DNA of 64,000 bases from Janthinobacterium psychrotolerans. GTDB taxonomy: Bacteria > Pseudomonadota > Gammaproteobacteria > Burkholderiales > Burkholderiaceae_D. Position numbers and translations under genes: made by a program. Shown piece after piece: positions 1-64,000 of the stretch; the stretch's first letter is position 1, and the number at the start of each line of letters is the position of its first letter. The notes below the pieces were generated by a model that saw nothing but the letters and a program-made list of their open reading frames with translations, was not told the origin of the DNA and did not search any database. Where the stretch lies: NCBI RefSeq assembly GCF_001677885.1, contig NZ_LOCQ01000050.1, positions 1 through 64,000 on the forward strand, read 5' to 3'.

Positions 1-446
1 CCACCGGCGCCGGCAAATCATGGCTGGCCTGCGCGCTGGCGCAGTACGCCTGCCGGCGTGGATACTCGGCGATCTACCAGCGTGTACCGCGCTTGCAGGA
101 AGAACTGCGCATCCGGCACGGCAGCGGTGCCTTCGGCAAATGGCTGCTGCAACTGGCCAAGACCGACGTCCTGGTGCTCGACGACTGGGGCATGGGGACC
201 ATCGACAGCATGACGCGCTCGGATCTGCTGGAGATCATCGACGACCGCGCCGGCAACAAGGCCACCATCATCACCAGCCAACTGCCGGTCGAACACTGGC
301 ATGCATGGATCGGCGATGCCACCATCGCCGACGCCATCCTGGACCGCGTCATGCAGCGCAACCACCGCTTCACGCTGACCGGCGACTCGCTGCGTGCTCA
401 GCGACCTAAAACAGCCAAAAAGGAGAAAAATATCGACCCATCGTGA
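1..446 (+). CDS. istB: IS21-type helper ATPase IstB, 5' end outside window
   Basis: The reading frame is already open at base 3 and begins in the middle of a Walker A loop (TGAGKSWLA), so the first part of the gene lies outside the window. Further on are a Walker B strand (VLVLDDWG) and the IstB pattern of a conserved DRVMQRNHR segment near the C-terminus. IstB is the AAA+ ATPase that helps the IstA transposase of IS21 elements choose and capture target DNA. The frame ends at a TGA at 444-446, and about 45 bp later come short repeats typical of an IS21 terminus, which supports the family assignment. IstA should lie just upstream, out of view. The visible part is undamaged, so the element could still be active. 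Confidence 0.85.
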
Positions 447-492
447 CCGCAGGGATTAGAATTTGACCGCGTAACGCCATCCGCTGCGCAGC

Positions 493-537
493 GGTCACGT
501 TCGCCGGAATGGCTGGTCACGTTCGCCGGAATACGCA
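493..537. repeat. IS21-type right terminal repeats
   Basis: An 18-base unit, GGTCACGTTCGCCGGAAT, occurs twice in direct orientation at 493-510 and 515-532, and the second copy runs into ATACGCA at 531-537. Read on the other strand the end begins TGCGTATTCCGGCG. IS21 elements carry multiple short internal repeats at their termini and end in CA, so 537 is my estimate of the right edge of the element. The left end and any target-site duplication are outside the window. Confidence 0.7.
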
Positions 538-545
538 CTCACTGA

Positions 546-602
546 CTCGGCGTCCCCGTGCATTCGCACAGCTGCGCTTCTCAGACCAACGGGGACGCCG
601 AG
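546..602. repeat. 14-bp inverted repeat just outside the IS21 end
   Basis: CTCGGCGTCCCCGT at 546-559 is perfectly repeated in inverse at 589-602. A smaller hairpin (GTGC/GCAC) sits in the 29-base loop. There is no T-run, so it is not a simple intrinsic terminator. It may be a protein-binding or recombination site of the island, or a decayed end of another element; the function is unknown. Confidence 0.4.
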
Positions 603-896
603 CCTCACTGCCGCTCGCTACGGTTCTGTCAGGCACTCTTAGGTATTTATTGGCAAAATGCGGCACTCTGCAACTTGCAGTGCTGATGGCATGCAGGAGT
701 TGTTTTCTCGCACGGTCGCCCGAATTTGGCGCGTAGCATCGCGCCATGTCAACACAAAGGAGAAATGGCAAGCGAGCAGCGCAAAACAGCTACACGCATA
801 TCAACCGCAATGTGTGGCCATGCCAACGGTAACTACACGGAGAGGACGATACCCGCGGCCCTTGTAAGGAGGGAAGTTACATCGTCCGGCACAATA
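603..896. other. Gene-poor stretch with one weak small ORF
   Basis: No family is recognisable here. The only coding signal is an ATG at 765 with a very good AAGGAG site ahead of it. Its frame runs 91 codons to 1040, but the second half overlaps the restriction endonuclease gene on the opposite strand and no homology is recognised. It could be the stub of a gene cut off by rearrangement, or chance. Confidence 0.3.
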
Positions 897-1823
897 CTAG
901 ATGAATTCCTCAAAAGGATCAGCCGAAGGGGCCGCCACGACCGCATCCGTTTCATCGTCTTGCTCATCTTGCTCGTCTTCGACAACTTCGATGATTGCGT
1001 TTCGATCGAACGTCACGATCGACGCAGGCATACCGATTAGTAGCAATGGGCAGGGGTTGCCAACACCACGATCAACCCGATCCATTAACTTCTTCCAGTG
1101 CGTTTGGGCTGCGCCGAATTTATTCGACACAAAGTTCTGCATCCAAGCTTCAGCGAAAGTTAGAGGGTCTTTCACTCGCGAAACCCGTTTGTTGACTGCG
1201 GCCCGCTGTTTTGTAGTTGGGTCTAGTCCAATCGCGGTCAAATCTTCATAGGAACGAATATTTCGCTCTCGAGTGAACCTGGAAACCAAAGCACGCATAT
1301 CATCTTGCAGAGTTGTCCCTCTGGTAATAATAATTCCAACGCTAATTGCCCCCTCAGCATGAAGGCGCTTGAAGTTTTCGAGGTCGCGGTCAAAGAACGG
1401 ATCCTTATTGTTCCATTCAATTTCAAGCGCTACCACAGTACCATCAGGAAACGTTCTGACATGATCGACCTCATGAGAAATCGACTCAAGCACTCTGCCG
1501 TTGATGGTCTTCTTGATCTCAAAATTCGTCTTCACCCAGCCAAAATCTGCCAGACTACGCCGCAAGCGTTGAGTGCCTTTAGTCTCCCCGCCACCGGAAC
1601 CAATAATCTCAGTAATGGGAATTTCGAAGTTGGCCAGACTCTGTTCAAGCTCATTCAGAACCGTAGGGAAGTCTTTTTCCAAGATCGCAGCCGCATGCGA
1701 GAGGAGGCGAATCTCAAAACCACATTGTACAAGTTGGTCAAGCAAGATTGTGTCCTCGATCGGTTCGACAACCTCGCATTGTATGCCAGCAAAACAATTC
1801 CGGCTAGATATAGTGGCGAACAA
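897..1823 (-). CDS. BglII/BstYI-like type II restriction endonuclease, orphan
   Basis: A 308-residue protein. The core (about residues 100-170) reads as a PD-(D/E)xK nuclease of the BglII/BstYI family: an acidic residue at D120, then VALEIEWNNK with E134 and E136, then FFDRDLENFKRLH and the strand VGIIITRG, all family hallmarks. BglII and BstYI use D..ExQ; here the second position is ExE, a variation that may alter metal binding. The C-terminus (about 280-300) is a run of Asp and Glu. Such enzymes cut GATC-containing hexamers in the known members; the specificity here is not predictable. No methyltransferase gene is visible on either side as far as the window goes. The only usable start is TTG at 1823, with an in-frame stop 10 codons upstream. 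Base composition is visibly lower in GC than the surrounding genome, a sign of transfer. Confidence 0.82.
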   Translation of the reverse strand: MFATISSRNCFAGIQCEVVEPIEDTILLDQLVQCGFEIRLLSHAAAILEKDFPTVLNELEQSLANFEIPITEIIGSGGGETKGTQRLRRSLADFGWVKTNFEIKKTINGRVLESISHEVDHVRTFPDGTVVALEIEWNNKDPFFDRDLENFKRLHAEGAISVGIIITRGTTLQDDMRALVSRFTRERNIRSYEDLTAIGLDPTTKQRAAVNKRVSRVKDPLTFAEAWMQNFVSNKFGAAQTHWKKLMDRVDRGVGNPCPLLLIGMPASIVTFDRNAIIEVVEDEQDEQDDETDAVVAAPSADPFEEFI

Positions 1824-1965
1824 CTTCGCGCCATTACTGTGGAATCTGTATCATGTTCTGTCATTTAGCGGGGACAGAGCTTGCCCTGTGCGATCTCCGT
1901 CACGCTTCCTACCCACACCCAGCCTCCAGATCAAGCTTGCGAGTTACTACCAATCCGGCCGTTGC

Positions 1966-2178
1966 TCATTCCCTCGTCCGCACGCCCCTACGGCTGGCAT
2001 CTATACAGCGCTGCTGCCATTGAGCGATTTCCTCAGCGTCCTAGGCGACTGACTTGGGGCCAATGGGAATCGGCGCTGGCAATACGCCTGCCTTCACGTT
2101 ACGCCAGATTGTGGCACGGGACCAGCCGGTAGCCTCGACTACCGCATGCAAGCGGAGGAATTTTTTAGTCGTGGTCAT
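1966..2178 (-). pseudogene. AlpA-type phage regulator broken by a nonsense codon
   Basis: An ATG at 2178 behind a good AAGGAGA site opens a 45-residue frame with an AlpA/MerR-like helix-turn-helix (VVEATGWSRATIWRNVKAG) and the wing VLPAPIPIGPKSVA, where it stops at a TAG at 2041-2043. Reading through the TAG continues as DAEEIAQWQQRCIDASRR and ends at a TGA at 1966-1968. In the intact paralogue at 3584-3901 the corresponding place reads SSAW followed by LRSEVLRWMQACIEASRP, so the stop sits exactly on the conserved Trp codon (TGG to TAG). AlpA proteins activate integrase or excision genes of cryptic prophages. The gene lies downstream of an integrase fragment on the same strand, probably from the same dead element. 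Confidence 0.75.
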
Positions 2179-2314
2179 AAGATTCTCCTTCGATTAATGA
2201 ACAGCAAACAATGAAGAGTCATGCCGACTCTCCGCGATCATTCCGGCAGCTCCAGCGCTGTCCCTTCTGCATCTCTTCTATTCCATGCGCTGCACCCCTG
2301 ATTCAAGTGAACGG

Positions 2315-2842
2315 TCATCGGCCTAGATAGATGGAAGTGACCTGCTCACGTCCATGTCCCATCTCCGTCGAAATCTTCAGCCGCGCAGCTTGATCTGCGA
2401 GTTTTTGCGAAGCATCCAGCTGCCTCGACGGCGCCCCGCCACTGGCAGGACTAGGTCGGCCAGTCAACTCCGCGTAGCGGCGCTGCGCGTACTCATGACG
2501 CAGTCCATGCACACCATGTATGCCCGCCTTGTCGCACTGCGCACGAAAGCGGTTCAACTGGGCCCGATACCGCAACTGCGCCGGAATCAAGCTGCCTTTG
2601 CCCGCCAGCACCTTGGCCGCATCAAGTACGGCGCGCTGCTGCATGGTGGCAATCGGCACCTCCCGGTACTTGCCACCTTTGACCCAGCTATCCTGCAACC
2701 GCAGGATGTTCCCGCCATCGGCCCATCCCGGCTTGATCTTGATGCTTTCCTCACGCCGCAATCCAAACGCCGCCTGCAACAGCAGGGACGGGCGCGTATG
2801 ACCGTTGAGCACAAAGTGCGAATAAGCAGGTGGTGAAGTTAG
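2315..2842 (-). pseudogene. Tyrosine recombinase, C-terminal catalytic fragment
   Basis: The frame is open from 2842 to the TGA at 2315 with no proper ATG; a GTG at 2812 is the first conventional start but falls inside the catalytic domain. Visible recombinase residues are the first Arg in FGLRREES, the HxxR box in GVHGLRHEY, a second His in MGHGREQ and the nucleophile Tyr in SIYLGR at the very end. The arm-binding and core-binding domains are missing. The break falls at the 17-bp hairpin at 2832-2868, which suggests that a rearrangement at the hairpin removed the 5' half. It is probably a remnant of an older resident of this island. Confidence 0.75.
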
Positions 2843-2868
2843 CTAACCGAAGGTTAGCTAACTTCACC
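2832..2868. repeat. Perfect 17-bp inverted repeat, 3-base loop
   Basis: GGTGAAGTTAGCTAACC at 2832-2848 is followed by GAA and its exact reverse complement at 2852-2868. Each arm contains the palindrome TTAGCTAA. No T-run follows on either strand, so it is not an ordinary terminator. It marks the point where the integrase fragment loses its reading frame, so it may be a recombination site, the relic end of a mobile element, or an operator. Confidence 0.75.
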
Positions 2869-3583
2869 TATCCTGCCCCGGTTCACGCAGCGACTGAAGC
2901 ACAAAAATCATCGGACGCAACTTCGACCGAACCATTTTTTTGCAGGGAAGAGAGCAGATTTAGCAGGAATGTCTACCGAAACTAGCACGGTAGATCAGCG
3001 GTAATAGACAGCGTCAAACTGGGAAAATTTGACACGCATCTGTGCCGACCCTTGATCAATGTCAGCAACAAATTTTCATCGTCTGCTCTGCGAGCACTAC
3101 ACCGCAATAGCGTGCTTCTCCTCCGATGACTGCGCCTTTCTGCATGGACAGAAAGACCTACCGCTGGAGGCGGGTCGAACGATTGCTGGAAGGTATTGAT
3201 GACGCGGGATGCAAGCAGTCGCATGCGCATGTGGCGGCAGTACAGCAAAGAGGCCAATGAAATCCAGTTGATGGCAATGCATCTATCGCATGAAGAATGC
3301 GCTGTCGATTGTCCAATTTTTAGCTGCTAAAGCTTCCACAGACCTGCTCCCGTGTACAGGCTTGATCTCACACATAGTGCGCGGCAGGCTTGATCCAGCT
3401 GGCATAGCAGGTCGATTCCTGTTGCGGCAGCGATTCCAGCATTCGATACTGGACTCGTGTTTTCGGAATAATGATTGCGAGCGTGATCGAACGATGGACG
3501 AATTGGTGGCAGGGCAAGGCCTGCAGTCTGTGCCATTCGCCTCGGTGTTGCCGCTGGCATTTTTGATTCAGGAGGGGGACACC
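2869..3583. other. 715-bp gene-poor island stretch
   Basis: I recognise no gene here. A 43-codon frame from an ATG at 3199 to a TAA at 3330 has a plausible GGAAGG site five bases ahead, but no homology is recognised and it is as likely chance as real. The frame ahead of the AlpA gene also stays open upstream of 3584 but lacks any family resemblance there. Confidence 0.4.
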
Positions 3584-3901
3584 ATGAAACCAGCAATAGC
3601 TAAATACCTGAAAGAGCGCCGCGTTGCACCTCGCGTGGGCGAAGAGCGTTTTATCCGCCTGGGCGAAGTGCTGGCGACTTGCGGCAAGTCGCGCAGCAGC
3701 GTCTATGCGGGCATCAAGGAAGGCACCTTCCCCGCCCCTATAAAGCTGCAGGGACGTTCCTCTGCCTGGCTCAGAAGCGAGGTGCTACGTTGGATGCAAG
3801 CGTGTATCGAGGCGAGCAGGCCAGCAAGCACGGCATCCTCAGCAATCGAGCATTCCTCGGGCAGCAGGCACATCGGCAACAAAGGAACCCGAGCCGAATG
3901 A
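3584..3901 (+). CDS. AlpA-family transcriptional regulator
   Basis: A 105-residue protein. Residues about 22-65 hold the AlpA winged helix-turn-helix: RLGEVLATCGKSRSSVYAGI, then the wing FPAPIKLQGRSSAWLRSEV. The remainder (about 80-105) is a Ser/Gly-rich tail of no known fold. AlpA proteins are small activators found in prophages and integrative elements, where they switch on integrase or excision genes. The frame is open further upstream, but the ATG at 3584 follows an AGGAGGGGG ribosome site at the right distance, so it is the start. It is transcribed towards the integrase pair at 3941-5865, which is on the opposite strand. It is the intact counterpart of the broken copy at 1966-2178. Confidence 0.8.
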   Translation: MKPAIAKYLKERRVAPRVGEERFIRLGEVLATCGKSRSSVYAGIKEGTFPAPIKLQGRSSAWLRSEVLRWMQACIEASRPASTASSAIEHSSGSRHIGNKGTRAE

Positions 3902-3940
3902 AGCCGGGAAAATACCCGGATACCTGCGGCATAGATACGC

Positions 3941-4564
3941 TCACCTGCGCCGTTGCATCACCCTGGCGTCCGTCATGGCTTCGATTAATGCATCTTCATC
4001 CATTCCAAATTCGAGGCAACTGAAGATGATGTCGGCGCAGTAGCCATACAGCATTTCAATCACCTCGTTGGCGCGCTCTTTCTGGATTTTCTCCACCATG
4101 GCAAGCATGTCGCTTCGCACTCTTTCGTCGGCGGAGACGCGGCTCAGTGCAGGGAAGACCAGCGCCCACATCCACTCCACCGCCTGCGTACCAATGTGGG
4201 TTGCGCAGCGCTCCACTTTTCTGGCATTCATGGCAGGAGGCAACGGGCGATTTTGCCGAAGCCGCTTTGGCGGGCACGTATGCACGACCTTGAACTCTGG
4301 GCGTGGGTCCTTTCCCTCCTCAAGCATCTTGCGAGCAACTGAGCGGCGGCTCCGCGCAAGCGCCAGAGAAACTTCCGGGTAGTGGCCGAAAGTCAACGTC
4401 TGTTCCTTGTTATTTAGCTGACGAAATTTCATCCGCCACACCTTTGTTCCGGTTGGCATGACTTGAAGATACAGCCCTGAACCATCGAACAATTTGTGAG
4501 ACTTGCTTCGAGGCTCCGCCTCGGCCACTTGTTGTTCGGTAAGACAAGCAATCAGTTTTGCCAT
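3941..4564 (-). CDS. Free-standing integrase arm-binding domain protein, no catalytic domain
   Basis: A 207-residue protein whose first 90 residues parallel the N-terminus of the neighbouring integrase almost position for position (MAKLIACLTEQQV, KLFDGSGLYLQVMPTGTKVW, LTFGHYPEVSLALAR). This is the DUF4102 domain that binds arm-type sites in attP. Residues 95-207 look like a drifted SAM-like core-binding region (ATHIGTQAVEWMWALVFPAL..RV), and the protein ends before any catalytic Arg, HxxR or Tyr. The gene starts 11 bp after the integrase stop, with a GGGAGG site, so the two are surely cotranscribed. It may be a truncated duplicate, or a working accessory factor that competes for or bridges arm sites. 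The frame is undamaged over 207 codons. Confidence 0.7.
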   Translation of the reverse strand: MAKLIACLTEQQVAEAEPRSKSHKLFDGSGLYLQVMPTGTKVWRMKFRQLNNKEQTLTFGHYPEVSLALARSRRSVARKMLEEGKDPRPEFKVVHTCPPKRLRQNRPLPPAMNARKVERCATHIGTQAVEWMWALVFPALSRVSADERVRSDMLAMVEKIQKERANEVIEMLYGYCADIIFSCLEFGMDEDALIEAMTDARVMQRRR

Positions 4565-4575
4565 GGCGGCCTCCC

Positions 4576-5865
4576 TTAACGATGCGGCGCTGGCCAGACT
4601 AGCTCCAGCGATCCATGATGGCCTGGCTGCGGCGTATCACCGCGCTCTACCGCTTCCAGGTAGTCGGCCCACTCCTGCATCATCTTGCGGCGCTCCGTCA
4701 GGAATTGGGCGCGGTCGTAGGCGCTGGCGACCTTGTCCTTCGGCGCATGCGCCAGTTGGCGGTCCACCACTTCATGGCGGTAGCCCAGGCGCTCCTTGAT
4801 GGTGCTCATGGCCAGTGCGCGGAAGCCGTGGCCGGTCATGCGGCCCTTGTACCCCATGCGGGCCAGCGCCACCAGCAGCGTGTTGTTGCTCAGAGGCTTG
4901 TCGTGGTCGCGCTGGTTTGGAAACAGATAAATACCATGGCCCGTAATGGTGTGCAGCTGGCGCAGCAAGGCCAGCGCCTGGCGCGAAAGGCAGACATGGT
5001 GATTGGTCATGTCGGGATTGACGGTCAGCTTGCCGCGCTTCATGCGCTGCCAGGGAATGATCCACTCGCCCTTCTCCAGATCGACTTCGCTCCATGGCGT
5101 TTCTATCAGTTCGCTGGTGCGCACGAAGATCAGCAGCATCAGGCGTAGCGCGATGCGCGTCGGCTCGAACATGCGCGCCTCGTTGCGCGACAGTATGTCC
5201 AAGAAGGTCGGCAATTCATCAGCACTGATGGCGGCGTAATGCGACGCGCGCTTGGTCTTGAGGACGTCTTTCATGTCCGCCATCAGGTTGCGGTCGGCCA
5301 GCCCGCACTGGATGGCGTAGCTGAATATCTGCGAGCAGACGGCCTTCAGGCGATGCGCGATCTCGGTGGCGCCGCGCTCCTCGATCTTGCGCAGCATGAC
5401 AATCAGTTCGCGGTGCTTGATTTCCGCGATTGGTCTGCTGCCAATCTTTGGAAAGATATCGGCCTCCAGGCGCTGCAGCATGTTCTTGGAAGTGCGCTCG
5501 CTCCAGGTTGGCACCTTGTTTGCGTACCACTCGCGTGCCACCTTCTCGAAGGTATTGGCGGCCTTTTCGGCGGCAAGCCGCTTGGCGTCATCGCGATGCT
5601 TGGCAGGGTCGATCCCCTGCAGCTGCAAGCGGCGCGCCTCCAGGCGCTTTTCTCGCGCATCCTGCATTGAAATTTCCGGATACGGGCCAAACGTCAGCGC
5701 GTTTTCCTTGCCGTCTGCATGACGGAATTTCCAGCGCCAGATTCGCGAGCCGCTGGGCATCACTTCAACGTACAGGCCGCCACCATCGAACATCTTGTAC
5801 GGTTTGGGCCGGGGTTTGGCGTTCTTGACCTGGAGTTCGGTAAGGGGTGGAATGAGCTTGGGCAT
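4576..5865 (-). CDS. P4-type tyrosine integrase of the island
   Basis: A 429-residue protein with the three domains of P4-like integrases: an arm-binding DUF4102 domain (residues 1-90), a SAM-like core-binding domain (about 105-200) and a catalytic domain (about 215-400). Catalytic residues visible are R249 in FVRTSEL, H346 and R349 in TGHGFRA, H373 in LAHAPKD and the nucleophile Y383 in SAYDRAQFL. A longer frame exists, but the ATG at 5865 follows GAGGAG at good spacing and matches the family N-terminus MPKLxxxLTxxxVKNAKP. It is the first gene inside the right edge of the island and faces the 3' end of tRNA-Ser(GGA) 220 bp away, the usual arrangement for elements that insert into tRNA genes. 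It should insert and, with an excision factor, release the island. Confidence 0.9.
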   Translation of the reverse strand: MPKLIPPLTELQVKNAKPRPKPYKMFDGGGLYVEVMPSGSRIWRWKFRHADGKENALTFGPYPEISMQDAREKRLEARRLQLQGIDPAKHRDDAKRLAAEKAANTFEKVAREWYANKVPTWSERTSKNMLQRLEADIFPKIGSRPIAEIKHRELIVMLRKIEERGATEIAHRLKAVCSQIFSYAIQCGLADRNLMADMKDVLKTKRASHYAAISADELPTFLDILSRNEARMFEPTRIALRLMLLIFVRTSELIETPWSEVDLEKGEWIIPWQRMKRGKLTVNPDMTNHHVCLSRQALALLRQLHTITGHGIYLFPNQRDHDKPLSNNTLLVALARMGYKGRMTGHGFRALAMSTIKERLGYRHEVVDRQLAHAPKDKVASAYDRAQFLTERRKMMQEWADYLEAVERGDTPQPGHHGSLELVWPAPHR

Positions 5866-5980
5866 GATGGTCTCCTCTGCGTAAGCGTCAGAAACCACTA
5901 TAGGCGACTAACCGGGGAATGGTCCCCAGTGTGAACTAGGGATTGATCCCAAACAAACACCCAAAAAATTTGGCTGCAGC

Positions 5981-6058
5981 TGGACAGTACTGGACGCCAG
6001 AATACAAAAAAACCGCTTTAGCACGGGCTAAAACGGTTTTTTGTGGACGTTCTTGGAC
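5981..6058. promoter_or_regulatory. Two TGGAC-N5-TGGAC direct repeats, candidate arm-type sites
   Basis: TGGAC occurs at 5981, 5991, 6044 and 6054, that is, two pairs each with exactly 10-bp spacing (one helical turn). They lie between the integrase gene and the tRNA-Ser 3' end, where the attachment region must be. P4-type integrases bind short direct repeats beside the core site through their N-terminal domain, so these are good candidates; this role is inferred. Confidence 0.45.
6006..6042 (-). terminator. Hairpin terminator behind tRNA-Ser
   Basis: The arms AAAACCG and CGGTTTT enclose a second stem (TTTAGC/GCTAAA) with an ACGG loop, and both flanks are A- or T-runs, so it can act in both directions. 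On the minus strand it lies about 45 bp beyond the tRNA-Ser 3' end. Confidence 0.7.
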
Positions 6059-6085
6059 TTCCTTGAACTGGCCAATTTGTATCTT

Positions 6086-6176
6086 TGGCGGAGAGAGGGG
6101 GATTCGAACCCCCGATAGAGTATTACCCTATACACGCTTTCCAGGCGTGCGCCTTCAGCCGCTCAGCCATCTCTCC
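6086..6176 (-). tRNA. tRNA-Ser (anticodon GGA)
   Basis: The minus strand folds as a class II tRNA: acceptor stem GGAGAGA/TCTCTCC, D-arm, anticodon stem CACGC/GCGTG around the loop CTGGAAA with anticodon GGA, a long variable arm, and a T-arm with GGTTCGAATC. The 3' CCA is encoded (6086-6088). It reads UCC/UCU codons. Its 3' end is the probable insertion site of the island to its left. Confidence 0.97.
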
Positions 6177-6237
6177 TGCATGCAATGCTGGCGTACTACT
6201 TGCATTGCTACTGGCTCCGCTTGTCGCGAAGCCGCAG

Positions 6238-6266
6238 ATTATAGCAAGGAATCACCAAACTGCCAA
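6238..6266 (-). promoter_or_regulatory. Sigma-70 promoter of tRNA-Ser
   Basis: On the minus strand TTGGCA (6266-6261), a 17-base spacer, then a perfect TATAAT (6243-6238), about 60 bp ahead of the tRNA. Confidence 0.8.
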
Positions 6267-6304
6267 AGATATTTACCCCTGGCAGTAAAAGTGACTCGCC
6301 GCTC

Positions 6305-8305
6305 TTACGACGCCTCTTTCAGCTGATCCAGGATGGCCGGGTTTTCCAGGGTGGAGACGTCCTGCGTGATCGTCTCGCCCTTGGCCAGCACGCGCAGCAG
6401 GCGGCGCATGATTTTGCCGGAGCGGGTTTTGGGCAGGTTGTCGCCGAAACGGATTTCTTTCGGTTTCGCGATCGGGCCGATTTCCTTGCCGACCCAGTTG
6501 CGCAGCTCCAGCGCCAGCTTTTTCGCTTCCTCGCCGGTCGGGCGCGCTTGCTTGAGCACCACGAAGGCGCAGATCGACTCACCCGTGGTGTCGTCCGGGC
6601 GGCCCACCACCGCCGCTTCGGCGACCAGCGGGTTGGCGACCAGGGCCGATTCGATTTCCATCGTGCCCATGCGGTGGCCGGAAACGTTCAGCACGTCATC
6701 GATGCGGCCGGTGATGGTGAAGTAACCGGTGTCCTTGTTGCGGATCGCGCCGTCGCCGGCCAGGTACATCTTGCCGCCCAGCTCTTCCGGGAAGTAGCTC
6801 GACTTGAAACGGTCGGGGTTGTTCCAGATGGTGCGGATCATCGATGGCCATGGGCGTTTTACGACCAGAATACCGCCCTGCCCGTTCGGCACGTCCTGGC
6901 CCGCTTCGTCGACGATGGCGGCCATGATGCCTGGCAGTGGCAGGGTGCAGGAACCCGGCACCATCGGCGTCGCGCCCGGCAGCGGCGTGATCATGTGGCC
7001 GCCGGTTTCGGTTTGCCAGAAGGTGTCGACGATCGGGCATTTTTCGCCGCCGATGTTTTTGTAGTACCACATCCACGCTTCAGGGTTGATCGGCTCGCCT
7101 ACCGTGCCCAGCAGGCGCAGGCTGCTCAAATCATAATGTTGCGGATGCACTTTCGGGTCCACGTCGGCCGCCTTGATCAGCGAACGGATCGCCGTGGGCG
7201 CCGTGTAGAAGATGCTGACGTTGTGCTTCTTGATGGTTTCCCAGAAGCGGCCCGCGTTCGGGTAGGTCGGGATGCCTTCGAACACCACTTGCGTGGCGCC
7301 AACGGCCATCGGGCCATAGGCGATGTAGCTGTGGCCCGTTACCCAGCCGATGTCGGCGGTGCACCAGAACACGTCGTCGGGCTTGATGTCGAAGCTCCAC
7401 TTCATGGTCAGCGCCGCCCACAGCAGGTAGCCGCCACTGGAATGCTGCACACCTTTCGGGGTGCCGGTCGAGCCGGACGTGTACAGAATAAACAATGGAT
7501 GCTCGGCATCGACCCATTCCGGCTCGCACTCCCCGCTCTGGCCGTCGACCAGGTCATGCAGCCAGGTGTCGCGGCCGTCCACCATCGGCAAATCGCTGCC
7601 GGTACGCTTGTAGACAATCACATTCTTGACGGATTCGCAGCCGCCCAGCGCCAGCGCTTCGTCGACGATGGATTTCAATGGCAGCTTCTTGCCGCCGCGC
7701 AGTTGTTCGTCGCCAGTGATCACGGCCACGGCGCCGGCGTCGATAATGCGTTCCTGCAAAGACTTGGCCGAGAAGCCGCCGAATACCACCGAGTGGGTGG
7801 CGCCAATGCGCGCGCACGCCTGCATGGCGGCCACGCCTTCGACCGACATCGACATATAGATGATTACGCGGTCGCCCTTGGCGATGCCCTTGGCTTTCAG
7901 GCCGTTGGCGAACTTGCAGACTTTTTCGTGCAGTTGGCTATACGTGGCTTTGGTGACGGTGCCGTCGTCGGCTTCGAAAATGATGGCGGTCTTGTCGCCC
8001 AAGCCATTTTCAATGTTGCGGTCGAGGCAGTTGTACGAGACATTCAGCTGGCCGTCTTCGAACCATTTGTAGAACGGCGCGTTGTCTTCGTTGAGGGTGC
8101 GGGTAAACGGCTTTTTCCAGCTCAGGTTTTCACGCGCCAGCCTGGCCCAGAAGCCTTCGTAGTCGCGCTCGGCGTCCGCCACCATGGCCTGGTAGGCGTC
8201 CATGCCGGAAATGGTGGCCTGCGCGGCGAATTGCGGCGAAGGATCAAAAATGCGGGACTCTTCCGGTCCCTGCTGCTGCGTGCCTTGGTTTTCTGTAGCG
8301 GCCAT
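6305..8305 (-). CDS. acs: Acetyl-CoA synthetase
   Basis: A 666-residue member of the AMP-forming acyl-CoA synthetase superfamily that activates acetate with ATP and CoA to acetyl-CoA in the cytoplasm. The ACS N-terminal domain lies at about residues 35-95. The ATP-binding signature [11 protein letters not shown] is at 275-285, and the C-terminal [10 protein letters not shown] (about 623-632) contains the lysine that Pat-type acetyltransferases modify to shut the enzyme off. Length and sequence are typical of proteobacterial Acs (about 650). The ATG at 8305 has a GGAGA site six bases ahead. It stands alone, divergent from the UPF0114 gene. Confidence 0.97.
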
Positions 8306-8599
8306 GCTGATCTCCAGTGTAGTAATTGTTTGCCAATACCATATTCCCGGCGTCTTACGGACGCCTTACAGCCTGGTTTTTTTCATGTTCCTGTCTTTAC
8401 CATACTCGCCCGCATTGATGAGCGTCAAGCATGTGACGCCCCATATAGTGGCCCGAAAAGCCCCGACTGTCTGTTTATCTTGGGCTTGCTTGTGTTTCAT
8501 CAAGACCAAGAACTCGACATGGGGACATGCGCAGTGACTATCAGCAAGTGTAAAATGTCGGGCATGCTGAAAAAAGCATTAATCCCGGGACCTCTCCTC

Positions 8600-9214
8600 A
8601 TGATCGACCACTCAACCAAGCCTACACATACCAAGCTGCACCCCTTGTCCGCTTTTATCTTCATGTCACGCTGGCTGCAATTGCCGCTGTACCTGGGCCT
8701 GATCCTTGCTCAATGCGTGTATGTATTTCATTTCTGGGTGGAATTGTCCGACCTGATCGGCGCCGTGTTCGGCAATGATGCGGCCCTGCAGCATATTCTC
8801 ACCGCCGTCGCCGTACCGGGCAACCCGCTGCCGACCAAGCTCAATGAAGCGACCATCATGCTGGTGGTGCTGGGCCTGATCGACGTGGTGATGATCTCGA
8901 ACCTGCTGATCATGGTGATTATCGGCGGCTACGAAACGTTCGTCTCGCGCATGCACCTGGACGACCATCCGGACCAGCCGGAATGGCTGTCGCACGTGAA
9001 TGCCTCGGTGCTGAAAACCAAGCTGGCCATGGCCATTATCGGCATCTCGTCGATCCACCTGTTGAAGACCTTCATCAACGCCAGTTCCTACAAGATGGAC
9101 GTGATCATCGCGCAAACGGTGATCCATATGGTCTTCATCGTCTCCGCCATGGCGATCGCCTACACCGACCGCATCATGACCGTGACGCAGAACCAGGCGC
9201 GTCCACCGCACTAA
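8600..9214 (+). CDS. UPF0114 (YqhA-like) inner membrane protein
   Basis: A protein of about 204 residues with at least three strongly hydrophobic stretches: WLQLPLYLGLILAQCVYVFH, ATIMLVVLGLIDVVMISNLLIMVIIGG, and a pair near residues 140-190 including IIAQTVIHMVFIVSAMAIAY. The conserved LGLIDVVMISNLL and GGYETFVSR segments match the UPF0114/TIGR00645 family of inner membrane proteins, whose function is not settled. An in-frame ATG 12 codons earlier at 8564 is also possible; neither has a strong ribosome site. The stop is 48 bp before fumA, so the two may be cotranscribed. Confidence 0.85.
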   Translation: MIDHSTKPTHTKLHPLSAFIFMSRWLQLPLYLGLILAQCVYVFHFWVELSDLIGAVFGNDAALQHILTAVAVPGNPLPTKLNEATIMLVVLGLIDVVMISNLLIMVIIGGYETFVSRMHLDDHPDQPEWLSHVNASVLKTKLAMAIIGISSIHLLKTFINASSYKMDVIIAQTVIHMVFIVSAMAIAYTDRIMTVTQNQARPPH

Positions 9215-9262
9215 GTTCATGCAGCAACCAGTTTCATCCTTCTTATATCTCGCGAGAACACC

Positions 9263-10804
9263 ATGACTGTCATAAAGCAAGAAGACCTGATCGAATCCGT
9301 CGCCGCAGCGTTGCAGTACATTAGCTACTACCACCCTGCCGATTACATCGAGCACCTGGCGCGCGCCTACGAGGCCGAGCAGAGCCCGGCCGCGAAAGAC
9401 GCGATCGCGCAAATCCTGACCAACTCGCGCATGTGCGCGGAAGGCAAGCGTCCTATCTGCCAGGACACGGGTATCGTCAACGTCTTCCTGAAAATCGGCA
9501 TGGGCGTGCGCTTTGAAGGTTTCAGCGGTACCGTTACCGACGCCGTCAACGAAGGCGTGCGCCGCGCGTACAACTTCGACGACAACAAGCTGCGCGCGTC
9601 CATCGTGGCCGACCCGCATTTCGACCGCAAGAACACCAAGGACAACACGCCAGCCGTGGTGCACATGGAACTGGTCGAAGGCAATACCGTTGACGTCAAG
9701 GTCGCGGCCAAGGGTGGCGGCTCGGAAAACAAGTCGAAGATGATCATGATGAACCCGTCCGACTCGCTGGTGGACTGGGTCATGAAGACCGTGCCGACCA
9801 TGGGCGCCGGCTGGTGCCCGCCTGGCATGCTGGGCATCGGCATCGGCGGCACGGCCGAAAAAGCCATGCTGATGGCAAAAGAAGTGTTGATGGAAGACAT
9901 CGACATGTTCGAGCTGAAACAGCGCGGCCCACAGAACAAGCTGGAAGAACTGCGTATCGAACTGTGCGACAAGATCAACTCGCTGGGCATCGGCGCGCAG
10001 GGCCTGGGCGGCCTGACCACCGTGCTGGACGTGAAAATCATGACCTACCCGACGCATGCCGCCTCGAAACCGGTCGCCATGATCCCGAACTGCGCCGCCA
10101 CCCGCCACGGCCATTTCGTGCTGGACGGCTCGGGCCCGGCCTACATGACGCCGCCGCCGCTGTCGACCTGGCCTGATGTATCGTGGGCGCCGGACACCGA
10201 AAAATCGAAGCGCGTCGACCTCAACACGCTCACAAAAGAAGAAGTCGCTTCGTGGACGCCAGGCCAGACCTTGCTGCTGAACGGCAAGATGCTGACCGGC
10301 CGCGACGCCGCGCACAAGCGCATCCAGGACATGCTGGCCAAGGGCGAAGAGTTGCCGGTGGACTTCAAGAACCGCGTCATCTACTACGTTGGCCCGGTCG
10401 ATCCGGTGCGCGACGAAGTGGTGGGCCCGGCCGGCCCGACGACGGCTACCCGCATGGACAAGTTCACCGACATGATGCTGGAAAAAACCGGCCTGATCGC
10501 CATGATCGGCAAGGCCGAGCGCGGCCCGGTTGCCATCGAATCGATCCAGAAACACCAGTCGGCCTACCTGATGGCGGTCGGCGGTTCAGCCTACCTGGTG
10601 TCGAAAGCCATCAAGGGCGCGAAAGTGCTGGGCTTTGCCGACATGGGCATGGAAGCGATCTATGAATTCGACGTGGTCGACATGCCGGTGACGGTGGCGG
10701 TGGACGCGAAAGGCACTTCGGTGCACAACACCGGGCCGAAGGAATGGCAGGCCAAAATCGAGCAACTCAACAGCGTCAGCAAGATTCCTGTGACGGTTGC
10801 TTAA
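9263..10804 (+). CDS. fumA: Fumarate hydratase, class I (iron-sulfur)
   Basis: A 513-residue, oxygen-sensitive 4Fe-4S fumarase of the TCA cycle that converts fumarate to L-malate. Cluster cysteines are recognisable at C66 (PICQDTG), C185 (GWCPPGM) and C277 (PNCAATRHGHF). The N-terminal tartrate/fumarate hydratase alpha-type domain is fused to the beta-type domain (from about residue 310; YYVGPVDP, VGPAGPTTATRMDK), as in FumA/FumB. The start at 9263 is clear. It is followed by a strong terminator, so the transcript ends here. Confidence 0.96.
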   Translation: MTVIKQEDLIESVAAALQYISYYHPADYIEHLARAYEAEQSPAAKDAIAQILTNSRMCAEGKRPICQDTGIVNVFLKIGMGVRFEGFSGTVTDAVNEGVRRAYNFDDNKLRASIVADPHFDRKNTKDNTPAVVHMELVEGNTVDVKVAAKGGGSENKSKMIMMNPSDSLVDWVMKTVPTMGAGWCPPGMLGIGIGGTAEKAMLMAKEVLMEDIDMFELKQRGPQNKLEELRIELCDKINSLGIGAQGLGGLTTVLDVKIMTYPTHAASKPVAMIPNCAATRHGHFVLDGSGPAYMTPPPLSTWPDVSWAPDTEKSKRVDLNTLTKEEVASWTPGQTLLLNGKMLTGRDAAHKRIQDMLAKGEELPVDFKNRVIYYVGPVDPVRDEVVGPAGPTTATRMDKFTDMMLEKTGLIAMIGKAERGPVAIESIQKHQSAYLMAVGGSAYLVSKAIKGAKVLGFADMGMEAIYEFDVVDMPVTVAVDAKGTSVHNTGPKEWQAKIEQLNSVSKIPVTVA

Positions 10805-10819
10805 ACAGGCACTACCATG

Positions 10820-10855
10820 AACGCCGCGCGGCACACAGCTTGCGCGGCGTTTTTC
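10820..10855 (+). terminator. Intrinsic terminator after fumA
   Basis: AACGCCGCGC (10820-10829) pairs with GCGCGGCGTT (10842-10851), followed by a T-rich run. Confidence 0.9.
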
Positions 10856-10878
10856 ATTTTCATTGGCTCCGGCTTACC

Positions 10879-11712
10879 ATGACTTTTACTTTACGCGACG
10901 CCGCCATCGGCGTGTTCGACTCCGGCGTCGGCGGCCTGTCGGTGCTGCGCCATATCCGCGCGCAACTGCCGCACGAAGACCTGATCTACGTGGCCGACTC
11001 CGGCTATGCGCCGTATGGCGACAAGACGGAACAGCAGGTGATCGACCGCTCGCTGGCCGTGGCCGCCTGGCTGGTGCGGCAAGGCGTCAAGGCGCTGGTG
11101 GTGGCCTGCAACACGGCGACGATTGCCGCCATCAAGGCGCTGCGCGCGCGCTACCCCGAGCTGCCCATCGTCGGCGTGGAGCCCGGCCTGAAACCGGCGG
11201 CCGCCGCCAGCCACAACGGCAAGATCGGCGTGCTGGCCACCGAGCGTACCTTGCGTGGCGCCAAGCTGCTGGCCCTGCGCGAGCAGGTCGGCGCCGCCAC
11301 CGGCGCCACCTTTATCTTGCAGCCCTGCATCGGCCTGGTCGAACGCATCGAGCAGTGCGCCATGGGCAACGAGCCGGGCGACGCCACCAGCGCCATGCTG
11401 GAACGCTATATCGCGCCGCTGCTGGCGCAAGGCGTCGACACCCTGGTGCTCGGTTGCACCCACTACCCTTTCGTGCAGGACGCCATCGCCCGCACGGTAC
11501 GCGCGCATACGCAGCTGCCGGTGACCCTGATCGACACCGGCGACGCCGTGGCGCGCCAGCTGGCCCGCCTGCTCGACGCCGCCGGCCTGCGCCGCGATTC
11601 CAACCTCGCGCCGCAACTGCACGGTTATACCACCGCCGGCGTCGAAGCCTTGAACACGGCGTTCGCCGGTTTGCTCGGCTGGCATCCGCCGGTGGCGCAA
11701 CTGTCGATCTGA
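10879..11712 (+). CDS. murI: Glutamate racemase
   Basis: A 277-residue protein that supplies D-glutamate for peptidoglycan precursors. The two catalytic cysteines are visible at C77 (VVACNTATIAA) and C193 (VLGCTHYPF), along with the N-terminal FDSGVGGLSVLR loop and the APYGDK motif. The frame is open further upstream, but the ATG at 10879 gives the family N-terminus and lies beyond the fumA terminator. It is monocistronic here; tRNA-His follows with its own promoter. Confidence 0.96.
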   Translation: MTFTLRDAAIGVFDSGVGGLSVLRHIRAQLPHEDLIYVADSGYAPYGDKTEQQVIDRSLAVAAWLVRQGVKALVVACNTATIAAIKALRARYPELPIVGVEPGLKPAAAASHNGKIGVLATERTLRGAKLLALREQVGAATGATFILQPCIGLVERIEQCAMGNEPGDATSAMLERYIAPLLAQGVDTLVLGCTHYPFVQDAIARTVRAHTQLPVTLIDTGDAVARQLARLLDAAGLRRDSNLAPQLHGYTTAGVEALNTAFAGLLGWHPPVAQLSI

Positions 11713-11770
11713 GGCAAACACGGCGTTTTCAGGCAATCTTTCGAATAATTAAAAAAGACTGCATTTAGAT

Positions 11771-11799
11771 TTGCCACTTCGCCGAGTTCTTTGTATAAT
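11771..11799 (+). promoter_or_regulatory. Sigma-70 promoter of tRNA-His
   Basis: TTGCCA (11771-11776), a 17-base spacer, and a perfect TATAAT (11794-11799), about 50 bp ahead of the tRNA. Confidence 0.85.
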
Positions 11800-11847
11800 T
11801 CGGCACCTGTTCAGCAAAACACGCGTTGAACAAGCAGTAAGACAGTG

Positions 11848-11923
11848 GTGGCTGTAGCTCAGTTGGTAGAGTCCAGGATTGTGATTCCTGTTGTCGTGGG
11901 TTCGAGCCCCATCAGCCACCCCA
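11848..11923 (+). tRNA. tRNA-His (anticodon GTG)
   Basis: A 76-nt cloverleaf with acceptor GTGGCTG/CAGCCAC, a D-arm, an anticodon loop ATTGTGATT with anticodon GTG, a T-arm GGGTTCGAGCCCC and an encoded CCA. Its 3' end is duplicated 1,584 bp downstream, marking an insertion. Confidence 0.97.
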
Positions 11924-11929
11924 CAGAAT
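11907..11929. repeat. 23-bp direct repeat at tRNA-His 3' end (left att copy)
   Basis: The run from CCCC at 11907 through the tRNA-His T-arm half, acceptor stem, CCA and CAGAAT ends at 11929. An identical 23-bp copy occurs at 13491-13513. Sequences diverge immediately outside both copies, so this is the exact overlap region of a site-specific insertion. Confidence 0.9.
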
Positions 11930-11944
11930 TGTAGGAAAATCAAA

Positions 11945-11976
11945 GGGTTACATGCTTCGGCTTGTAACCTTTTTTT
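11945..11976 (+). terminator. Terminator of tRNA-His, element-borne
   Basis: GGTTACATGC, a TTCG loop, GCTTGTAACC and seven T residues. It lies inside the inserted element, 20 bp after the tRNA, and so replaces the terminator displaced to 13521. Confidence 0.85.
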
Positions 11977-12183
11977 GCATTTTCCAACGGTTTTTCTAAT
12001 TTTCCAACGTGCAGCCATGCAGTTCTTCCGTAATGCCGAACTTACCGGGCGCTGATATGCTCGCGGGCGCGGGTGCGCGTACTGGTTTCCAAATACCTTG
12101 CTTCGCAAGCGTCCAGCCGTCCCATCCATGAATTCCTGATCGGCATCGCCAAACTATCCTCTCGATCACTACGGGAGGTAACG

Positions 12184-12279
12184 GTGCCAAACAAGGATCG
12201 GCAGAAGGTGTGGGAGGAACGGGTGGCACAGTGGCGTGCCAGCGGGCTGTCGCAGAGGGCCGTCCATGCGAGACGGTGA
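12184..12279 (+). pseudogene. IS66-type accessory protein (TnpA/OrfA), N-terminal remnant
   Basis: A GTG at 12184 behind GGGAGG opens a 31-codon frame containing VWEERVAQWRASGLSQRAV, which resembles the N-terminal helix-turn-helix of IS66 OrfA proteins (WxxxVxxWxxSGLSQRxYC). It then hits a stop; full-length relatives exceed 100 residues. No other IS66 gene or terminal repeat was found nearby. It is a small scar of an old insertion within the tRNA-His element. Confidence 0.5.
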
Positions 12280-12393
12280 CGGCCGCGCCGATCCCGCCAG
12301 CGGTCATGATGGCGGCATGGCCGCCGTGGGGCTGCTGGCGTGGGTCGCTGCCAGCGCTGGCCGTCCTATTCAACGTAAGCGATATGGCAAGTC

Positions 12394-13062
12394 TTATTGC
12401 GCAGCCGAAGTATCTTCTTGAGGGTAGGGGCGCAGGGCCTGACCCTTGTGGTCGAACATCGGAGTGAAGGTGAAGCCGTAGTCGCGAACGCTGGCGGGAT
12501 ATGGCGTATTGGTTCGGCCAACCCCTTTCGTCTTATTGATTCGAGGTGCATCCTCGAAGCACTTTTCATAGGCTGGGTCACTCTTACGGCAGATGATGCG
12601 GACGACGATGTTACCTTCACCGGTCTTGGAGAAATCCTTCATCGTGTCCCATGTGCCAGTCTGGCGGACTTCAACGATATCGCCAGCGCGCAGCTGAGGC
12701 AGTTGGTCCGGCACGTATGCACCGCCGGTGTAAAGCAAACCGCCCTCCGAGACCCAGAGCACGCCCGGTCCCGAAATTGCCAGGTTGACTCGGGCGGCGC
12801 GCAGCTTGTACTCCGGAGTGTCTTTTTCGACACCTTGACCATACAGCGAGTTGCGTGCCGCTACGCCATAGTTGCCAACCCAGGTCTCATCGAAGCCAAC
12901 CATAGCGGCCTGATTGGTTTTTACCATGTCAGCCGGCAGTTCTTGTCCGAGGTTATAAGCCTTCGTAATCGCTTTCGAGACTGGTGTAGATGAGCAGCCA
13001 GCAACACTGGCGGTCAGGGTCAGCGCGGCAATGTATTTCAGAATGGCGTGGGAGGTCTTCAT
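12394..13062 (-). CDS. Unrecognised lipoprotein of the tRNA-His element
   Basis: A 222-residue protein with a signal peptide and lipobox (LTASVAGC, lipidated Cys at 23), so it should be anchored in the outer or inner membrane. The mature part contains a central beta-rich segment (about 95-135, ISGPGVLWVSEGGLLY .. RAGDIVEVRQTGTW) and Cys residues at about 159 and 168. I cannot assign a family. The ATG at 13062 lacks an obvious ribosome site but is the only start that gives a complete signal peptide. It is the only intact gene of the inserted element, so it is the likely cargo. Confidence 0.65.
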   Translation of the reverse strand: MKTSHAILKYIAALTLTASVAGCSSTPVSKAITKAYNLGQELPADMVKTNQAAMVGFDETWVGNYGVAARNSLYGQGVEKDTPEYKLRAARVNLAISGPGVLWVSEGGLLYTGGAYVPDQLPQLRAGDIVEVRQTGTWDTMKDFSKTGEGNIVVRIICRKSDPAYEKCFEDAPRINKTKGVGRTNTPYPASVRDYGFTFTPMFDHKGQALRPYPQEDTSAAQ

Positions 13063-13490
13063 GACGGTTTTCTGTATTTCTTAAAATAAGTTTCGCAGAA
13101 TGCAAACCCGTATTGGGCTCCCGAGAACCTCGTACGCGGCGGCCACTCTAGAATGGCAGCTTGTTTATGCTTCTTTGAGATAAGCGGAATCGGGGCAAAC
13201 TCCTATCGAGTTCAGGGCCGGTTTCGTACATGACAATGGCCGGGTACTGGCTCAACTTCGGCGCGAATGGCATTCACCCAAAACATTGCCGATAAGAAAT
13301 CTCCTGTCATTGTCTCGCGGCAACACTCAATGCTACCAAAACGTATCTGCTATGCCAAGTTTTAACGTTTGACTACTTCTTAAATAATCGCCAATAGGAA
13401 ACTTATGATGATTTTTTGCATGCTATTAAAACTGAAACTTTTGGTCTGAGACCCGCATTTTTGCGTAGTTGAAGAAATGGGGTGATGGTT
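13063..13490. other. AT-rich non-coding end of the tRNA-His element
   Basis: No reading frame of note and no RNA fold recognised. Base composition is distinctly lower in GC than the flanking chromosome, in line with foreign origin. The promoter of the lipoprotein gene should be here, but I could not pick one with confidence. Confidence 0.4.
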
Positions 13491-13513
13491 CCCCATCAGC
13501 CACCCCACAGAAT
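13491..13513. repeat. 23-bp direct repeat (right att copy)
   Basis: An exact copy of 11907-11929, including the last 17 bases of tRNA-His with CCA and the following CAGAAT. It marks the right edge of the insertion. Confidence 0.9.
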
Positions 13514-13518
13514 AAAGA

Positions 13519-13547
13519 TGAGCCCGGTTTTCGAACCGGGCTTTTTC
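13519..13547 (+). terminator. Original tRNA-His terminator, now displaced
   Basis: AGCCCGGTT, a TTCG loop, AACCGGGCT and a T-run, 6 bp beyond the right att copy. Without the insertion it would follow the tRNA directly. Confidence 0.85.
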
Positions 13548-13587
13548 TATTTTCGCGCCGGTTTTTCACACACCGTTTGCACATGCA

Positions 13588-13610
13588 AAAAAGCCGGCAC
13601 GCAGCCGGCT
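13588..13610 (-). terminator. Terminator of the response regulator gene
   Basis: On the minus strand AGCCGGC (13610-13604) pairs with GCCGGCT (13598-13592) and is followed by six T residues, 22 bp after the stop codon. Confidence 0.85.
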
Positions 13611-13632
13611 CACTTCATTCCACTTTGTTTAT

Positions 13633-14067
13633 TTACCCCGCCAGCACCGACTGCACCGTCGTCGCCAGGTCTTCCATGCGCACCGGCTTGACGAGGAAAT
13701 GGCGGAAGCCCACCGTCAGCGCGTCGTCCATGTACATCGGCAGGCTGTGGCCGGTGACTGCGACCAGCACGGCGTTGGCCGTGTCGGGATTGTTGCGCAG
13801 GCGGCGGCCGATTTCGATGCCGCTGATGCCGGGCATTTCGATGTCGAGGTAGACGGCGTCGGGCACGCATTGCTTGACTTGCTCGACCGCCATTTGCCAG
13901 TTGCGCACCACCACCACGTTATGACCAAAGGTTTCCAGCAGCATGGCCAGCGATTCGCCCACTTCCTGGTTGTCGTCGACCACCAGCAAATTGAGCTTGC
14001 GCGGCGGTGCTGTCGTGTCGCCACCCTGGCGGCGTTCCGTGGACTGGTTTTCGATTGTTTGGCTCAT
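13633..14067 (-). CDS. Single-domain response regulator
   Basis: A 144-residue protein that is only a receiver domain (about 25-143) after a 23-residue polar lead. The acidic pocket is D31/D32, the phospho-acceptor is D75 (AVYLDIEMPG), and the switch residues are T105 and K127 (LVKPV), so it should be phosphorylated by a histidine kinase. No output domain and no kinase gene adjoin it; CheY-like or relay roles are both possible. The frame is open further upstream, but that region is the promoter and 5' end of the receptor gene on the other strand, so ATG 14067 is the start. Confidence 0.88.
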   Translation of the reverse strand: MSQTIENQSTERRQGGDTTAPPRKLNLLVVDDNQEVGESLAMLLETFGHNVVVVRNWQMAVEQVKQCVPDAVYLDIEMPGISGIEIGRRLRNNPDTANAVLVAVTGHSLPMYMDDALTVGFRHFLVKPVRMEDLATTVQSVLAG

Positions 14068-14201
14068 GTCGGTGTATTTTCTGGCGTCGGCGAAAACGGC
14101 AGTATACAAGAAGCAGCGCCTGCCCATCGCACGCCAGTCCCCTACCGCGCCAGCAAGACGCGTACCACCGCCACAACAAGCCAGCCTGCCGCATTGACGA
14201 A

Positions 14202-14220
14202 GAGAATGAGAATCACTATC
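14202..14220 (+). promoter_or_regulatory. Fur box ahead of the FecA-like receptor
   Basis: GAGAATGAGAATCACTATC matches the 19-bp Fur consensus GATAATGATAATCATTATC at 16 of 19 positions. It lies 32 bp before the receptor ATG, so iron should repress that gene. It also lies 135 bp ahead of the divergent response regulator. Confidence 0.8.
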
Positions 14221-14251
14221 ATCCAGTCCCCTGCCTTCTGGAGTTAGCACC

Positions 14252-16354
14252 ATGCCGCGTCCTCTTCCGTTTGCCTTGCGCCCGTGCGCGCTGGCCATCA
14301 CCCTCGCCAGCCTGGGCCTTCCTCTCGGCGTACAGGCGCAGCAGGGCAGCTCGGCCGACGCTGCCGGCCCGGTGCTCGAAGCCATCCAGGTCAGCAGCAA
14401 CCTGCTCGGCACCAGCATGGCGGCCAGCACCAAGAACTTTGCCGGCGCGCGCAGCGTGGTGCAGAAGGAAGAGATCGAGAACTCGGGCGCGTCCAGCGTC
14501 AGCGATGTGATGCGCCGCATTCCCGGTGTGCAGATCAGCGACAACTCGGGCAGCTCGGGCAGCGCCGTGTCGCTCAATATCGGCGTGCGCGGCTTGCCCG
14601 GACGCTACTCGCCGCGCAGCACGGTGCTGCTCGATGGCATACCAATGTCGGTGGCGCCTTACGGCCAGCCGCAGCTGTCGTTTGCGCCCGTCAGCCTGGC
14701 CAATGTGGAAACCGTGGACGTCGTGCGCGGCGGCGGCGCGGTGCGCTTCGGCCCGCAAAACGTGGGCGGCATCATCAACTTCAAGACGCGCCGCGTTCCC
14801 ACCACGGCCGGCGTCACGGCCGACGCCAGCGTGCGTTACAACAGCTATGGCGAAGGCGGCCACAACACGCAGTACAGCGCATTTGCCGGCAGCCAGCAGG
14901 ACAGCGGCCTGGGCCTGGCCGTGCTGTATTCGGGCATGACGGGCAGCGACTGGCGCGCCGCCAGCGATGAGAAGCTGAACGACTTCGCCCTCAAGTTTCG
15001 CTACGACATCAGCCCCACGGCCGAGGTCTACGGCAAGCTGTCGTACTACGACGTGACCTCGCGCACGCCGGGCGGCCTGACCCAGGCGCAATACCGGCTT
15101 GACCCGTTCCAGAATACGCGCCGCAGCGACTTCTGGAGCGGCGAGCGCAAGGCGCTGGACGTCGGCTACCTGAACAGTCTGTCCGCCACCCAGGAACTGG
15201 AAGTGCGCGCCTACTACAACGAAAGCTCGCGCCAGAGCACCTTGATCAATGCGGCCGGCACCGGCCTGGGCCACCAGCCGCGCAACTACGAGACGGCCGC
15301 GTTCGAGCCGCGCTACACGCAGCGCTTCAAGACCGGCGGCATGACGCACGATGTGACGGTGGGCTACCGCTACCTGCGCGAGCGCGCCGACGAGACGATT
15401 TTCAACGTGGTGGTGGCGACCGGCGTGCAGCAGGCGCCGACGCGCTTTGCCGACAACAGCACCGATGCGCAAGCGATTTATATCGACAACAAGATCGCCG
15501 TGAACGCCTGGCGCATCACGCCGGGCGTGCGCTACGAACATATCAGGACGCAGCGCATCAACCACTTGCCGCAGGAAGAGAAGATCGAGTTGCTCAATAA
15601 CAAGGCCCTGCCCTCGCTGAACGTGGCCTATTTGCTGAGCAATAATGTGACGCTGTTTGCCAACTACAACAGTTCGTTTGGCGCCGTGCAGAACACCCAG
15701 CTCAACGCGCAATCGGCAAGGAACCCGCTGCAGCCGGAACTGGCGAAAACCATGGAACTGGGCAGCCGCTGGAAAAGCGCCAGCCTGTCGGCCGAGGCCA
15801 CCTTGTTCAACATCAGGTTCGACAACCAGATCCAGTCGGTGGGCAGCGGCATTAACGCCACCTTCTTCAACCGTGGCGCGACCCACCACCAGGGCCTGGA
15901 AACGGCGCTCGACTACCGCTTCGACGCGTCCGGCCCCTGGCGTGGCCTGAACGCCTATGCCACCTATACCTATACCAAGGCGACCCTGGAAGAAGGCGCG
16001 CATGCGGGCAATGACGTGCCGTATTACTCGCGCAATACCGATACGGTGGGCCTGCACTACCAGCGCGGGGTCCTGGGCTTCGACCTGTCGAGCACGCATC
16101 AGACGCGCCAGTTCGCCGACGACGCCAACACGCTGCAGGAAAACCGCGCCGGCGACCTGGGCGCCATTCCCGGCTACCGCACCTGGAATACGCAAATGAA
16201 GTGGAAGGTGCCGGGACAGCCCGGCCTGGAACTGCTGGCGGGCGTCAACAACCTGGCCGACAAGCGTTATTTCACGCGCACCTCGGATGGTAACCTGGGC
16301 AAGATGGTCGGTGCGCCGCGCATGGTCTACCTGCAGGGGCGGCTGGCGTTTTAA
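14252..16354 (+). CDS. TonB-dependent receptor, FecA-like (iron-citrate type)
   Basis: A 700-residue outer membrane receptor: signal peptide to about residue 29 (LGVQAQ), plug domain (about 60-170) and a 22-strand barrel ending in the aromatic LQGRLAF. The plug segment APYGQPQLSFAPVSLANVET..DVVRGGGAVRFGPQNVGG is very close to that of FecA, the ferric dicitrate receptor. It lacks the N-terminal signalling domain of E. coli FecA, and no fecIR pair is nearby, so transcription is probably controlled only by Fur through the box at 14202. The substrate is inferred as a ferric hydroxycarboxylate or related chelate. The start at 14252 has GGAG at 14240. A terminator follows. Confidence 0.9.
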   Translation: MPRPLPFALRPCALAITLASLGLPLGVQAQQGSSADAAGPVLEAIQVSSNLLGTSMAASTKNFAGARSVVQKEEIENSGASSVSDVMRRIPGVQISDNSGSSGSAVSLNIGVRGLPGRYSPRSTVLLDGIPMSVAPYGQPQLSFAPVSLANVETVDVVRGGGAVRFGPQNVGGIINFKTRRVPTTAGVTADASVRYNSYGEGGHNTQYSAFAGSQQDSGLGLAVLYSGMTGSDWRAASDEKLNDFALKFRYDISPTAEVYGKLSYYDVTSRTPGGLTQAQYRLDPFQNTRRSDFWSGERKALDVGYLNSLSATQELEVRAYYNESSRQSTLINAAGTGLGHQPRNYETAAFEPRYTQRFKTGGMTHDVTVGYRYLRERADETIFNVVVATGVQQAPTRFADNSTDAQAIYIDNKIAVNAWRITPGVRYEHIRTQRINHLPQEEKIELLNNKALPSLNVAYLLSNNVTLFANYNSSFGAVQNTQLNAQSARNPLQPELAKTMELGSRWKSASLSAEATLFNIRFDNQIQSVGSGINATFFNRGATHHQGLETALDYRFDASGPWRGLNAYATYTYTKATLEEGAHAGNDVPYYSRNTDTVGLHYQRGVLGFDLSSTHQTRQFADDANTLQENRAGDLGAIPGYRTWNTQMKWKVPGQPGLELLAGVNNLADKRYFTRTSDGNLGKMVGAPRMVYLQGRLAF

Positions 16355-16400
16355 TCAGTTCACGCAAACGGCAGAGCGCGACACCCAGCGCTTCCTGGCA

Positions 16401-16434
16401 AGCCACCCAGCAGCAATGCCGGGTGGCTTTTTTC
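16401..16434 (+). terminator. Terminator after the FecA-like receptor
   Basis: AGCCACCC and GGGTGGCT around a short loop, followed by six T residues. Confidence 0.88.
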
Positions 16435-16609
16435 ATGGGAGTCTCGCCTGAAAGTCCGTGGTCGTTGCCCTATAGAATTAGATTAGGGCTACAATACTTT
16501 ACTTATGTCAAATAATGCCAAGTGCGCATTGTTACGCCAAGGCCAGCACTGCGCCTTGATCACCCGACCCACTTATTGAGCAGGATGGCGATTGCCATCA
16601 GTACCGACC

Positions 16610-17059
16610 ATGGCTGAAGAAAAACCGATTACTGAAACCAGTTCCTACGGCAAGGACACCCCGGTGGGCCGTCCCGATATCGATGGGCGCGCCGGCGTTT
16701 TCGTGCCGACCGATGAATTCGACATCAACAACAGCACTACCTTCCGCAAGGGCGCCGGCATTGTCGGGTTCGGCAATCACGATGGTACCCTGACCGTGTA
16801 TTTCGAATCGAACCGCTTCGATGAAAGCAGCCTGCACAAATGGGAAAACAAGGCCCGCAAGGCGTATGACCGCATGGTGATGGGTGCGCCAACGGTGTCG
16901 AAGGGCAAGTTTGATGCGCGCTTCCTGGAGCAGGTGGGCATCATCGACGGCATGGGCATCAATCTGAAACAGCCGGAAAGACTGGCGCAATGGCTGGCCA
17001 TGTCGAACCTGCCGGATACGGCGCCGGAGGAACCGGTCGTGCGCTGGAAAAACCGCTGA
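16610..17059 (+). CDS. Unrecognised small cytoplasmic protein
   Basis: About 149 residues, soluble, no signal peptide or membrane segment. I do not recognise the family. Visible features are a Gly-rich strand pair (GAGIVGFGNHDGTLTVYFES), an amphipathic helix (SSLHKWENKARKAYDRM) and a polar C-terminus. A TTG six codons earlier is an alternative start. It is flanked by a terminator upstream and an apparent regulatory inverted repeat downstream, so it is probably monocistronic. Confidence 0.6.
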   Translation: MAEEKPITETSSYGKDTPVGRPDIDGRAGVFVPTDEFDINNSTTFRKGAGIVGFGNHDGTLTVYFESNRFDESSLHKWENKARKAYDRMVMGAPTVSKGKFDARFLEQVGIIDGMGINLKQPERLAQWLAMSNLPDTAPEEPVVRWKNR

Positions 17060-17101
17060 AACCGGCTGTCAGCCAGCTATAGCTCAGTTCGCAAGCATTT
17101 G

Positions 17102-17140
17102 TCCTACAGGATGGCGGACATTCATCTGATTCCTGTAGGA
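17102..17140. repeat. 9-bp inverted repeat TCCTACAGG/CCTGTAGGA
   Basis: Perfect arms at 17102-17110 and 17132-17140 with a 21-base loop, just upstream of a possible promoter for the 38-residue gene at 17213. It may be an operator or an RNA hairpin; no T-run follows. Confidence 0.45.
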
Positions 17141-17166
17141 ACTAATCGAACCTATGATGGCGTCAT
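17138..17166 (+). promoter_or_regulatory. Possible ECF sigma-factor promoter
   Basis: GGAACT (17138-17143), 17 bases, CGTCAT (17161-17166), 47 bp ahead of the small gene. GGAAC plus CGTC at about this distance is the form used by many ECF sigma factors of envelope stress; the spacer is slightly long. Confidence 0.3.
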
Positions 17167-17212
17167 ACCGTTAGCGCAGAAGCGCTCAACCCGCCACCAT
17201 CAGGAGTCCATC

Positions 17213-17329
17213 ATGTCCCGCCTTATCCCTATCAGCTTTGGTGCCTTCCAAATCAGTCTGGCTGGCGCGGCGATGTACCTCCTGTGCTCGGCGGACGTTC
17301 TGCACCAGAGCGCCGTGTACTTCCACTGA
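17213..17329 (+). CDS. 38-residue small hydrophobic protein
   Basis: An ATG behind CAGGAGTCC (AGGAG eight bases ahead) encodes a 38-residue peptide with one hydrophobic stretch (about 8-25, SFGAFQISLAGAAMYLLC) and an aromatic/His end. It may be a single-pass membrane peptide. No homologue is recognised. The ribosome site, the upstream inverted repeat and the possible ECF promoter favour a real gene, perhaps a stress-induced envelope peptide. Confidence 0.45.
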   Translation: MSRLIPISFGAFQISLAGAAMYLLCSADVLHQSAVYFH

Positions 17330-17341
17330 TCACTGGCAGGC

Positions 17342-17737
17342 TTACCAGCGGCGGCCGCCATGATAGCGGCCGTAGCCACCCCAGCCGCCACGCGGACCAC
17401 GGTAGCCCGAACGACCGAAACCGAACATGAAGTCCAGCCCGATCGACACGGGCGGATTGTAATAATACGGCTGCGGCGCATACACCGGCGCCGGCACATA
17501 CACCGGCTGCTGCACGTAGACGGGCCGCTGCTGCACATACACCGGTTCATTCGTATATTCCACGCGCGGCGCGCTGACCACGCGCGCGGTCTGCACCGGC
17601 TCGGACGAGACCGTATGCCACTCGTAGGGATTGTAGGGCGCCTGCGGCGCACGCGTGCCATAGTAGGCCGGGCCGGGCGGCGCCACGGCGCAGCCACCGA
17701 GCGCGGCCATCGAGATTACTGCCAACAAGGTTTTCAT
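17342..17737 (-). CDS. Tyr/Pro-rich lipoprotein with VYVQQ repeats
   Basis: A 131-residue protein with a lipobox (MAALGGC, Cys 16), so a membrane-anchored lipoprotein. The mature part contains tandem units of the type PVYVQQ / PVYVPAPVY (about 70-95), a Tyr/Pro-rich zone and a Gly/Arg-rich end (RGPRGGWGGYGRYHGGRRW). Such low-complexity lipoproteins occur in the envelope; no function is known. The ATG at 17737 has AGGAG seven bases ahead. It converges with the small gene at 17213. Confidence 0.75.
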   Translation of the reverse strand: MKTLLAVISMAALGGCAVAPPGPAYYGTRAPQAPYNPYEWHTVSSEPVQTARVVSAPRVEYTNEPVYVQQRPVYVQQPVYVPAPVYAPQPYYYNPPVSIGLDFMFGFGRSGYRGPRGGWGGYGRYHGGRRW

Positions 17738-17881
17738 CGGACACTCCTTTTGCAAGCTGGTAGTGTAAGAAATATAGTCACCGTTTGCCGCGGATTTACC
17801 GAATGTTACACCCCGAAGCAGAGCGCAACATGAAACGTGGCGCGCCCGCCACAAGCGGCGCCTGCGGCTGCGCTGGCATCG

Positions 17882-18454
17882 TCAAATGTAGGGAATGTCG
17901 CACTGGTCGAGCGCCTTGCCGGACGCGTCATGGCGCTGCGCGCAGACCTGGTAGCGCACGCCGAAATCAAGTTCGATCTGCTCCACCTTGCCATATTTCA
18001 AACCGATCACATGCTGCACCTGCTGCTTGCCGGCCAGCGCCGCCACGTCTTTCGGAATCGCCATCGCCGTCTGCACCTCGCCCTGGCGCGCTTCCTGGCG
18101 CCGCGCCACGTCGATCGCCAGCGCAAACGTCATGTTGACGCCACCGTCGGCATAGGCAAACGACGGCGCGCTGCGCTGGGCGCGCATGACGCCCCAGGCG
18201 CACTGCTTGTCCTGTGCCTCGCAGCGCTTCAGTTGCGCCAGCGGAAAATACTCGGCGGCCACCTTGCCATGCTTGATGGGCCAGCTGGTGCGCACGCCAT
18301 CGCGCTTGCCGCTCATCGGATTGACCCAGCTCAGGCTATTGACGAGCGCCACCGTCTGCCCCGATTCCAGTCCGGGCGGCGTGCTGAAACCGGCGCAGGC
18401 CGACAGGGAAATAACGGTGGCAGCGGCAAGAGATAGTTTCAATATGGAATGCAT
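17882..18454 (-). CDS. Unrecognised lipoprotein
   Basis: A 190-residue protein with a signal peptide and lipobox (VISLSAC, Cys 20). The mature part has four further Cys (in KRCEAQDKQC, QVCAQ, QCDIPYI), which could form two disulfides in the periplasm, and a beta-rich middle. The family is not recognised. The ATG at 18454 gives a complete signal peptide. It is separated by about 140-170 bp from the genes on either side. Confidence 0.7.
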   Translation of the reverse strand: MHSILKLSLAAATVISLSACAGFSTPPGLESGQTVALVNSLSWVNPMSGKRDGVRTSWPIKHGKVAAEYFPLAQLKRCEAQDKQCAWGVMRAQRSAPSFAYADGGVNMTFALAIDVARRQEARQGEVQTAMAIPKDVAALAGKQQVQHVIGLKYGKVEQIELDFGVRYQVCAQRHDASGKALDQCDIPYI

Positions 18455-18622
18455 AATGGCCTCGGGGCATGAAATAGACACGGCAGTATAGTGCCGAGCG
18501 TAACAGATAAGGCGCGTGCAAGCGTGGCTTTCCTGACAAAAACGGGCGGCACCGCAATCACGGCGCCGCCCGTCATGGGTGACCAACATCGACGCGGCCA
18601 GGGCACGCCTGGCCGGCGGCGA

Positions 18623-18970
18623 TCAGTCCAGCTTCCAGGCGTAGTCGACCTTGGCCCAGGTCTGCGCCGCGCTGCCGTCCTTGGTACCCGGTTTGAACTT
18701 GCATGCCGACAAGCCCTTGATGGCCGCCTTGTCGAGGTTCTTGAAGCCGCTGCTTTTATCGACTTTCGAATCGGCCACCGTGCCGTCGGCGTTGACCAGG
18801 AAGGACATCGATACCGTACCCTGCTCCTCGTTCATCAGCGACGCTTTCGGATAATCGACCTTGCAGGACTTGGCATCGAAGGATGCGGGAACTTCTGCCG
18901 CAAAGCTGGCGGACGAGACAGAAAACAGCAATGCTGCTGCAACACTCACAAGACGCATACTTTTAGACAT
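18623..18970 (-). CDS. Secreted TonB C-terminal-domain protein, copy 2
   Basis: A 115-residue protein: a cleavable signal peptide (to about residue 25, SSASFAA) followed only by a TonB C-terminal fold (PKASLMNEEQGTVSMSFLVNADGTVADSKVDKSSGF .. CKFKPGT). There is no membrane anchor and no Pro-rich spacer, so it is predicted as a free periplasmic protein, unlike true TonB. Two Cys are conserved with copy 1 and may form a disulfide. It lies 30 bp behind copy 1 on the same strand. It may bind TonB boxes of receptors or compete with TonB, but this is inference. The ATG at 18970 is chosen over one seven codons upstream because it begins the signal peptide cleanly. Confidence 0.75.
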   Translation of the reverse strand: MSKSMRLVSVAAALLFSVSSASFAAEVPASFDAKSCKVDYPKASLMNEEQGTVSMSFLVNADGTVADSKVDKSSGFKNLDKAAIKGLSACKFKPGTKDGSAAQTWAKVDYAWKLD

Positions 18971-19000
18971 GTGCTTCCCCATAAAGATCAAATAGTGTAA

Positions 19001-19336
19001 TTACAGCTTCCAGGAATAATCGACCTTGGCCCAGGTCTGTGCCGCGCTGCCGTCCTTGGTACCGGGCTTGAATTTGCAGGCGGTAATGGCCTTGATGGCG
19101 GCCTTGTCCAGATTCTTGAAGCCGCTGCTTTTGTCGATTTTCGAATCGACCACCTTGCCGTCGGCCGAGACCAGGAACGACATCGCCACATCGCCCTGCT
19201 CTTCATTGACGAGCGAGGCTTTCGGATAGTCCGCCTTGCAGTTTTTTGCATCGAAGGTCGCTGGCACTTCGCTGGCCAGGACGGCGGCGCTCACGCCGGA
19301 GAGGAGCAAAGCTGCGATAACACTACGCTTATTCAT
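19001..19336 (-). CDS. Secreted TonB C-terminal-domain protein, copy 1
   Basis: A 111-residue paralogue of the next gene, identical over long parts of the mature domain (SSGFKNLDKAAIK, CKFKPGTKDGSAAQTWAKVD). A signal peptide ends near residue 22 (SAAVLAS), and the mature part is a lone TonB C-terminal domain with two Cys. The pair arose by tandem duplication and is probably one operon. The genome segment is rich in TonB-dependent receptors (four in this window), which makes a role in energised uptake or its control plausible. The start at 19336 is the first ATG that gives the signal peptide. Confidence 0.75.
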   Translation of the reverse strand: MNKRSVIAALLLSGVSAAVLASEVPATFDAKNCKADYPKASLVNEEQGDVAMSFLVSADGKVVDSKIDKSSGFKNLDKAAIKAITACKFKPGTKDGSAAQTWAKVDYSWKL

Positions 19337-19447
19337 AGTTACACTTTTCAACAACGTTAAACAAAATCGTAAAACCGGCTGCGCGACTGGCCGCGCAGCC
19401 CGGGACTCTACTGCCACCATGGCACTGCTGCTACTGCTTGCTACCGT

Positions 19448-21211
19448 TTAAAACTCTTCCCACTCGTCATTGCTGGTGCTGGCTGCGGCGGCGCGCTTGC
19501 TGGGCTTCGGCGCGGCAGGCGCTGCCGTTTCAGCCTGGCGTGCCAGCGACTTGACCGGGCGCAAAGGCGCGGCCGGCTTGCGAGCGGCGGCCAAGGCGGC
19601 CACCGCCACCTTCGCGGCCGGCGCCGGGGCCGCCAGGCGCTGTTCGCCCTCGACCAGCTTGAAGATGCTGACCACGTGCGACAGTTCGGCCGCCTGGTCC
19701 TGCAGGCTTTGCGCCGCAGCGGCAGCCTGTTCGACCAGCGCCGCATTTTGCTGCGTCATGCCGTCCATTTCGATGATCGACAGGTTGACCTGCTCGATGC
19801 CCGCGCTCTGTTCGGCGCTGGCGCTGGCGATCTCGCTCATGATGTCGGTGACGCGGCGCACGCTGTCAACCACCTCGCCCATCGTCACGCCGGCCTGGCC
19901 GACCAGGCGCGTGCCGCGCTCGGTCTTCTCGGCCGAATCGTCGATCAGGATCTTGATTTCCTTGGCGGCGCCCGCCGAACGCTGGGCCAGGTTGCGTACT
20001 TCCGAGGCGACCACGGCAAAGCCGCGGCCCTGCTCGCCGGCACGCGCCGCTTCCACTGCGGCATTCAGGGCCAGGATATTGGTCTGGAAGGCGATGCCAT
20101 CGATCACGCCGATGATGTCGACAATCTTCTTGGCCGATTCGTTGATCGAGCTCATGGTATCGACCACTTGCGAGACCACCGAGCCGCCCTTGACGGCGAC
20201 ATCCGAGGCGGTGGCGGCCAGCTTGTTGGCTTCACGCGCATTGTCGGCGTTCTGTTTCACGGTCGAGGTCAGCTCTTCCATGGCGGAGGCGGTTTTTTCC
20301 AGCGCGCTGGCCTGCATTTCGGTGCGCGAGGACAGGTCGACAATGCCGTCGGCGATTTCATGCGAGGCCGTGCCGATGGTTTCCGTGCCGACCCGCACCT
20401 GGCCGACGACGCCGACCAGGCTGTTGCGCATTTCCTTCATTTCCGCCAGCAGGCTGGAATTGTCCGCGCTGTGCGTCTCGATGCCGATCGACAGGTCGCC
20501 CTTGGCGATGCTGCCGGCAATCGACGCCGTATAGTCGGGTTCGCCACCGAGCTGCTTGAGCAGGCCGCGGGTAATCACCAGCGCCGCCGCCACGCCCAGC
20601 GCCACGGCCAGAATGCCGAGCACGATCATGAACAGGCGCGCGCTGTCGAAGGCCTTGCGGGCGTCGGCCTGCATTTGTTCGTTGAGCTGGTCTTCGAGTG
20701 CCGCCAGGTGTTCCAGCGCATCGATCCATTTTTTCTGCACCGGGCGGATTTCCTTGATCATCACGCGCGTCGCGCCTTCGGCATCGTTGGCCATCCACAG
20801 CGCCGACGCCTTGGCAATAGCCGGCATGGCGGCCGCTTCATATTCCTTGATCGAGGCGAGCAGGGTCTTTTCTTCCGCCGTCGATTCGATGGCGAACTTG
20901 GCTTCGAGTTTTTTCTGGGTTTCCTGGTAGGTATTGGTCTGCGTCTTGATGCGCGCCATTTCCGGTTCCATGTCGCCGGCATCCGTCATCAGGGTCAGGA
21001 TGCGCAGCGAGGTGATGCGGTCGCTGACATTGCCGCGCATGTCGATCACCAGGCGGGTGACGACGTTGTTGACATTGATCACGTGATCAAGACGTTCCTG
21101 GATTTGCGCCATGCGCGCAATGCCGAGTATCGTCACGGCCACCAGCAGAACCAGTACCAGGGCGAACCCCAGGCCCAGGCGTGTACCAACCTTCATTTTT
21201 GCTAAATTCAT
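19448..21211 (-). CDS. Methyl-accepting chemotaxis protein
   Basis: A 587-residue chemoreceptor: membrane helix 1 (about 12-32), a periplasmic four-helix-bundle sensor (about 33-190), membrane helix 2 (about 191-213), HAMP (about 214-265) and a long cytoplasmic signalling domain. The hairpin tip reads [29 protein letters not shown].. in the standard form, here quoted in part: [18 protein letters not shown]. The C-terminus is an Ala/Pro/Lys-rich linker ending NDEWEEF, a xWxxF pentapeptide that tethers CheR/CheB for methylation. No che genes adjoin it. The ligand is unknown. The ATG at 21211 begins [16 protein letters not shown], as in many Tsr-like receptors. Confidence 0.95.
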
Positions 21212-21743
21212 TTCGGCTCTTCGTAAATGAAACTATTGATAAGGATTTTGCCCGGCACGACAAGATGAACGCTGCGCAACGCCAATATCCGCCAACGGCC
21301 TGATCAGCCACCAGCGGTATCCGGCTGCGTGCAACACGGTGTGGTTCCTGTCCCCGACAGCCCTGTCAACACCCAGTGACTGCGCATGCAAATTTGCTTC
21401 CGATATTGCTTTTTATATACGACTAATTCCGCCGTGACATATAAAATTCATATGAGAAATATTTGTCTATAATCAATTATAGGTGTAAATTTTGCCTCAA
21501 AGCAAGCATTAACTGCCCGAATAAGTTGCAGATTAACTTTCTTCGGGGAAATGACAACATCACCGTTTCTTGCACCGTGAAAATGCCCCAAGACTGTGCA
21601 ACGATGTGCCAAAACGGCACATTGTCAACATGCGGCGCCATTCAAAAGTGCATTTTTTCAGCAGGAAAAGGTGAACAGGAAGGGTGTGGGGAAGTGCGCA
21701 AAAAGCACGATGGCGGACCTGCGCATGACAGAAAAACAGCGTT
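21212..21743. other. 530-bp intergenic stretch with an AT-rich core
   Basis: No gene recognised. The stretch 21400-21500 is strongly AT-rich and probably holds the chemoreceptor promoter. ATGTGCC/GGCACAT (21604-21610 and 21616-21622) is a short inverted repeat that could be an operator. Confidence 0.4.
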
Positions 21744-22196
21744 TCAGCTGTCCCAGCTGCAATGCAGCAAACAAGCGTGGCCAGCCACGCCAAAGACATA
21801 TACGCTCCAGATGGCGCCCAGTTGTCCGGCCAGGCTGCGCCGGCCGTCAAGCACCAGCCGATGCCATTGCGGCTCGGCATCGAACAGGTCAAACACTTCG
21901 CGCTCGAAGCCGTCGAACAGGCGCACGTCCAGCGGCTGCTGGTCGGCCTCCCCCATGGGACGCAAGCGTTCGAGCAGCCACTGGCGCGGCGTGCAGGCGG
22001 CGCCGGTGCACTTCACCGCCTCGAGCCGCGGCAACGACAGGCCTTCGGGCGACAAGTCCAGCGCAGCGCACAGCGCCGTCAGCGCCGCATCGGGCGACAC
22101 GGCGCCGAGATACTCACACAGAAAAGCGCTGCCGTCGTCCTTCAGCGCACCGACCGCCTGCAGATAGCCGTGCAGCTGGCGCGCCTTGCCGTGCAT
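21744..22196 (-). CDS. Unrecognised protein coupled to dusA
   Basis: A 150-residue soluble protein with five Cys, no signal peptide and no membrane segment. The start ATG overlaps the dusA stop (TGATG), so translation is coupled. The mid-part PRLEAVKCTGAACTPRQWLLERLRPMGE looks like an amphipathic helix zone; the C-terminus is hydrophobic. I cannot name a family. Its position suggests a role linked to tRNA modification or merely shared expression. Confidence 0.6.
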   Translation of the reverse strand: MHGKARQLHGYLQAVGALKDDGSAFLCEYLGAVSPDAALTALCAALDLSPEGLSLPRLEAVKCTGAACTPRQWLLERLRPMGEADQQPLDVRLFDGFEREVFDLFDAEPQWHRLVLDGRRSLAGQLGAIWSVYVFGVAGHACLLHCSWDS

Positions 22197-23191
22197 CAGG
22201 CATGCGCCGGCGCCAGGCGCGCGGCCGCTTCGAGCAGCAGGCGCGGGTCGCCCGAGGCCAGTTTTTTCGCGTCGGACAAGGTCTGGCGGAAACCGCGCGC
22301 GCCGGGCAGGTTCTGCATCAGCCCCAGCATGTGGCGCGTGATGCTGTTGAGCTTCATGCGCTCTTCTTGCGCCAGCTGCGCAGCAATGTAGGGGATCATG
22401 GCTTCGAGCACCTGCTCGCGCGTTTTCACTTGCGCCTCGGCGCCGTAATAGCGCTGGTCGAACTGCGCCATCACATACGGATTGTGGTAGGCCTCGCGGC
22501 CCAGCATCACGCCGTCGAGATGCCGCAGATGCAGGTCGATCTCGTCGATGGTCTTGATGCCGCCATTGATGATGAACTCGAATTGCGGAAAGTCACGCTT
22601 GAGCTGGTAGGCGTACTCGTATTTGAGCGGCGGCACTTCGCGGTTTTCCTTCGGGCTCAGGCCTTTCAGGATCGCATTGCGCGCATGCACGATAAACGTC
22701 TTGCAGCCGGCCTCGGCCACCGTGCCGACGAAGTCGCGCACGAAATCGTACGACTCGCTGTCGTCGATGCCGATGCGGTGCTTGACGGTCACGTCGATAT
22801 CGACCACGTCGCGCATGGCTTTCACGCAATCGGCCACCAGTTGCGGCTCGGCCATCAGGCAGGCGCCAAACGCGCCTTTTTGCACGCGCTCGGACGGGCA
22901 GCCGCAGTTCAGGTTGATCTCGTCATAGCCCCACTGCTGGCCCAGCTTCGCGCTGGTGGCCAGGTCTTTCGGATCGCTGCCGCCCAGTTGCAGCGCGACC
23001 GGATGCTCTTCCTCGTTGAAGCGCAGATGGCGCTCCACATCGCCATACACCAGCGCGCCGGTGGTCACCATCTCTGTATACAACCAGGTGTGGCGCGTGA
23101 TTTCGCGGTGGAACTTGCGGCAATGGCGGTCGGTCCAGTCCATCATCGGGGCAACGGACAGGCGGCGGGAAGGCAGGGAGGAAGAAGTCAT
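22196..23191 (-). CDS. dusA: tRNA-dihydrouridine(20/20a) synthase
   Basis: A flavoenzyme of about 331 residues that reduces U20/U20a in the tRNA D-loop with NADPH. A TIM barrel with the FMN-binding APMMDWTDRH start, the active-site Cys in NLNCGCPSERV (C98), and the HARNAILKGLSPKENR loop that is diagnostic for the DusA subclass. A longer form beginning near 23242 is possible but would start inside a 14-bp hairpin; no good ribosome site precedes either. The stop overlaps the start of the next gene. Confidence 0.94.
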   Translation of the reverse strand: MTSSSLPSRRLSVAPMMDWTDRHCRKFHREITRHTWLYTEMVTTGALVYGDVERHLRFNEEEHPVALQLGGSDPKDLATSAKLGQQWGYDEINLNCGCPSERVQKGAFGACLMAEPQLVADCVKAMRDVVDIDVTVKHRIGIDDSESYDFVRDFVGTVAEAGCKTFIVHARNAILKGLSPKENREVPPLKYEYAYQLKRDFPQFEFIINGGIKTIDEIDLHLRHLDGVMLGREAYHNPYVMAQFDQRYYGAEAQVKTREQVLEAMIPYIAAQLAQEERMKLNSITRHMLGLMQNLPGARGFRQTLSDAKKLASGDPRLLLEAAARLAPAHA

Positions 23192-23221
23192 GGTGTCGAT
23201 CAAAAACAGGGCTGCAAATGA

Positions 23222-23272
23222 CAAACCCGCTGCGCGCATCACCGGTGAGTGTCATGCGGCGCAGCGGGTTTG
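23222..23272. terminator. 14-bp inverted repeat between typA and dusA
   Basis: CAAACCCGCTGCGC (23222-23235) and its exact reverse complement at 23259-23272, 37 bp after the typA stop. The T-run is poor, but the position fits a terminator of the typA transcript on the minus strand. Confidence 0.5.
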
Positions 23273-23309
23273 GAGCAGCATGGCCAGGCGGCCATGCTTG
23301 CACTACATT

Positions 23310-25142
23310 TTACGCGTCACGCGACGCTTTTTTACGCTCGTGCTCTTTCAGGAAGCGCTTGCGCAGGCGGATCGATTTCGGGGTGATTTCGACCAGTTCG
23401 TCGTCCTCGATGAATTCGACCGCGTATTCCAGCGACATCTGGATCGGTGGCACCAGGCGTACCGCTTCGTCGGTACCCGACGAACGCACGTTGGTCAGCT
23501 GCTTGCCCTTGATCGGGTTGACGACCAGGTCGTTGTCGCGCGAGTGAATGCCGATGACCATGCCTTCGTAGACTGGATCGTTGTGCGACACGAACATGCG
23601 GCCGCGGTCCTGCAGTTTCCAGATCGCGTAGGCAACGGCAGCGCCGTCGTCTTGCGAGATCAGCACGCCGTTGCGGCGGCCAGCCATTTCGCCACGGGTG
23701 TTGTCGACCGGTGCGTATTCGTGGAACACGTGGCTCATCAGGCCGGTGCCGCGGGTCAGGGTCATGAATTCGCCCTGGAAGCCGATCAGGCCACGCGCCG
23801 GGATCAGATACTCGAGACGCACGCGGCCCTTGCCATCCGATTCCATGTTTTGCAGGTCGCCGCGACGACGGCCCAGTTCTTCCATGACGCCACCCTGGTT
23901 GGCTTCTTCGACGTCAACCGACAGGTTTTCAAACGGCTCGTGGCGCACGCCATCGACCATCTTGAACACCACGCGCGGACGCGATACGGCCAGCTCGAAG
24001 CCTTCGCGGCGCATGTTTTCGATCAGGATGGTCAGGTGCAACTCACCACGGCCCGATACTTCAAAGATCGTGTCGTCGTCGGTTGGCGAAACGCGCAGCG
24101 CAACGTTGGCTTTCAGTTCGCGGTCCAGACGGTCGCGCAGCTGGCGCGAGGTGACGAACTTGCCTTCGCGGCCAGCCAGTGGCGAGTTGTTGACCATGAA
24201 GTTCATGGTCAGGGTCGGCTCGTCGACGGTCAGCATCGGCAGCGGTTCCGGGGTGTCCGGTGCGCACAGGGTCGAACCGATACCGATTTCGTCGATACCG
24301 TTGATCAGGCAGATGTCGCCGGCAACGGCTTCGTCGACCAGCACGCGCTCGAGGCCCTTGAAGTTCAGCACCTGGTTGATGCGGCCTTTGACTGGCGTTG
24401 CGCCTGGGCCATTGATGACCAGCACGTCCTGGCCGACCTTGACGGTACCGCGGTTGACGCGGCCAATGCCGATCTTGCCGACGTAGGACGAGTAGTCCAG
24501 CGAGGTGATCTGCATCTGCAGCGGACCTTCCGGATTGTCGTCGCGCACTGGCACGTGTTCCAGGATGGCGTCAAACATCGGCTTCATGTCGCCGCTGCGC
24601 ACGTCTTCGGTCAGGCCGGCGTAGCCGTTCAGGCCCGAAGCGTAGATGATAGGGAAATCGAGTTGTTCGTCGGTCGCACCCAGCTTGTCGAACAGTTCGA
24701 AGGTCTGGTTGATGGCCCAGTCCGGGCGCGCGCCTGGACGGTCGATCTTGTTGACGATCACGATCGGCTTCAGACCCAGTGCCAGCGCCTTGCGCGTGAC
24801 GAAACGGGTTTGTGGCATCGGGCCTTCCTGGGCATCGATCAGCAGCAAGACCGAGTCCACCATCGACAGCACGCGTTCCACTTCGCCGCCGAAGTCGGCG
24901 TGGCCTGGGGTGTCGACGATATTGATGTGGGTGCCTTCGTACTCAACGGCGCAGTTCTTCGACAAAATCGTAATGCCACGCTCCTTTTCCAGGTCGTTCG
25001 AGTCCATGACTCGGGTGTCGACCGCTTGGTTTTCACGGAAGGTGCCGGACTGGCGCAGCAGCTGATCCACGAGGGTAGTTTTACCGTGGTCAACGTGAGC
25101 GATGATGGCGATATTACGAATTGCGCGTTTTGTAGTAGACAT
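23310..25142 (-). CDS. typA: Ribosome-associated GTPase TypA/BipA
   Basis: A 610-residue translational GTPase that acts in late 50S assembly and stress adaptation. G1 is AHVDHGKTT (15-23), the switch region ends in RGITI, G3 is DTPGH, G4 is NKID; EF-G-like domains II, III and V and the BipA-specific C-terminal domain ([14 protein letters not shown]) are all present. The frame is open upstream, but the ATG at 25142 ([19 protein letters not shown]) matches the family N-terminus. It lies 168 bp after truB on the same strand; a TATACT at 25225-25230 may give it its own promoter. Confidence 0.97.
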
Positions 25143-25310
25143 GGTCGTTATATTTGCTGAAAAACTGCAGGGTGCGTACGGGGTGTACGGTGCGTTTCGA
25201 TATTGGCTGAAACTGGAACCGCGTAGTATAGCATGTTGCGTTGCGGCGCTATTTAAAATTGCTGGCGGGTCGAAGTCTCGTCGGGTGATACATTGAAAAT
25301 GCAACACAAT

Positions 25311-26243
25311 TCATTGTGCGGTAGCAATCAACCGCTCGGGCGCCAGGATGCTGTATTCCTGCAACTGGCCGGTGCCCAGCAGCTTGGCGTCGTGATACAC
25401 ACGCACCCTGCCCGGCTGATCCGGCACGGCGACCTCTTCCTTGCCCAGCGCAATCCTCTGGCCATGCAAAAAGCGCTTGGCCAGTTCTTCCGTCAATTGC
25501 ACCGCCGGAAAGCTCGACAGCAAGGCGTCGACCGGCGCGAGCAGGCTCAAAGGTTCGGCATGCGCCGTCAGTTCGTCCAAGGTGATCACGCCGTCCAGGG
25601 TCAGGTCACCGACCCGGGTGCGGCGCAAGGCGTTCAGGTGCGCGCCGCAGCCCAGGGCGTTGCCGATGTCTTCGCCCAGCACGCGGATATATGTGCCCTT
25701 GCTGCACATCACCGACAGTTTCAGAAACGGCGCCTCGTAGCTTAAAAACTCCAGCTGGTGAATGGTCACCGGGCGCGCTTCGCGCTCGAGGGTAATGCCG
25801 GCGCGCGCATATTCATACAGCGGCTTGCCGTCGCGCTTCAGGGCCGAGTACATCGGCGGCACCTGCAGGATGTCGCCGCGGAACTGCGCCAGCACGGCGT
25901 CGATCTGCTCTTGCGTGACGTTCACTTCGCGCGTTGCCAGCACCGCGCCTTCGGTGTCGCCGGTGTCGGTCGTCACGCCCAGGTGCACCAGGGTTTCATA
26001 GGTCTTGTCGGCTTCGAGCAGGTCCTGCGAAAACTTGGTGGCCTCGCCAAAGCACAGCGGCAGCAGGCCGGTGGCGAACGGGTCCAGGGTGCCGGTATGG
26101 CCGGCCTTTTTGGCGTTCAGCACGCGCTTGGACTTGATCAGCGCATCGTTGCTGGACCAGCCGACCGGCTTGTCCATCAGCAGCACGCCGTCGACCAGGT
26201 CGCGTACGCGCTTGATGCCGGGTGGTCGTTTCGGTCCCGCCAC
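25311..26243 (-). CDS. truB: tRNA pseudouridine(55) synthase
   Basis: A 310-residue enzyme that makes pseudouridine 55 in the T-loop of all tRNAs. The catalytic Asp is D54 in [12 protein letters not shown]; the N-terminal [19 protein letters not shown] motif and the thumb loop are standard, and the TruB C-terminal domain completes the length. The gene starts 2 bp after rbfA and so is cotranscribed with rimP-nusA-infB-rbfA, as in most proteobacteria. Confidence 0.97.
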
Positions 26244-26245
26244 GT

Positions 26246-26662
26246 TTATTGCTCGTCCGCTTCAGGTTTCGCATCCGGCTCGGCGTCCGCCGCGCGCGTG
26301 GCGTTGGCCTTGTCGATCAGCAAGGACATTTCCATGCCGCGCGAGGTCGAGCTGTCGTGCACGAAATGCAGCATCGGCAGGGTGTGGATGTGCAGGCGCT
26401 TGCCCAGCAGGCCACGAATGAAACCAGCGGCGGCCATCAGGCCTTCGGTGGTGTTCTTGATCGCTTCCTTGCTGTCTTTCAACATCGTGAAAAACACCTT
26501 GGCATGCGCGTAGTCGGGCGTGATCTGCACTTCGGTGATGGTGATCATCGTGCCCACGCGCGGGTCTTTCAGTTCGTAGGCGACGATTTCGGCCAGATCG
26601 CGCTGGATCTGGTCTGCCACGCGCAAGCCGCGCGCCGGCATGGTTTTACTATGTTTGGCCAT
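26246..26662 (-). CDS. rbfA: Ribosome-binding factor A
   Basis: A 138-residue KH-like 30S maturation factor that helps process the 5' end of 16S rRNA and is important in the cold. The typical [17 protein letters not shown] and [17 protein letters not shown] segments are present, with a charged Ala/Asp/Glu tail of about 20 residues. It lies between infB and truB in the conserved operon. Confidence 0.96.
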
Positions 26663-26778
26663 GATTATGCTGTCCTAAGTGCCGCAGGGCGCATGAGTCA
26701 AACGGTTGCCCGTTGACCAATGCGCCCCACGTGTTGTGCGCGGACATCGATATGCCCGCGCTGTCGTTTTTGCCGAGA

Positions 26779-29640
26779 TTACAGGGTACGAGCGATTTCC
26801 TGGACTTCGAACACTTCCAGGGTGTCGCCAACCTGGATGTCGTTGTAGTTCTTCAGCGACAGGCCGCACTCCAGACCGGCGCGCACTTCTTTCGCGTCGT
26901 CCTTGAAGCGTTTCAGGGATTCGATCTCGCCACTCCAGACCACGATGTTGTTGCGCAACAGGCGGACCGACGAAGCACGCTTGACGACACCATCGGTGAC
27001 CAGGCAACCGGCAATCGCGCCGACTTTCGAGACCAGGATAACCTGGCGGATCTCGACCTGGCCGATGACCGTTTCGCGCTTCTCTGGTGCCAACATGCCC
27101 GACAACGCCGAACGGATCTCGTCGATCGCATCGTAGATGATGTTGTAGTAGCGAATGTCCACGCCGTTCGACTCGGCCAGCTTGCGCGCCTGGGCGTCGG
27201 CACGGGCGTTAAAGCCGATGATGACCGCTTTCGAGGCCACCGCCAGGTTGACGTCCGATTCCGTGATGCCACCGACGGCCGCGTGTACCACTTGTACGCG
27301 CACTTCGGAGGTCGACAGTTTCTGCAGCGAACCAACCAGCGCTTCCTGCGAACCTTGCACGTCGGTCTTGATGATCAATGGCAAGTTTTTCACTTCGCCT
27401 TCGGCCATCTGGTCGAACATGTTTTCCAGTTTCGCGGCTTGCTGCTTGGCCAGTTTCACGTCGCGGAACTTGCCTTGACGGAACAGACCAATTTCACGCG
27501 CCTTGCGCTCGTCGGCCATCACGACCACTTCCTCACCGGCGACCGGCACTTCGGTCAGGCCCTGGATCTCGACCGGGATCGATGGACCGGCTTCGGCAAT
27601 CGCCTTGCCGTTTTCGTCCAGCATGGCGCGCACGCGGCCATACGAGGAACCTGCCAGTATCACGTCGCCACGGCGCAAGGTACCCGATTGCACCAGGATC
27701 GTTGCGACCGGGCCACGGCCCTTGTCCAGACGGGCTTCGACCACCAGGCCACGGGCCGGCGCATCGACCGGCGCCGTCAGTTCCAGCACCTCGGCCTGCA
27801 GCAATACTTGCTCCAGCAGGTCGTCGATACCCTGGCCGGTTTTGGCCGACACCGGCACGAATGGCGATTCGCCACCGTACTCTTCAGGCACGACCTGTTC
27901 GGCGACCAGTTCCTGCGTCACGCGGTCAACGTTGCCACCTGGCTTGTCGACCTTGTTGATCGCCACCACCAGCGGTACGCCGGCAGCTTTCGCGTGGGCG
28001 ATCGCTTCCTTGGTTTGCGGCATCACGCCATCGTCGGCGGCAACCACCAGGATGACGATGTCGGTTGCCTTGGCGCCACGGGCACGCATGGCGGTAAACG
28101 CTTCGTGGCCCGGGGTGTCGAGGAAGGTGATCATGCCGCGTGGCGTATCGACGTGGTAAGCACCGATATGCTGCGTAATGCCACCAGCTTCGCCCGACGC
28201 CACTTTGGCGCGGCGGATGTAATCGAGCAGCGAGGTCTTGCCGTGGTCGACGTGACCCATGACGGTGACCACCGGTGCGCGCGGCTTGGTTTCGAAGTGC
28301 GCGTGTTCGCCCACGTCGGCCAGCAGCGCTTCCGGATCGTCCAGTTCGGCGGCAAACGCCTTGTGGCCCATTTCCTCGACCAGAATCATGGCCGTTTCCT
28401 GGTCCAGCACCTGGTTGATGGTGCACATCTGGCCCAGTTTCATCAAATGCTTGATGACTTCGGACGCCTTGACGGACATCTTGTGCGCCAGTTCGGCCAC
28501 CGTGATGGTTTCCGGCACGTGCACATCCTTGATGACGGCTTCGGTCGGCGCCTGGAAATTCGTTTCGCGGTCGTCATGGTGCGTCGGGCGACGACCCTTG
28601 GCACCGCCACGCCAGCTGTCACGACCCGCAGGGCCGCTGTTGCCGCGTGGTTTCGGGCCACCGGTGGTGCCGCGTTTTTTCGCGTCATCGGACCAGGTGG
28701 ACGACACATTGGCCGACTTGATCGATTTCTTGTCCGCCACGGCAGGCTTCTTGTCGCCCGGCTTGTCGCCAGGTTTCTTGTCGGCCGGCTTGTGCAGCGT
28801 GCCTTCCGGCGCTTTCGGCTTGACCGGCACCGGTACTGGCTCAGGGGCTTTGATGGCGCGGCGTGGCGCGTTCATCATGGCCTTGATCTGGGCGACCTCG
28901 TCCGCCACGGCCTTGCGGGCGCGGTCGGTGGCTTCGGCTTTTTCAGCGGCTTCCTTGGCGGCGACAGCGGCGGCGGCGGCTTTTTTCTTGGCTTCTTCGG
29001 CGGCGGCGGCTTTTTTCGCTTCGGCGGCGGCATCGTCGACCACTGGCGCGGCAGCGCTGGCGACCGGCGCGGCGGCGGCCTTGGCGGCGGCTTTCTTCGC
29101 TTCGGCTTCGGCTTCTTTCTTGGCGGTCAGTTCAGCCTGTTGCGTGGCTTTCGCCTGGGCTTCTTTTTCCGCGTCGAGCTTGGCCAGGCGTTCCTGCTTT
29201 TCACGCAGATCGGCTTCCTGGCGTGCGATCAGTTCAGCTTGCTTGCGAACGTCTTCTTCACGACGCGCCACTTCGGCAGGGTCGATCACCGGCGCGGCAG
29301 GCGCGACCGGTTCAGGCGCAGCGACCGGCGCCGCTTCGTCACGCTGGACGAAGGTGCGTTTCTTGCGCACTTCCACCTGGATGGTACGCGATTTGCCGGT
29401 TGCATCGGCTTGCTTGATCTCAGTCGTTTCCTTGCGGGTCACGGTGATTTTTTTCTTTTCTGTGTCAGCCGCTGCGCCATGGGTGCGGCGCAGATGATCC
29501 AAAAGCTTGTCCTTATCATCTTTCGACAATGGATCTGACGTCGAACTTTTCTCGACGCCGGCAGAACGCAGCTGCGTCAGCAGCAAATCTGCAGGCATCT
29601 TCAGTTCGGTGGCAAATTGGGCTACGTTGTTACTCGCCAT
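26779..29640 (-). CDS. infB: Translation initiation factor IF-2
   Basis: A 953-residue GTPase that brings fMet-tRNA to the 30S subunit and promotes subunit joining. IF2-N domain at 1-55, a long Ala/Lys/Glu-rich coiled or flexible region (about 60-370), a second IF2-N-like part (about 370-440), G domain with G1 GHVDHGKTS at 462-470, then domains II, III and IV to the end. The long variable N-terminal part makes it larger than E. coli IF2 (890). It is preceded by nusA (46 bp gap) and followed by rbfA. Confidence 0.97.
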
Positions 29641-29686
29641 TCAGTCCTCTTTTCTATGTGTCGCGGAGATGATAAAGATACTCAAA

Positions 29687-31737
<2,051 letters not shown>

Positions 31738-31860
31738 GAAATTCTCCAGAAATAAGGCCCGTTTTCGCCCGATATCGCGCTCAGGGAGCGCCGCAGACCG
31801 GCAAAAACACGCATTCAATCATATATGGCCCCTCTCGGAGCCATTACAAACGGTTCAACA

Positions 31861-31884
31861 AAAAAAAAATGGGCATCTGCCCAT
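31861..31884 (-). terminator. Strong intrinsic terminator upstream of rimP
   Basis: On the minus strand ATGGGCA and TGCCCAT form a stem with a tight loop, followed by nine T residues. It either ends the scpB-rluB transcript, or ends a short RNA begun at the promoter at 31960-31988, or attenuates rimP. Confidence 0.85.
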
Positions 31885-31953
31885 CTTCCTGTATTTCCCC
31901 AACCAGATGAAAGCACTCTCTACCGAACAACCCTGCGGAGAACTTTTATTAGG
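31861..31953 (-). ncRNA. Candidate small RNA or rimP leader (about 93 nt)
   Basis: A promoter-like pair on the minus strand (31988-31960) would start RNA near 31953, and the terminator at 31869-31884 with its T-run would end it near 31861. No reading frame of note lies in between. The element sits in the gap between rluB and rimP. It resembles no RNA family that I can name. Confidence 0.35.
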
Positions 31954-31959
31954 CTGCAG

Positions 31960-31988
31960 ATTATAACCTCTTATTAACTTCGCCGCAA
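31960..31988 (-). promoter_or_regulatory. Sigma-70 promoter ahead of the rimP operon
   Basis: On the minus strand TTGCGG (31988-31983), a 17-base spacer and a perfect TATAAT (31965-31960). Confidence 0.6.
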
Positions 31989-32080
31989 TCCCGCACATGC
32001 GACCATGCACGACTTACAACAGTTACAAGAGCGTGCGCGGCCAGGGCCCGACCCCGGTGCGCACGACCAGAAAGACCTTT

Positions 32081-34198
32081 TTAGCCTTTGTTGCCACGGC
32101 GGCGTGGCATGCCCTGATCCATCCCGCCACGCGATTGACCACCGGAACGCACCTGGCCGGCGCCACCGCCACCGCCACCGCCAGTACGGCGCGGGCCGGT
32201 ATTGGCAAAGCCGAACGCCGTTTGCAGCGGATCGGGCTGGCGCGGACCACGCTGCGGCGCACGGTCCGCGCCACCTGGACGACCACCCTGGCCACCCTGT
32301 CCGGCCACGCGCGGTGCGCGGCCTTGCGGCGCACCCTCAAAGGCAGCAGCCGAACGCGGCTGGCCGCCCTGGAACGGACCTTGCGGCTGGCCGCGGCCAG
32401 GACCGCGCGCTTCGCCGGGACGACCCATGCCGCCTGGGCGGCCCTGACCCTGGCCTTGCGGACGGGCAAACTGGCCGCCGCCTGGCTGGCCACGGCGCGG
32501 TGCGACCGGGAACGGATCGGCGTTGCGGTTGCTGACATCGATGCGGTTGCCGTTCGGCTCGTCATCGCGCTCCTTGCGGTCGACCTTGCGCGCTTCGCGG
32601 CCCTTGGCGGCGCCAGCGGCGCGCGGATCACCGGAAGCCGGCATTTTCTTTTCAATGCCGTAGGCGGCCAGCAGGTCGCGCACGGTGTTTTCATCCATCT
32701 CTTCCCAGCGGCCGCGCTTCAGGCCACTTGGCAAGGTCATCGCGCCGTAGCGGGTACGGATCAGGCGCGAGACGGTCAGGCCGATCGCTTCGAACATGCG
32801 GCGCACTTCGCGGTTACGGCCTTCGCCGATCACCACGCGATACCACTTGTTGATGCCCTCGCCGCCGCCATCGGCAATCTTCGAGAACTGCGCCAGGCCG
32901 TCTTCGAGCTCGACACCGGCCAGCAGCTTCTGGCGCATGCCTTCTTCCAGCTCGCCCAGGGTACGCACGGCGTACTCGCGGTCGATGCCGTAGCGCGGGT
33001 GCATCAGGCGGTTGGCCAGGTCACCGGATGTCGTAAACAGCAGCAGGCCTTCGGTATTGAAGTCAAGGCGGCCGACGGCCAGCCATTTGCCGGCCTTCAT
33101 GGTCGGCAGGCGGTCGAACACGGACGGACGGCCGTCCGGGTCGTTATGGCTGACGATCTCGCCGGCTGGCTTGTGGTACACCAGCACGCGTGGCGGCTTC
33201 TTGCTGACGCGGCGCTGGATCAATTTGCCGTTGATGCGCACGTGGTCCGACGGCAAAATGCGCTGGCCGATATGGGCCGGCTCGCCATTGACGGAGACGC
33301 GGCCCGAAACGATCAGGTCTTCCATGTCGCGGCGCGAACCGAGACCGGCTTCGGCCAGCACCTTGTGCAGCTTGGGCGCATCGTCGTCGGAGGTCAGGTC
33401 GCGGCGCACGGCAGTCTTTTGCACGCGGCCGGCGCCGGCCTCTTCGCTGTCGAAGGCGTCGGAGGTGACGAACGAGAAGATCGCGTCGGCTTCGTTCAGT
33501 TTGCCTGGCGCAGCCTGGCGGCCCTTGCCTTTCTTGCGGCTCTTGCCGGCGTTCTTGCCGGTGCCCGGCATATCGTTGCGTGGCTGGCGCGGCTGGCGCG
33601 GCGCCGATACCAGGTTGCCTTCGGCGTCAAACACATCGGCAGCCGGTGCGGCAGCTTCGGCTACGGCTTCCTGCGGCGCAACGTCGGCTTTGTCAGCCTT
33701 CGGGCGCGGCGGCTGGCGCAGCGCGCGTTCAGCTTGCACGCCGCGCATCTGGCGCGGGCCACGGGTGGTGCGGGCTTCTTCGGTTTTTTCGGCAGCGGCT
33801 TGCGGCGCGGCTTCGGCCTCGACAGCGGCGGCCTTGGCGGCGGCGCGGGCGCGCGGTGGACGCGGCGCTGGCGCGGCAGCTTCAGCCGCAGGCGCGTCAG
33901 CGGCAACGTCGGCCGGCGCTTTTGGCGCGGCCTTGGCGCGCGGCTTTTTCACGGCTGGCGCAGCTTCGGCAGCATCAGCTGCTGGGACGGCGGCGGCTGG
34001 CGCAACGCCGGCATCGGCAGCGATCTCGGCCTTGGTGCGGCGCTTCGGCTTGGCCGCTGGCGCGGCGTCAACGACAGGCGCGGCGGCGGTGTTGCCGGCG
34101 GCGGCGGCTTCGATCTGAGCCTTGGTGCGGCGCTTGGGCTTGGCAACGATGGCGTCGTCGCTGGCGGGTACTGTCTCGGGTGTGTTCGGATTATTCAT
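32081..34198 (-). CDS. rluB: 23S rRNA pseudouridine(2605) synthase RluB with long tails
   Basis: A 705-residue protein of which only about 275-520 is the enzyme: an S4 RNA-binding domain (about 275-325) and a RsuA/RluB-type catalytic domain with Asp379 in [12 protein letters not shown]. The N-terminal 270 residues are an Ala/Pro/Lys-rich disordered region with two repeats [12 protein letters not shown] (about 20-60), and the last 160 residues are Gly/Arg/Gln-rich (RGG-like). RluB modifies U2605 of 23S rRNA. Such tails are common in betaproteobacterial RluB and probably add RNA affinity. Its start overlaps the scpB stop by 8 bp. Confidence 0.93.
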
Positions 34199-34979
34199 TG
34201 TTCGTTTCTTGGCTGTGCTGACCTGGCGCAGCGTCAGCCGTTAGTTCTGGCGCAGGGTCGTGAGTATAGGCTTCGTCCGTGGGCGAAGCATCGGGGCCGG
34301 CATCAGGGCTTGCTGTCACTATTGTCACAGCCGTACTGCTACCTGCACCAAGCGGTACTGCAACGTCATTGGTTGCTTTGTCAAAATTTTCCTGCAGGGC
34401 CGCTTCCAGGGCTTCGAGCCCATTGCCCTGCATTTCGCTGATTTGCTGCAGTGGCGGCAGCTGGGACAGCGAATTCAAACCCAGGTCGTCCAAAAATTGC
34501 TTGGTGGTGGCCAGCAAGGCCGGCCGGCCCACCACGTCGCGATAGCCGATGGCATCGACCCAGCCGCGGTCTTCCAGCATCTTGATCGTCTGCGAATTGA
34601 CGGCCACGCCGCGAATTTCTTCGATATCGCCGCGCGTGACGGGCTGGCGGTAGGCAATGATGGCCAGCGTTTCGAGCGTTGCCCGCGAATACTTGGGCGG
34701 GCGCTCCGGCGTCAGCCGGTCGAGATACATCTTCATTTCAGGACGGCTCTGAAAGCGCCAGCCCGACGCCAGGCTGACCACTTCGATGCCGCGCCCTTCC
34801 CATTCCTGCCGCAATTCCTCGAGCAGCTGCTTGATCGTATCGGCGCCGACGCCCACGCCGCGCACGCGGCCATTGTCGTCGGCATCGACAAACAGCTTTT
34901 TCAGGCTGTGGATGGTCAGCGACTCACGCGCGCACAGCAGCGCTGTTTCGAGGACTTTCTTGGCCTCAATGGTGTTCAT
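34191..34979 (-). CDS. scpB: Segregation and condensation protein B
   Basis: A 262-residue kleisin-associated winged-helix protein that joins Smc and ScpA in chromosome condensation. The two winged helices (about 1-85 and 90-170) carry the family motif [25 protein letters not shown], here quoted only in part as [20 protein letters not shown]. The C-terminal 90 residues are acidic and poorly conserved. It overlaps rluB by 8 bp, so the two form an operon. scpA is not adjacent in this window. Confidence 0.95.
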
Positions 34980-35319
34980 AGCAATTCTGTGCGGATATGT
35001 ATTGCAATTCGTATGCAGAGAAAGAAATCAAAACGTTCATTTCAACGTAACAGATGGCAGGCATCGCTGACGATGTCATGCTGGGTTACAAGTTGAGGCT
35101 GTTTTTCCGACGCCTTGGCCTAAGCGCGCAAAGCGGGAGTCTTGCGGATGCGATGAAAATTGTGCGATCCATGGCGCTGGCCTTAAATAACCAGCAATGA
35201 AACGATTCTCCGGAGCAGCTGCTTCATCCGTACCGGCGCCGGGCGCCTGGCGTGTGAGACAGTCGTCGTTTCACCCAACGATGCCAATTGTACCTGATAA
35301 AAAGCGGAAAAGCGCAAAA
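34980..35319. other. Gene-free stretch between glk and scpB
   Basis: I see no convincing gene. A 50-codon frame from 35197 to 35349 on the plus strand runs through the glk terminator and is probably chance. The scpB promoter should lie near 35000-35060. Confidence 0.4.
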
Positions 35320-35344
35320 CCGGGCAAAACAGCATTTTGCCCGG
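35320..35344 (-). terminator. Terminator of glk
   Basis: CCGGGCAAAA and TTTTGCCCGG with a 5-base loop, followed on the minus strand by a T-rich stretch; 39 bp after the glk stop. Confidence 0.85.
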
Positions 35345-35382
35345 CGTAAACGCTACAGACCAGTTCGCCTGTGGCGTGGCGC

Positions 35383-36402
35383 TCAGTGCGACGACAGTTT
35401 CTCGGCCAGGATGGCCGAGGTGCCGAGGAAGGCCGGGTATTGCGCGGTGATCACGAAAGTGGGTACCTGCGACACGTAATTGGCGAAACGGCCCTTGCGC
35501 TCGAAACGGGCGCGGAAACCCGAGCGGTCGAAACGCTCGCCGAGGCGTGGCACGATGCCGCCACCGATATAGATGCCGCCCAGCGCGCCCAGGGTCACGG
35601 CGACGTTGGCCGCCACGGTGCCGAGCATGCAGCAGAAGGTTTCGATGACGTCGTCGCACAATGGCGATTCGCCGGCCAGCGCGCGGCGCGTGATTTCGGC
35701 GGCCGGCAGCTTTTCATCGGCCACGCCGGCGCGCTCGGCCAGCGCGCGGTAGATCAGCTCCAGGCCATCGCCGGAAATCAGGCGCTCGGCCGAGACGTGT
35801 TCGAATTCGCGCCAGGCGAACTGCAGGATCGCCACTTCCAGCTCATTGAAGGGCGCGAAGTTGACATGGCCGCCTTCGCTTTGCAGCGCGATCCAGCCGC
35901 CATGCGACGGGATCAGGCCCGATACGCCCAGGCCCGTGCCGGCGCCGATCAGGCCGATGGCCGTGTTCGGACGCGCGGTACCGGCGCCGACCTGGCGCTT
36001 CTCGTGCTCGGACAGCATCGGCACGGCGCGCGCCAGCGCGGTGAAGTCGTTGACCACGTCCAGGGTCGTGAAGCCGCATTCTTCGCGCATGGCGCGGATA
36101 GAGAACGACCAGTGATGATTGGTCATGCTGAGGAAGTCGCCGGCGACCGGATTGGCGATCGCGATCACGGCGTGGCGCACGGCCTGGCCACCGGCGGCGG
36201 CCACTTGCGGCAGCGCCAGGTAGGCTTGCAGGGCGGCGGACAGGCTCGGATAGTCGGCGCACGGCAGCACTTCCACCTGGCCGACCTGGCCGGCGGCCAC
36301 TTCCAGGGCAAAACGGGCATTCGTGCCGCCTACATCGGCCAGCAGGCGCGGACCATCGGCGTAGGCGGAAGTGGGCAATGCGGGAGTAGACGAAGCGCTC
36401 AT
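35383..36402 (-). CDS. glk: Glucokinase
   Basis: A 339-residue ROK-unrelated (E. coli Glk-type) hexokinase that phosphorylates glucose with ATP. The phosphate loop is [14 protein letters not shown] (about 20-33), the sugar-binding region contains TNHHWSFS and VVNDFTALA, and the adenosine motif is [15 protein letters not shown]. Length is typical (about 320-340). It has its own terminator and is not in an operon with other sugar genes here. Confidence 0.95.
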
Positions 36403-36712
36403 GATTTTAAGTGTAAGTGGGACGCATGGGACGCCAAGCTTAAAGGATGAATGAGCTTCGAGGCAAGCAAAGTTTGTAGTTTAAGTACAGCAAAAGCCGC
36501 ATTTAACGGTAGTTCCACTCCAAATGCGACATCGCGCCAGAAGGCGCGCAATGGAAGTAAGTACACGCACTCGCCGCAGGCCATCAAACCATGTTGCGCA
36601 GCAGCAGAGACAGACGATGCGGCCGTCATGACAGGCAGGCGGCGCGGCGCCATCAGGCATGACGGTTTGCCCCTGTTTTCGTAGGATTACTACCAAATTC
36701 CGACAACAAGTT
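36403..36712. other. 310-bp intergenic stretch without a recognised gene
   Basis: It lies between the glk start and the stop of the DedA fusion gene. No reading frame or RNA is recognised. It should carry the glk promoter and the DedA-gene terminator. Confidence 0.35.
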
Positions 36713-37675
36713 TCACGACACCAGGCCTTCATTGAGCAGGCCGGCACTGGCCGGTTCGTCGGAGCGGTAGACCGCGTTCCAGGCGTCAAGGCCGCCATGG
36801 AGCGGCCTGGCGCGATGAAAACCGTGTTCGTTGAGCAGCTTGGCCACTTGCGCGGCCGTCACGTCATTGGGGCAGCTGCAATAGACAACGATATGGCGGT
36901 CCTTGTCCAGGCCGATCAGGGCCGGCACCGGCTCCTTGCCATTGAAGAACAAGGCGCCTGGCACGGCCGGCTCCAGCGCTTGCGCCGTGGCGCTGCGCGC
37001 GTCGACAATCAGCGGTTCATGGCCCTGGTCGATCAGGTCCAGCAATTCGGCAATGCTGATGCGTTCGACCTGCAAGGCCTGGCGGAAGCGGCGGCGCTCA
37101 AGGTATTTATACAGCAGGAACAGCCCCAGCAAGGTGGCCAGAATCAGCAGCGCGGTGCTGCCCATGGTACTGAGCAGATCCAGCACTTTTTCCACGCTGG
37201 CATGGAAGATCACGCCGATCAGGATGCCGGTGCCGCACCACAGCAAACCACCGAGCCCGGCGTACATGAAGAAACGCGAGGCCGGCGTGCCCATGGCGCC
37301 CGACATCGGCGCGGCGATGGTGTTAAAACCGGGCACGAACTTGGAGACGATCAACGCTTTCGGACCCCAGCGCTTGAATTTGTCTTCGGTCTGGCTCACG
37401 CAATAGTCGGGCGACAGCGAAATGCGGCACAGCAGGCGCAAGATGCGCTTGCCGAAATGGCGTCCTGCCCTGAACCAGGTCAGGTCGCTGATCAGGCAGG
37501 CGGCCAGGCCCGCCGCCAGCACCAGTGCCCCATTCATGTCGCCATCGACCGACAGGGCGCCGGCCACCACCAGGATGGGAAAGGCGGGAATCGGCAGGCC
37601 GAGCTGCTCCACCAGCACGATCCCGAAGACAATCAGGATACCGTAATGTTCGAGCAGAAAGATAAGGTTGGGCAT
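36713..37675 (-). CDS. DedA-family membrane protein fused to a rhodanese domain
   Basis: A 320-residue protein: residues 1-195 are a DedA/VTT membrane domain (hydrophobic segments near 12-40, 48-66, 135-160, 170-190; motifs EQLGLPIPAFP and FVPGFNTIAAPMSG), and 205-310 a cytoplasmic rhodanese domain with active-site Cys266 in VVYCSCPNDVTA. DedA proteins are linked to lipid-carrier flipping and membrane homeostasis; rhodaneses carry sulfur on a cysteine. The fusion is known in proteobacteria but its joint role is unclear. The start at 37675 is clean. Confidence 0.9.
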   Translation of the reverse strand: MPNLIFLLEHYGILIVFGIVLVEQLGLPIPAFPILVVAGALSVDGDMNGALVLAAGLAACLISDLTWFRAGRHFGKRILRLLCRISLSPDYCVSQTEDKFKRWGPKALIVSKFVPGFNTIAAPMSGAMGTPASRFFMYAGLGGLLWCGTGILIGVIFHASVEKVLDLLSTMGSTALLILATLLGLFLLYKYLERRRFRQALQVERISIAELLDLIDQGHEPLIVDARSATAQALEPAVPGALFFNGKEPVPALIGLDKDRHIVVYCSCPNDVTAAQVAKLLNEHGFHRARPLHGGLDAWNAVYRSDEPASAGLLNEGLVS

Positions 37676-37705
37676 GGCGCTATCTTACCGCAAAAGCACG
37701 GTCAT

Positions 37706-37823
37706 AACGCCCCACAAAACCGTCGCGAGCGGAAGAGAGTTGTGGCTAAGAAGCGGAACTGTACTTTAGTACAGTGAGCATCGCAGGCCGCAAATCTCGA
37801 CGCGCAGCAGGTTTTGTGCGGCG

Positions 37824-37825
<2 letters not shown>
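37706..37825. repeat. 120-bp imperfect palindrome
   Basis: Outer arms AACGCCCCACAAAACC (37706-37721) and GGTTTTGTGCGGCGTT (37810-37825) pair at 15 of 16 positions. At the exact centre ACTGTAC, TTTA, GTACAGT forms a perfect hairpin (37758-37775), and segments in between pair partly (TTGTGGC with GCCGCAA). The right arm covers the stop codon of the ABC ATPase gene. It may be a folded RNA, a large terminator or a dispersed repeat family member. Confidence 0.7.
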
Positions 37826-39515
<1,690 letters not shown>

Positions 39516-39523
39516 GGGCAGTC

Positions 39524-40636
39524 CTATTTCACTTTGGGGTCGAGCGCATCGCGCAAGGCATCGGTAAACAGCGAGAACGCCGTCACCAGCACGGCCATCG
39601 CCGTGGCGGCGGCCGTCAATTGCCACCATTTGCCCAGGATCAGTTCGTTTTGTGCCTCGTTCAGCATGCTGCCCCACGAGACGGTGCCGACCGGCACGCC
39701 AAAGCCGAGGAAACTCAAAATCACTTCGGCCTTGATGAAGCCCACCACCAGGATCGACATCTGCACCAGCGCCACGTGGCTGACGTTGGGGAAGATATGC
39801 GAGAACATCTTGCGCCAGTGCGAAGCGCCGATGGCGTCGGCCGCCATCACGTATTCGCGCGCCTTGTGCTTGATGTATTCGGCGCGGATCAGGCGATACG
39901 GCCCGGTCCAGCCGGTCAGGCCCAGGATCAGCACGATGGTCAGCACACCTTTTTGTTGCAGCACGGCGGCCACCGTCAAGATCATCAGGATCGACGGAAT
40001 CGAGGTGAAGATGCTGTAGAACCAGTTGAAGAAATCGTCGACCAGGCCGCCGAAGTAGCCGGACACGGCGCCAAAGATGGTACCCAGCACGACCGCCAGC
40101 AAGGCCGCCACCAGCCCCACCACGATCGACGTTTCGCCGCCCTTGATGGTTTTTTGCAGCACATCGTGGCCCCATTTGTCGGCGCCGAACGGCAAGGTGG
40201 TCGCCTTGTGGGCAATCACTTTTTTGGTCTTGCCCATGCTGCCGCGCAAGGCGGTGATATCGTCGGCCAGCGGGTCCGTCACGCCGTACATCTCGACGCC
40301 GGCCGATGGATTGCTGCCCATCTGGGCGCGCAGTTCGGCGATATCGCCGGCCAAAGGGTCGAGCACGTTGACGGGCGTCGGCAGGCTGCGCTCGTCGGTC
40401 ACGGGAATGGCGCCATCGATGCCGGCGGCGACCGGGTCGGCGCCGGCAAAGGTCGGCGGCGCATAGCTGACGGCCACTTCATCTTCCCAGTTCGCACCGA
40501 CCAGGCCGCCGGCTGAAGCGAGCACCAGCAGGAAAAACGCGCCGACCACGGCCAGCGATACCATGGCGATTTTGTCGCCGCGCAAACGGCGCCACGCCAG
40601 GGCCCACAGGCCCGGCGATGTATGAGGTTTCGACAT
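39524..40636 (-). CDS. Peptide-type ABC permease (OppC/YejE-like) with long periplasmic loop
   Basis: A 370-residue inner membrane protein. After the first membrane helix (about 27-47) it carries an unusually long loop of about 100 residues (GADPVAAGIDG .. GSMGKTKKVIAH) before the standard binding-protein-dependent permease domain (about 150-365), which contains the EAA-like loop EYVMAADAIGASHWRKMFSHI. YejE proteins also have a long insertion here, so this supports a YejABEF-type importer. The ATG at 40636 is preferred to a GTG two codons earlier. 8 bp before the ATPase gene. Confidence 0.9.
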   Translation of the reverse strand: MSKPHTSPGLWALAWRRLRGDKIAMVSLAVVGAFFLLVLASAGGLVGANWEDEVAVSYAPPTFAGADPVAAGIDGAIPVTDERSLPTPVNVLDPLAGDIAELRAQMGSNPSAGVEMYGVTDPLADDITALRGSMGKTKKVIAHKATTLPFGADKWGHDVLQKTIKGGETSIVVGLVAALLAVVLGTIFGAVSGYFGGLVDDFFNWFYSIFTSIPSILMILTVAAVLQQKGVLTIVLILGLTGWTGPYRLIRAEYIKHKAREYVMAADAIGASHWRKMFSHIFPNVSHVALVQMSILVVGFIKAEVILSFLGFGVPVGTVSWGSMLNEAQNELILGKWWQLTAAATAMAVLVTAFSLFTDALRDALDPKVK

Positions 40637-40645
40637 CGTCACTTT

Positions 40646-41587
40646 CTACTTCAGTTGGACACGTGGATCGACCGCCTGGTACATCAGGTCGGTCAGCAGG
40701 TTGAAGAGCATGGTGGCGGCGGCGACATAGACGGTGATCGCCTTGATCACCGGAAAATCGCTGCGTTCGACGGCCAAAATGACTTCACGCCCGATGCCGG
40801 GAATGCCGAAAAAGCGTTCCAGCAAAAAGGCCCCGATCAGCAGCGCCGGCAGGTTGGACATCACGTAGGTAATGATGGGAATGGCGGCATTGCGCAGCAC
40901 GTGAACCCACATGATGCGCCCTTCCTTGAGCCCTTTGGCGCGCGCCGTGCGCACATAGTCCTGGTTCGCCTCATCGAGCACGAAGGTGCGGAACAGGCGC
41001 AGGGTCGGCGCGATCGATACGGCCAGGCCGATCAGAATCGGCAAGGTCGAATAGCGCAGCAGGTTTTCCCAGAAGCTGTCGCCCCAGCCCTGCACCGGGA
41101 ACAGGCCCAGTTTGTAGGCGAAGCCATACTGGAACACGATGATGTAGACCAGGATGGAAATCGACATGCCAACCGTGCAGGCGATCATCACGGCGCGGTC
41201 CGTCAGCGAGCCGCGCACGAAGGCGATGGCCAGCGCCAGCGCCACGCCGAAAAACGTTTCCAGCACGGTCAGGGGAATCAGCACCATCAGCGACGGCCCC
41301 AGGCGCGAAGTGATGATATGCGAGACGCTCTCGCCGGTGGCCCAGCTCTGGCCGAAGTCGAACGTGACGATCTGCTTGATGAAGATCCACAGCTGCACGT
41401 AATACGGCTGGTCGACGCCAAGCTGGCGGCGGATATTGGCGATGCTTTCGGCACTGGACATCTTGCCGGCGAGGATGTACGCCGGATCGCCGCCGACCCA
41501 GTTGAACAATATAAATACCAGCAGCACCACGCCCAGCATGGTTGGCAGCATCTGCCACAGGCGGCGCAGGATATAAGCAAACATCAT
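40646..41587 (-). CDS. Peptide-type ABC permease (OppB/YejB-like)
   Basis: A 313-residue inner membrane protein with the N-terminal helix and signature of OppB-type permeases (MFAYILRRLWQMLPTMLGVV), six predicted membrane helices and the loop DYVRTARAKGLKEGRIMWVHVLRNA, here cut to YVRTARAKGLKEGRIM. Two ATG codons in a row (41587 and 41584) follow an AAGGA site. It pairs with the OppC-like permease nine bases downstream. Confidence 0.93.
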   Translation of the reverse strand: MMFAYILRRLWQMLPTMLGVVLLVFILFNWVGGDPAYILAGKMSSAESIANIRRQLGVDQPYYVQLWIFIKQIVTFDFGQSWATGESVSHIITSRLGPSLMVLIPLTVLETFFGVALALAIAFVRGSLTDRAVMIACTVGMSISILVYIIVFQYGFAYKLGLFPVQGWGDSFWENLLRYSTLPILIGLAVSIAPTLRLFRTFVLDEANQDYVRTARAKGLKEGRIMWVHVLRNAAIPIITYVMSNLPALLIGAFLLERFFGIPGIGREVILAVERSDFPVIKAITVYVAAATMLFNLLTDLMYQAVDPRVQLK

Positions 41588-41612
41588 GATTCCTTGTTGT
41601 TATAAGCCGCGT

Positions 41613-43439
41613 TTATTTGGTCGCTGGCGCCGGCGCGACTGGCGCGCCGTTGCTGTCGATATTCATGAAAGCCCATTCCTGGAACAGGATCGGATGCTTC
41701 TTGTAGCCCAGCACCGATTTTTGCGCCAGCATATTGCGGTAGCGCGCGTAGCCGATCAGGGCGCCGGCATTGACCTCCAGGCGGCGCGCCATTTTATGGT
41801 ACAGCTCGTCGCGCTCGGGGCTGGCCGGCATGGCCTGGCTGGCGGCATACCACTTGTCGTATTCCGGGTCCTGGTAGCAGCCGTTGTTGTTCTGGTGCGT
41901 GTTCGGGCCGTAGAACAGCTGCATGAAATTGTCGCCGTCCGGGTAGTCGGCCAGCCAGGGCGCGGTGCGCGTCTGCATCTTGCACTGCTTTTCCGTCTTC
42001 AAGATATCGGAAAAGATCATGCGGTCGTTTTCCATGCGGATGCCCAGCGAGTTATACGTCTTGCGCCACATTTCGGCCTGCAGCACGCCATTGGCTTCGT
42101 TGCGCGAGGCGTAGCGGATCAGCAGCGGCTTGCCGTCCGGCAGGGTGCGCCAGCCGTCGGCGCCCTTTTTGTAGCCGAACTTGTCGAGCAGTTTGTTGGC
42201 CAGCACCGGATCGTATTGCAGCAGGCTCTTGTAATGGGGATCGTAGCCGACCACGCCCGGCGGTATCGGATAGTCGAGGCGCTTGGCCTGGCCGTTCCAG
42301 ATAATGCGGATTTCTTCATCGATATTGTGCGCCATGGCAATCGCGCGGCGCAGGGCGATCTTTTCCTTGCTGAAGCCACCGAGCACCGGGTCTTCCATAT
42401 TCCAGTAGTAATAGCTGATCTCCGGGTCCAGCAGGCGCGACAACTGCACGCCCTTCTCGGCCAGCTCGGGGCGCAGCTTGCCATTGAGCAGCGCTTTCGG
42501 CGCCAGTGGGCCGTCGAGCCAGAATACGTCGGTGCCGCCGCTCTGGAACGACAGCCAGCGCGACTGGTCTTCGATCATCACGGTGATTTCGATGCGGTCA
42601 ATCGCGGGGATAGCCTTGCCCTGCATCTGGCGCACGATGCGCTGGTCGTCGGGATCGTCGCCAGCCAGGAAGTTCCAGGTCTCGGGCAGGTGCTGCGGGT
42701 TTTTATTGAGGACGATGCGGTTGCCGCGCGTCCATTCACCGAGGGTGTAGTAGCCGGTGCCGACCGGGTTCGAACCGACTTCGCCCTTCACGTCGCCGTA
42801 TTTTTCCACCACTTCGCGCGCTACGGCGGCGGTCGGCACATAGGCCAGGATCATGGGAAAGTTGAAATCGGTCTTGGTCAGGGTGATGCGCAAGGTGTAG
42901 GGATCGAGGATTTCCAGCCCCGCCACCTTCTTGCTGTAGTCGAACTTGTTGGTCCTGGCCGCCTCTTTGGCCAGGTCGTCGAGGCCGACGACCTTGCCTT
43001 CGAACAGCCAGCTGTGCGGCGAGGCCAGGCGCGGGTCGAACAGGCGCTTCCACGAATAGACATAGTCGGCCATGGTCAGTTCGCGCCGCTTGCCGCCGAA
43101 CGCGGCGTCGGGCGTGTACAGGATGCCTTTTTTCAGGCGGATGGTATAGGTCTTGCCGTCGCTCGATACTTCCGGCATGGCGGCAGCCGCTTGCGGCACC
43201 ACCTTGACGGGGCGCGCCAGATAGTCGTAGGTGTACAGGGTGTCGAACACGGCTTGCGTGATGTGGTTCGAATACAGGTCGCGCGCGGTGGCCGGATCAA
43301 ACCCGGTCTCGGCGGCCGGCAGGATGTAGCGCAGCGTCTTGGCCGGCTTGGCGGCCGCTGGCGCGTCGGCGGCGGCCAGCAGCGGCAGCGAACTCAGGCA
43401 GGCGAGCAGCGCCAGGCGCCGCATCCATGGTGACTTCAT
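41613..43439 (-). CDS. Periplasmic solute-binding protein of the ABC operon (OppA/DppA type)
   Basis: A 608-residue protein of the family-5 extracellular binding proteins. A signal peptide ends near residue 25 (LPLLAAADA), then the fold begins with LRYILPAAETGFDPATA and the typical SDGKTYTIRLKKGILY. It is longer than dipeptide-binding proteins (about 530), near the size of YejA. The likely ligands are peptides or peptide-like compounds (microcin C-like in the Yej case), but this cannot be read from the sequence. The ATG at 43439 has AAGGG ahead. First gene of the operon with the permeases and ATPase. Confidence 0.92.
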   Translation of the reverse strand: MKSPWMRRLALLACLSSLPLLAAADAPAAAKPAKTLRYILPAAETGFDPATARDLYSNHITQAVFDTLYTYDYLARPVKVVPQAAAAMPEVSSDGKTYTIRLKKGILYTPDAAFGGKRRELTMADYVYSWKRLFDPRLASPHSWLFEGKVVGLDDLAKEAARTNKFDYSKKVAGLEILDPYTLRITLTKTDFNFPMILAYVPTAAVAREVVEKYGDVKGEVGSNPVGTGYYTLGEWTRGNRIVLNKNPQHLPETWNFLAGDDPDDQRIVRQMQGKAIPAIDRIEITVMIEDQSRWLSFQSGGTDVFWLDGPLAPKALLNGKLRPELAEKGVQLSRLLDPEISYYYWNMEDPVLGGFSKEKIALRRAIAMAHNIDEEIRIIWNGQAKRLDYPIPPGVVGYDPHYKSLLQYDPVLANKLLDKFGYKKGADGWRTLPDGKPLLIRYASRNEANGVLQAEMWRKTYNSLGIRMENDRMIFSDILKTEKQCKMQTRTAPWLADYPDGDNFMQLFYGPNTHQNNNGCYQDPEYDKWYAASQAMPASPERDELYHKMARRLEVNAGALIGYARYRNMLAQKSVLGYKKHPILFQEWAFMNIDSNGAPVAPAPATK

Positions 43440-43764
43440 GTAATACCCTTCATCTCGATTATCTGTCGCACCGCATTGGTGCGCTTGTACTGGCTTCGCC
43501 CTGGGATACAGGAGTCCACCGCCAAAACCAGTCCATCCTCGCAAGATCTGTGCCTTGTTTGCGGCTGTCGCAGCCGCCAGATAACTGGCGGAAAAACGCG
43601 TAACGATAACGCATATTTTGCCGCCTGGGCAGAAAGCTGTATTTGCAACACACCGTACCGACTTGGCCCCCGACTGTCCGGGCCTTTGCGCCAACTCAAA
43701 TCGTTAACCAATTGCAACTGCTAAAACTGCTGGCTGGTCCCTCAACTTTTCCAGGAGAGCAAGC
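43440..43764. other. Divergent promoter region of the ABC operon and a receptor gene
   Basis: No gene recognised. CCGCCAG/CTGGCGG with a 4-base loop near 43578-43595 is a short hairpin that might be an operator shared by the two divergent transcripts. Confidence 0.35.
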
Positions 43765-46434
43765 ATGCCGATCACCCCACACGCCGTTCCACCGCTGCGC
43801 CTGCTGTGCGCCTCCTTGCTGGCCGCCTGGCTGCCGGCAGCGCTGGCGCAAACGGCCGACGACCCATCCGCGCCGACGATGCAGCGGGTGGAAGTGACGG
43901 GTTCCTCGATCAAGCGGCTGGTGTCGGAAACGGCCACACCGCTGTCGATCTTCAAGGCCGACGATTTCGCCCGGCAAGGCCTGTCGACCGCGCAGGAGGT
44001 GCTGAGCAAGATACCGTCGAACGCGTCGAGCATGGGCAGCGGCAACGCCGTCGGCGGCAATACCAGCGGCTTGCCCACCGGCGGCCAGGCCAGCGCCGAC
44101 CTGCGCGGCCTGGGCGGCGACAAGACGCTGGTACTGCTCAATGGCCGGCGCATCGCCAACCATCCGTATGACGGCGCCAGCGTCGACCTGAACATCATTC
44201 CCCTGGCCGCGCTCGACCGGGTCGAGGTGTTGCGCGACGGCGCCTCGGCCATCTATGGCACCGACGCCATCGGCGGCGTGATCAACTTCATCACCAAGCG
44301 CTCCGTCAACACCACCAATATCACGGCCGAAGTGGTGGCACCGCAGCACCGCGGCGCCGACGAGCAGCGGCTCAACCTGTCGTCGGGCGTGGGCCAGCTC
44401 AATAGCGACGGCTACAATCTGTTTGGCGTCATCGACTATCACCAGCAGGACGTATTGACCTCGCAGGAGCGGGCCTTTTCCAGCACCGGCATCGTGCCCG
44501 GCCGCGGCCTGTCGGTCACCAGCGGCACCACCTTTCCCGGCAATTATTTTGATGCGGCCGCCAACGGCGGCGCCGGCCTGGCCGGCAACCCGTACGCGGC
44601 CGGCGGCTGTTTGCCGCCGCTGTCGGTGGCCGCCGCCAACGGCACCTGCCGCCAGGATTACACGCGCCAGATCGACGACCTGCCGGCGCAGCGGCAACTG
44701 GCGCTGTTCGGCAAGGGCAGCGTCAAGCTGGGAGGCGGCCACCTGGCGACGTTTGAATATCTGCATTCGGAAAACAAGGTCAAGGCGCGCACGGCGCCGC
44801 CACCGCAAATCGGCCTGGTGCTGCCGGCCAGCAGTCCCTGGTATCCGGGCAATGCGGGCGGCGTGCCGGCCCAGGCCGGTCTGTCGGGCCAGCCCTTGAG
44901 CGTGAACTGGCGCCCGGTGGAAGCGGGCCAGCGCCAGATCGACTCGCGCGGCAAGGCCGACCGGCTGGTGCTGGCGCTCGAAGGCGTGCTGGCGGGCTGG
45001 GATTACCAGGGTGCCGTGAGCCGCGCCGTCAGCCGCTCGTCGGAAGACTTTACGGGCGGCTATGTGCAGGACGCGTCGTTCGCCGCCGGCGTGCTGAACG
45101 GCATATTGAATCCGTTTGGCGAGCAGAATGCGGCCGGCAAGGCCTATCTGGCCAGCACCGCCTTGCGCGGCGAAGTGCAGAACGCCAGGGTCACCACCAC
45201 CGGCCTGGACGTCAAAGCCAGCCGCGAGCTGATGCAGCTGGCCGGCGGCCCGCTGGCGCTGGCGCTGGGTGCGGAATTGCGGCGCGAAAAGGCGCAGTTC
45301 AATGTCGACCGCGAAATCGCCGGCCAGGCCAGCAGTTCCGGGCTGTCCGGTTCGCTTTCAAAAGATGGCGCGCGCGATATCGAAGCCGTGTTCGGCGAAC
45401 TGAACCTGCCTTTGATCAAAAACCTGGAAGTGCAGCTGGCCGCCCGCTTCGACCACTACAGTGACGTCGGCAGCACCACCAATCCGAAACTGGGCCTGCG
45501 CTACCAGGCCAGCGACCGGCTGGTGCTGCGCGGCTCGGCCAGCACCGGGTTTCGCGCCCCCACCCTGTTCGAAAAGAATGCGCCGCCGTCGCGCAACGAC
45601 ACCAACGACACCTATGACGACCCGATCCTGTGTCCGGGCGGCGTGCCGCAGCCGGGCGCCAACCCCCTGCGCGACTGCGACTTGCAGCAGTACAAGCTGC
45701 AAGGAGGCAATGAAAACCTGCGGCCGGAGAAATCGAGGACGGTGGCCTTCGGCGTCGTGTTCGAGCCCGTGCGCGAGCTCACCGTCGCACTCGACTACTG
45801 GAATATCCATTTGAAAGACAAGATCGCGTCCTTGCCCGAGCAGGCCATCTTCGGCAACTATGAAAAATACAAGGCGCTGTTCCTGCGCAATCCGGACGGC
45901 TCGCCGAACGCCATCCTCGACCTGAACGACAACCTCGGCAAGGTCAAGACGGATGGCGTCGATGTCAGTGTCAACGCCCGCCTGTGGCGCGGCGCGTACG
46001 GCGAAGTGAGCCTGGCGGTCGACGGCACCTGGATCCATAAATATGATTACCAGAACGAGCGCGATGGCGAATTCATCCACAACGTGGGCCGCTATGCGGA
46101 CAACAACCCGGTATTTCGCTGGAAACACACGGCCACCGTCAACTGGCGTTACGGCGCCTGGGGCGCGACCGTGACGCAGGCGTACAAGTCCGGCTATACC
46201 GACCAGAACAGCGTCGATGAAGCATATCGCCACGACGTGTCGTCGTACAGCCTGATCAATGTGTCGGGCAGTTATGCGCGCCAGGGCTGGCTGCTGACGG
46301 CCGGCGTGAAAAACCTGTTCGACCGCGAACCGCCCTTCTCGAACCAGGGCACGCTGTTCCAGAAGGGCTATGACCCGCGCTACACGGACCCGGTCGGCCG
46401 CGCCTGGTACTTGCGCGGCAGCTATACGTTTTAA
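43765..46434 (+). CDS. TonB-dependent receptor A
   Basis: An 889-residue outer membrane receptor. Signal peptide to about 28 (PAALAQ), the opening VEVTGSSIKRLVSE, plug domain (about 50-170, VLLNGRRIANHPYDG .. RDGASAIYGTDAIGG) and a large barrel ending in the aromatic YLRGSYTF. The substrate is unknown; receptors of this subfamily in proteobacteria are often tied to sugar or peptide polymers rather than iron. An AGGAGAG site precedes the ATG. It is divergent from the ABC importer operon, so a shared nutrient is conceivable. No Fur box was seen. Confidence 0.9.
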   Translation: MPITPHAVPPLRLLCASLLAAWLPAALAQTADDPSAPTMQRVEVTGSSIKRLVSETATPLSIFKADDFARQGLSTAQEVLSKIPSNASSMGSGNAVGGNTSGLPTGGQASADLRGLGGDKTLVLLNGRRIANHPYDGASVDLNIIPLAALDRVEVLRDGASAIYGTDAIGGVINFITKRSVNTTNITAEVVAPQHRGADEQRLNLSSGVGQLNSDGYNLFGVIDYHQQDVLTSQERAFSSTGIVPGRGLSVTSGTTFPGNYFDAAANGGAGLAGNPYAAGGCLPPLSVAAANGTCRQDYTRQIDDLPAQRQLALFGKGSVKLGGGHLATFEYLHSENKVKARTAPPPQIGLVLPASSPWYPGNAGGVPAQAGLSGQPLSVNWRPVEAGQRQIDSRGKADRLVLALEGVLAGWDYQGAVSRAVSRSSEDFTGGYVQDASFAAGVLNGILNPFGEQNAAGKAYLASTALRGEVQNARVTTTGLDVKASRELMQLAGGPLALALGAELRREKAQFNVDREIAGQASSSGLSGSLSKDGARDIEAVFGELNLPLIKNLEVQLAARFDHYSDVGSTTNPKLGLRYQASDRLVLRGSASTGFRAPTLFEKNAPPSRNDTNDTYDDPILCPGGVPQPGANPLRDCDLQQYKLQGGNENLRPEKSRTVAFGVVFEPVRELTVALDYWNIHLKDKIASLPEQAIFGNYEKYKALFLRNPDGSPNAILDLNDNLGKVKTDGVDVSVNARLWRGAYGEVSLAVDGTWIHKYDYQNERDGEFIHNVGRYADNNPVFRWKHTATVNWRYGAWGATVTQAYKSGYTDQNSVDEAYRHDVSSYSLINVSGSYARQGWLLTAGVKNLFDREPPFSNQGTLFQKGYDPRYTDPVGRAWYLRGSYTF

Positions 46435-46476
46435 GGGAAGCGGGACGGGATAAACACGGAGAGACTGAACAACAGG

Positions 46477-46514
46477 ACGGCGCCGGCAGCGATGCTGGCC
46501 GCCGTTTTATTTTA
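46477..46514 (+). terminator. Terminator after receptor A
   Basis: ACGGCG (46477-46482) and CGCCGT (46500-46505) with further pairing inside, followed by TTTTATTTT. Confidence 0.75.
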
Positions 46515-46616
46515 CGCCGCTGAGCACGCCTGACAAGCGAACTCGATACTTTATTGCTGAAGCAATGCAAAACTAACAAAAAAATGTTGCGTTTCGTCCA
46601 AAAAGTCGACGCGAAT

Positions 46617-46645
46617 TTGACAATTGATTGTATGAATGTTTTGAT
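46617..46645 (+). promoter_or_regulatory. Possible promoter of receptor B
   Basis: A perfect TTGACA (46617-46622), 17 bases, then TTTGAT (46640-46645) in a markedly AT-rich leader, about 125 bp ahead of the start codon. Confidence 0.45.
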
Positions 46646-46771
46646 GACGAGCCTGAGAAATCTCCGAATTTTCATTGGCCTAATTGAATTCAAGCAAATT
46701 AATTATCAATGGGCAACAAGTTATCTCAAAATAATTGCCGCATTTATTACAAAAACAAGGAATTTACGATA

Positions 46772-49576
46772 ATGGTTGAAAATGTAATGTCGCGCACCGT
46801 GCGCCTCATGTTTGCTGGCAGCATTGCCCTCGGCATGCACGCCGCCTATGCGCAAGAAACAACAGAAGCGCCGATGCAGCGCGTGGAAGTGACCGGTTCG
46901 AGCATCAAGCGTATCGCTTCCGAAGCGTCGCTGCCGGTACAGTCGTTCAATCAGAAAGACATCAAGAAATCCGGCGTCACCACCGTAACCGATTTCATCC
47001 AGCAAATTCCAGCCATGCAAGGCTTTTCCGTGGCGGCCGATTCGGTCGGCGGCGGCGGCGGCGGCGTGACCACGGCCTCGCTGCACGATATCGGTGCTGC
47101 CTACACCCTGGTGCTGCTCAATGGCCGCCGTCTGGCGCCGTCGAACTCGGGCACCACCATCGATCTGAATTCGATTCCACTGGCCGCCATCGAACGCGTT
47201 GAAGTGCTGACCGACGGCGCCTCGGCCCTGTACGGCGCCGACGCGATTGCCGGCGTGATCAACTTCATCCTGAAAAAAGGCGCGGCGCCACTGGAACTGA
47301 ACGCCAAGTATTCGCGTCCTGAAGAAAAAGGCGGCGCCAGCAACTCGTTCTCGATCAGCAAGGGCTTCGGCGATATCGACGACGATGGCTACAGCATCTT
47401 TGTGTCGGCCAGCCATGACGAACAAAAAGCGCTGAAAGCATCGCAGCGCAGCTTCGCACGCAGCGGCATCATCAATTTCAACGATCCAAAAACCGGCCAG
47501 GCGCTGCAGTTCATCAACGGCTCGTCGCGTTCGGCCCCGGCCAACGCCTCGCTGACCTACAAGCCTGGCTACGACGCCTCTGGCGCACCAAGCAAGCTCA
47601 ATCCATACGCTTTGGCCAATGGTGGCAAATGCGCCGCCAGCAATATGGACTTCTATGGCGATGGCAACTGCTACTTCGATTCGCCATCGACGATCGAAAT
47701 CAATCCTGAATCGAAACGCGACTCGCTGTTCAGCTCGGGTTCCATGAAACTGGGCAAGACCGGCTGGCAGGGTTTCTATGACCTGGCCTACACGGAAGCA
47801 AAAATCGTTTCAAGCATCGCACCCTACCCGGCCGACTTTTCGATCGCCAAAGGCTCGGCGCTGTACAACAAGTACATTTCGCCCAACCTGACGGCCGACC
47901 AGAACGCGAACGTCGATTCGGTTGCCGCTACCTACCGCCTGTCCGAAATGGGCAACCGCACCTACGATTACGGCACCAAGGCGACCCACCTTGTCGGCGG
48001 CGTGGAAGGCAGCGCATTCGGCTGGGACATCAATTCCGCCGTGACCTACTCGAAAAACAAGCAGACGCAGAAATACGTCAGCGGTTTCCCTTTGGCCAAC
48101 CAGTTCAACGCGCAGGTCGACGCCGGCAATATCGATCCGTTCGCCTATCCGGTTGGCAGCATGCCTGACGCCATGCGCCAGGCACTGCTGGGTACCGGTT
48201 TCAGCGGCACCTACAACACGCAGACGGTGGAAATGAAGGGCATCGATGGCCGCGCATCGCGCGACGTGTTCAAGCTGCCAGGCGGCACGGCCATGCTGGG
48301 CGTGGGTGCCGACTACCGCAACACCTCGTACAAGGTGCGCCAGGCTGATGTGGCAAAAGAAGCGCAGATCCTGTTTGACAACCCGCAAGTCGACAGCGAT
48401 TACTCGCGCGACAACGCCGGCGCCTATGCCGAGTTGATGATGCCTGTCACCAAGAAACTGGAACTGACCGGTTCGGTCCGCTACGACCAGATCAGCGCCA
48501 TCGACAACAAACTGACCGGTGTCAAGGTCGGCAAGACGGAAGACGCTGCCACCTGGAAAATCAGCGGCAAATATTCGGCTACCCGCAACCTGATGTTCCG
48601 CGCCGCCGCCGGTACGGGCTTCCGCGCCGCCAGCATGCAGGAAATCGCCGGTCCGCTGGAAGACTGGGGCGTCACCGGTGGTAACTACCAGTGCCCGCTG
48701 ACAGCGGCCAACGGCATGGCCGGCCATCCGCTGGCCGCCTACTGCAACAACGTGGGACGCCAGCAATTTGAAGCCTTCCAGGGCGGCAATCCTGACCTGA
48801 AGCCGGAAAAATCGAAGCAGTGGAGCATCGGCACCGTATTCGAACCGTTCGACAGCCTGTCGATGTCGTTCGACCTGTGGAACGTGGAAATCCGCGACCA
48901 GGTGACCTCGGTATCCGAAGGCCTGATCTTTGCCGATCCGGCCAAGTACGCTTCGCTGTTCACCACCAAGCACATCAGCTCGACGGGCCGCGACGTGCTG
49001 GCCATCAAACTGCTGCCAATTAACATCGGCAAGGTGGAAAACCGTGGTATCGACTACGACTTCACCCACAAGATGAAGTTGCTGGACGGCCGCCTGACCA
49101 GCCGCCTGTCGGGGACCTACCTGCTGCGTTCGCGCTACACCACGCCAGGCACCGATGACCAGTGGGAAACCAGCCTGAACCGTTACGGCTCGAACGACAA
49201 GGTCAGCTTCCGCAACATCATCAAAGCGACGACCTCGTATGAAACCGCGAAGTTCACGCATACCCTGAGCGCGAGCTACCGCAACGGCTACACCGACGTC
49301 AATCAAAGCGCGGATGATTGCGCCGTGATCGTCGCCGGCCAGCCAGGCGCCTGCTATGGCGTGCAACTGGAAGTACCGAGCTACACGACGTTCGACCTGC
49401 AAAGCGCTTACCGTCCGGTCAGCAATGTGGAAATCACGGCCGGCATCCTGAACATGTTCGACCGCAATCCACCGTTCACGCTGCGCAATACGGGTTCGCA
49501 CCAGGTTGGCTACAACCCGGCGTACTCGAGCGCCCTGGGCCGCCAGTTCTACCTGAGCGGTTCCTACAAGTTCTAA
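46772..49576 (+). CDS. TonB-dependent receptor B
   Basis: A 934-residue outer membrane receptor related to receptor A (shared opening MQRVEVTGSSIKRI). A signal peptide ends near the AAYAQ motif; the plug contains VLLNGRRLAPSNSG and TDGASALYGADAIAG; the barrel ends SGSYKF. Codon choice is less extreme in GC than its neighbours and closer to highly expressed genes, and the leader is AT-rich, so expression may be high. The ATG at 46772 follows AAGGAA; an ATG five codons later is possible. The substrate is unknown. Confidence 0.9.
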   Translation: MVENVMSRTVRLMFAGSIALGMHAAYAQETTEAPMQRVEVTGSSIKRIASEASLPVQSFNQKDIKKSGVTTVTDFIQQIPAMQGFSVAADSVGGGGGGVTTASLHDIGAAYTLVLLNGRRLAPSNSGTTIDLNSIPLAAIERVEVLTDGASALYGADAIAGVINFILKKGAAPLELNAKYSRPEEKGGASNSFSISKGFGDIDDDGYSIFVSASHDEQKALKASQRSFARSGIINFNDPKTGQALQFINGSSRSAPANASLTYKPGYDASGAPSKLNPYALANGGKCAASNMDFYGDGNCYFDSPSTIEINPESKRDSLFSSGSMKLGKTGWQGFYDLAYTEAKIVSSIAPYPADFSIAKGSALYNKYISPNLTADQNANVDSVAATYRLSEMGNRTYDYGTKATHLVGGVEGSAFGWDINSAVTYSKNKQTQKYVSGFPLANQFNAQVDAGNIDPFAYPVGSMPDAMRQALLGTGFSGTYNTQTVEMKGIDGRASRDVFKLPGGTAMLGVGADYRNTSYKVRQADVAKEAQILFDNPQVDSDYSRDNAGAYAELMMPVTKKLELTGSVRYDQISAIDNKLTGVKVGKTEDAATWKISGKYSATRNLMFRAAAGTGFRAASMQEIAGPLEDWGVTGGNYQCPLTAANGMAGHPLAAYCNNVGRQQFEAFQGGNPDLKPEKSKQWSIGTVFEPFDSLSMSFDLWNVEIRDQVTSVSEGLIFADPAKYASLFTTKHISSTGRDVLAIKLLPINIGKVENRGIDYDFTHKMKLLDGRLTSRLSGTYLLRSRYTTPGTDDQWETSLNRYGSNDKVSFRNIIKATTSYETAKFTHTLSASYRNGYTDVNQSADDCAVIVAGQPGACYGVQLEVPSYTTFDLQSAYRPVSNVEITAGILNMFDRNPPFTLRNTGSHQVGYNPAYSSALGRQFYLSGSYKF

Positions 49577-49599
49577 GCTTTTATCAACGCTGAAAACTG

Positions 49600-49639
49600 A
49601 AAAGCCCGGAAGGCTCGACTGAGCCTTCCGGGCTTTTTT
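49600..49639. terminator. Two-way terminator between receptor B and aroG
   Basis: A perfect 17-bp stem (AAAAGCCCGGAAGGCTC and its complement) with a GACT loop and T-runs on both strands; it serves both convergent genes. Confidence 0.95.
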
Positions 49640-49652
49640 CATGCTGGCGCGA

Positions 49653-50717
49653 TTACTCCTTGTCGCCCTGCAAGCGGCGCTGCTTCACCGCGGCCGCCAG
49701 ATTTTCCAGCACCGCCACGCTGGCGCTCCAGTCGATGCAGCCGTCGGTGACCGACTGCCCGTAGACCAGTTCCTTGCCCGGCACCAGATCCTGGCGCCCC
49801 GCCACCAGGTGCGACTCGACCATTACGCCAACGATGCGCTCGTCGCCGCCCGCCACTTGCGCGGCGATGTCGGCACAGACGGGCACCTGGTTTTCCGGCT
49901 TTTTCGAGCTGTTCGCATGCGAGGCGTCGATCATCAGGCGCGACGCCAGGCCTTGCGCGGCGATCGCCTTGCAGGCTTCTTCCACGCTGGCCGCGTCGTA
50001 GTTCGGCGTCTTGCCGCCGCGCAGGATGATATGGCAGTCTTCATTGCCGTTGGTCGAGACGATGGCCGAGTGGCCGCCCTTGGTGACCGACAGAAAATGG
50101 TGCGGCTGCGAGGCGGCCTTGATCGCTTCGACGGCGATTTTCACATTGCCGTCGGTGCCGTTCTTGAAGCCGACCGGACAGGACAAGCCCGACGCCAGTT
50201 CGCGGTGCACCTGCGACTCGGTGGTGCGCGCGCCGATCGCGCCCCAGCTGATCAGGTCGGCGATATATTGCGGGCTGATCACGTCCAGAAATTCCGTGCC
50301 GGCCGGCAGGCCCAGTTCATTGATGTCGCGCAGCAGCTCGCGCGCCATGCGCAAGCCGTCGTTAATGCGGAAGCTGTTGTCCATGTACGGGTCATTGATC
50401 AGCCCCTTCCAGCCGACCGTGGTGCGCGGCTTTTCAAAGTACACACGCATGACGATTTCCAGTTCGCCGGCAAAGCGGGCACGCTCCTTGACCAGCAATC
50501 GCGCGTATTCCATCGCCGCCCTGGTGTCGTGGATCGAGCAGGGGCCGATGACCACCATCAGGCGGTCATCCTGGCCATGCAGGATGCGGTGCAGCGCCAC
50601 GCGGGAATCGGCGGCCGTCCGGGAGGCGGCTTCCGAGCAGGCAAATTCGCGGATCAGGTGGGACGGCGGAGTCAATTCCTTCATTTCGCGAATACGCAAA
50701 TCATCGGTGCGGGGCAT
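49653..50717 (-). CDS. aroG: DAHP synthase, class I (first step of the shikimate pathway)
   Basis: A 354-residue enzyme that joins phosphoenolpyruvate and erythrose 4-phosphate to DAHP, the entry to aromatic amino acids. Standard motifs are VVIGPCSIHD, MRVYFEKPRTTVGWKG, LISWGAIGARTTESQ, VGFKNGTDG and the metal ligands in MIDASHAN; the length fits AroF/G/H. The N-terminal extension implies feedback inhibition, but which amino acid binds is not clear from sequence. The ATG at 50717 follows GGAGAAA; a TTG four codons earlier is inside the ribosome site. It is preceded by a Phe/Tyr-rich leader peptide and a terminator, so expression is probably attenuated. The name aroG (versus aroF/aroH) is provisional. 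Confidence 0.93.
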   Translation of the reverse strand: MPRTDDLRIREMKELTPPSHLIREFACSEAASRTAADSRVALHRILHGQDDRLMVVIGPCSIHDTRAAMEYARLLVKERARFAGELEIVMRVYFEKPRTTVGWKGLINDPYMDNSFRINDGLRMARELLRDINELGLPAGTEFLDVISPQYIADLISWGAIGARTTESQVHRELASGLSCPVGFKNGTDGNVKIAVEAIKAASQPHHFLSVTKGGHSAIVSTNGNEDCHIILRGGKTPNYDAASVEEACKAIAAQGLASRLMIDASHANSSKKPENQVPVCADIAAQVAGGDERIVGVMVESHLVAGRQDLVPGKELVYGQSVTDGCIDWSASVAVLENLAAAVKQRRLQGDKE

Positions 50718-50757
50718 TATTTTCTCCAAAATTTGAACAGGGGTAAAACATCCGGGT

Positions 50758-50784
50758 AAAAAAAAACCGCCATCGGTGGCGGTT
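50758..50784 (-). terminator. Attenuator terminator ahead of aroG
   Basis: On the minus strand AACCGCCA, a CCGA loop, TGGCGGTT, then seven or more T residues, 41 bp before the aroG start. The 5' arm ACCGCC could instead pair with GGCGGT inside the last codons of the leader peptide, which would give the competing antiterminator. Confidence 0.85.
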
Positions 50785-50833
50785 TTTCAGAATGTGCTGG
50801 GATCTCGTTTTTTGCTGCTACGTGAACCGACCG

Positions 50834-50911
50834 CTACTCCACCGCCTTTGGGTTGGAATTGCTAAAGTAAAAATAGGCGGTAAAAAAGTGGCGAGCGAAC
50901 ATGCGAGTCAT
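50834..50911 (-). CDS. Phe/Tyr-rich leader peptide of aroG
   Basis: A 25-codon frame (or 22 codons from the second ATG at 50902) that includes FARHFFTAYFYF: five Phe and two Tyr in twelve residues, six Phe/Tyr of them within nine. It ends at a TAG 50 bases ahead of the attenuator hairpin. The arrangement of promoter, aromatic-rich short peptide and terminator equals that of pheA-type attenuation: ribosome stalling at Phe/Tyr codons in starvation would allow the antiterminator and read-through into aroG. The ribosome site is weak (ACGGA). Confidence 0.75.
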   Translation of the reverse strand: MTRMFARHFFTAYFYFSNSNPKAVE

Positions 50912-50927
50912 CCGTAAGTGATGAACG

Positions 50928-50957
50928 ACTATAAACCCATACGGCAAAGCTTGGCAA
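50928..50957 (-). promoter_or_regulatory. Promoter of the aroG leader
   Basis: On the minus strand TTGCCA (50957-50952), 18 bases, TATAGT (50933-50928), 17 bp before the first possible leader start codon. Confidence 0.6.
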
Positions 50958-51226
50958 GCATATTTGTCGGCAAAGCCGCGGATGGCTGTCGTTTCAGGCG
51001 GCAAAGTGGGCGAAAAACCGCGAAAAATTGCTTTAGGTAAGGTTTGCCTTCTGACACTTTTCCAGACTACGGCTGTGGCCGCCGTGGCAGACGCACCACA
51101 TGTCACGCAATTTGCACAGGTCAAGCGGCGTACAACTGATACAGATCGAATCCCGGACAGGCGGCGCCACCGACACTCAAAGGCGCATCGACGGTTTTTC
51201 CCGTCCGACCTTTTCCGGAGAACAGC

Positions 51227-54088
51227 ATGAGCTACAACCTGTCCGCACGTCCGCCTTTCCTCGCACCATCACTACCACCGCTGGGCCTGGCGCTGGCCAG
51301 CACCCTGTTTGCCCTGCCGGCGCTGGCGCAGGATGCCCCCAATGCCGCGCCGATCGCCCGGGTTGAAATCACCGGCTCGAACATCCGCCGCGCCGAGGCG
51401 GAAACGGCGTCGCCCGTGCAGACCCTGAACGCGGCCGATATCGAACGCTCGGGCAAGTCCAGCGTGGCCGAACTGCTGCAAACCCTGGCCGTCGACAACC
51501 AGGGCTCGGTGCCGACCACCTTTGGCGGCGGCTTTGCCTCGGGCGCGTCCGGCATATCGCTGCGCGGCCTGGGCACCTCGTCGACCCTGGTGCTGCTCAA
51601 TGGCCGCCGGGTCGCGCCCTACGGCCTGGCCGACGATGGCCAGAAAGTGTTTGCCGACCTGAACATCATTCCGCTCGAAGCGGTGGAACGGGTGGAAATC
51701 CTCAAGGACGGCGCCTCGGCCATCTATGGCTCGGACGCGATCGCCGGCGTGGTCAACGTGATCCTGCGGCGCGACTTCCAGGGCACCACCGTACGCGGCA
51801 ACTATGGCAAGACGAAGGACTGGGACGGACGCGATGCGCGCGCCGCCATCACGCACGGTTTTGGCGACCTCGACACCGACCGCTACAACGTGCTGCTGAA
51901 TCTCGAATACAGCGAAAAAGCCGTGATCTGGCACCGCGACCGCGCCGGGCGCGGCGCGGTGGGCCGCAGCGACTTGCGCGACCTCGGCTTCAGCGCGCAG
52001 GAGTCCCTGAGCGGCGCCGGCGCCATCACCACCAACAACGCGGCCGGCAGCGCCGTCAACGGCAATGTGCGCAACCCGGCCACGCTCGACTATTACAACC
52101 GCGGCAACCTGGCCGGCGCCGGTTTTACCCGCCTCTTTCCCGGCGCCGCCTGCGGCAACTTCACCAATCACCCGCAGGGCGACCCGGGCGGCGGCTGCCT
52201 GACGGACCCCGCGCAACAATACGGCCAGATCCAGCCCAAGCAGAAGAACATCAATTTCTTCGGCCGCGGCACCTGGCAGCTGACGCCGGCCCTGCAGACC
52301 TATGCCGAGCTGAACCTTTACCACAGCGAATCGACCTCGAGCACCACCCCATCGGCCATCCACAGCTCGGTCGGCTATCCGGGCGGCCCGGTCAGCAATG
52401 CGGCCGTGGCGCTCGGTGCGGCCCACCCGGACAACCCGTATTTCGGCACGGCGGCGCGCATGCGCTACCTGGCCGCCGATGTCGGCCCGCGCGTGTCCGA
52501 CATCGAATCGACCTTTTCGCGGTTTGTCGCCGGCATCAAGGGCACGGCCGCCGGCTGGGATATCGACAGCGCCCTGCTGTACTCGGAAAACAAGGTCTCC
52601 AACGACCGCAACGGCTATTTGCAGCGCGATGTCGCCTTTGCCCTGCTCAACCCCAGCGCGGCCAATGTGGCGGCCGCCAGCCTGAACCCGCGCTACGCCG
52701 CCCTGCCGCCCGGCAGCGTGTGGCGCATTGCCGAAAATGCCGGTCTCAATTCACCGGAACTGTATGGCGCGCTGTCGCCGACCATCTCGAACGACGCGCG
52801 CACGCGCATCGCGCAGATCGACTTCAAGGCCAGCCGCGCCATGGGCAAGCTGGCCGGCGGCGACATGGGCGTGGCGGTGGGCGCGGAGTTCCGGCATGAA
52901 TCGACGCGCCTTGAGCCAACCGCCGGCACCGAGCGCGGCAATATCATCGGCCTCGGTTACTCCGCTTACCGTGGCAGCCGCCGCGCCTCGGCCGTCTATG
53001 CGGAAGTGCTGGCGCCGGTGCTGGCCAACCTGGAGTTGTCGGCCGCGCTGCGCGCCGACCATTTCTCCAGTCTCGGCAACTCCTATACCCCCAAGGTTGG
53101 CGCGAAATGGACGCCGGTGCGCCAGCTGGCGCTGCGCGGCACCTTTGCCAAGGGCTTCAGGGCGCCGAACGCGGCCGAAAACGGCGTCGGCGGCCTGGCC
53201 GCGTTTTCCACCGCATCCGACCCCGTTCGTTGTGCGCTGGGGGTGGAAGTGGCGTGCGATCCGGCCTCGATCGCCGTGATCACCTCGCCCAATCCCGACC
53301 TGGCGCCCGAGCGCTCACGCAGCTATTCGCTGGGCGCCGTGTGGGACCCGCTGCCGCGCACCAGCGTGTCGGTCGACCTGTGGCAGATCCGGCGCAAGAA
53401 TGAAATCAACCAGGAGCAGACCGACGCCGCGATCGCCGCCGGCAACGTCGCGCGCGACCCGTCCACCGCCACCGGCATCCCCGGCGATCCGGGCGCCATC
53501 ACGGCCGTGCTGGCCAGCTATGTCAATTCGGCGCAAACCAAGGTGCGCGGCGTCGATATCGACGCGCGCCAGCGCTTTGTGCTGGGCGGCGACATGGGCA
53601 ACCTGGTCTTCGATGTGAAATGGACCCATCTGTTCAAATGGCTGCGCATCGAGCGCGACGGCTCAGAACGCGATTTCGCCGGCACCCATGGCAACTGCGA
53701 CGTCTCGAACTGCATGGGCACACCCGACGACCGGGTCAACCTGGGCGCCACCTGGGAGCGGCGCAACTGGCGCGTGTCGGCCAACGTCAACTACCGCGCG
53801 CCGCTGGACAATGTGCTGTTCAAGAACGACCCCGACGGCTGCGCCACTCACTACGCCAATGGCAACGACGCACCGGGCGGCTGCCGCCTCGCCTCGTTTA
53901 CAACAATCGACCTGACGGGGCGCTGGCTGGCCACGCCGCAGCTGGAAGTGTTTGCCTCGGTGCAGAACCTGTTCGACAAGGTCGCGCCGCTCGATCCGCT
54001 GACGTATGGCGCGACAGGCTACAACCCGCTCGATTATGCGGGTGCGGCGGGGCGGTTTATCAGTGCGGGGTTGAAGTATAAATTCTGA
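51227..54088 (+). CDS. TonB-dependent receptor C
   Basis: A 953-residue outer membrane receptor of the same subfamily as A and B (opening RVEITGSNIRRAEAE). Signal peptide to about 35 (LPALAQ), plug with VLLNGRRVAPYG and KDGASAIYGSDAIAG, and a barrel ending ISAGLKYKF. It has several Cys pairs in extracellular loops (AACGNF..GGGC; VRCALGVEVAC; GNCDVSNC), hinting at disulfide-locked surface loops. The ATG follows GGAGAA. The substrate is unknown. Confidence 0.9.
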   Translation: MSYNLSARPPFLAPSLPPLGLALASTLFALPALAQDAPNAAPIARVEITGSNIRRAEAETASPVQTLNAADIERSGKSSVAELLQTLAVDNQGSVPTTFGGGFASGASGISLRGLGTSSTLVLLNGRRVAPYGLADDGQKVFADLNIIPLEAVERVEILKDGASAIYGSDAIAGVVNVILRRDFQGTTVRGNYGKTKDWDGRDARAAITHGFGDLDTDRYNVLLNLEYSEKAVIWHRDRAGRGAVGRSDLRDLGFSAQESLSGAGAITTNNAAGSAVNGNVRNPATLDYYNRGNLAGAGFTRLFPGAACGNFTNHPQGDPGGGCLTDPAQQYGQIQPKQKNINFFGRGTWQLTPALQTYAELNLYHSESTSSTTPSAIHSSVGYPGGPVSNAAVALGAAHPDNPYFGTAARMRYLAADVGPRVSDIESTFSRFVAGIKGTAAGWDIDSALLYSENKVSNDRNGYLQRDVAFALLNPSAANVAAASLNPRYAALPPGSVWRIAENAGLNSPELYGALSPTISNDARTRIAQIDFKASRAMGKLAGGDMGVAVGAEFRHESTRLEPTAGTERGNIIGLGYSAYRGSRRASAVYAEVLAPVLANLELSAALRADHFSSLGNSYTPKVGAKWTPVRQLALRGTFAKGFRAPNAAENGVGGLAAFSTASDPVRCALGVEVACDPASIAVITSPNPDLAPERSRSYSLGAVWDPLPRTSVSVDLWQIRRKNEINQEQTDAAIAAGNVARDPSTATGIPGDPGAITAVLASYVNSAQTKVRGVDIDARQRFVLGGDMGNLVFDVKWTHLFKWLRIERDGSERDFAGTHGNCDVSNCMGTPDDRVNLGATWERRNWRVSANVNYRAPLDNVLFKNDPDGCATHYANGNDAPGGCRLASFTTIDLTGRWLATPQLEVFASVQNLFDKVAPLDPLTYGATGYNPLDYAGAAGRFISAGLKYKF

Positions 54089-54095
54089 ACATAAG

Positions 54096-54190
54096 GTAGG
54101 TCGGATTAGGCGCGCAGCGCCGTAATCCGACAACACCGCAAAGGCCAACAATGTTGTCGGGTTACGCGCTTGCGCGCTAACCCGACCTAC
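54096..54190. repeat. Inverted pair of REP-like hairpins
   Basis: Two stem-loops, GTCGGATTA .. TAATCCGAC and GTCGGGTTA .. TAACCCGAC, lie in inverse orientation with GTAGGTCGG at both outer ends, a BIME-like arrangement. It sits between the stops of receptor C and tldD, where REP elements usually occur. Confidence 0.85.
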
Positions 54191-54198
54191 GCACAACG

Positions 54199-55659
54199 TT
54201 ACGCAGTGCCACCGACCGTAATGCCATCGAGCCTCAACGTCGGCTGCCCCACCCCCACCGGCACGCTCTGCCCTTCCTTGCCGCATACGCCCACGCCGGA
54301 GTCCAGGCGCATGTCGTTGCCGATCATGGAGACGCGGTTGAGCACGTCGGGGCCGTTGCCGATCAGGGTGGCGCCCTTGACCGGATAGCTGAGCTTGCCG
54401 TTCTCGATCATATAGGCTTCGCTGGCCGAAAACACGAACTTGCCGTTGGTGATATCGACTTGCCCACCGCCGAAATTGACGGCATATAAACCGTTTTTCA
54501 CGGAGGCGAGGATTTCACCGGGATCCTTGTCGCCGCCGAGCATATAGGTATTGGTCATGCGCGGCATCGGCAGGTGGGCGAACGATTCGCGCCGCGCGTT
54601 GCCCGTCACCGGCATTTTCATCAGGCGCGCGTTCATGGTGTCCTGGATATAGCCTTTCAGGATGCCATCTTCGATCAGGGTGGTGCACTGCGTGGGGTTG
54701 CCCTCGTCGTCGATATTGAGCGAGCCGCGCCGGCCCTGCAGGGTGCCGTCATCGACCACGGTGACGCCCTTGGCCGCCACGCGCTCGCCGATGCAGCCGG
54801 CAAAGGCGGACGAGCCCTTGCGGTTGAAATCGCCTTCCAGGCCATGGCCGATCGCTTCGTGCAGCAGGATGCCGGGCCAGCCCGGTCCCAGCACGATGGT
54901 CATCGGGCCGGCCGGCGCGGGCCGCGCTTCGAGGTTGACCAGGGCGGAGCTGACGGCCTCGCTCGCATATTGTTCCAGCACCGTGTCGGTGAAATAATCA
55001 TAGCTGTAGCGCCCGCCGCCGCCGGCCGAACCGGTCTCGCGGCGGCCGTTCTGCTCGGCGATCACGGTCAGCGACACGCGCACCAGCGGGCGGATATCGG
55101 CCGCCAGCACGCCGTCGCTGCGCAGCACCAGCACCACGTCGTATTCACCGGCCAGGCCGGCCATCACCTGCACCACGCGCGGATCTTTGGCGCGCGCCAT
55201 TTTTTCCACGCGCTCCAGCAGTTGCACCTTGGCCGTGGCGTCCAGCGAGGCCAGCGGATCGTTGGGCAGGTACAGCGAGCGGCCGCCCTGCGGCTGCATG
55301 CCGCCGGCGATCTTGACGCGGCCGGTGCCGGCCCTGGCGATCGTGCGCGTGGCCGCCGCCGCTTCCAGCAAGGCCCGCTCGGAAATCTCGTCGGAATACG
55401 AAAACGCCGTCTTGTCGCCCGACACGGCGCGCACGCCGACGCCCTGGTCGATGGAAAAACTGCCGGTCTTGACGATGCCTTCTTCCAGGCTCCAGCCTTC
55501 GCTGCGGGTCGACTGAAAATACAGGTCGGCGTAATCGACCTTGTGGCTGAACATCGTGCCCAGCGCCTTGAGCAGCTTGTCTTCGTCCAGGCCAAACGGC
55601 GTGAGCAGGATATCGCGCGCCACGGCCAGGCCGGACAGGTTCGGTTCGAATGGGATCAT
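54199..55659 (-). CDS. tldD: Metalloprotease TldD
   Basis: A 486-residue subunit of the TldD/TldE zinc protease, which trims unfolded and modified peptides and matures microcin- or toxin-type peptides in E. coli. The zinc motif HEAIGH is at 267-272 within LLHEAIGHGLEGD; the N-terminal modulator domain and Gly-rich C-terminus are typical. The partner TldE (PmbA) is not in the window. Last gene of the yhdP-nitrilase-tldD row, 19 bp after the nitrilase gene. Confidence 0.96.
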   Translation of the reverse strand: MIPFEPNLSGLAVARDILLTPFGLDEDKLLKALGTMFSHKVDYADLYFQSTRSEGWSLEEGIVKTGSFSIDQGVGVRAVSGDKTAFSYSDEISERALLEAAAATRTIARAGTGRVKIAGGMQPQGGRSLYLPNDPLASLDATAKVQLLERVEKMARAKDPRVVQVMAGLAGEYDVVLVLRSDGVLAADIRPLVRVSLTVIAEQNGRRETGSAGGGGRYSYDYFTDTVLEQYASEAVSSALVNLEARPAPAGPMTIVLGPGWPGILLHEAIGHGLEGDFNRKGSSAFAGCIGERVAAKGVTVVDDGTLQGRRGSLNIDDEGNPTQCTTLIEDGILKGYIQDTMNARLMKMPVTGNARRESFAHLPMPRMTNTYMLGGDKDPGEILASVKNGLYAVNFGGGQVDITNGKFVFSASEAYMIENGKLSYPVKGATLIGNGPDVLNRVSMIGNDMRLDSGVGVCGKEGQSVPVGVGQPTLRLDGITVGGTA

Positions 55660-55678
55660 GGTCTTACCTCCAACACAA

Positions 55679-56476
55679 TTACATGGTGCGATGCGCTAAC
55701 GCAGGCAGCGACTCGCGTACACCGGCCAGAAATACCGGATCGATCTGTCCGCTCACCACGCCCTCGCCTTCGTCCAGCACCGCCTTGACTTCGCCCCAGG
55801 GGTCGATCAGCATGCTGTGGCCCCAAGTACGGCGGCCGTTCGGATGCGCGCCGCCCTGGGCCGAGGCCAGCACATAGCACTGGTTTTCGATCGCCCGCGC
55901 GCGCAGCAGCACTTCCCAGTGGGCGCGGCCGGTGGTATGGGTAAATGCGGCCGGCACCACGATCAGCGCACACTCGCCCAGCGCGCGGTACAGTTCCGGG
56001 AAACGCAGGTCGTAGCAGATCGACAGGCCGACTTTGCCCAAGGGCGTATCGACGCTGCGCACCTGGGCGCCGGCGACGATGGTGCGCGATTCATTATAGG
56101 ACTCTGCGCCGCGCGTAAAGCCGAACAGGTGGATCTTGTCGTAGCGGCCGGCCGCCTCGCCTTGCGGGTCGTACACCAGGGTGGTGTTGAGCACCTTGCC
56201 CGCTTCGGGCGACACCAAAGGCAAGGTGCCGCCGATCAGCCAGACGCCGTGCTCGCGCGCCATCTGCGCCATGCCGTCCTGGATCGGACCGCTGCCGGGC
56301 TGTTCGGCGTGGCCCAGCTTGTCCGTTTCGTGCTGCCCCATGATGGCCCAGTATTCGGGCAGCACCACCAGCATCGCACCGTCGCTGGCGGCCTGCGCCA
56401 CCAGGCGTTTGGCCGTGGCCAGGTTTTCCGTGATGGACGGCGTGGAAATCATCTGTATTGCGGCCACTGTGTGCAT
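55679..56476 (-). CDS. Carbon-nitrogen hydrolase (Nit1/omega-amidase-like)
   Basis: A 265-residue member of the nitrilase superfamily with the catalytic triad E41 (LPEYWA), K114 (YDKIHLF) and C154 (ICYDLRFPEL). The Nit1/YafV-type sequence suggests removal of damaged metabolites such as deaminated glutathione, but the substrate is inferred. It lies between yhdP (20 bp gap) and tldD in a widely conserved gene order. The ATG at 56476 gives the family N-terminus VAAIQM; the open frame upstream is the 3' end of yhdP. Confidence 0.92.
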   Translation of the reverse strand: MHTVAAIQMISTPSITENLATAKRLVAQAASDGAMLVVLPEYWAIMGQHETDKLGHAEQPGSGPIQDGMAQMAREHGVWLIGGTLPLVSPEAGKVLNTTLVYDPQGEAAGRYDKIHLFGFTRGAESYNESRTIVAGAQVRSVDTPLGKVGLSICYDLRFPELYRALGECALIVVPAAFTHTTGRAHWEVLLRARAIENQCYVLASAQGGAHPNGRRTWGHSMLIDPWGEVKAVLDEGEGVVSGQIDPVFLAGVRESLPALAHRTM

Positions 56477-56496
56477 CGATACCCCCTTGTGTTCGA

Positions 56497-59400
56497 CTAT
56501 TGCGCCGCCGGCGCCGGCGTGGCGGCGGGTGCCAATTTGCCACCTTCGAGCTTGGTCACCACGGGCGACTTCCACGGTCCGGCGATCTGCATATGATAGG
56601 TCAGCGCCTTCATGACGGGCGCGCGCAGGAACAGTTGCGCGAGAAAACTGCCCAGGCCGATTACCGGGTTGACCGCCAGCGCATACACCAGCGGCCCGGT
56701 GCCGAGGTTAAATTCGGGGATCACCACTACATGCAGATTGGTGGTTTCGTTGGCGATATCGGCCGTGCCGTCCATCAGCACGGTGGCCGCCACGCCATGC
56801 ATTTTCAGGTTGTCGGTGGTCACCACGCCGCGCTTGATGCTGGCGTTGGCCGTGATGCCGTCGAACGCCAGCCCTTCCGAAAACACATCGTGGAAATCGA
56901 GTTTCAGCAAACGCGGCAAGGCTTGCAGGCTCAGTACGCCCAGCAGCTTGGCCGCGCCCGGGTCCTGCTTGAGGAACTGGCCCGATTCGACGTTCATCTC
57001 GATCTGGCCCGACAGGCTGGGAATATCGAGCGAATACGGCAAGCCATTCCAGGCGATGTCGCCACTGAGCTTGCCCTTGCCACGGCGCACGGTGTCGGCA
57101 AAGCCGAAGCGGTCGAGCAGTTTGCCGGCGTCGACGATATCGAGGCCGAAACGCAGGCTGGTGGTGCTTTGCCCATCCTTGACCACCCATTTGCCGTTGC
57201 CGCTCAAGGCGCCGTCGGCATTGGCCAGCAGCAGCTTGCCAACGCGCCACTCGCGTCCGCTGGCGGCCATGGTGTTATACGCCTGCAACTCCAGCCGGCC
57301 GATCTGCTTGTTGAACAATTCGAAGCGCTCGGCCACGATATCGAGCGAAGGAATCGACTGGGCGCTGCTTTTACCCTCGAGCAGGCTTTTCACGTCATTG
57401 GCGGCCGACTCGGGAATGATCAGCGAGGACAGCCGCGCCGTCATCTTGCCCAGGCCCGACGGCGTTTCCAGCCAGGTCACATAACCCGACACCTGCCTGG
57501 CGTCGATATTGGCCTGCCACACATCTTTTTGATGGGTCGCGCCCACCACCACGTTTTCCAGCTTGCGCTCGCCCAGCATCAGTTCGCTGGCGCGCGCGGC
57601 CATCATGTCGGGCACCACGTACTGGGCGATATCGAGCCCGTCGTCATCGCCTGGCGAAGGTTCGGCTGATGCGCCGCCGCCGGCAATCGTACTGCCGGCG
57701 GCGATCCAGCTGTCGACGTCAAAACTTTTCAGGTTCACATTGAGCATCATGCCCGAGTCCGGTTCCGGCGCGGGGGTATTGACGCCGATGCCGCCACGCA
57801 CCAGGCGCCACGGTTCCTTGCCCTGTTTCTGGCGCTGGTAGCGCGCGGCCAGGCCGGCGCCCAAAGCGATGCGGATCTCGTCGCTGCGCAGGCCGGCCGC
57901 GTTGGCGCCATTGCCGCTCAAGGTAAATTTGACGGGCATGCTGTCGCCGGCGGATTTTTTCAACGGCGCCGGAAAGTCCAGGCCCAGGCCCGTCAGGGGG
58001 CTGTCGACGCTGACCACCAGCTGATGGTCGCGCGCAGTGATCAGGCCGCTGTAGCGTGCGCTGCCGTTCAGATGTTTTGCCAGCCGCTGCACCACCGGCG
58101 TGGGGTAGGTCTTGCGCAGGCCGTCGACCGTCATCGTACCGGCCAGCTTGACCTGGATCGAATTGTCGGGCTGGCTGCCGCCCGAAATGGCCAGCGGCCC
58201 ACCGAGCAAATTACCGTTCAGGCCATTGAGGTTGACGCCTTTTTCATTGAATTCGATCTTGCCCTGGGCGCCCAGCACGGGCGGCATGTCGTTGAACAGC
58301 ACCACGTCGTTGCCGGCCAGCTGCAAGCCGCCCTGCACTTTCGCCTCCATCATGCGCTCGATCGGCAAATGCAGTTTCAGCGCCAGTCTGGCATTGCCGG
58401 TGGCCGTCGTCTCGTCCGTAAAATGATCGATCCAGGCCAGCACCGGGCTGGCGCTCACATACTTGAGCAATTCTTGCATGGGACCGGCCGCATTGCCTTC
58501 GATATCGAGCAGCGTGTCGAACACGGTCAGGTCGGGAATCACGGCTTTCACGTTGGCCAGCGCCACGCCACCGGTGGTGGCCGTGTCGGCGCGGATCTCC
58601 ATGCGCGCGCGCTCGAACACGAAGCTGCCCTTGATTTTTTCCGCTTGCGGCCACAGCGGCGCCTTGCCGGCCAGCGGACCGGCTGCGGCATATTCGCCGG
58701 GCGCGTAGTTGAGCGTGCCATTGTCGATCTTGCCGGCCACGCGGAATTCGCCGCGGCTGCGTTGCGCGGCGGTGTCGGCCTTGAACGGAAAGTGTTCCAG
58801 TTCGCCGCGCAAACGCAAGGTGACGTCGCGCGCCACGCCGCCTTCGAGCGCGCCGGTCAGCCAGTGGCGCAGGTGCTCGGGGGTTTGCAGCGGCAGGTAG
58901 CGGCCGATGGTATTGATTTCAAAGTTATCCACGGTGCCGGTCAGGTCGACCTGGCCCAGGTTCTTGCCGTCGAGCGGCATGCGGTGGCTGCCGCGCAGGT
59001 TGGCGCGCAAGCCTTGCTGGTTGAACAGCAGCTGCGCCAGGTCGACCTGCAATATATTGTTGGCTTCGAAAGCCCAGCGTGCCTTCATCTGGAATTGTTC
59101 GAACGGCATCGCCGGCTCAAGCAGGTAGGATGGCAACTGCAGCACCAGGTCATGCGCATCGATGTCGATCTGGCCGCCCTGCTCGCTGGCGTCGATGGTG
59201 CCGCTGAGGTTGTCAAAGCCGGGAATCGCCGGCGCGCCAGCCAGTGCCGGTCTGCTCGCGGTTTTTTCCAGCGCCAGGCGCGCCGGCTGGGCGTTCAGGC
59301 CCAGTCCCAGCAGGCGGCCACGGATGCGGTAACTGCTGGCGCTGGCGATATCGCCCTGCCACTCGGCCGAAAAATCCTGCAGGCGGCCACGCGGCGCCAG

Positions 59401-60666
59401 CGCCGCCAGCTGTGCGCGCTGCGGCATGCTCAAGGGCAGTTTTTCGGCCAGCGCGGCCAAGGTCTGCAAGTCGAGCAGCCGCGCCGTGATCTGCGTTTGC
59501 GCCGGCTGGCGGCGGGTGGCGGCCACGTAGCGCTCGGACAAGGTGGTCGGCGGCAAGCTCAGGCCGTCGCGCGTTTCCAGCGCAAAATCGGCCAGCTCCA
59601 CCTGGTGACCGTTGGTGCCGAAGGTGGGCTTGCCATCGGGCGCGGCGGCCGACAAGGTCTCCCTGGCCGAGACTCTTCCGCTCACGCTCAGCAGGTCAAG
59701 CGCGGGAATGTCCTTGCCGAGACGGGCCTGCACATCGCTCAGGCTGGCATCGGCCGTAAAGCCGGCCAGGCGCGCATGGTCCAGGTTCAGCCAGGCGCGC
59801 AGCGCGCCCTTGCCCTGGCTCAGTTCGAACGGATAATCGAGATAGGCGCGCCAAGCGGCCAGGTCGGCATTCTTCAGGTCGGCATACAGCTCGCCCTTCC
59901 ACATCGACACATCGGAAATGCGCGTGCTGAAGGCCGGGTGGGTGAAGTGGGCGCGCACATCGACCGGCGCGGCCAGGCTGGCCGGCGGCGTCGCCTGCAG
60001 CCCGAGCCGGTGGCTGCGCCAGCGGTTGCGCAGCAACAGGTTGACCTGGTCCAGCGCCAGTTCGGGCGTGCCGCGCAATTCGTCGGTCCAGCGCAGCTTG
60101 CCGTCGCGGATGATCACGTCGTGCTGCGACAGCAGCCAGTCGGCGCCGCTGCCATCGCCTTTTTCCTTGTTATCGACCAGCACGCCGGCCACGTACAGGG
60201 CGCCATCCTTGCTGCGGCGCACGGCCAGGTCCGGGCGCGTGATTTCCAGGCGCTCGAAGCGCACCGAACCGAACACGCTCCACCACGATACCGTGGCCGA
60301 AATGCTCGGCACGCTCAGCGCCGGCCGTCCCGCCTGGTCGCGCAGGGTAACCTCGCCGAAGAACAGATTGGGCCGCAAGCCATGCCAGGAAGCATACACG
60401 CGCGCAATGCTGACGGGGTTGCCCAGCGCGCGGCTGGCGGCGCGCTCGATATCGCCTTTGTAGTAATCGATATTGGGCAGGATGGCGTAGCGCAGGAACA
60501 GGAACAGCACGGCGAAGGCGAAATACGCCAGTACCACCGCCTTGGCGGCAAAACCGAGCACATGGTGGGTGGCCAGGTTGGCCATGCGCCAGGCGGCACG
60601 CAGCCGCCGCCAGCGCAGGGCCAGCGGCACATGTTCTGTCGGGCTTGCTTCTGGCGGTTTTTGCAT
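56497..60666 (-). CDS. yhdP: YhdP-family AsmA-like lipid-transport protein
   Basis: A 1,389-residue protein anchored by one N-terminal membrane helix (about 38-60, AVVLAYFAFAVLFLFLRY) with a vast periplasmic part. It begins with the AsmA-like region (LPNIDYYKGDIERAAS) and ends with the DUF3971 and AsmA-like C-terminal domains (TTNLHVVVIPEFNLGTGPL). YhdP-type proteins form a long beta-taco bridge that carries phospholipid from inner to outer membrane. The start ATG is taken at 60666; a longer frame reaches 60696. It is divergent from glnE. Confidence 0.92.
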   Translation of the reverse strand: MQKPPEASPTEHVPLALRWRRLRAAWRMANLATHHVLGFAAKAVVLAYFAFAVLFLFLRYAILPNIDYYKGDIERAASRALGNPVSIARVYASWHGLRPNLFFGEVTLRDQAGRPALSVPSISATVSWWSVFGSVRFERLEITRPDLAVRRSKDGALYVAGVLVDNKEKGDGSGADWLLSQHDVIIRDGKLRWTDELRGTPELALDQVNLLLRNRWRSHRLGLQATPPASLAAPVDVRAHFTHPAFSTRISDVSMWKGELYADLKNADLAAWRAYLDYPFELSQGKGALRAWLNLDHARLAGFTADASLSDVQARLGKDIPALDLLSVSGRVSARETLSAAAPDGKPTFGTNGHQVELADFALETRDGLSLPPTTLSERYVAATRRQPAQTQITARLLDLQTLAALAEKLPLSMPQRAQLAALAPRGRLQDFSAEWQGDIASASSYRIRGRLLGLGLNAQPARLALEKTASRPALAGAPAIPGFDNLSGTIDASEQGGQIDIDAHDLVLQLPSYLLEPAMPFEQFQMKARWAFEANNILQVDLAQLLFNQQGLRANLRGSHRMPLDGKNLGQVDLTGTVDNFEINTIGRYLPLQTPEHLRHWLTGALEGGVARDVTLRLRGELEHFPFKADTAAQRSRGEFRVAGKIDNGTLNYAPGEYAAAGPLAGKAPLWPQAEKIKGSFVFERARMEIRADTATTGGVALANVKAVIPDLTVFDTLLDIEGNAAGPMQELLKYVSASPVLAWIDHFTDETTATGNARLALKLHLPIERMMEAKVQGGLQLAGNDVVLFNDMPPVLGAQGKIEFNEKGVNLNGLNGNLLGGPLAISGGSQPDNSIQVKLAGTMTVDGLRKTYPTPVVQRLAKHLNGSARYSGLITARDHQLVVSVDSPLTGLGLDFPAPLKKSAGDSMPVKFTLSGNGANAAGLRSDEIRIALGAGLAARYQRQKQGKEPWRLVRGGIGVNTPAPEPDSGMMLNVNLKSFDVDSWIAAGSTIAGGGASAEPSPGDDDGLDIAQYVVPDMMAARASELMLGERKLENVVVGATHQKDVWQANIDARQVSGYVTWLETPSGLGKMTARLSSLIIPESAANDVKSLLEGKSSAQSIPSLDIVAERFELFNKQIGRLELQAYNTMAASGREWRVGKLLLANADGALSGNGKWVVKDGQSTTSLRFGLDIVDAGKLLDRFGFADTVRRGKGKLSGDIAWNGLPYSLDIPSLSGQIEMNVESGQFLKQDPGAAKLLGVLSLQALPRLLKLDFHDVFSEGLAFDGITANASIKRGVVTTDNLKMHGVAATVLMDGTADIANETTNLHVVVIPEFNLGTGPLVYALAVNPVIGLGSFLAQLFLRAPVMKALTYHMQIAGPWKSPVVTKLEGGKLAPAATPAPAAQ

Positions 60667-60918
60667 CGATAAGCTAATAAACTGGCCTGGCGTCAAATAA
60701 TGGCAAAAATCGCCTGGTTTCCGGGGGTTGCCATGATCTTGGCGTCATCCCTGCGCTTGCGTCCGGGCGGCGCCTCCCTTACCATCGTCCGGGAGACTGC
60801 CGGGCAAACTGTGCAGGCGGCCCAATTTTACCGCATCCCCTGCTGTTCGCAGGCAAGCCCGGCGACAAAGTGCGTACTTTCGCCACGATAAACGATCAAC
60901 ACCATAGAAATCGCCACC

Positions 60919-63675
60919 ATGAGCCATCCGTCCCTGACCTCCGCCTCGCGTTTTTACCAGCGCTGGCTTAACGCCGCCCCGGACCGCGCCGGCCAGGCCG
61001 CGCGCCTGGTGCAAGCGCCGCTTGACGGGCTCGACTTCGACGCCGAGCTGGCCCGGCTGGCCGGCGCCGCCACGCCGCCTTTGCCACTCGAGCGCGCCAT
61101 GCGCCAGCTGCGCAACCTGCTGGTGTGCGGCCTGATCGCGCGCGACCTCGACGGCCAGGCCGACCTGCACGAGGTGGTCACCGCCATGACGCGGTTTGCC
61201 GACTTCGCGATTGTGCGCCACTGCGCCGCCATCATGGCCGAAATGGTGGCCGCGCACGGCATGCCGGTGGGCGAGGAATCGGGCCAGGAACAGGAACTGA
61301 TGGTGCTGGCGATGGGCAAGCAGGGCGGCGGCGAACTGAACGTGTCATCGGACATCGACCTGATCTTCGTCTACCCCGAGGACGGCGACACGCAAGCGAC
61401 CCAGCCGGGCCAGCGCGGCCTGTCGAATCACGAGTTTTTCATACGCATGGGCAAAAAGCTGATCGCCGCCCTGGCCGAGATCACGCAGGACGGTTTTACC
61501 TTCCGCGTCGACATGGCGCTGCGGCCGAACGGCAACTCGGGGCCGCTGGCCGCCAGCCTGGGCATGGTCGAGCAATACCTGATCGTGCAGGGCCGCGAAT
61601 GGGAGCGCTATGCCTGGGTCAAGGCGCGCGCCGTTACCGGCAAGCCGGACGACATCGCCGCGCTCGACGCCATCGTGCGCCCCTTCGTGTTCCGCCGCTA
61701 CCTGGACTTTGGCGTGATCGATGCGATCCGCAATATGCATGGCCAGATCCGCGCCGAGGTCAACCGCCAGGAGCGGCTGCACCCGGACCGCAGCAATAAC
61801 GTCAAGCTGGGCCGTGGCGGCATCCGCGAAATCGAGTTCCTGGCGCAGGTGTTCCAGCTGATACGCGGCGGGCGCGACGCCGAGCTGCGCGAACGCTCCA
61901 CGCGCGCCACCTTGCGCACGGTGGCCGACAAAGGCTACCTGGAGCCGCTGATTGTTGAAAAACTGCTGGCCTCCTACACCTTTTTGCGCAACCTGGAACA
62001 CCGGCTGCAATACCTCGACGATGCGCAAACCCATACCCTGCCCGCCAGCGAGGACGACCGGTTGACCGTGGCGCGGATGATGGGCCTGCCCGATGCGGCC
62101 ACCCTGCTGGCACGGCTCGAAGCGCACCGCGTGTTCGTGGCCGGCCAGTTCGACGAGATGTTCAGCGACAAGACCAGCGGCGCGCCGCCGGCCGATACCG
62201 GCCTCGATCCGCAGAGCTCGAACGACTGCGCCGCCTCGGACCAGCAGGAAGCCATCGAGGCACGCTTTGCCGCCCTCGGTTTCCATGAGCCGGCCGCCTG
62301 TGCGCGCCGGCTGCTGGCCACCTGGCAGGCGCCGCGCCTGCAGTCGCTGCCCGAAGCGAGCCGCGCGCGCCTGGTCGCGCTGGTCAATGCGGCCCTGCCC
62401 CTGATCACCGACTGCTCCATGTCGAACGGCAACGCCAGCCAGCTGGCCACCCTGGGCCGGCTGCTCGATTTCCTCGAAGCCATTGCGCGCCGTTCGGCCT
62501 ACCTGTCGCTGCTGACCGAATACCCGCACACCCTGGAACGCGTGGTGCGCATGGTGTGCGCCAGCGGCTGGGCCGCCACCTTCCTGACGCAACACCCGAT
62601 ACTGCTCGATGAACTATTGGATGAGCGCATCCGCCACAGCGTGCCCGATCCGGCAGCCCTGGCGCAAGACCTGCAGCGCCAGCTCGACGACGCACCGGGC
62701 GACACCGAGCGGCAGATGGATATCTTGCGCGAAACCCATCATGCGCAGCTGTTCCAGTGCCTGGCGCAGGACCTGGCCGGCGACCTGAGCGTGGAAAAAC
62801 TGGCCGACTACCTGTCACAGCTGGCCGACATCATCGTCGCCGCCACCGTGCAGGCGGTCTGGCAAACCTTGCCCACGCGCCACCGCGAGGTGCCGAAGTT
62901 CGCCGTCATCGCATATGGCAAGCTGGGCGGCAAGGAGCTAGGCTATGTCTCCGATCTCGACGTGATCTTTCTGTTCGATGACGACGACCAGGAAGCGCCG
63001 GGCCTGTACGCCAAGCTGGCGCAGCGCTTCATTACCTGGATGACCTCGCATACTTCGGCCGGCATCCTGTTCGATATCGATATCGCGCTGCGCCCCGATG
63101 GCGCGTCCGGCATGCTGGTGTCGAGCGTGCAGGCGTTCGAGCGCTACCAGAGCAGCGCGGCCTGGGTGTGGGAACACCAGGCGCTGACGCGGGCGCGCTT
63201 TTGCGCCGGCGACGTCAATATCGGCAAGCATTTCGAGCGCATCCGCAACACCATCCTGTGCAAGGAACGCCCGGAAAACGGCCCGCTGAAGGGCGAAGTG
63301 GTGGCCATGCGCAAACGCATGATCGACGCCCATCCGCCGCGCCCCGGCAGTTTCGACCTGAAGCAGGACCCCGGCGGCATGATCGATATCGAGTTCATGG
63401 TGCAATACCTGGTGCTGCAGCATGCGGCGCGGTATCCACAGCTGACCGCCAACTCGGGCAATATCGCCCTGCTGCGCCTGTGCGGCGAACTGGGGCTGAT
63501 CGACGCCACCCTGGCCACCGGCGTGGCTGACGCCTACCGCGCGCTGCGCAAGCTGCAGCACCAGCTGCGTCTGCAAGGGCAGGACCTGGCGCGCGTGGCG
63601 CCCGAGCGCGTGCAAGCGCATGCCGACCAGGTGATGCATTTATGGCACACCATCTTTGCCAGCGTGATTGCGTAA
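60919..63675 (+). CDS. glnE: Bifunctional glutamine synthetase adenylyltransferase/adenylyl-removase
   Basis: A 918-residue enzyme that adenylylates glutamine synthetase when nitrogen is plentiful and removes AMP when it is scarce, under PII control. Two nucleotidyltransferase domains are present, each with a GGxxLxxxSDxDxxF signature: GGGELNVSSDIDLIF (136-150; the removase half) and GGKELGYVSDLDVIF (about 671-685; the transferase half). Both carry the two acidic metal ligands. Length is near the usual 930-950. It is monocistronic here. Confidence 0.96.
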   Translation: MSHPSLTSASRFYQRWLNAAPDRAGQAARLVQAPLDGLDFDAELARLAGAATPPLPLERAMRQLRNLLVCGLIARDLDGQADLHEVVTAMTRFADFAIVRHCAAIMAEMVAAHGMPVGEESGQEQELMVLAMGKQGGGELNVSSDIDLIFVYPEDGDTQATQPGQRGLSNHEFFIRMGKKLIAALAEITQDGFTFRVDMALRPNGNSGPLAASLGMVEQYLIVQGREWERYAWVKARAVTGKPDDIAALDAIVRPFVFRRYLDFGVIDAIRNMHGQIRAEVNRQERLHPDRSNNVKLGRGGIREIEFLAQVFQLIRGGRDAELRERSTRATLRTVADKGYLEPLIVEKLLASYTFLRNLEHRLQYLDDAQTHTLPASEDDRLTVARMMGLPDAATLLARLEAHRVFVAGQFDEMFSDKTSGAPPADTGLDPQSSNDCAASDQQEAIEARFAALGFHEPAACARRLLATWQAPRLQSLPEASRARLVALVNAALPLITDCSMSNGNASQLATLGRLLDFLEAIARRSAYLSLLTEYPHTLERVVRMVCASGWAATFLTQHPILLDELLDERIRHSVPDPAALAQDLQRQLDDAPGDTERQMDILRETHHAQLFQCLAQDLAGDLSVEKLADYLSQLADIIVAATVQAVWQTLPTRHREVPKFAVIAYGKLGGKELGYVSDLDVIFLFDDDDQEAPGLYAKLAQRFITWMTSHTSAGILFDIDIALRPDGASGMLVSSVQAFERYQSSAAWVWEHQALTRARFCAGDVNIGKHFERIRNTILCKERPENGPLKGEVVAMRKRMIDAHPPRPGSFDLKQDPGGMIDIEFMVQYLVLQHAARYPQLTANSGNIALLRLCGELGLIDATLATGVADAYRALRKLQHQLRLQGQDLARVAPERVQAHADQVMHLWHTIFASVIA

Positions 63676-63767
63676 ATGAGGCAGCGGCGTATGATACGAA
63701 CAGGCAACTCCACTTCCCAGTGCCGTACAGGCCGCGCCGGGGTTGCCCATCATCCCAGGAGACAGCA

Positions 63768-64000
63768 ATGAATACATGTGTCAAAGCGGGCGTGCACGCC
63801 CTCCTCGCCGGCTTCATGGTCTGCGCCAGCGCGGCGGCATGGGCCGCGCCGAAAGGCACCGCAGACGAAGCGATCGCCATGACCAAGCGCGCCGTCGCCA
63901 TGATCAAGTCCGACGGCAAGGAAAAAGCGTTTGCGGCGATTTCCGATCCGGCGAATACCAGCTTCCATGACCGCGACCTGTATATCTATGTGTATGACAT
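63768..64000 (+). CDS. Secreted cache-domain protein, 3' end outside window
   Basis: The first 77 codons of a gene: ATG at 63768 after CCAGGAGACAG, a signal peptide with a cut near residue 27 (AAAWAAP), then ADEAIAMTKRAVAMIKSDGKEK and DRDLYIYVYD, the beginning of a single-cache (sCache_2-type) fold. Stand-alone secreted cache proteins of this kind often serve as ligand-binding partners of chemoreceptors or kinases. The remainder lies outside the window. Confidence 0.7.
   Translation, partial: MNTCVKAGVHALLAGFMVCASAAAWAAPKGTADEAIAMTKRAVAMIKSDGKEKAFAAISDPANTSFHDRDLYIYVYD

Follow-up and report, generated by a model that had tools for sequence, protein, structure and literature searches.

A putative aromatic leader peptide precedes aroG

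The aroG gene of the window (the whole 64,000-nucleotide stretch of DNA that was analysed) is preceded by an element (minus strand, 50717-50957) that we interpret, with a probability of about 0.87, as a classical ribosome-mediated transcription attenuator controlling aroG through an aromatic leader peptide. Judged from its sequence, such an element would most likely allow more DAHP synthase to be made when charged Phe-tRNA, and perhaps Tyr-tRNA, runs short. In minus-strand order, it comprises TTGCCA, 18 nt, TATAGT, 25 nt, the leader frame, a 46-nt linker, a hairpin, nine Ts and aroG. The TTGCCA-N18-TATAGT promoter, the frame of 22-25 codons and the perfect hairpin with a T-run 41 bp before the gene all lie on the minus strand where a first-pass annotation had placed them. 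The gene itself (49653-50717, minus strand; ATG at 50717 behind GGAG) encodes an AroG-type DAHP synthase that matches NCBIfam NF006723 at 582.2 bits (cut-off 568). Its best solved relatives are DAHP synthases, the Phe-sensitive enzyme among them, and the nearest named relative found is from a Janthinobacterium (97%). A second DAHP synthase with ~50% identity to AroG is encoded in the genome.

The putative promoter, a promoter-like site ~210 nt upstream of aroG, combines TTGCCA (50957-50952) and TATAGT (50933-50928) across an 18-nt spacer and carries 10 of the 12 consensus letters; one site this good was found in 1 kb, against 0.5 expected. Relatives share it: among the 86 unique upstream regions of detector-positive loci in L001-L088, L090, L093 and L101 (the detector is defined below), 68 have TTGCCA together with a -10 match, with a spacer of 18 nt in 65/68 and TATAGT in 64/68.

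The leader frame (50902-50834, minus strand; stop codon TAG at 50836-50834) reads ATG TTC GCT CGC CAC TTT TTT ACC GCC TAT TTT TAC TTT AGC AAT TCC AAC CCA AAG GCG GTG GAG TAG and encodes MFARHFFTAYFYFSNSNPKAVE. Phe or Tyr make up 7 of its 22 residues, with aromatic residues at F6, F7, Y10, F11, Y12 and F13. Translation most likely starts at ATG 50902, giving 22 codons, and not at ATG 50911. The upstream ATG was rejected on comparison of 23 unique leaders of the MFAR type, in which position -9, that of the upstream ATG, holds ATG in 17 cases and ATA, ATT, ATC or TGA in 6, and GGA, which favours 50902, stands 8 nt before the second ATG in all 19 of the 23 for which upstream sequence was inspected. 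More broadly, GGA, AGG or GAG precedes the ATG in 46 of the 64 distinct leaders of L001-L088. By eye, L111, L120, L177, L192, L206, L212 and L220 show a TACxAT-like -10 element whose end lies only ~6-10 nt ahead of the leader ATG; with a -10 element so near the ATG, the leader transcript would be leaderless in these several other families.

Predicted alternative helices in the leader RNA

Region 1 (ACCGCC, 50881-50876, leader codons T8-A9) can pair with region 2 (GGCGGT, 50846-50841), which extends from the last base of K19 to V21 and provides the 5' arm of the antiterminator. Region 3 (ACCGCC, 50783-50778) is common to the antiterminator (2:3) and the terminator (3:4), and region 4 (GGCGGT, 50771-50766) lies within the latter; all are read on the minus strand. 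The intrinsic terminator (50787-50758) is a perfect hairpin with an 11-bp stem and a CCGA loop, AAAAACCGCCA-CCGA-TGGCGGTTTTT (50787-50762), then nine Ts; the T-run ends at 50758, about 40-41 nt from the aroG ATG at 50717. A generic terminator scan listed the hairpin in its plus-strand version only. The complementarity of the GGCGGT at the end of the leader to the ACCGCC in the 5' arm of the terminator was confirmed, and the 2:3 pairing and the terminator are as first described; an additional 1:2 helix, which had escaped that description, is present in the minimum-energy fold of the window's leader. The predicted helices 1:2, 2:3 and 3:4 are mutually exclusive, 3:4 being the intrinsic terminator before aroG, and with the 1:2 pairing found, the layout of a ribosome-controlled attenuator is complete. 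The leader as a whole is not unusually stable (z = -1.31; 17/200 shuffles fold equally well or better).

In the proposed mechanism, a ribosome supplied with charged Phe-tRNA (and Tyr-tRNA) would read through F6, F7, Y10, F11, Y12 and F13 and cover region 2, upon which region 3 would pair with region 4 and transcription would stop. Under a shortage of charged tRNA, it would stall on the aromatic codons and cover region 1; regions 2 and 3 would then pair, and with this antiterminator formed, transcription would continue into aroG. Were the leader not translated, 1:2 and 3:4 would form and transcription would stop.

The switch was modelled in 24 leaders by cutting the RNA before region 4 and masking a ribosome footprint codon by codon, with three footprint sizes. 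In silico, mean P(2:3) was 0.86-0.88 with the ribosome on aromatic codons, compared with 0.35-0.36 three to eight codons further on, and P(2:3) was higher on aromatic codons than beyond them in 24/24 leaders with each of the three footprints, if barely so in some; L220 was nearly flat and hardly switches in this model. For the window's leader, the single-ribosome model gives a P(2:3) of ~0.85 at F6, F7 and Y10 and of ~0.16 at F11-F13, the latter being low because region 2 can then pair with the upstream segment that the ribosome has freed. When the smallest footprint was assumed, the antiterminator was no longer favoured at Y10. The effective stall codons of this leader would be F6, F7 and, depending on the footprint, Y10, while stalls at F11-F13 would bring about little antitermination unless a following ribosome kept the upstream segment covered. 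Placing the ribosome on the stop codon brought P(2:3) back to at least 0.98 in 5/24 leaders (L064, L111, L157, L192 and L212). Without a ribosome, P(2:3) averaged 0.57 over the 24 leaders, was 0.11 in the window's leader and reached at least 0.9 in eight; the 1:2 helix is therefore not general, and for many families the model does not predict termination in the untranslated state.

Conservation among relatives

Conservation of the element was assessed with a detector that calls a frame 10-45 codons long in which a stretch of ten residues includes at least five F, Y or W, followed by an intrinsic terminator within 130 nt and at most 350 nt from the gene. It was positive in 108/110 loci of the close set (L001-L110, the window itself and some repeated species included), corresponding to 105/107 distinct upstream regions; the two misses are L047, without a leader, and L106, with a disrupted leader frame. 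In L106 (Candidatus Burkholderia humilis), the terminator is kept although the frame is disrupted relative to its kin. None of 1,190 dinucleotide shuffles (five per locus, 238 loci) was positive, so the arrangement is more than chance. Comparison thereby bears out the short frame proposed in the first-pass annotation, since the lack of conservation that would have spoken against it was not seen: nearly all close kin keep the F/Y-rich frame together with the promoter, region 2 and the terminator, and beyond them the layout recurs with diverged sequences. In a sample of 120 genomes from the order, AroG-type genes (best match at least 59% identity) were present in 79 genomes as 89 copies, and the detector was positive in 23/79 genomes, 12/32 families and 23/89 copies, leaving 56/79 genomes negative. 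The upstream regions of this sample were mostly 750 nt long, and five were 450 nt. L119, with an aromatic leader and an imperfect terminator, scored negative. Genome G057 has tandem AroG-type genes ~70 nt apart (L120 and L121), with a leader and terminator before the first only. Upstream of the other DAHP synthase paralogue (~50% identical), 0/20 regions were positive (14 were 450 nt long and the other 6 were 750 nt). A class-level sample contributed 29 new loci from its best-scoring places, 28 of them outside the order, and among these 28, one (L241) has an aromatic-rich leader and a terminator under a looser rule.

Because leaders diverge between families, covariation was assessed by flank permutation instead of a covariance model. 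Between families, the first flank of regions 2 and 3 is T-A in 9, C-G in 7, T-G in 1 and unpaired in 3 (n = 20; permutation P = 0.010, relatedness ignored), and the third flank gives P = 0.006, with relatedness likewise ignored; covariation is absent from the second (middle) flank (permutation P = 1.0). With one sequence per family (11 families, f1 left aside), the first flank pairs in 10/11 (5 T-A, 4 C-G and 1 T-G). The first flank of the terminator is paired in 20/20, as ten T-A and ten C-G. The 2:3 helix is present in the minimum-energy fold of 34/34 segments cut at its two arms (mean z = -2.65, outer helix included), and the antiterminator interior is weakly better than shuffles (mean z = -0.70; 22/32 negative). 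An extended inner antiterminator helix was set aside, since the z of -2.65 shrank to this mean of -0.70 once the interior alone was shuffled. An antiterminator exclusive with the terminator has comparative support from the 2:3 folds and the covariation at the first and third flanks. These data bear on another explanation, in which the terminator either acts constitutively or is under the control of a protein or Rho, with the short frame as a by-product and the region only damping aroG expression. A strong terminator can stand alone, and the untranslated RNA of many families is not predicted to terminate, both of which speak for such a scheme; against it stand the close packing of the aromatic codons and their distance to region 2, together with the 2:3 covariation and a layout that recurs in diverged families, and we regard it as improbable. 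Ribosome-mediated attenuation of the pheA/pheS type ahead of aroG, the reading first given to this region, is supported by the anatomy of the element and by its conservation in close kin and in 12/32 families.

In relatives, aroG is often downstream of tldD. Of the long loci in which tldD lies upstream of aroG on the same strand, 58 carry the attenuator and have tldD-aroG gaps of at least 242 nt; in the 11 that lack it, the gap is 37-206 nt, apart from L106 (339 nt). Since the attenuator cannot fit into a small gap, this pattern is not independent evidence. In L047 and L151 (Oxalobacteraceae group), aroG lies 37 nt after tldD and the attenuator is absent, suggesting that it may have been lost with fusion of aroG into the tldD transcript. 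In the window, a TonB-dependent receptor gene (51227-54088, plus strand) sits between tldD and aroG, and a second large gene of this kind (46709-49576, plus strand) lies on the other side, so that the two flank aroG. Elsewhere in the window, an Rfam traJ-II match was recorded at 2771-2878 on the minus strand (42.7 bits; gathering score 40). BLAST for a second copy of the element in the genome matched the window only, in a search that diverged copies would escape, and no relative was matched in a plasmid collection.

Leader composition and the amino acids that may be sensed

Mixed Phe, Tyr and Trp codons are the most unusual feature of the element. Of 90 unique detected leaders, one of which (from L146) is a wrongly picked frame, 89 contain F, 86 contain Y and 35 contain W. 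Ten of the 12 positive families have at least one leader with Trp; the window's leader has no Trp codon. Burkholderiaceae leaders are of the type MSAKFYFYFFWHLRPLADREGC, and one Massilia leader is MRHAVFFTFYFWFSHSSPTAVE. Position -11 is Tyr in 31, Trp in 6 and His in 1 of 38 unique leaders chosen for an AVE ending (drawn from L001-L088, L090, L093 and L101); in the same leaders, position -13 is Tyr, Phe, His or Trp, and positions -16 and -10 are always Phe, encoded by TTT in 38/38. Across 106 unique leader sequences, TTT outnumbers TTC by 364 to 133, whereas five genes of the window together have 38 TTT and 61 TTC. In 40/40 chosen representatives, region 2 begins 8-20 nt (median 14) after the start of the last aromatic codon, which is roughly where a ribosome placed on this codon would have its leading edge.

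The peptide could conceivably matter in itself, as a functional small protein whose own transcript is ended by the terminator. Its aromatic core is hydrophobic, and the C-terminus SNSNPKAVE is kept in close kin; this conservation, however, coincides with region 2, where the 38/38 leaders chosen for the AVE ending share GCG GTG GAG, and between families the C-terminus varies while the complementarity of region 2 stays. A known small-protein family was sought for six leaders in NCBIfam and Pfam, and nothing convincing was returned, one NCBIfam line being at chance level (E = 0.18). We consider a functional small protein very unlikely.

Sensing of Phe by the aroG leader is likely and sensing of Tyr plausible, whereas sensing of Trp could apply in relatives only, because the window's leader has no Trp codon. 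That both Phe and Tyr are read is what we infer, and it is put cautiously because, according to passages of PMC11802643, Tyr is without effect on Corynebacterium glutamicum aroR-aroF despite its F-Y-F leader. The same observation favours a narrower explanation in which the attenuator senses Phe only, with Tyr codons that are either tolerated or suit the RNA structure, and relief follows Phe-tRNA shortage alone; F6 and F7 are also the robust stalls of the window model, Y10 being footprint-dependent. This explanation is possible yet somewhat doubtful, as Y is nearly as common as F in the 90 unique leaders and only Trp or His replace Tyr at -11. A broader proposal is that of a pan-aromatic attenuator, in which one Burkholderiales leader would read Phe, Tyr and, in some leaders, Trp, integrating three end products at the entry enzyme of the shikimate pathway, with a leaderless start in several families; we offer it tentatively, at somewhat short of even odds.

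Comparison with known regulatory systems

A comparative study (PMC5343134) reports that many gammaproteobacterial groups have conserved TrpR and TyrR and that both are absent from other classes. The TrpR family (PF01371) had no match in the genome, with the E. coli control positive, and the TyrR HTH domain (PF18024) had two matches, both below the cut-off (best 24.3 versus 27 bits). Repression of the DAHP synthase by TyrR or TrpR would call for one of them to be encoded in the genome, which these searches do not indicate. Of the contrast that had been drawn with enteric control, the part concerning TyrR and TrpR fits the genome, in which no clear genes for them were found; attenuation of a DAHP synthase, by contrast, has a precedent in C. 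glutamicum and a predicted one in Vibrio. The element suggests how, at the level of RNA, flux into aromatic biosynthesis could be controlled in Burkholderiales that do without the enteric TyrR and TrpR repressors. It is also a testable example in which a single leader peptide may integrate two or three of the aromatic amino acids. A new Rfam family could be warranted, and the engineering of aromatic production in Burkholderiales could benefit.

Membership of Rfam Phe_leader (RF01859) was rejected, the element scoring 22 bits (gathering score 55), and no other Rfam family reached its gathering threshold on the element, nine loose-scan matches all being below their gathering scores. No description of an aroG attenuator in Betaproteobacteria was found in open-access PMC text, a result that does not establish its absence from print, and the words aroG and DAHP are absent from the main text of PMC2965389, PMC5688073, PMC7011215 and PMC4603805.

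The thrL (Thr/Ile) and ilvL (Ile/Val/Leu) leaders each read several end products of connected pathways; the multi-amino-acid principle would be alike here, and the end products read by the aroG leader would be aromatic amino acids. The E. coli pheA and pheST attenuators work through alternative hairpins, and the C. glutamicum aroR-aroF attenuator was reportedly described by Neshat et al. in 2014. As outlined in PMC11802643, a Phe leader peptide (pheL for pheA) couples expression of E. coli pheA and pheST to charged Phe-tRNA, and to that extent their working principle is the same as that proposed for aroG. The E. coli genes encode chorismate mutase/prephenate dehydratase or Phe-tRNA synthetase, whereas here the product is a DAHP synthase; compared with both these systems and Rfam Phe_leader, the aroG leader has mixed Phe and Tyr codons, and the leaders of relatives also Trp. 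Closer in target is C. glutamicum aroR-aroF, where a Phe-Tyr-Phe leader likewise precedes a DAHP synthase gene and attenuation is relieved under Phe limitation, with no effect of Tyr (as given in parts of PMC11802643 and PMC4046766); its host is an actinobacterium. Putative attenuators, drawn from a web database, have likewise been predicted before a proteobacterial DAHP synthase operon, the DAHP synthase > tyrA operon of Vibrio (PMC1173090, Table 7), which involves another paralogue and operon than aroG and for which the text around that table gives no leader peptide. With these E. coli, C. glutamicum and Vibrio precedents, the aroG element would belong to a known kind of attenuator. Its proposed mechanism and its target class are preceded by E. 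coli pheA/pheST and C. glutamicum aroR-aroF, and what is new is the widespread Burkholderiales aroG case.
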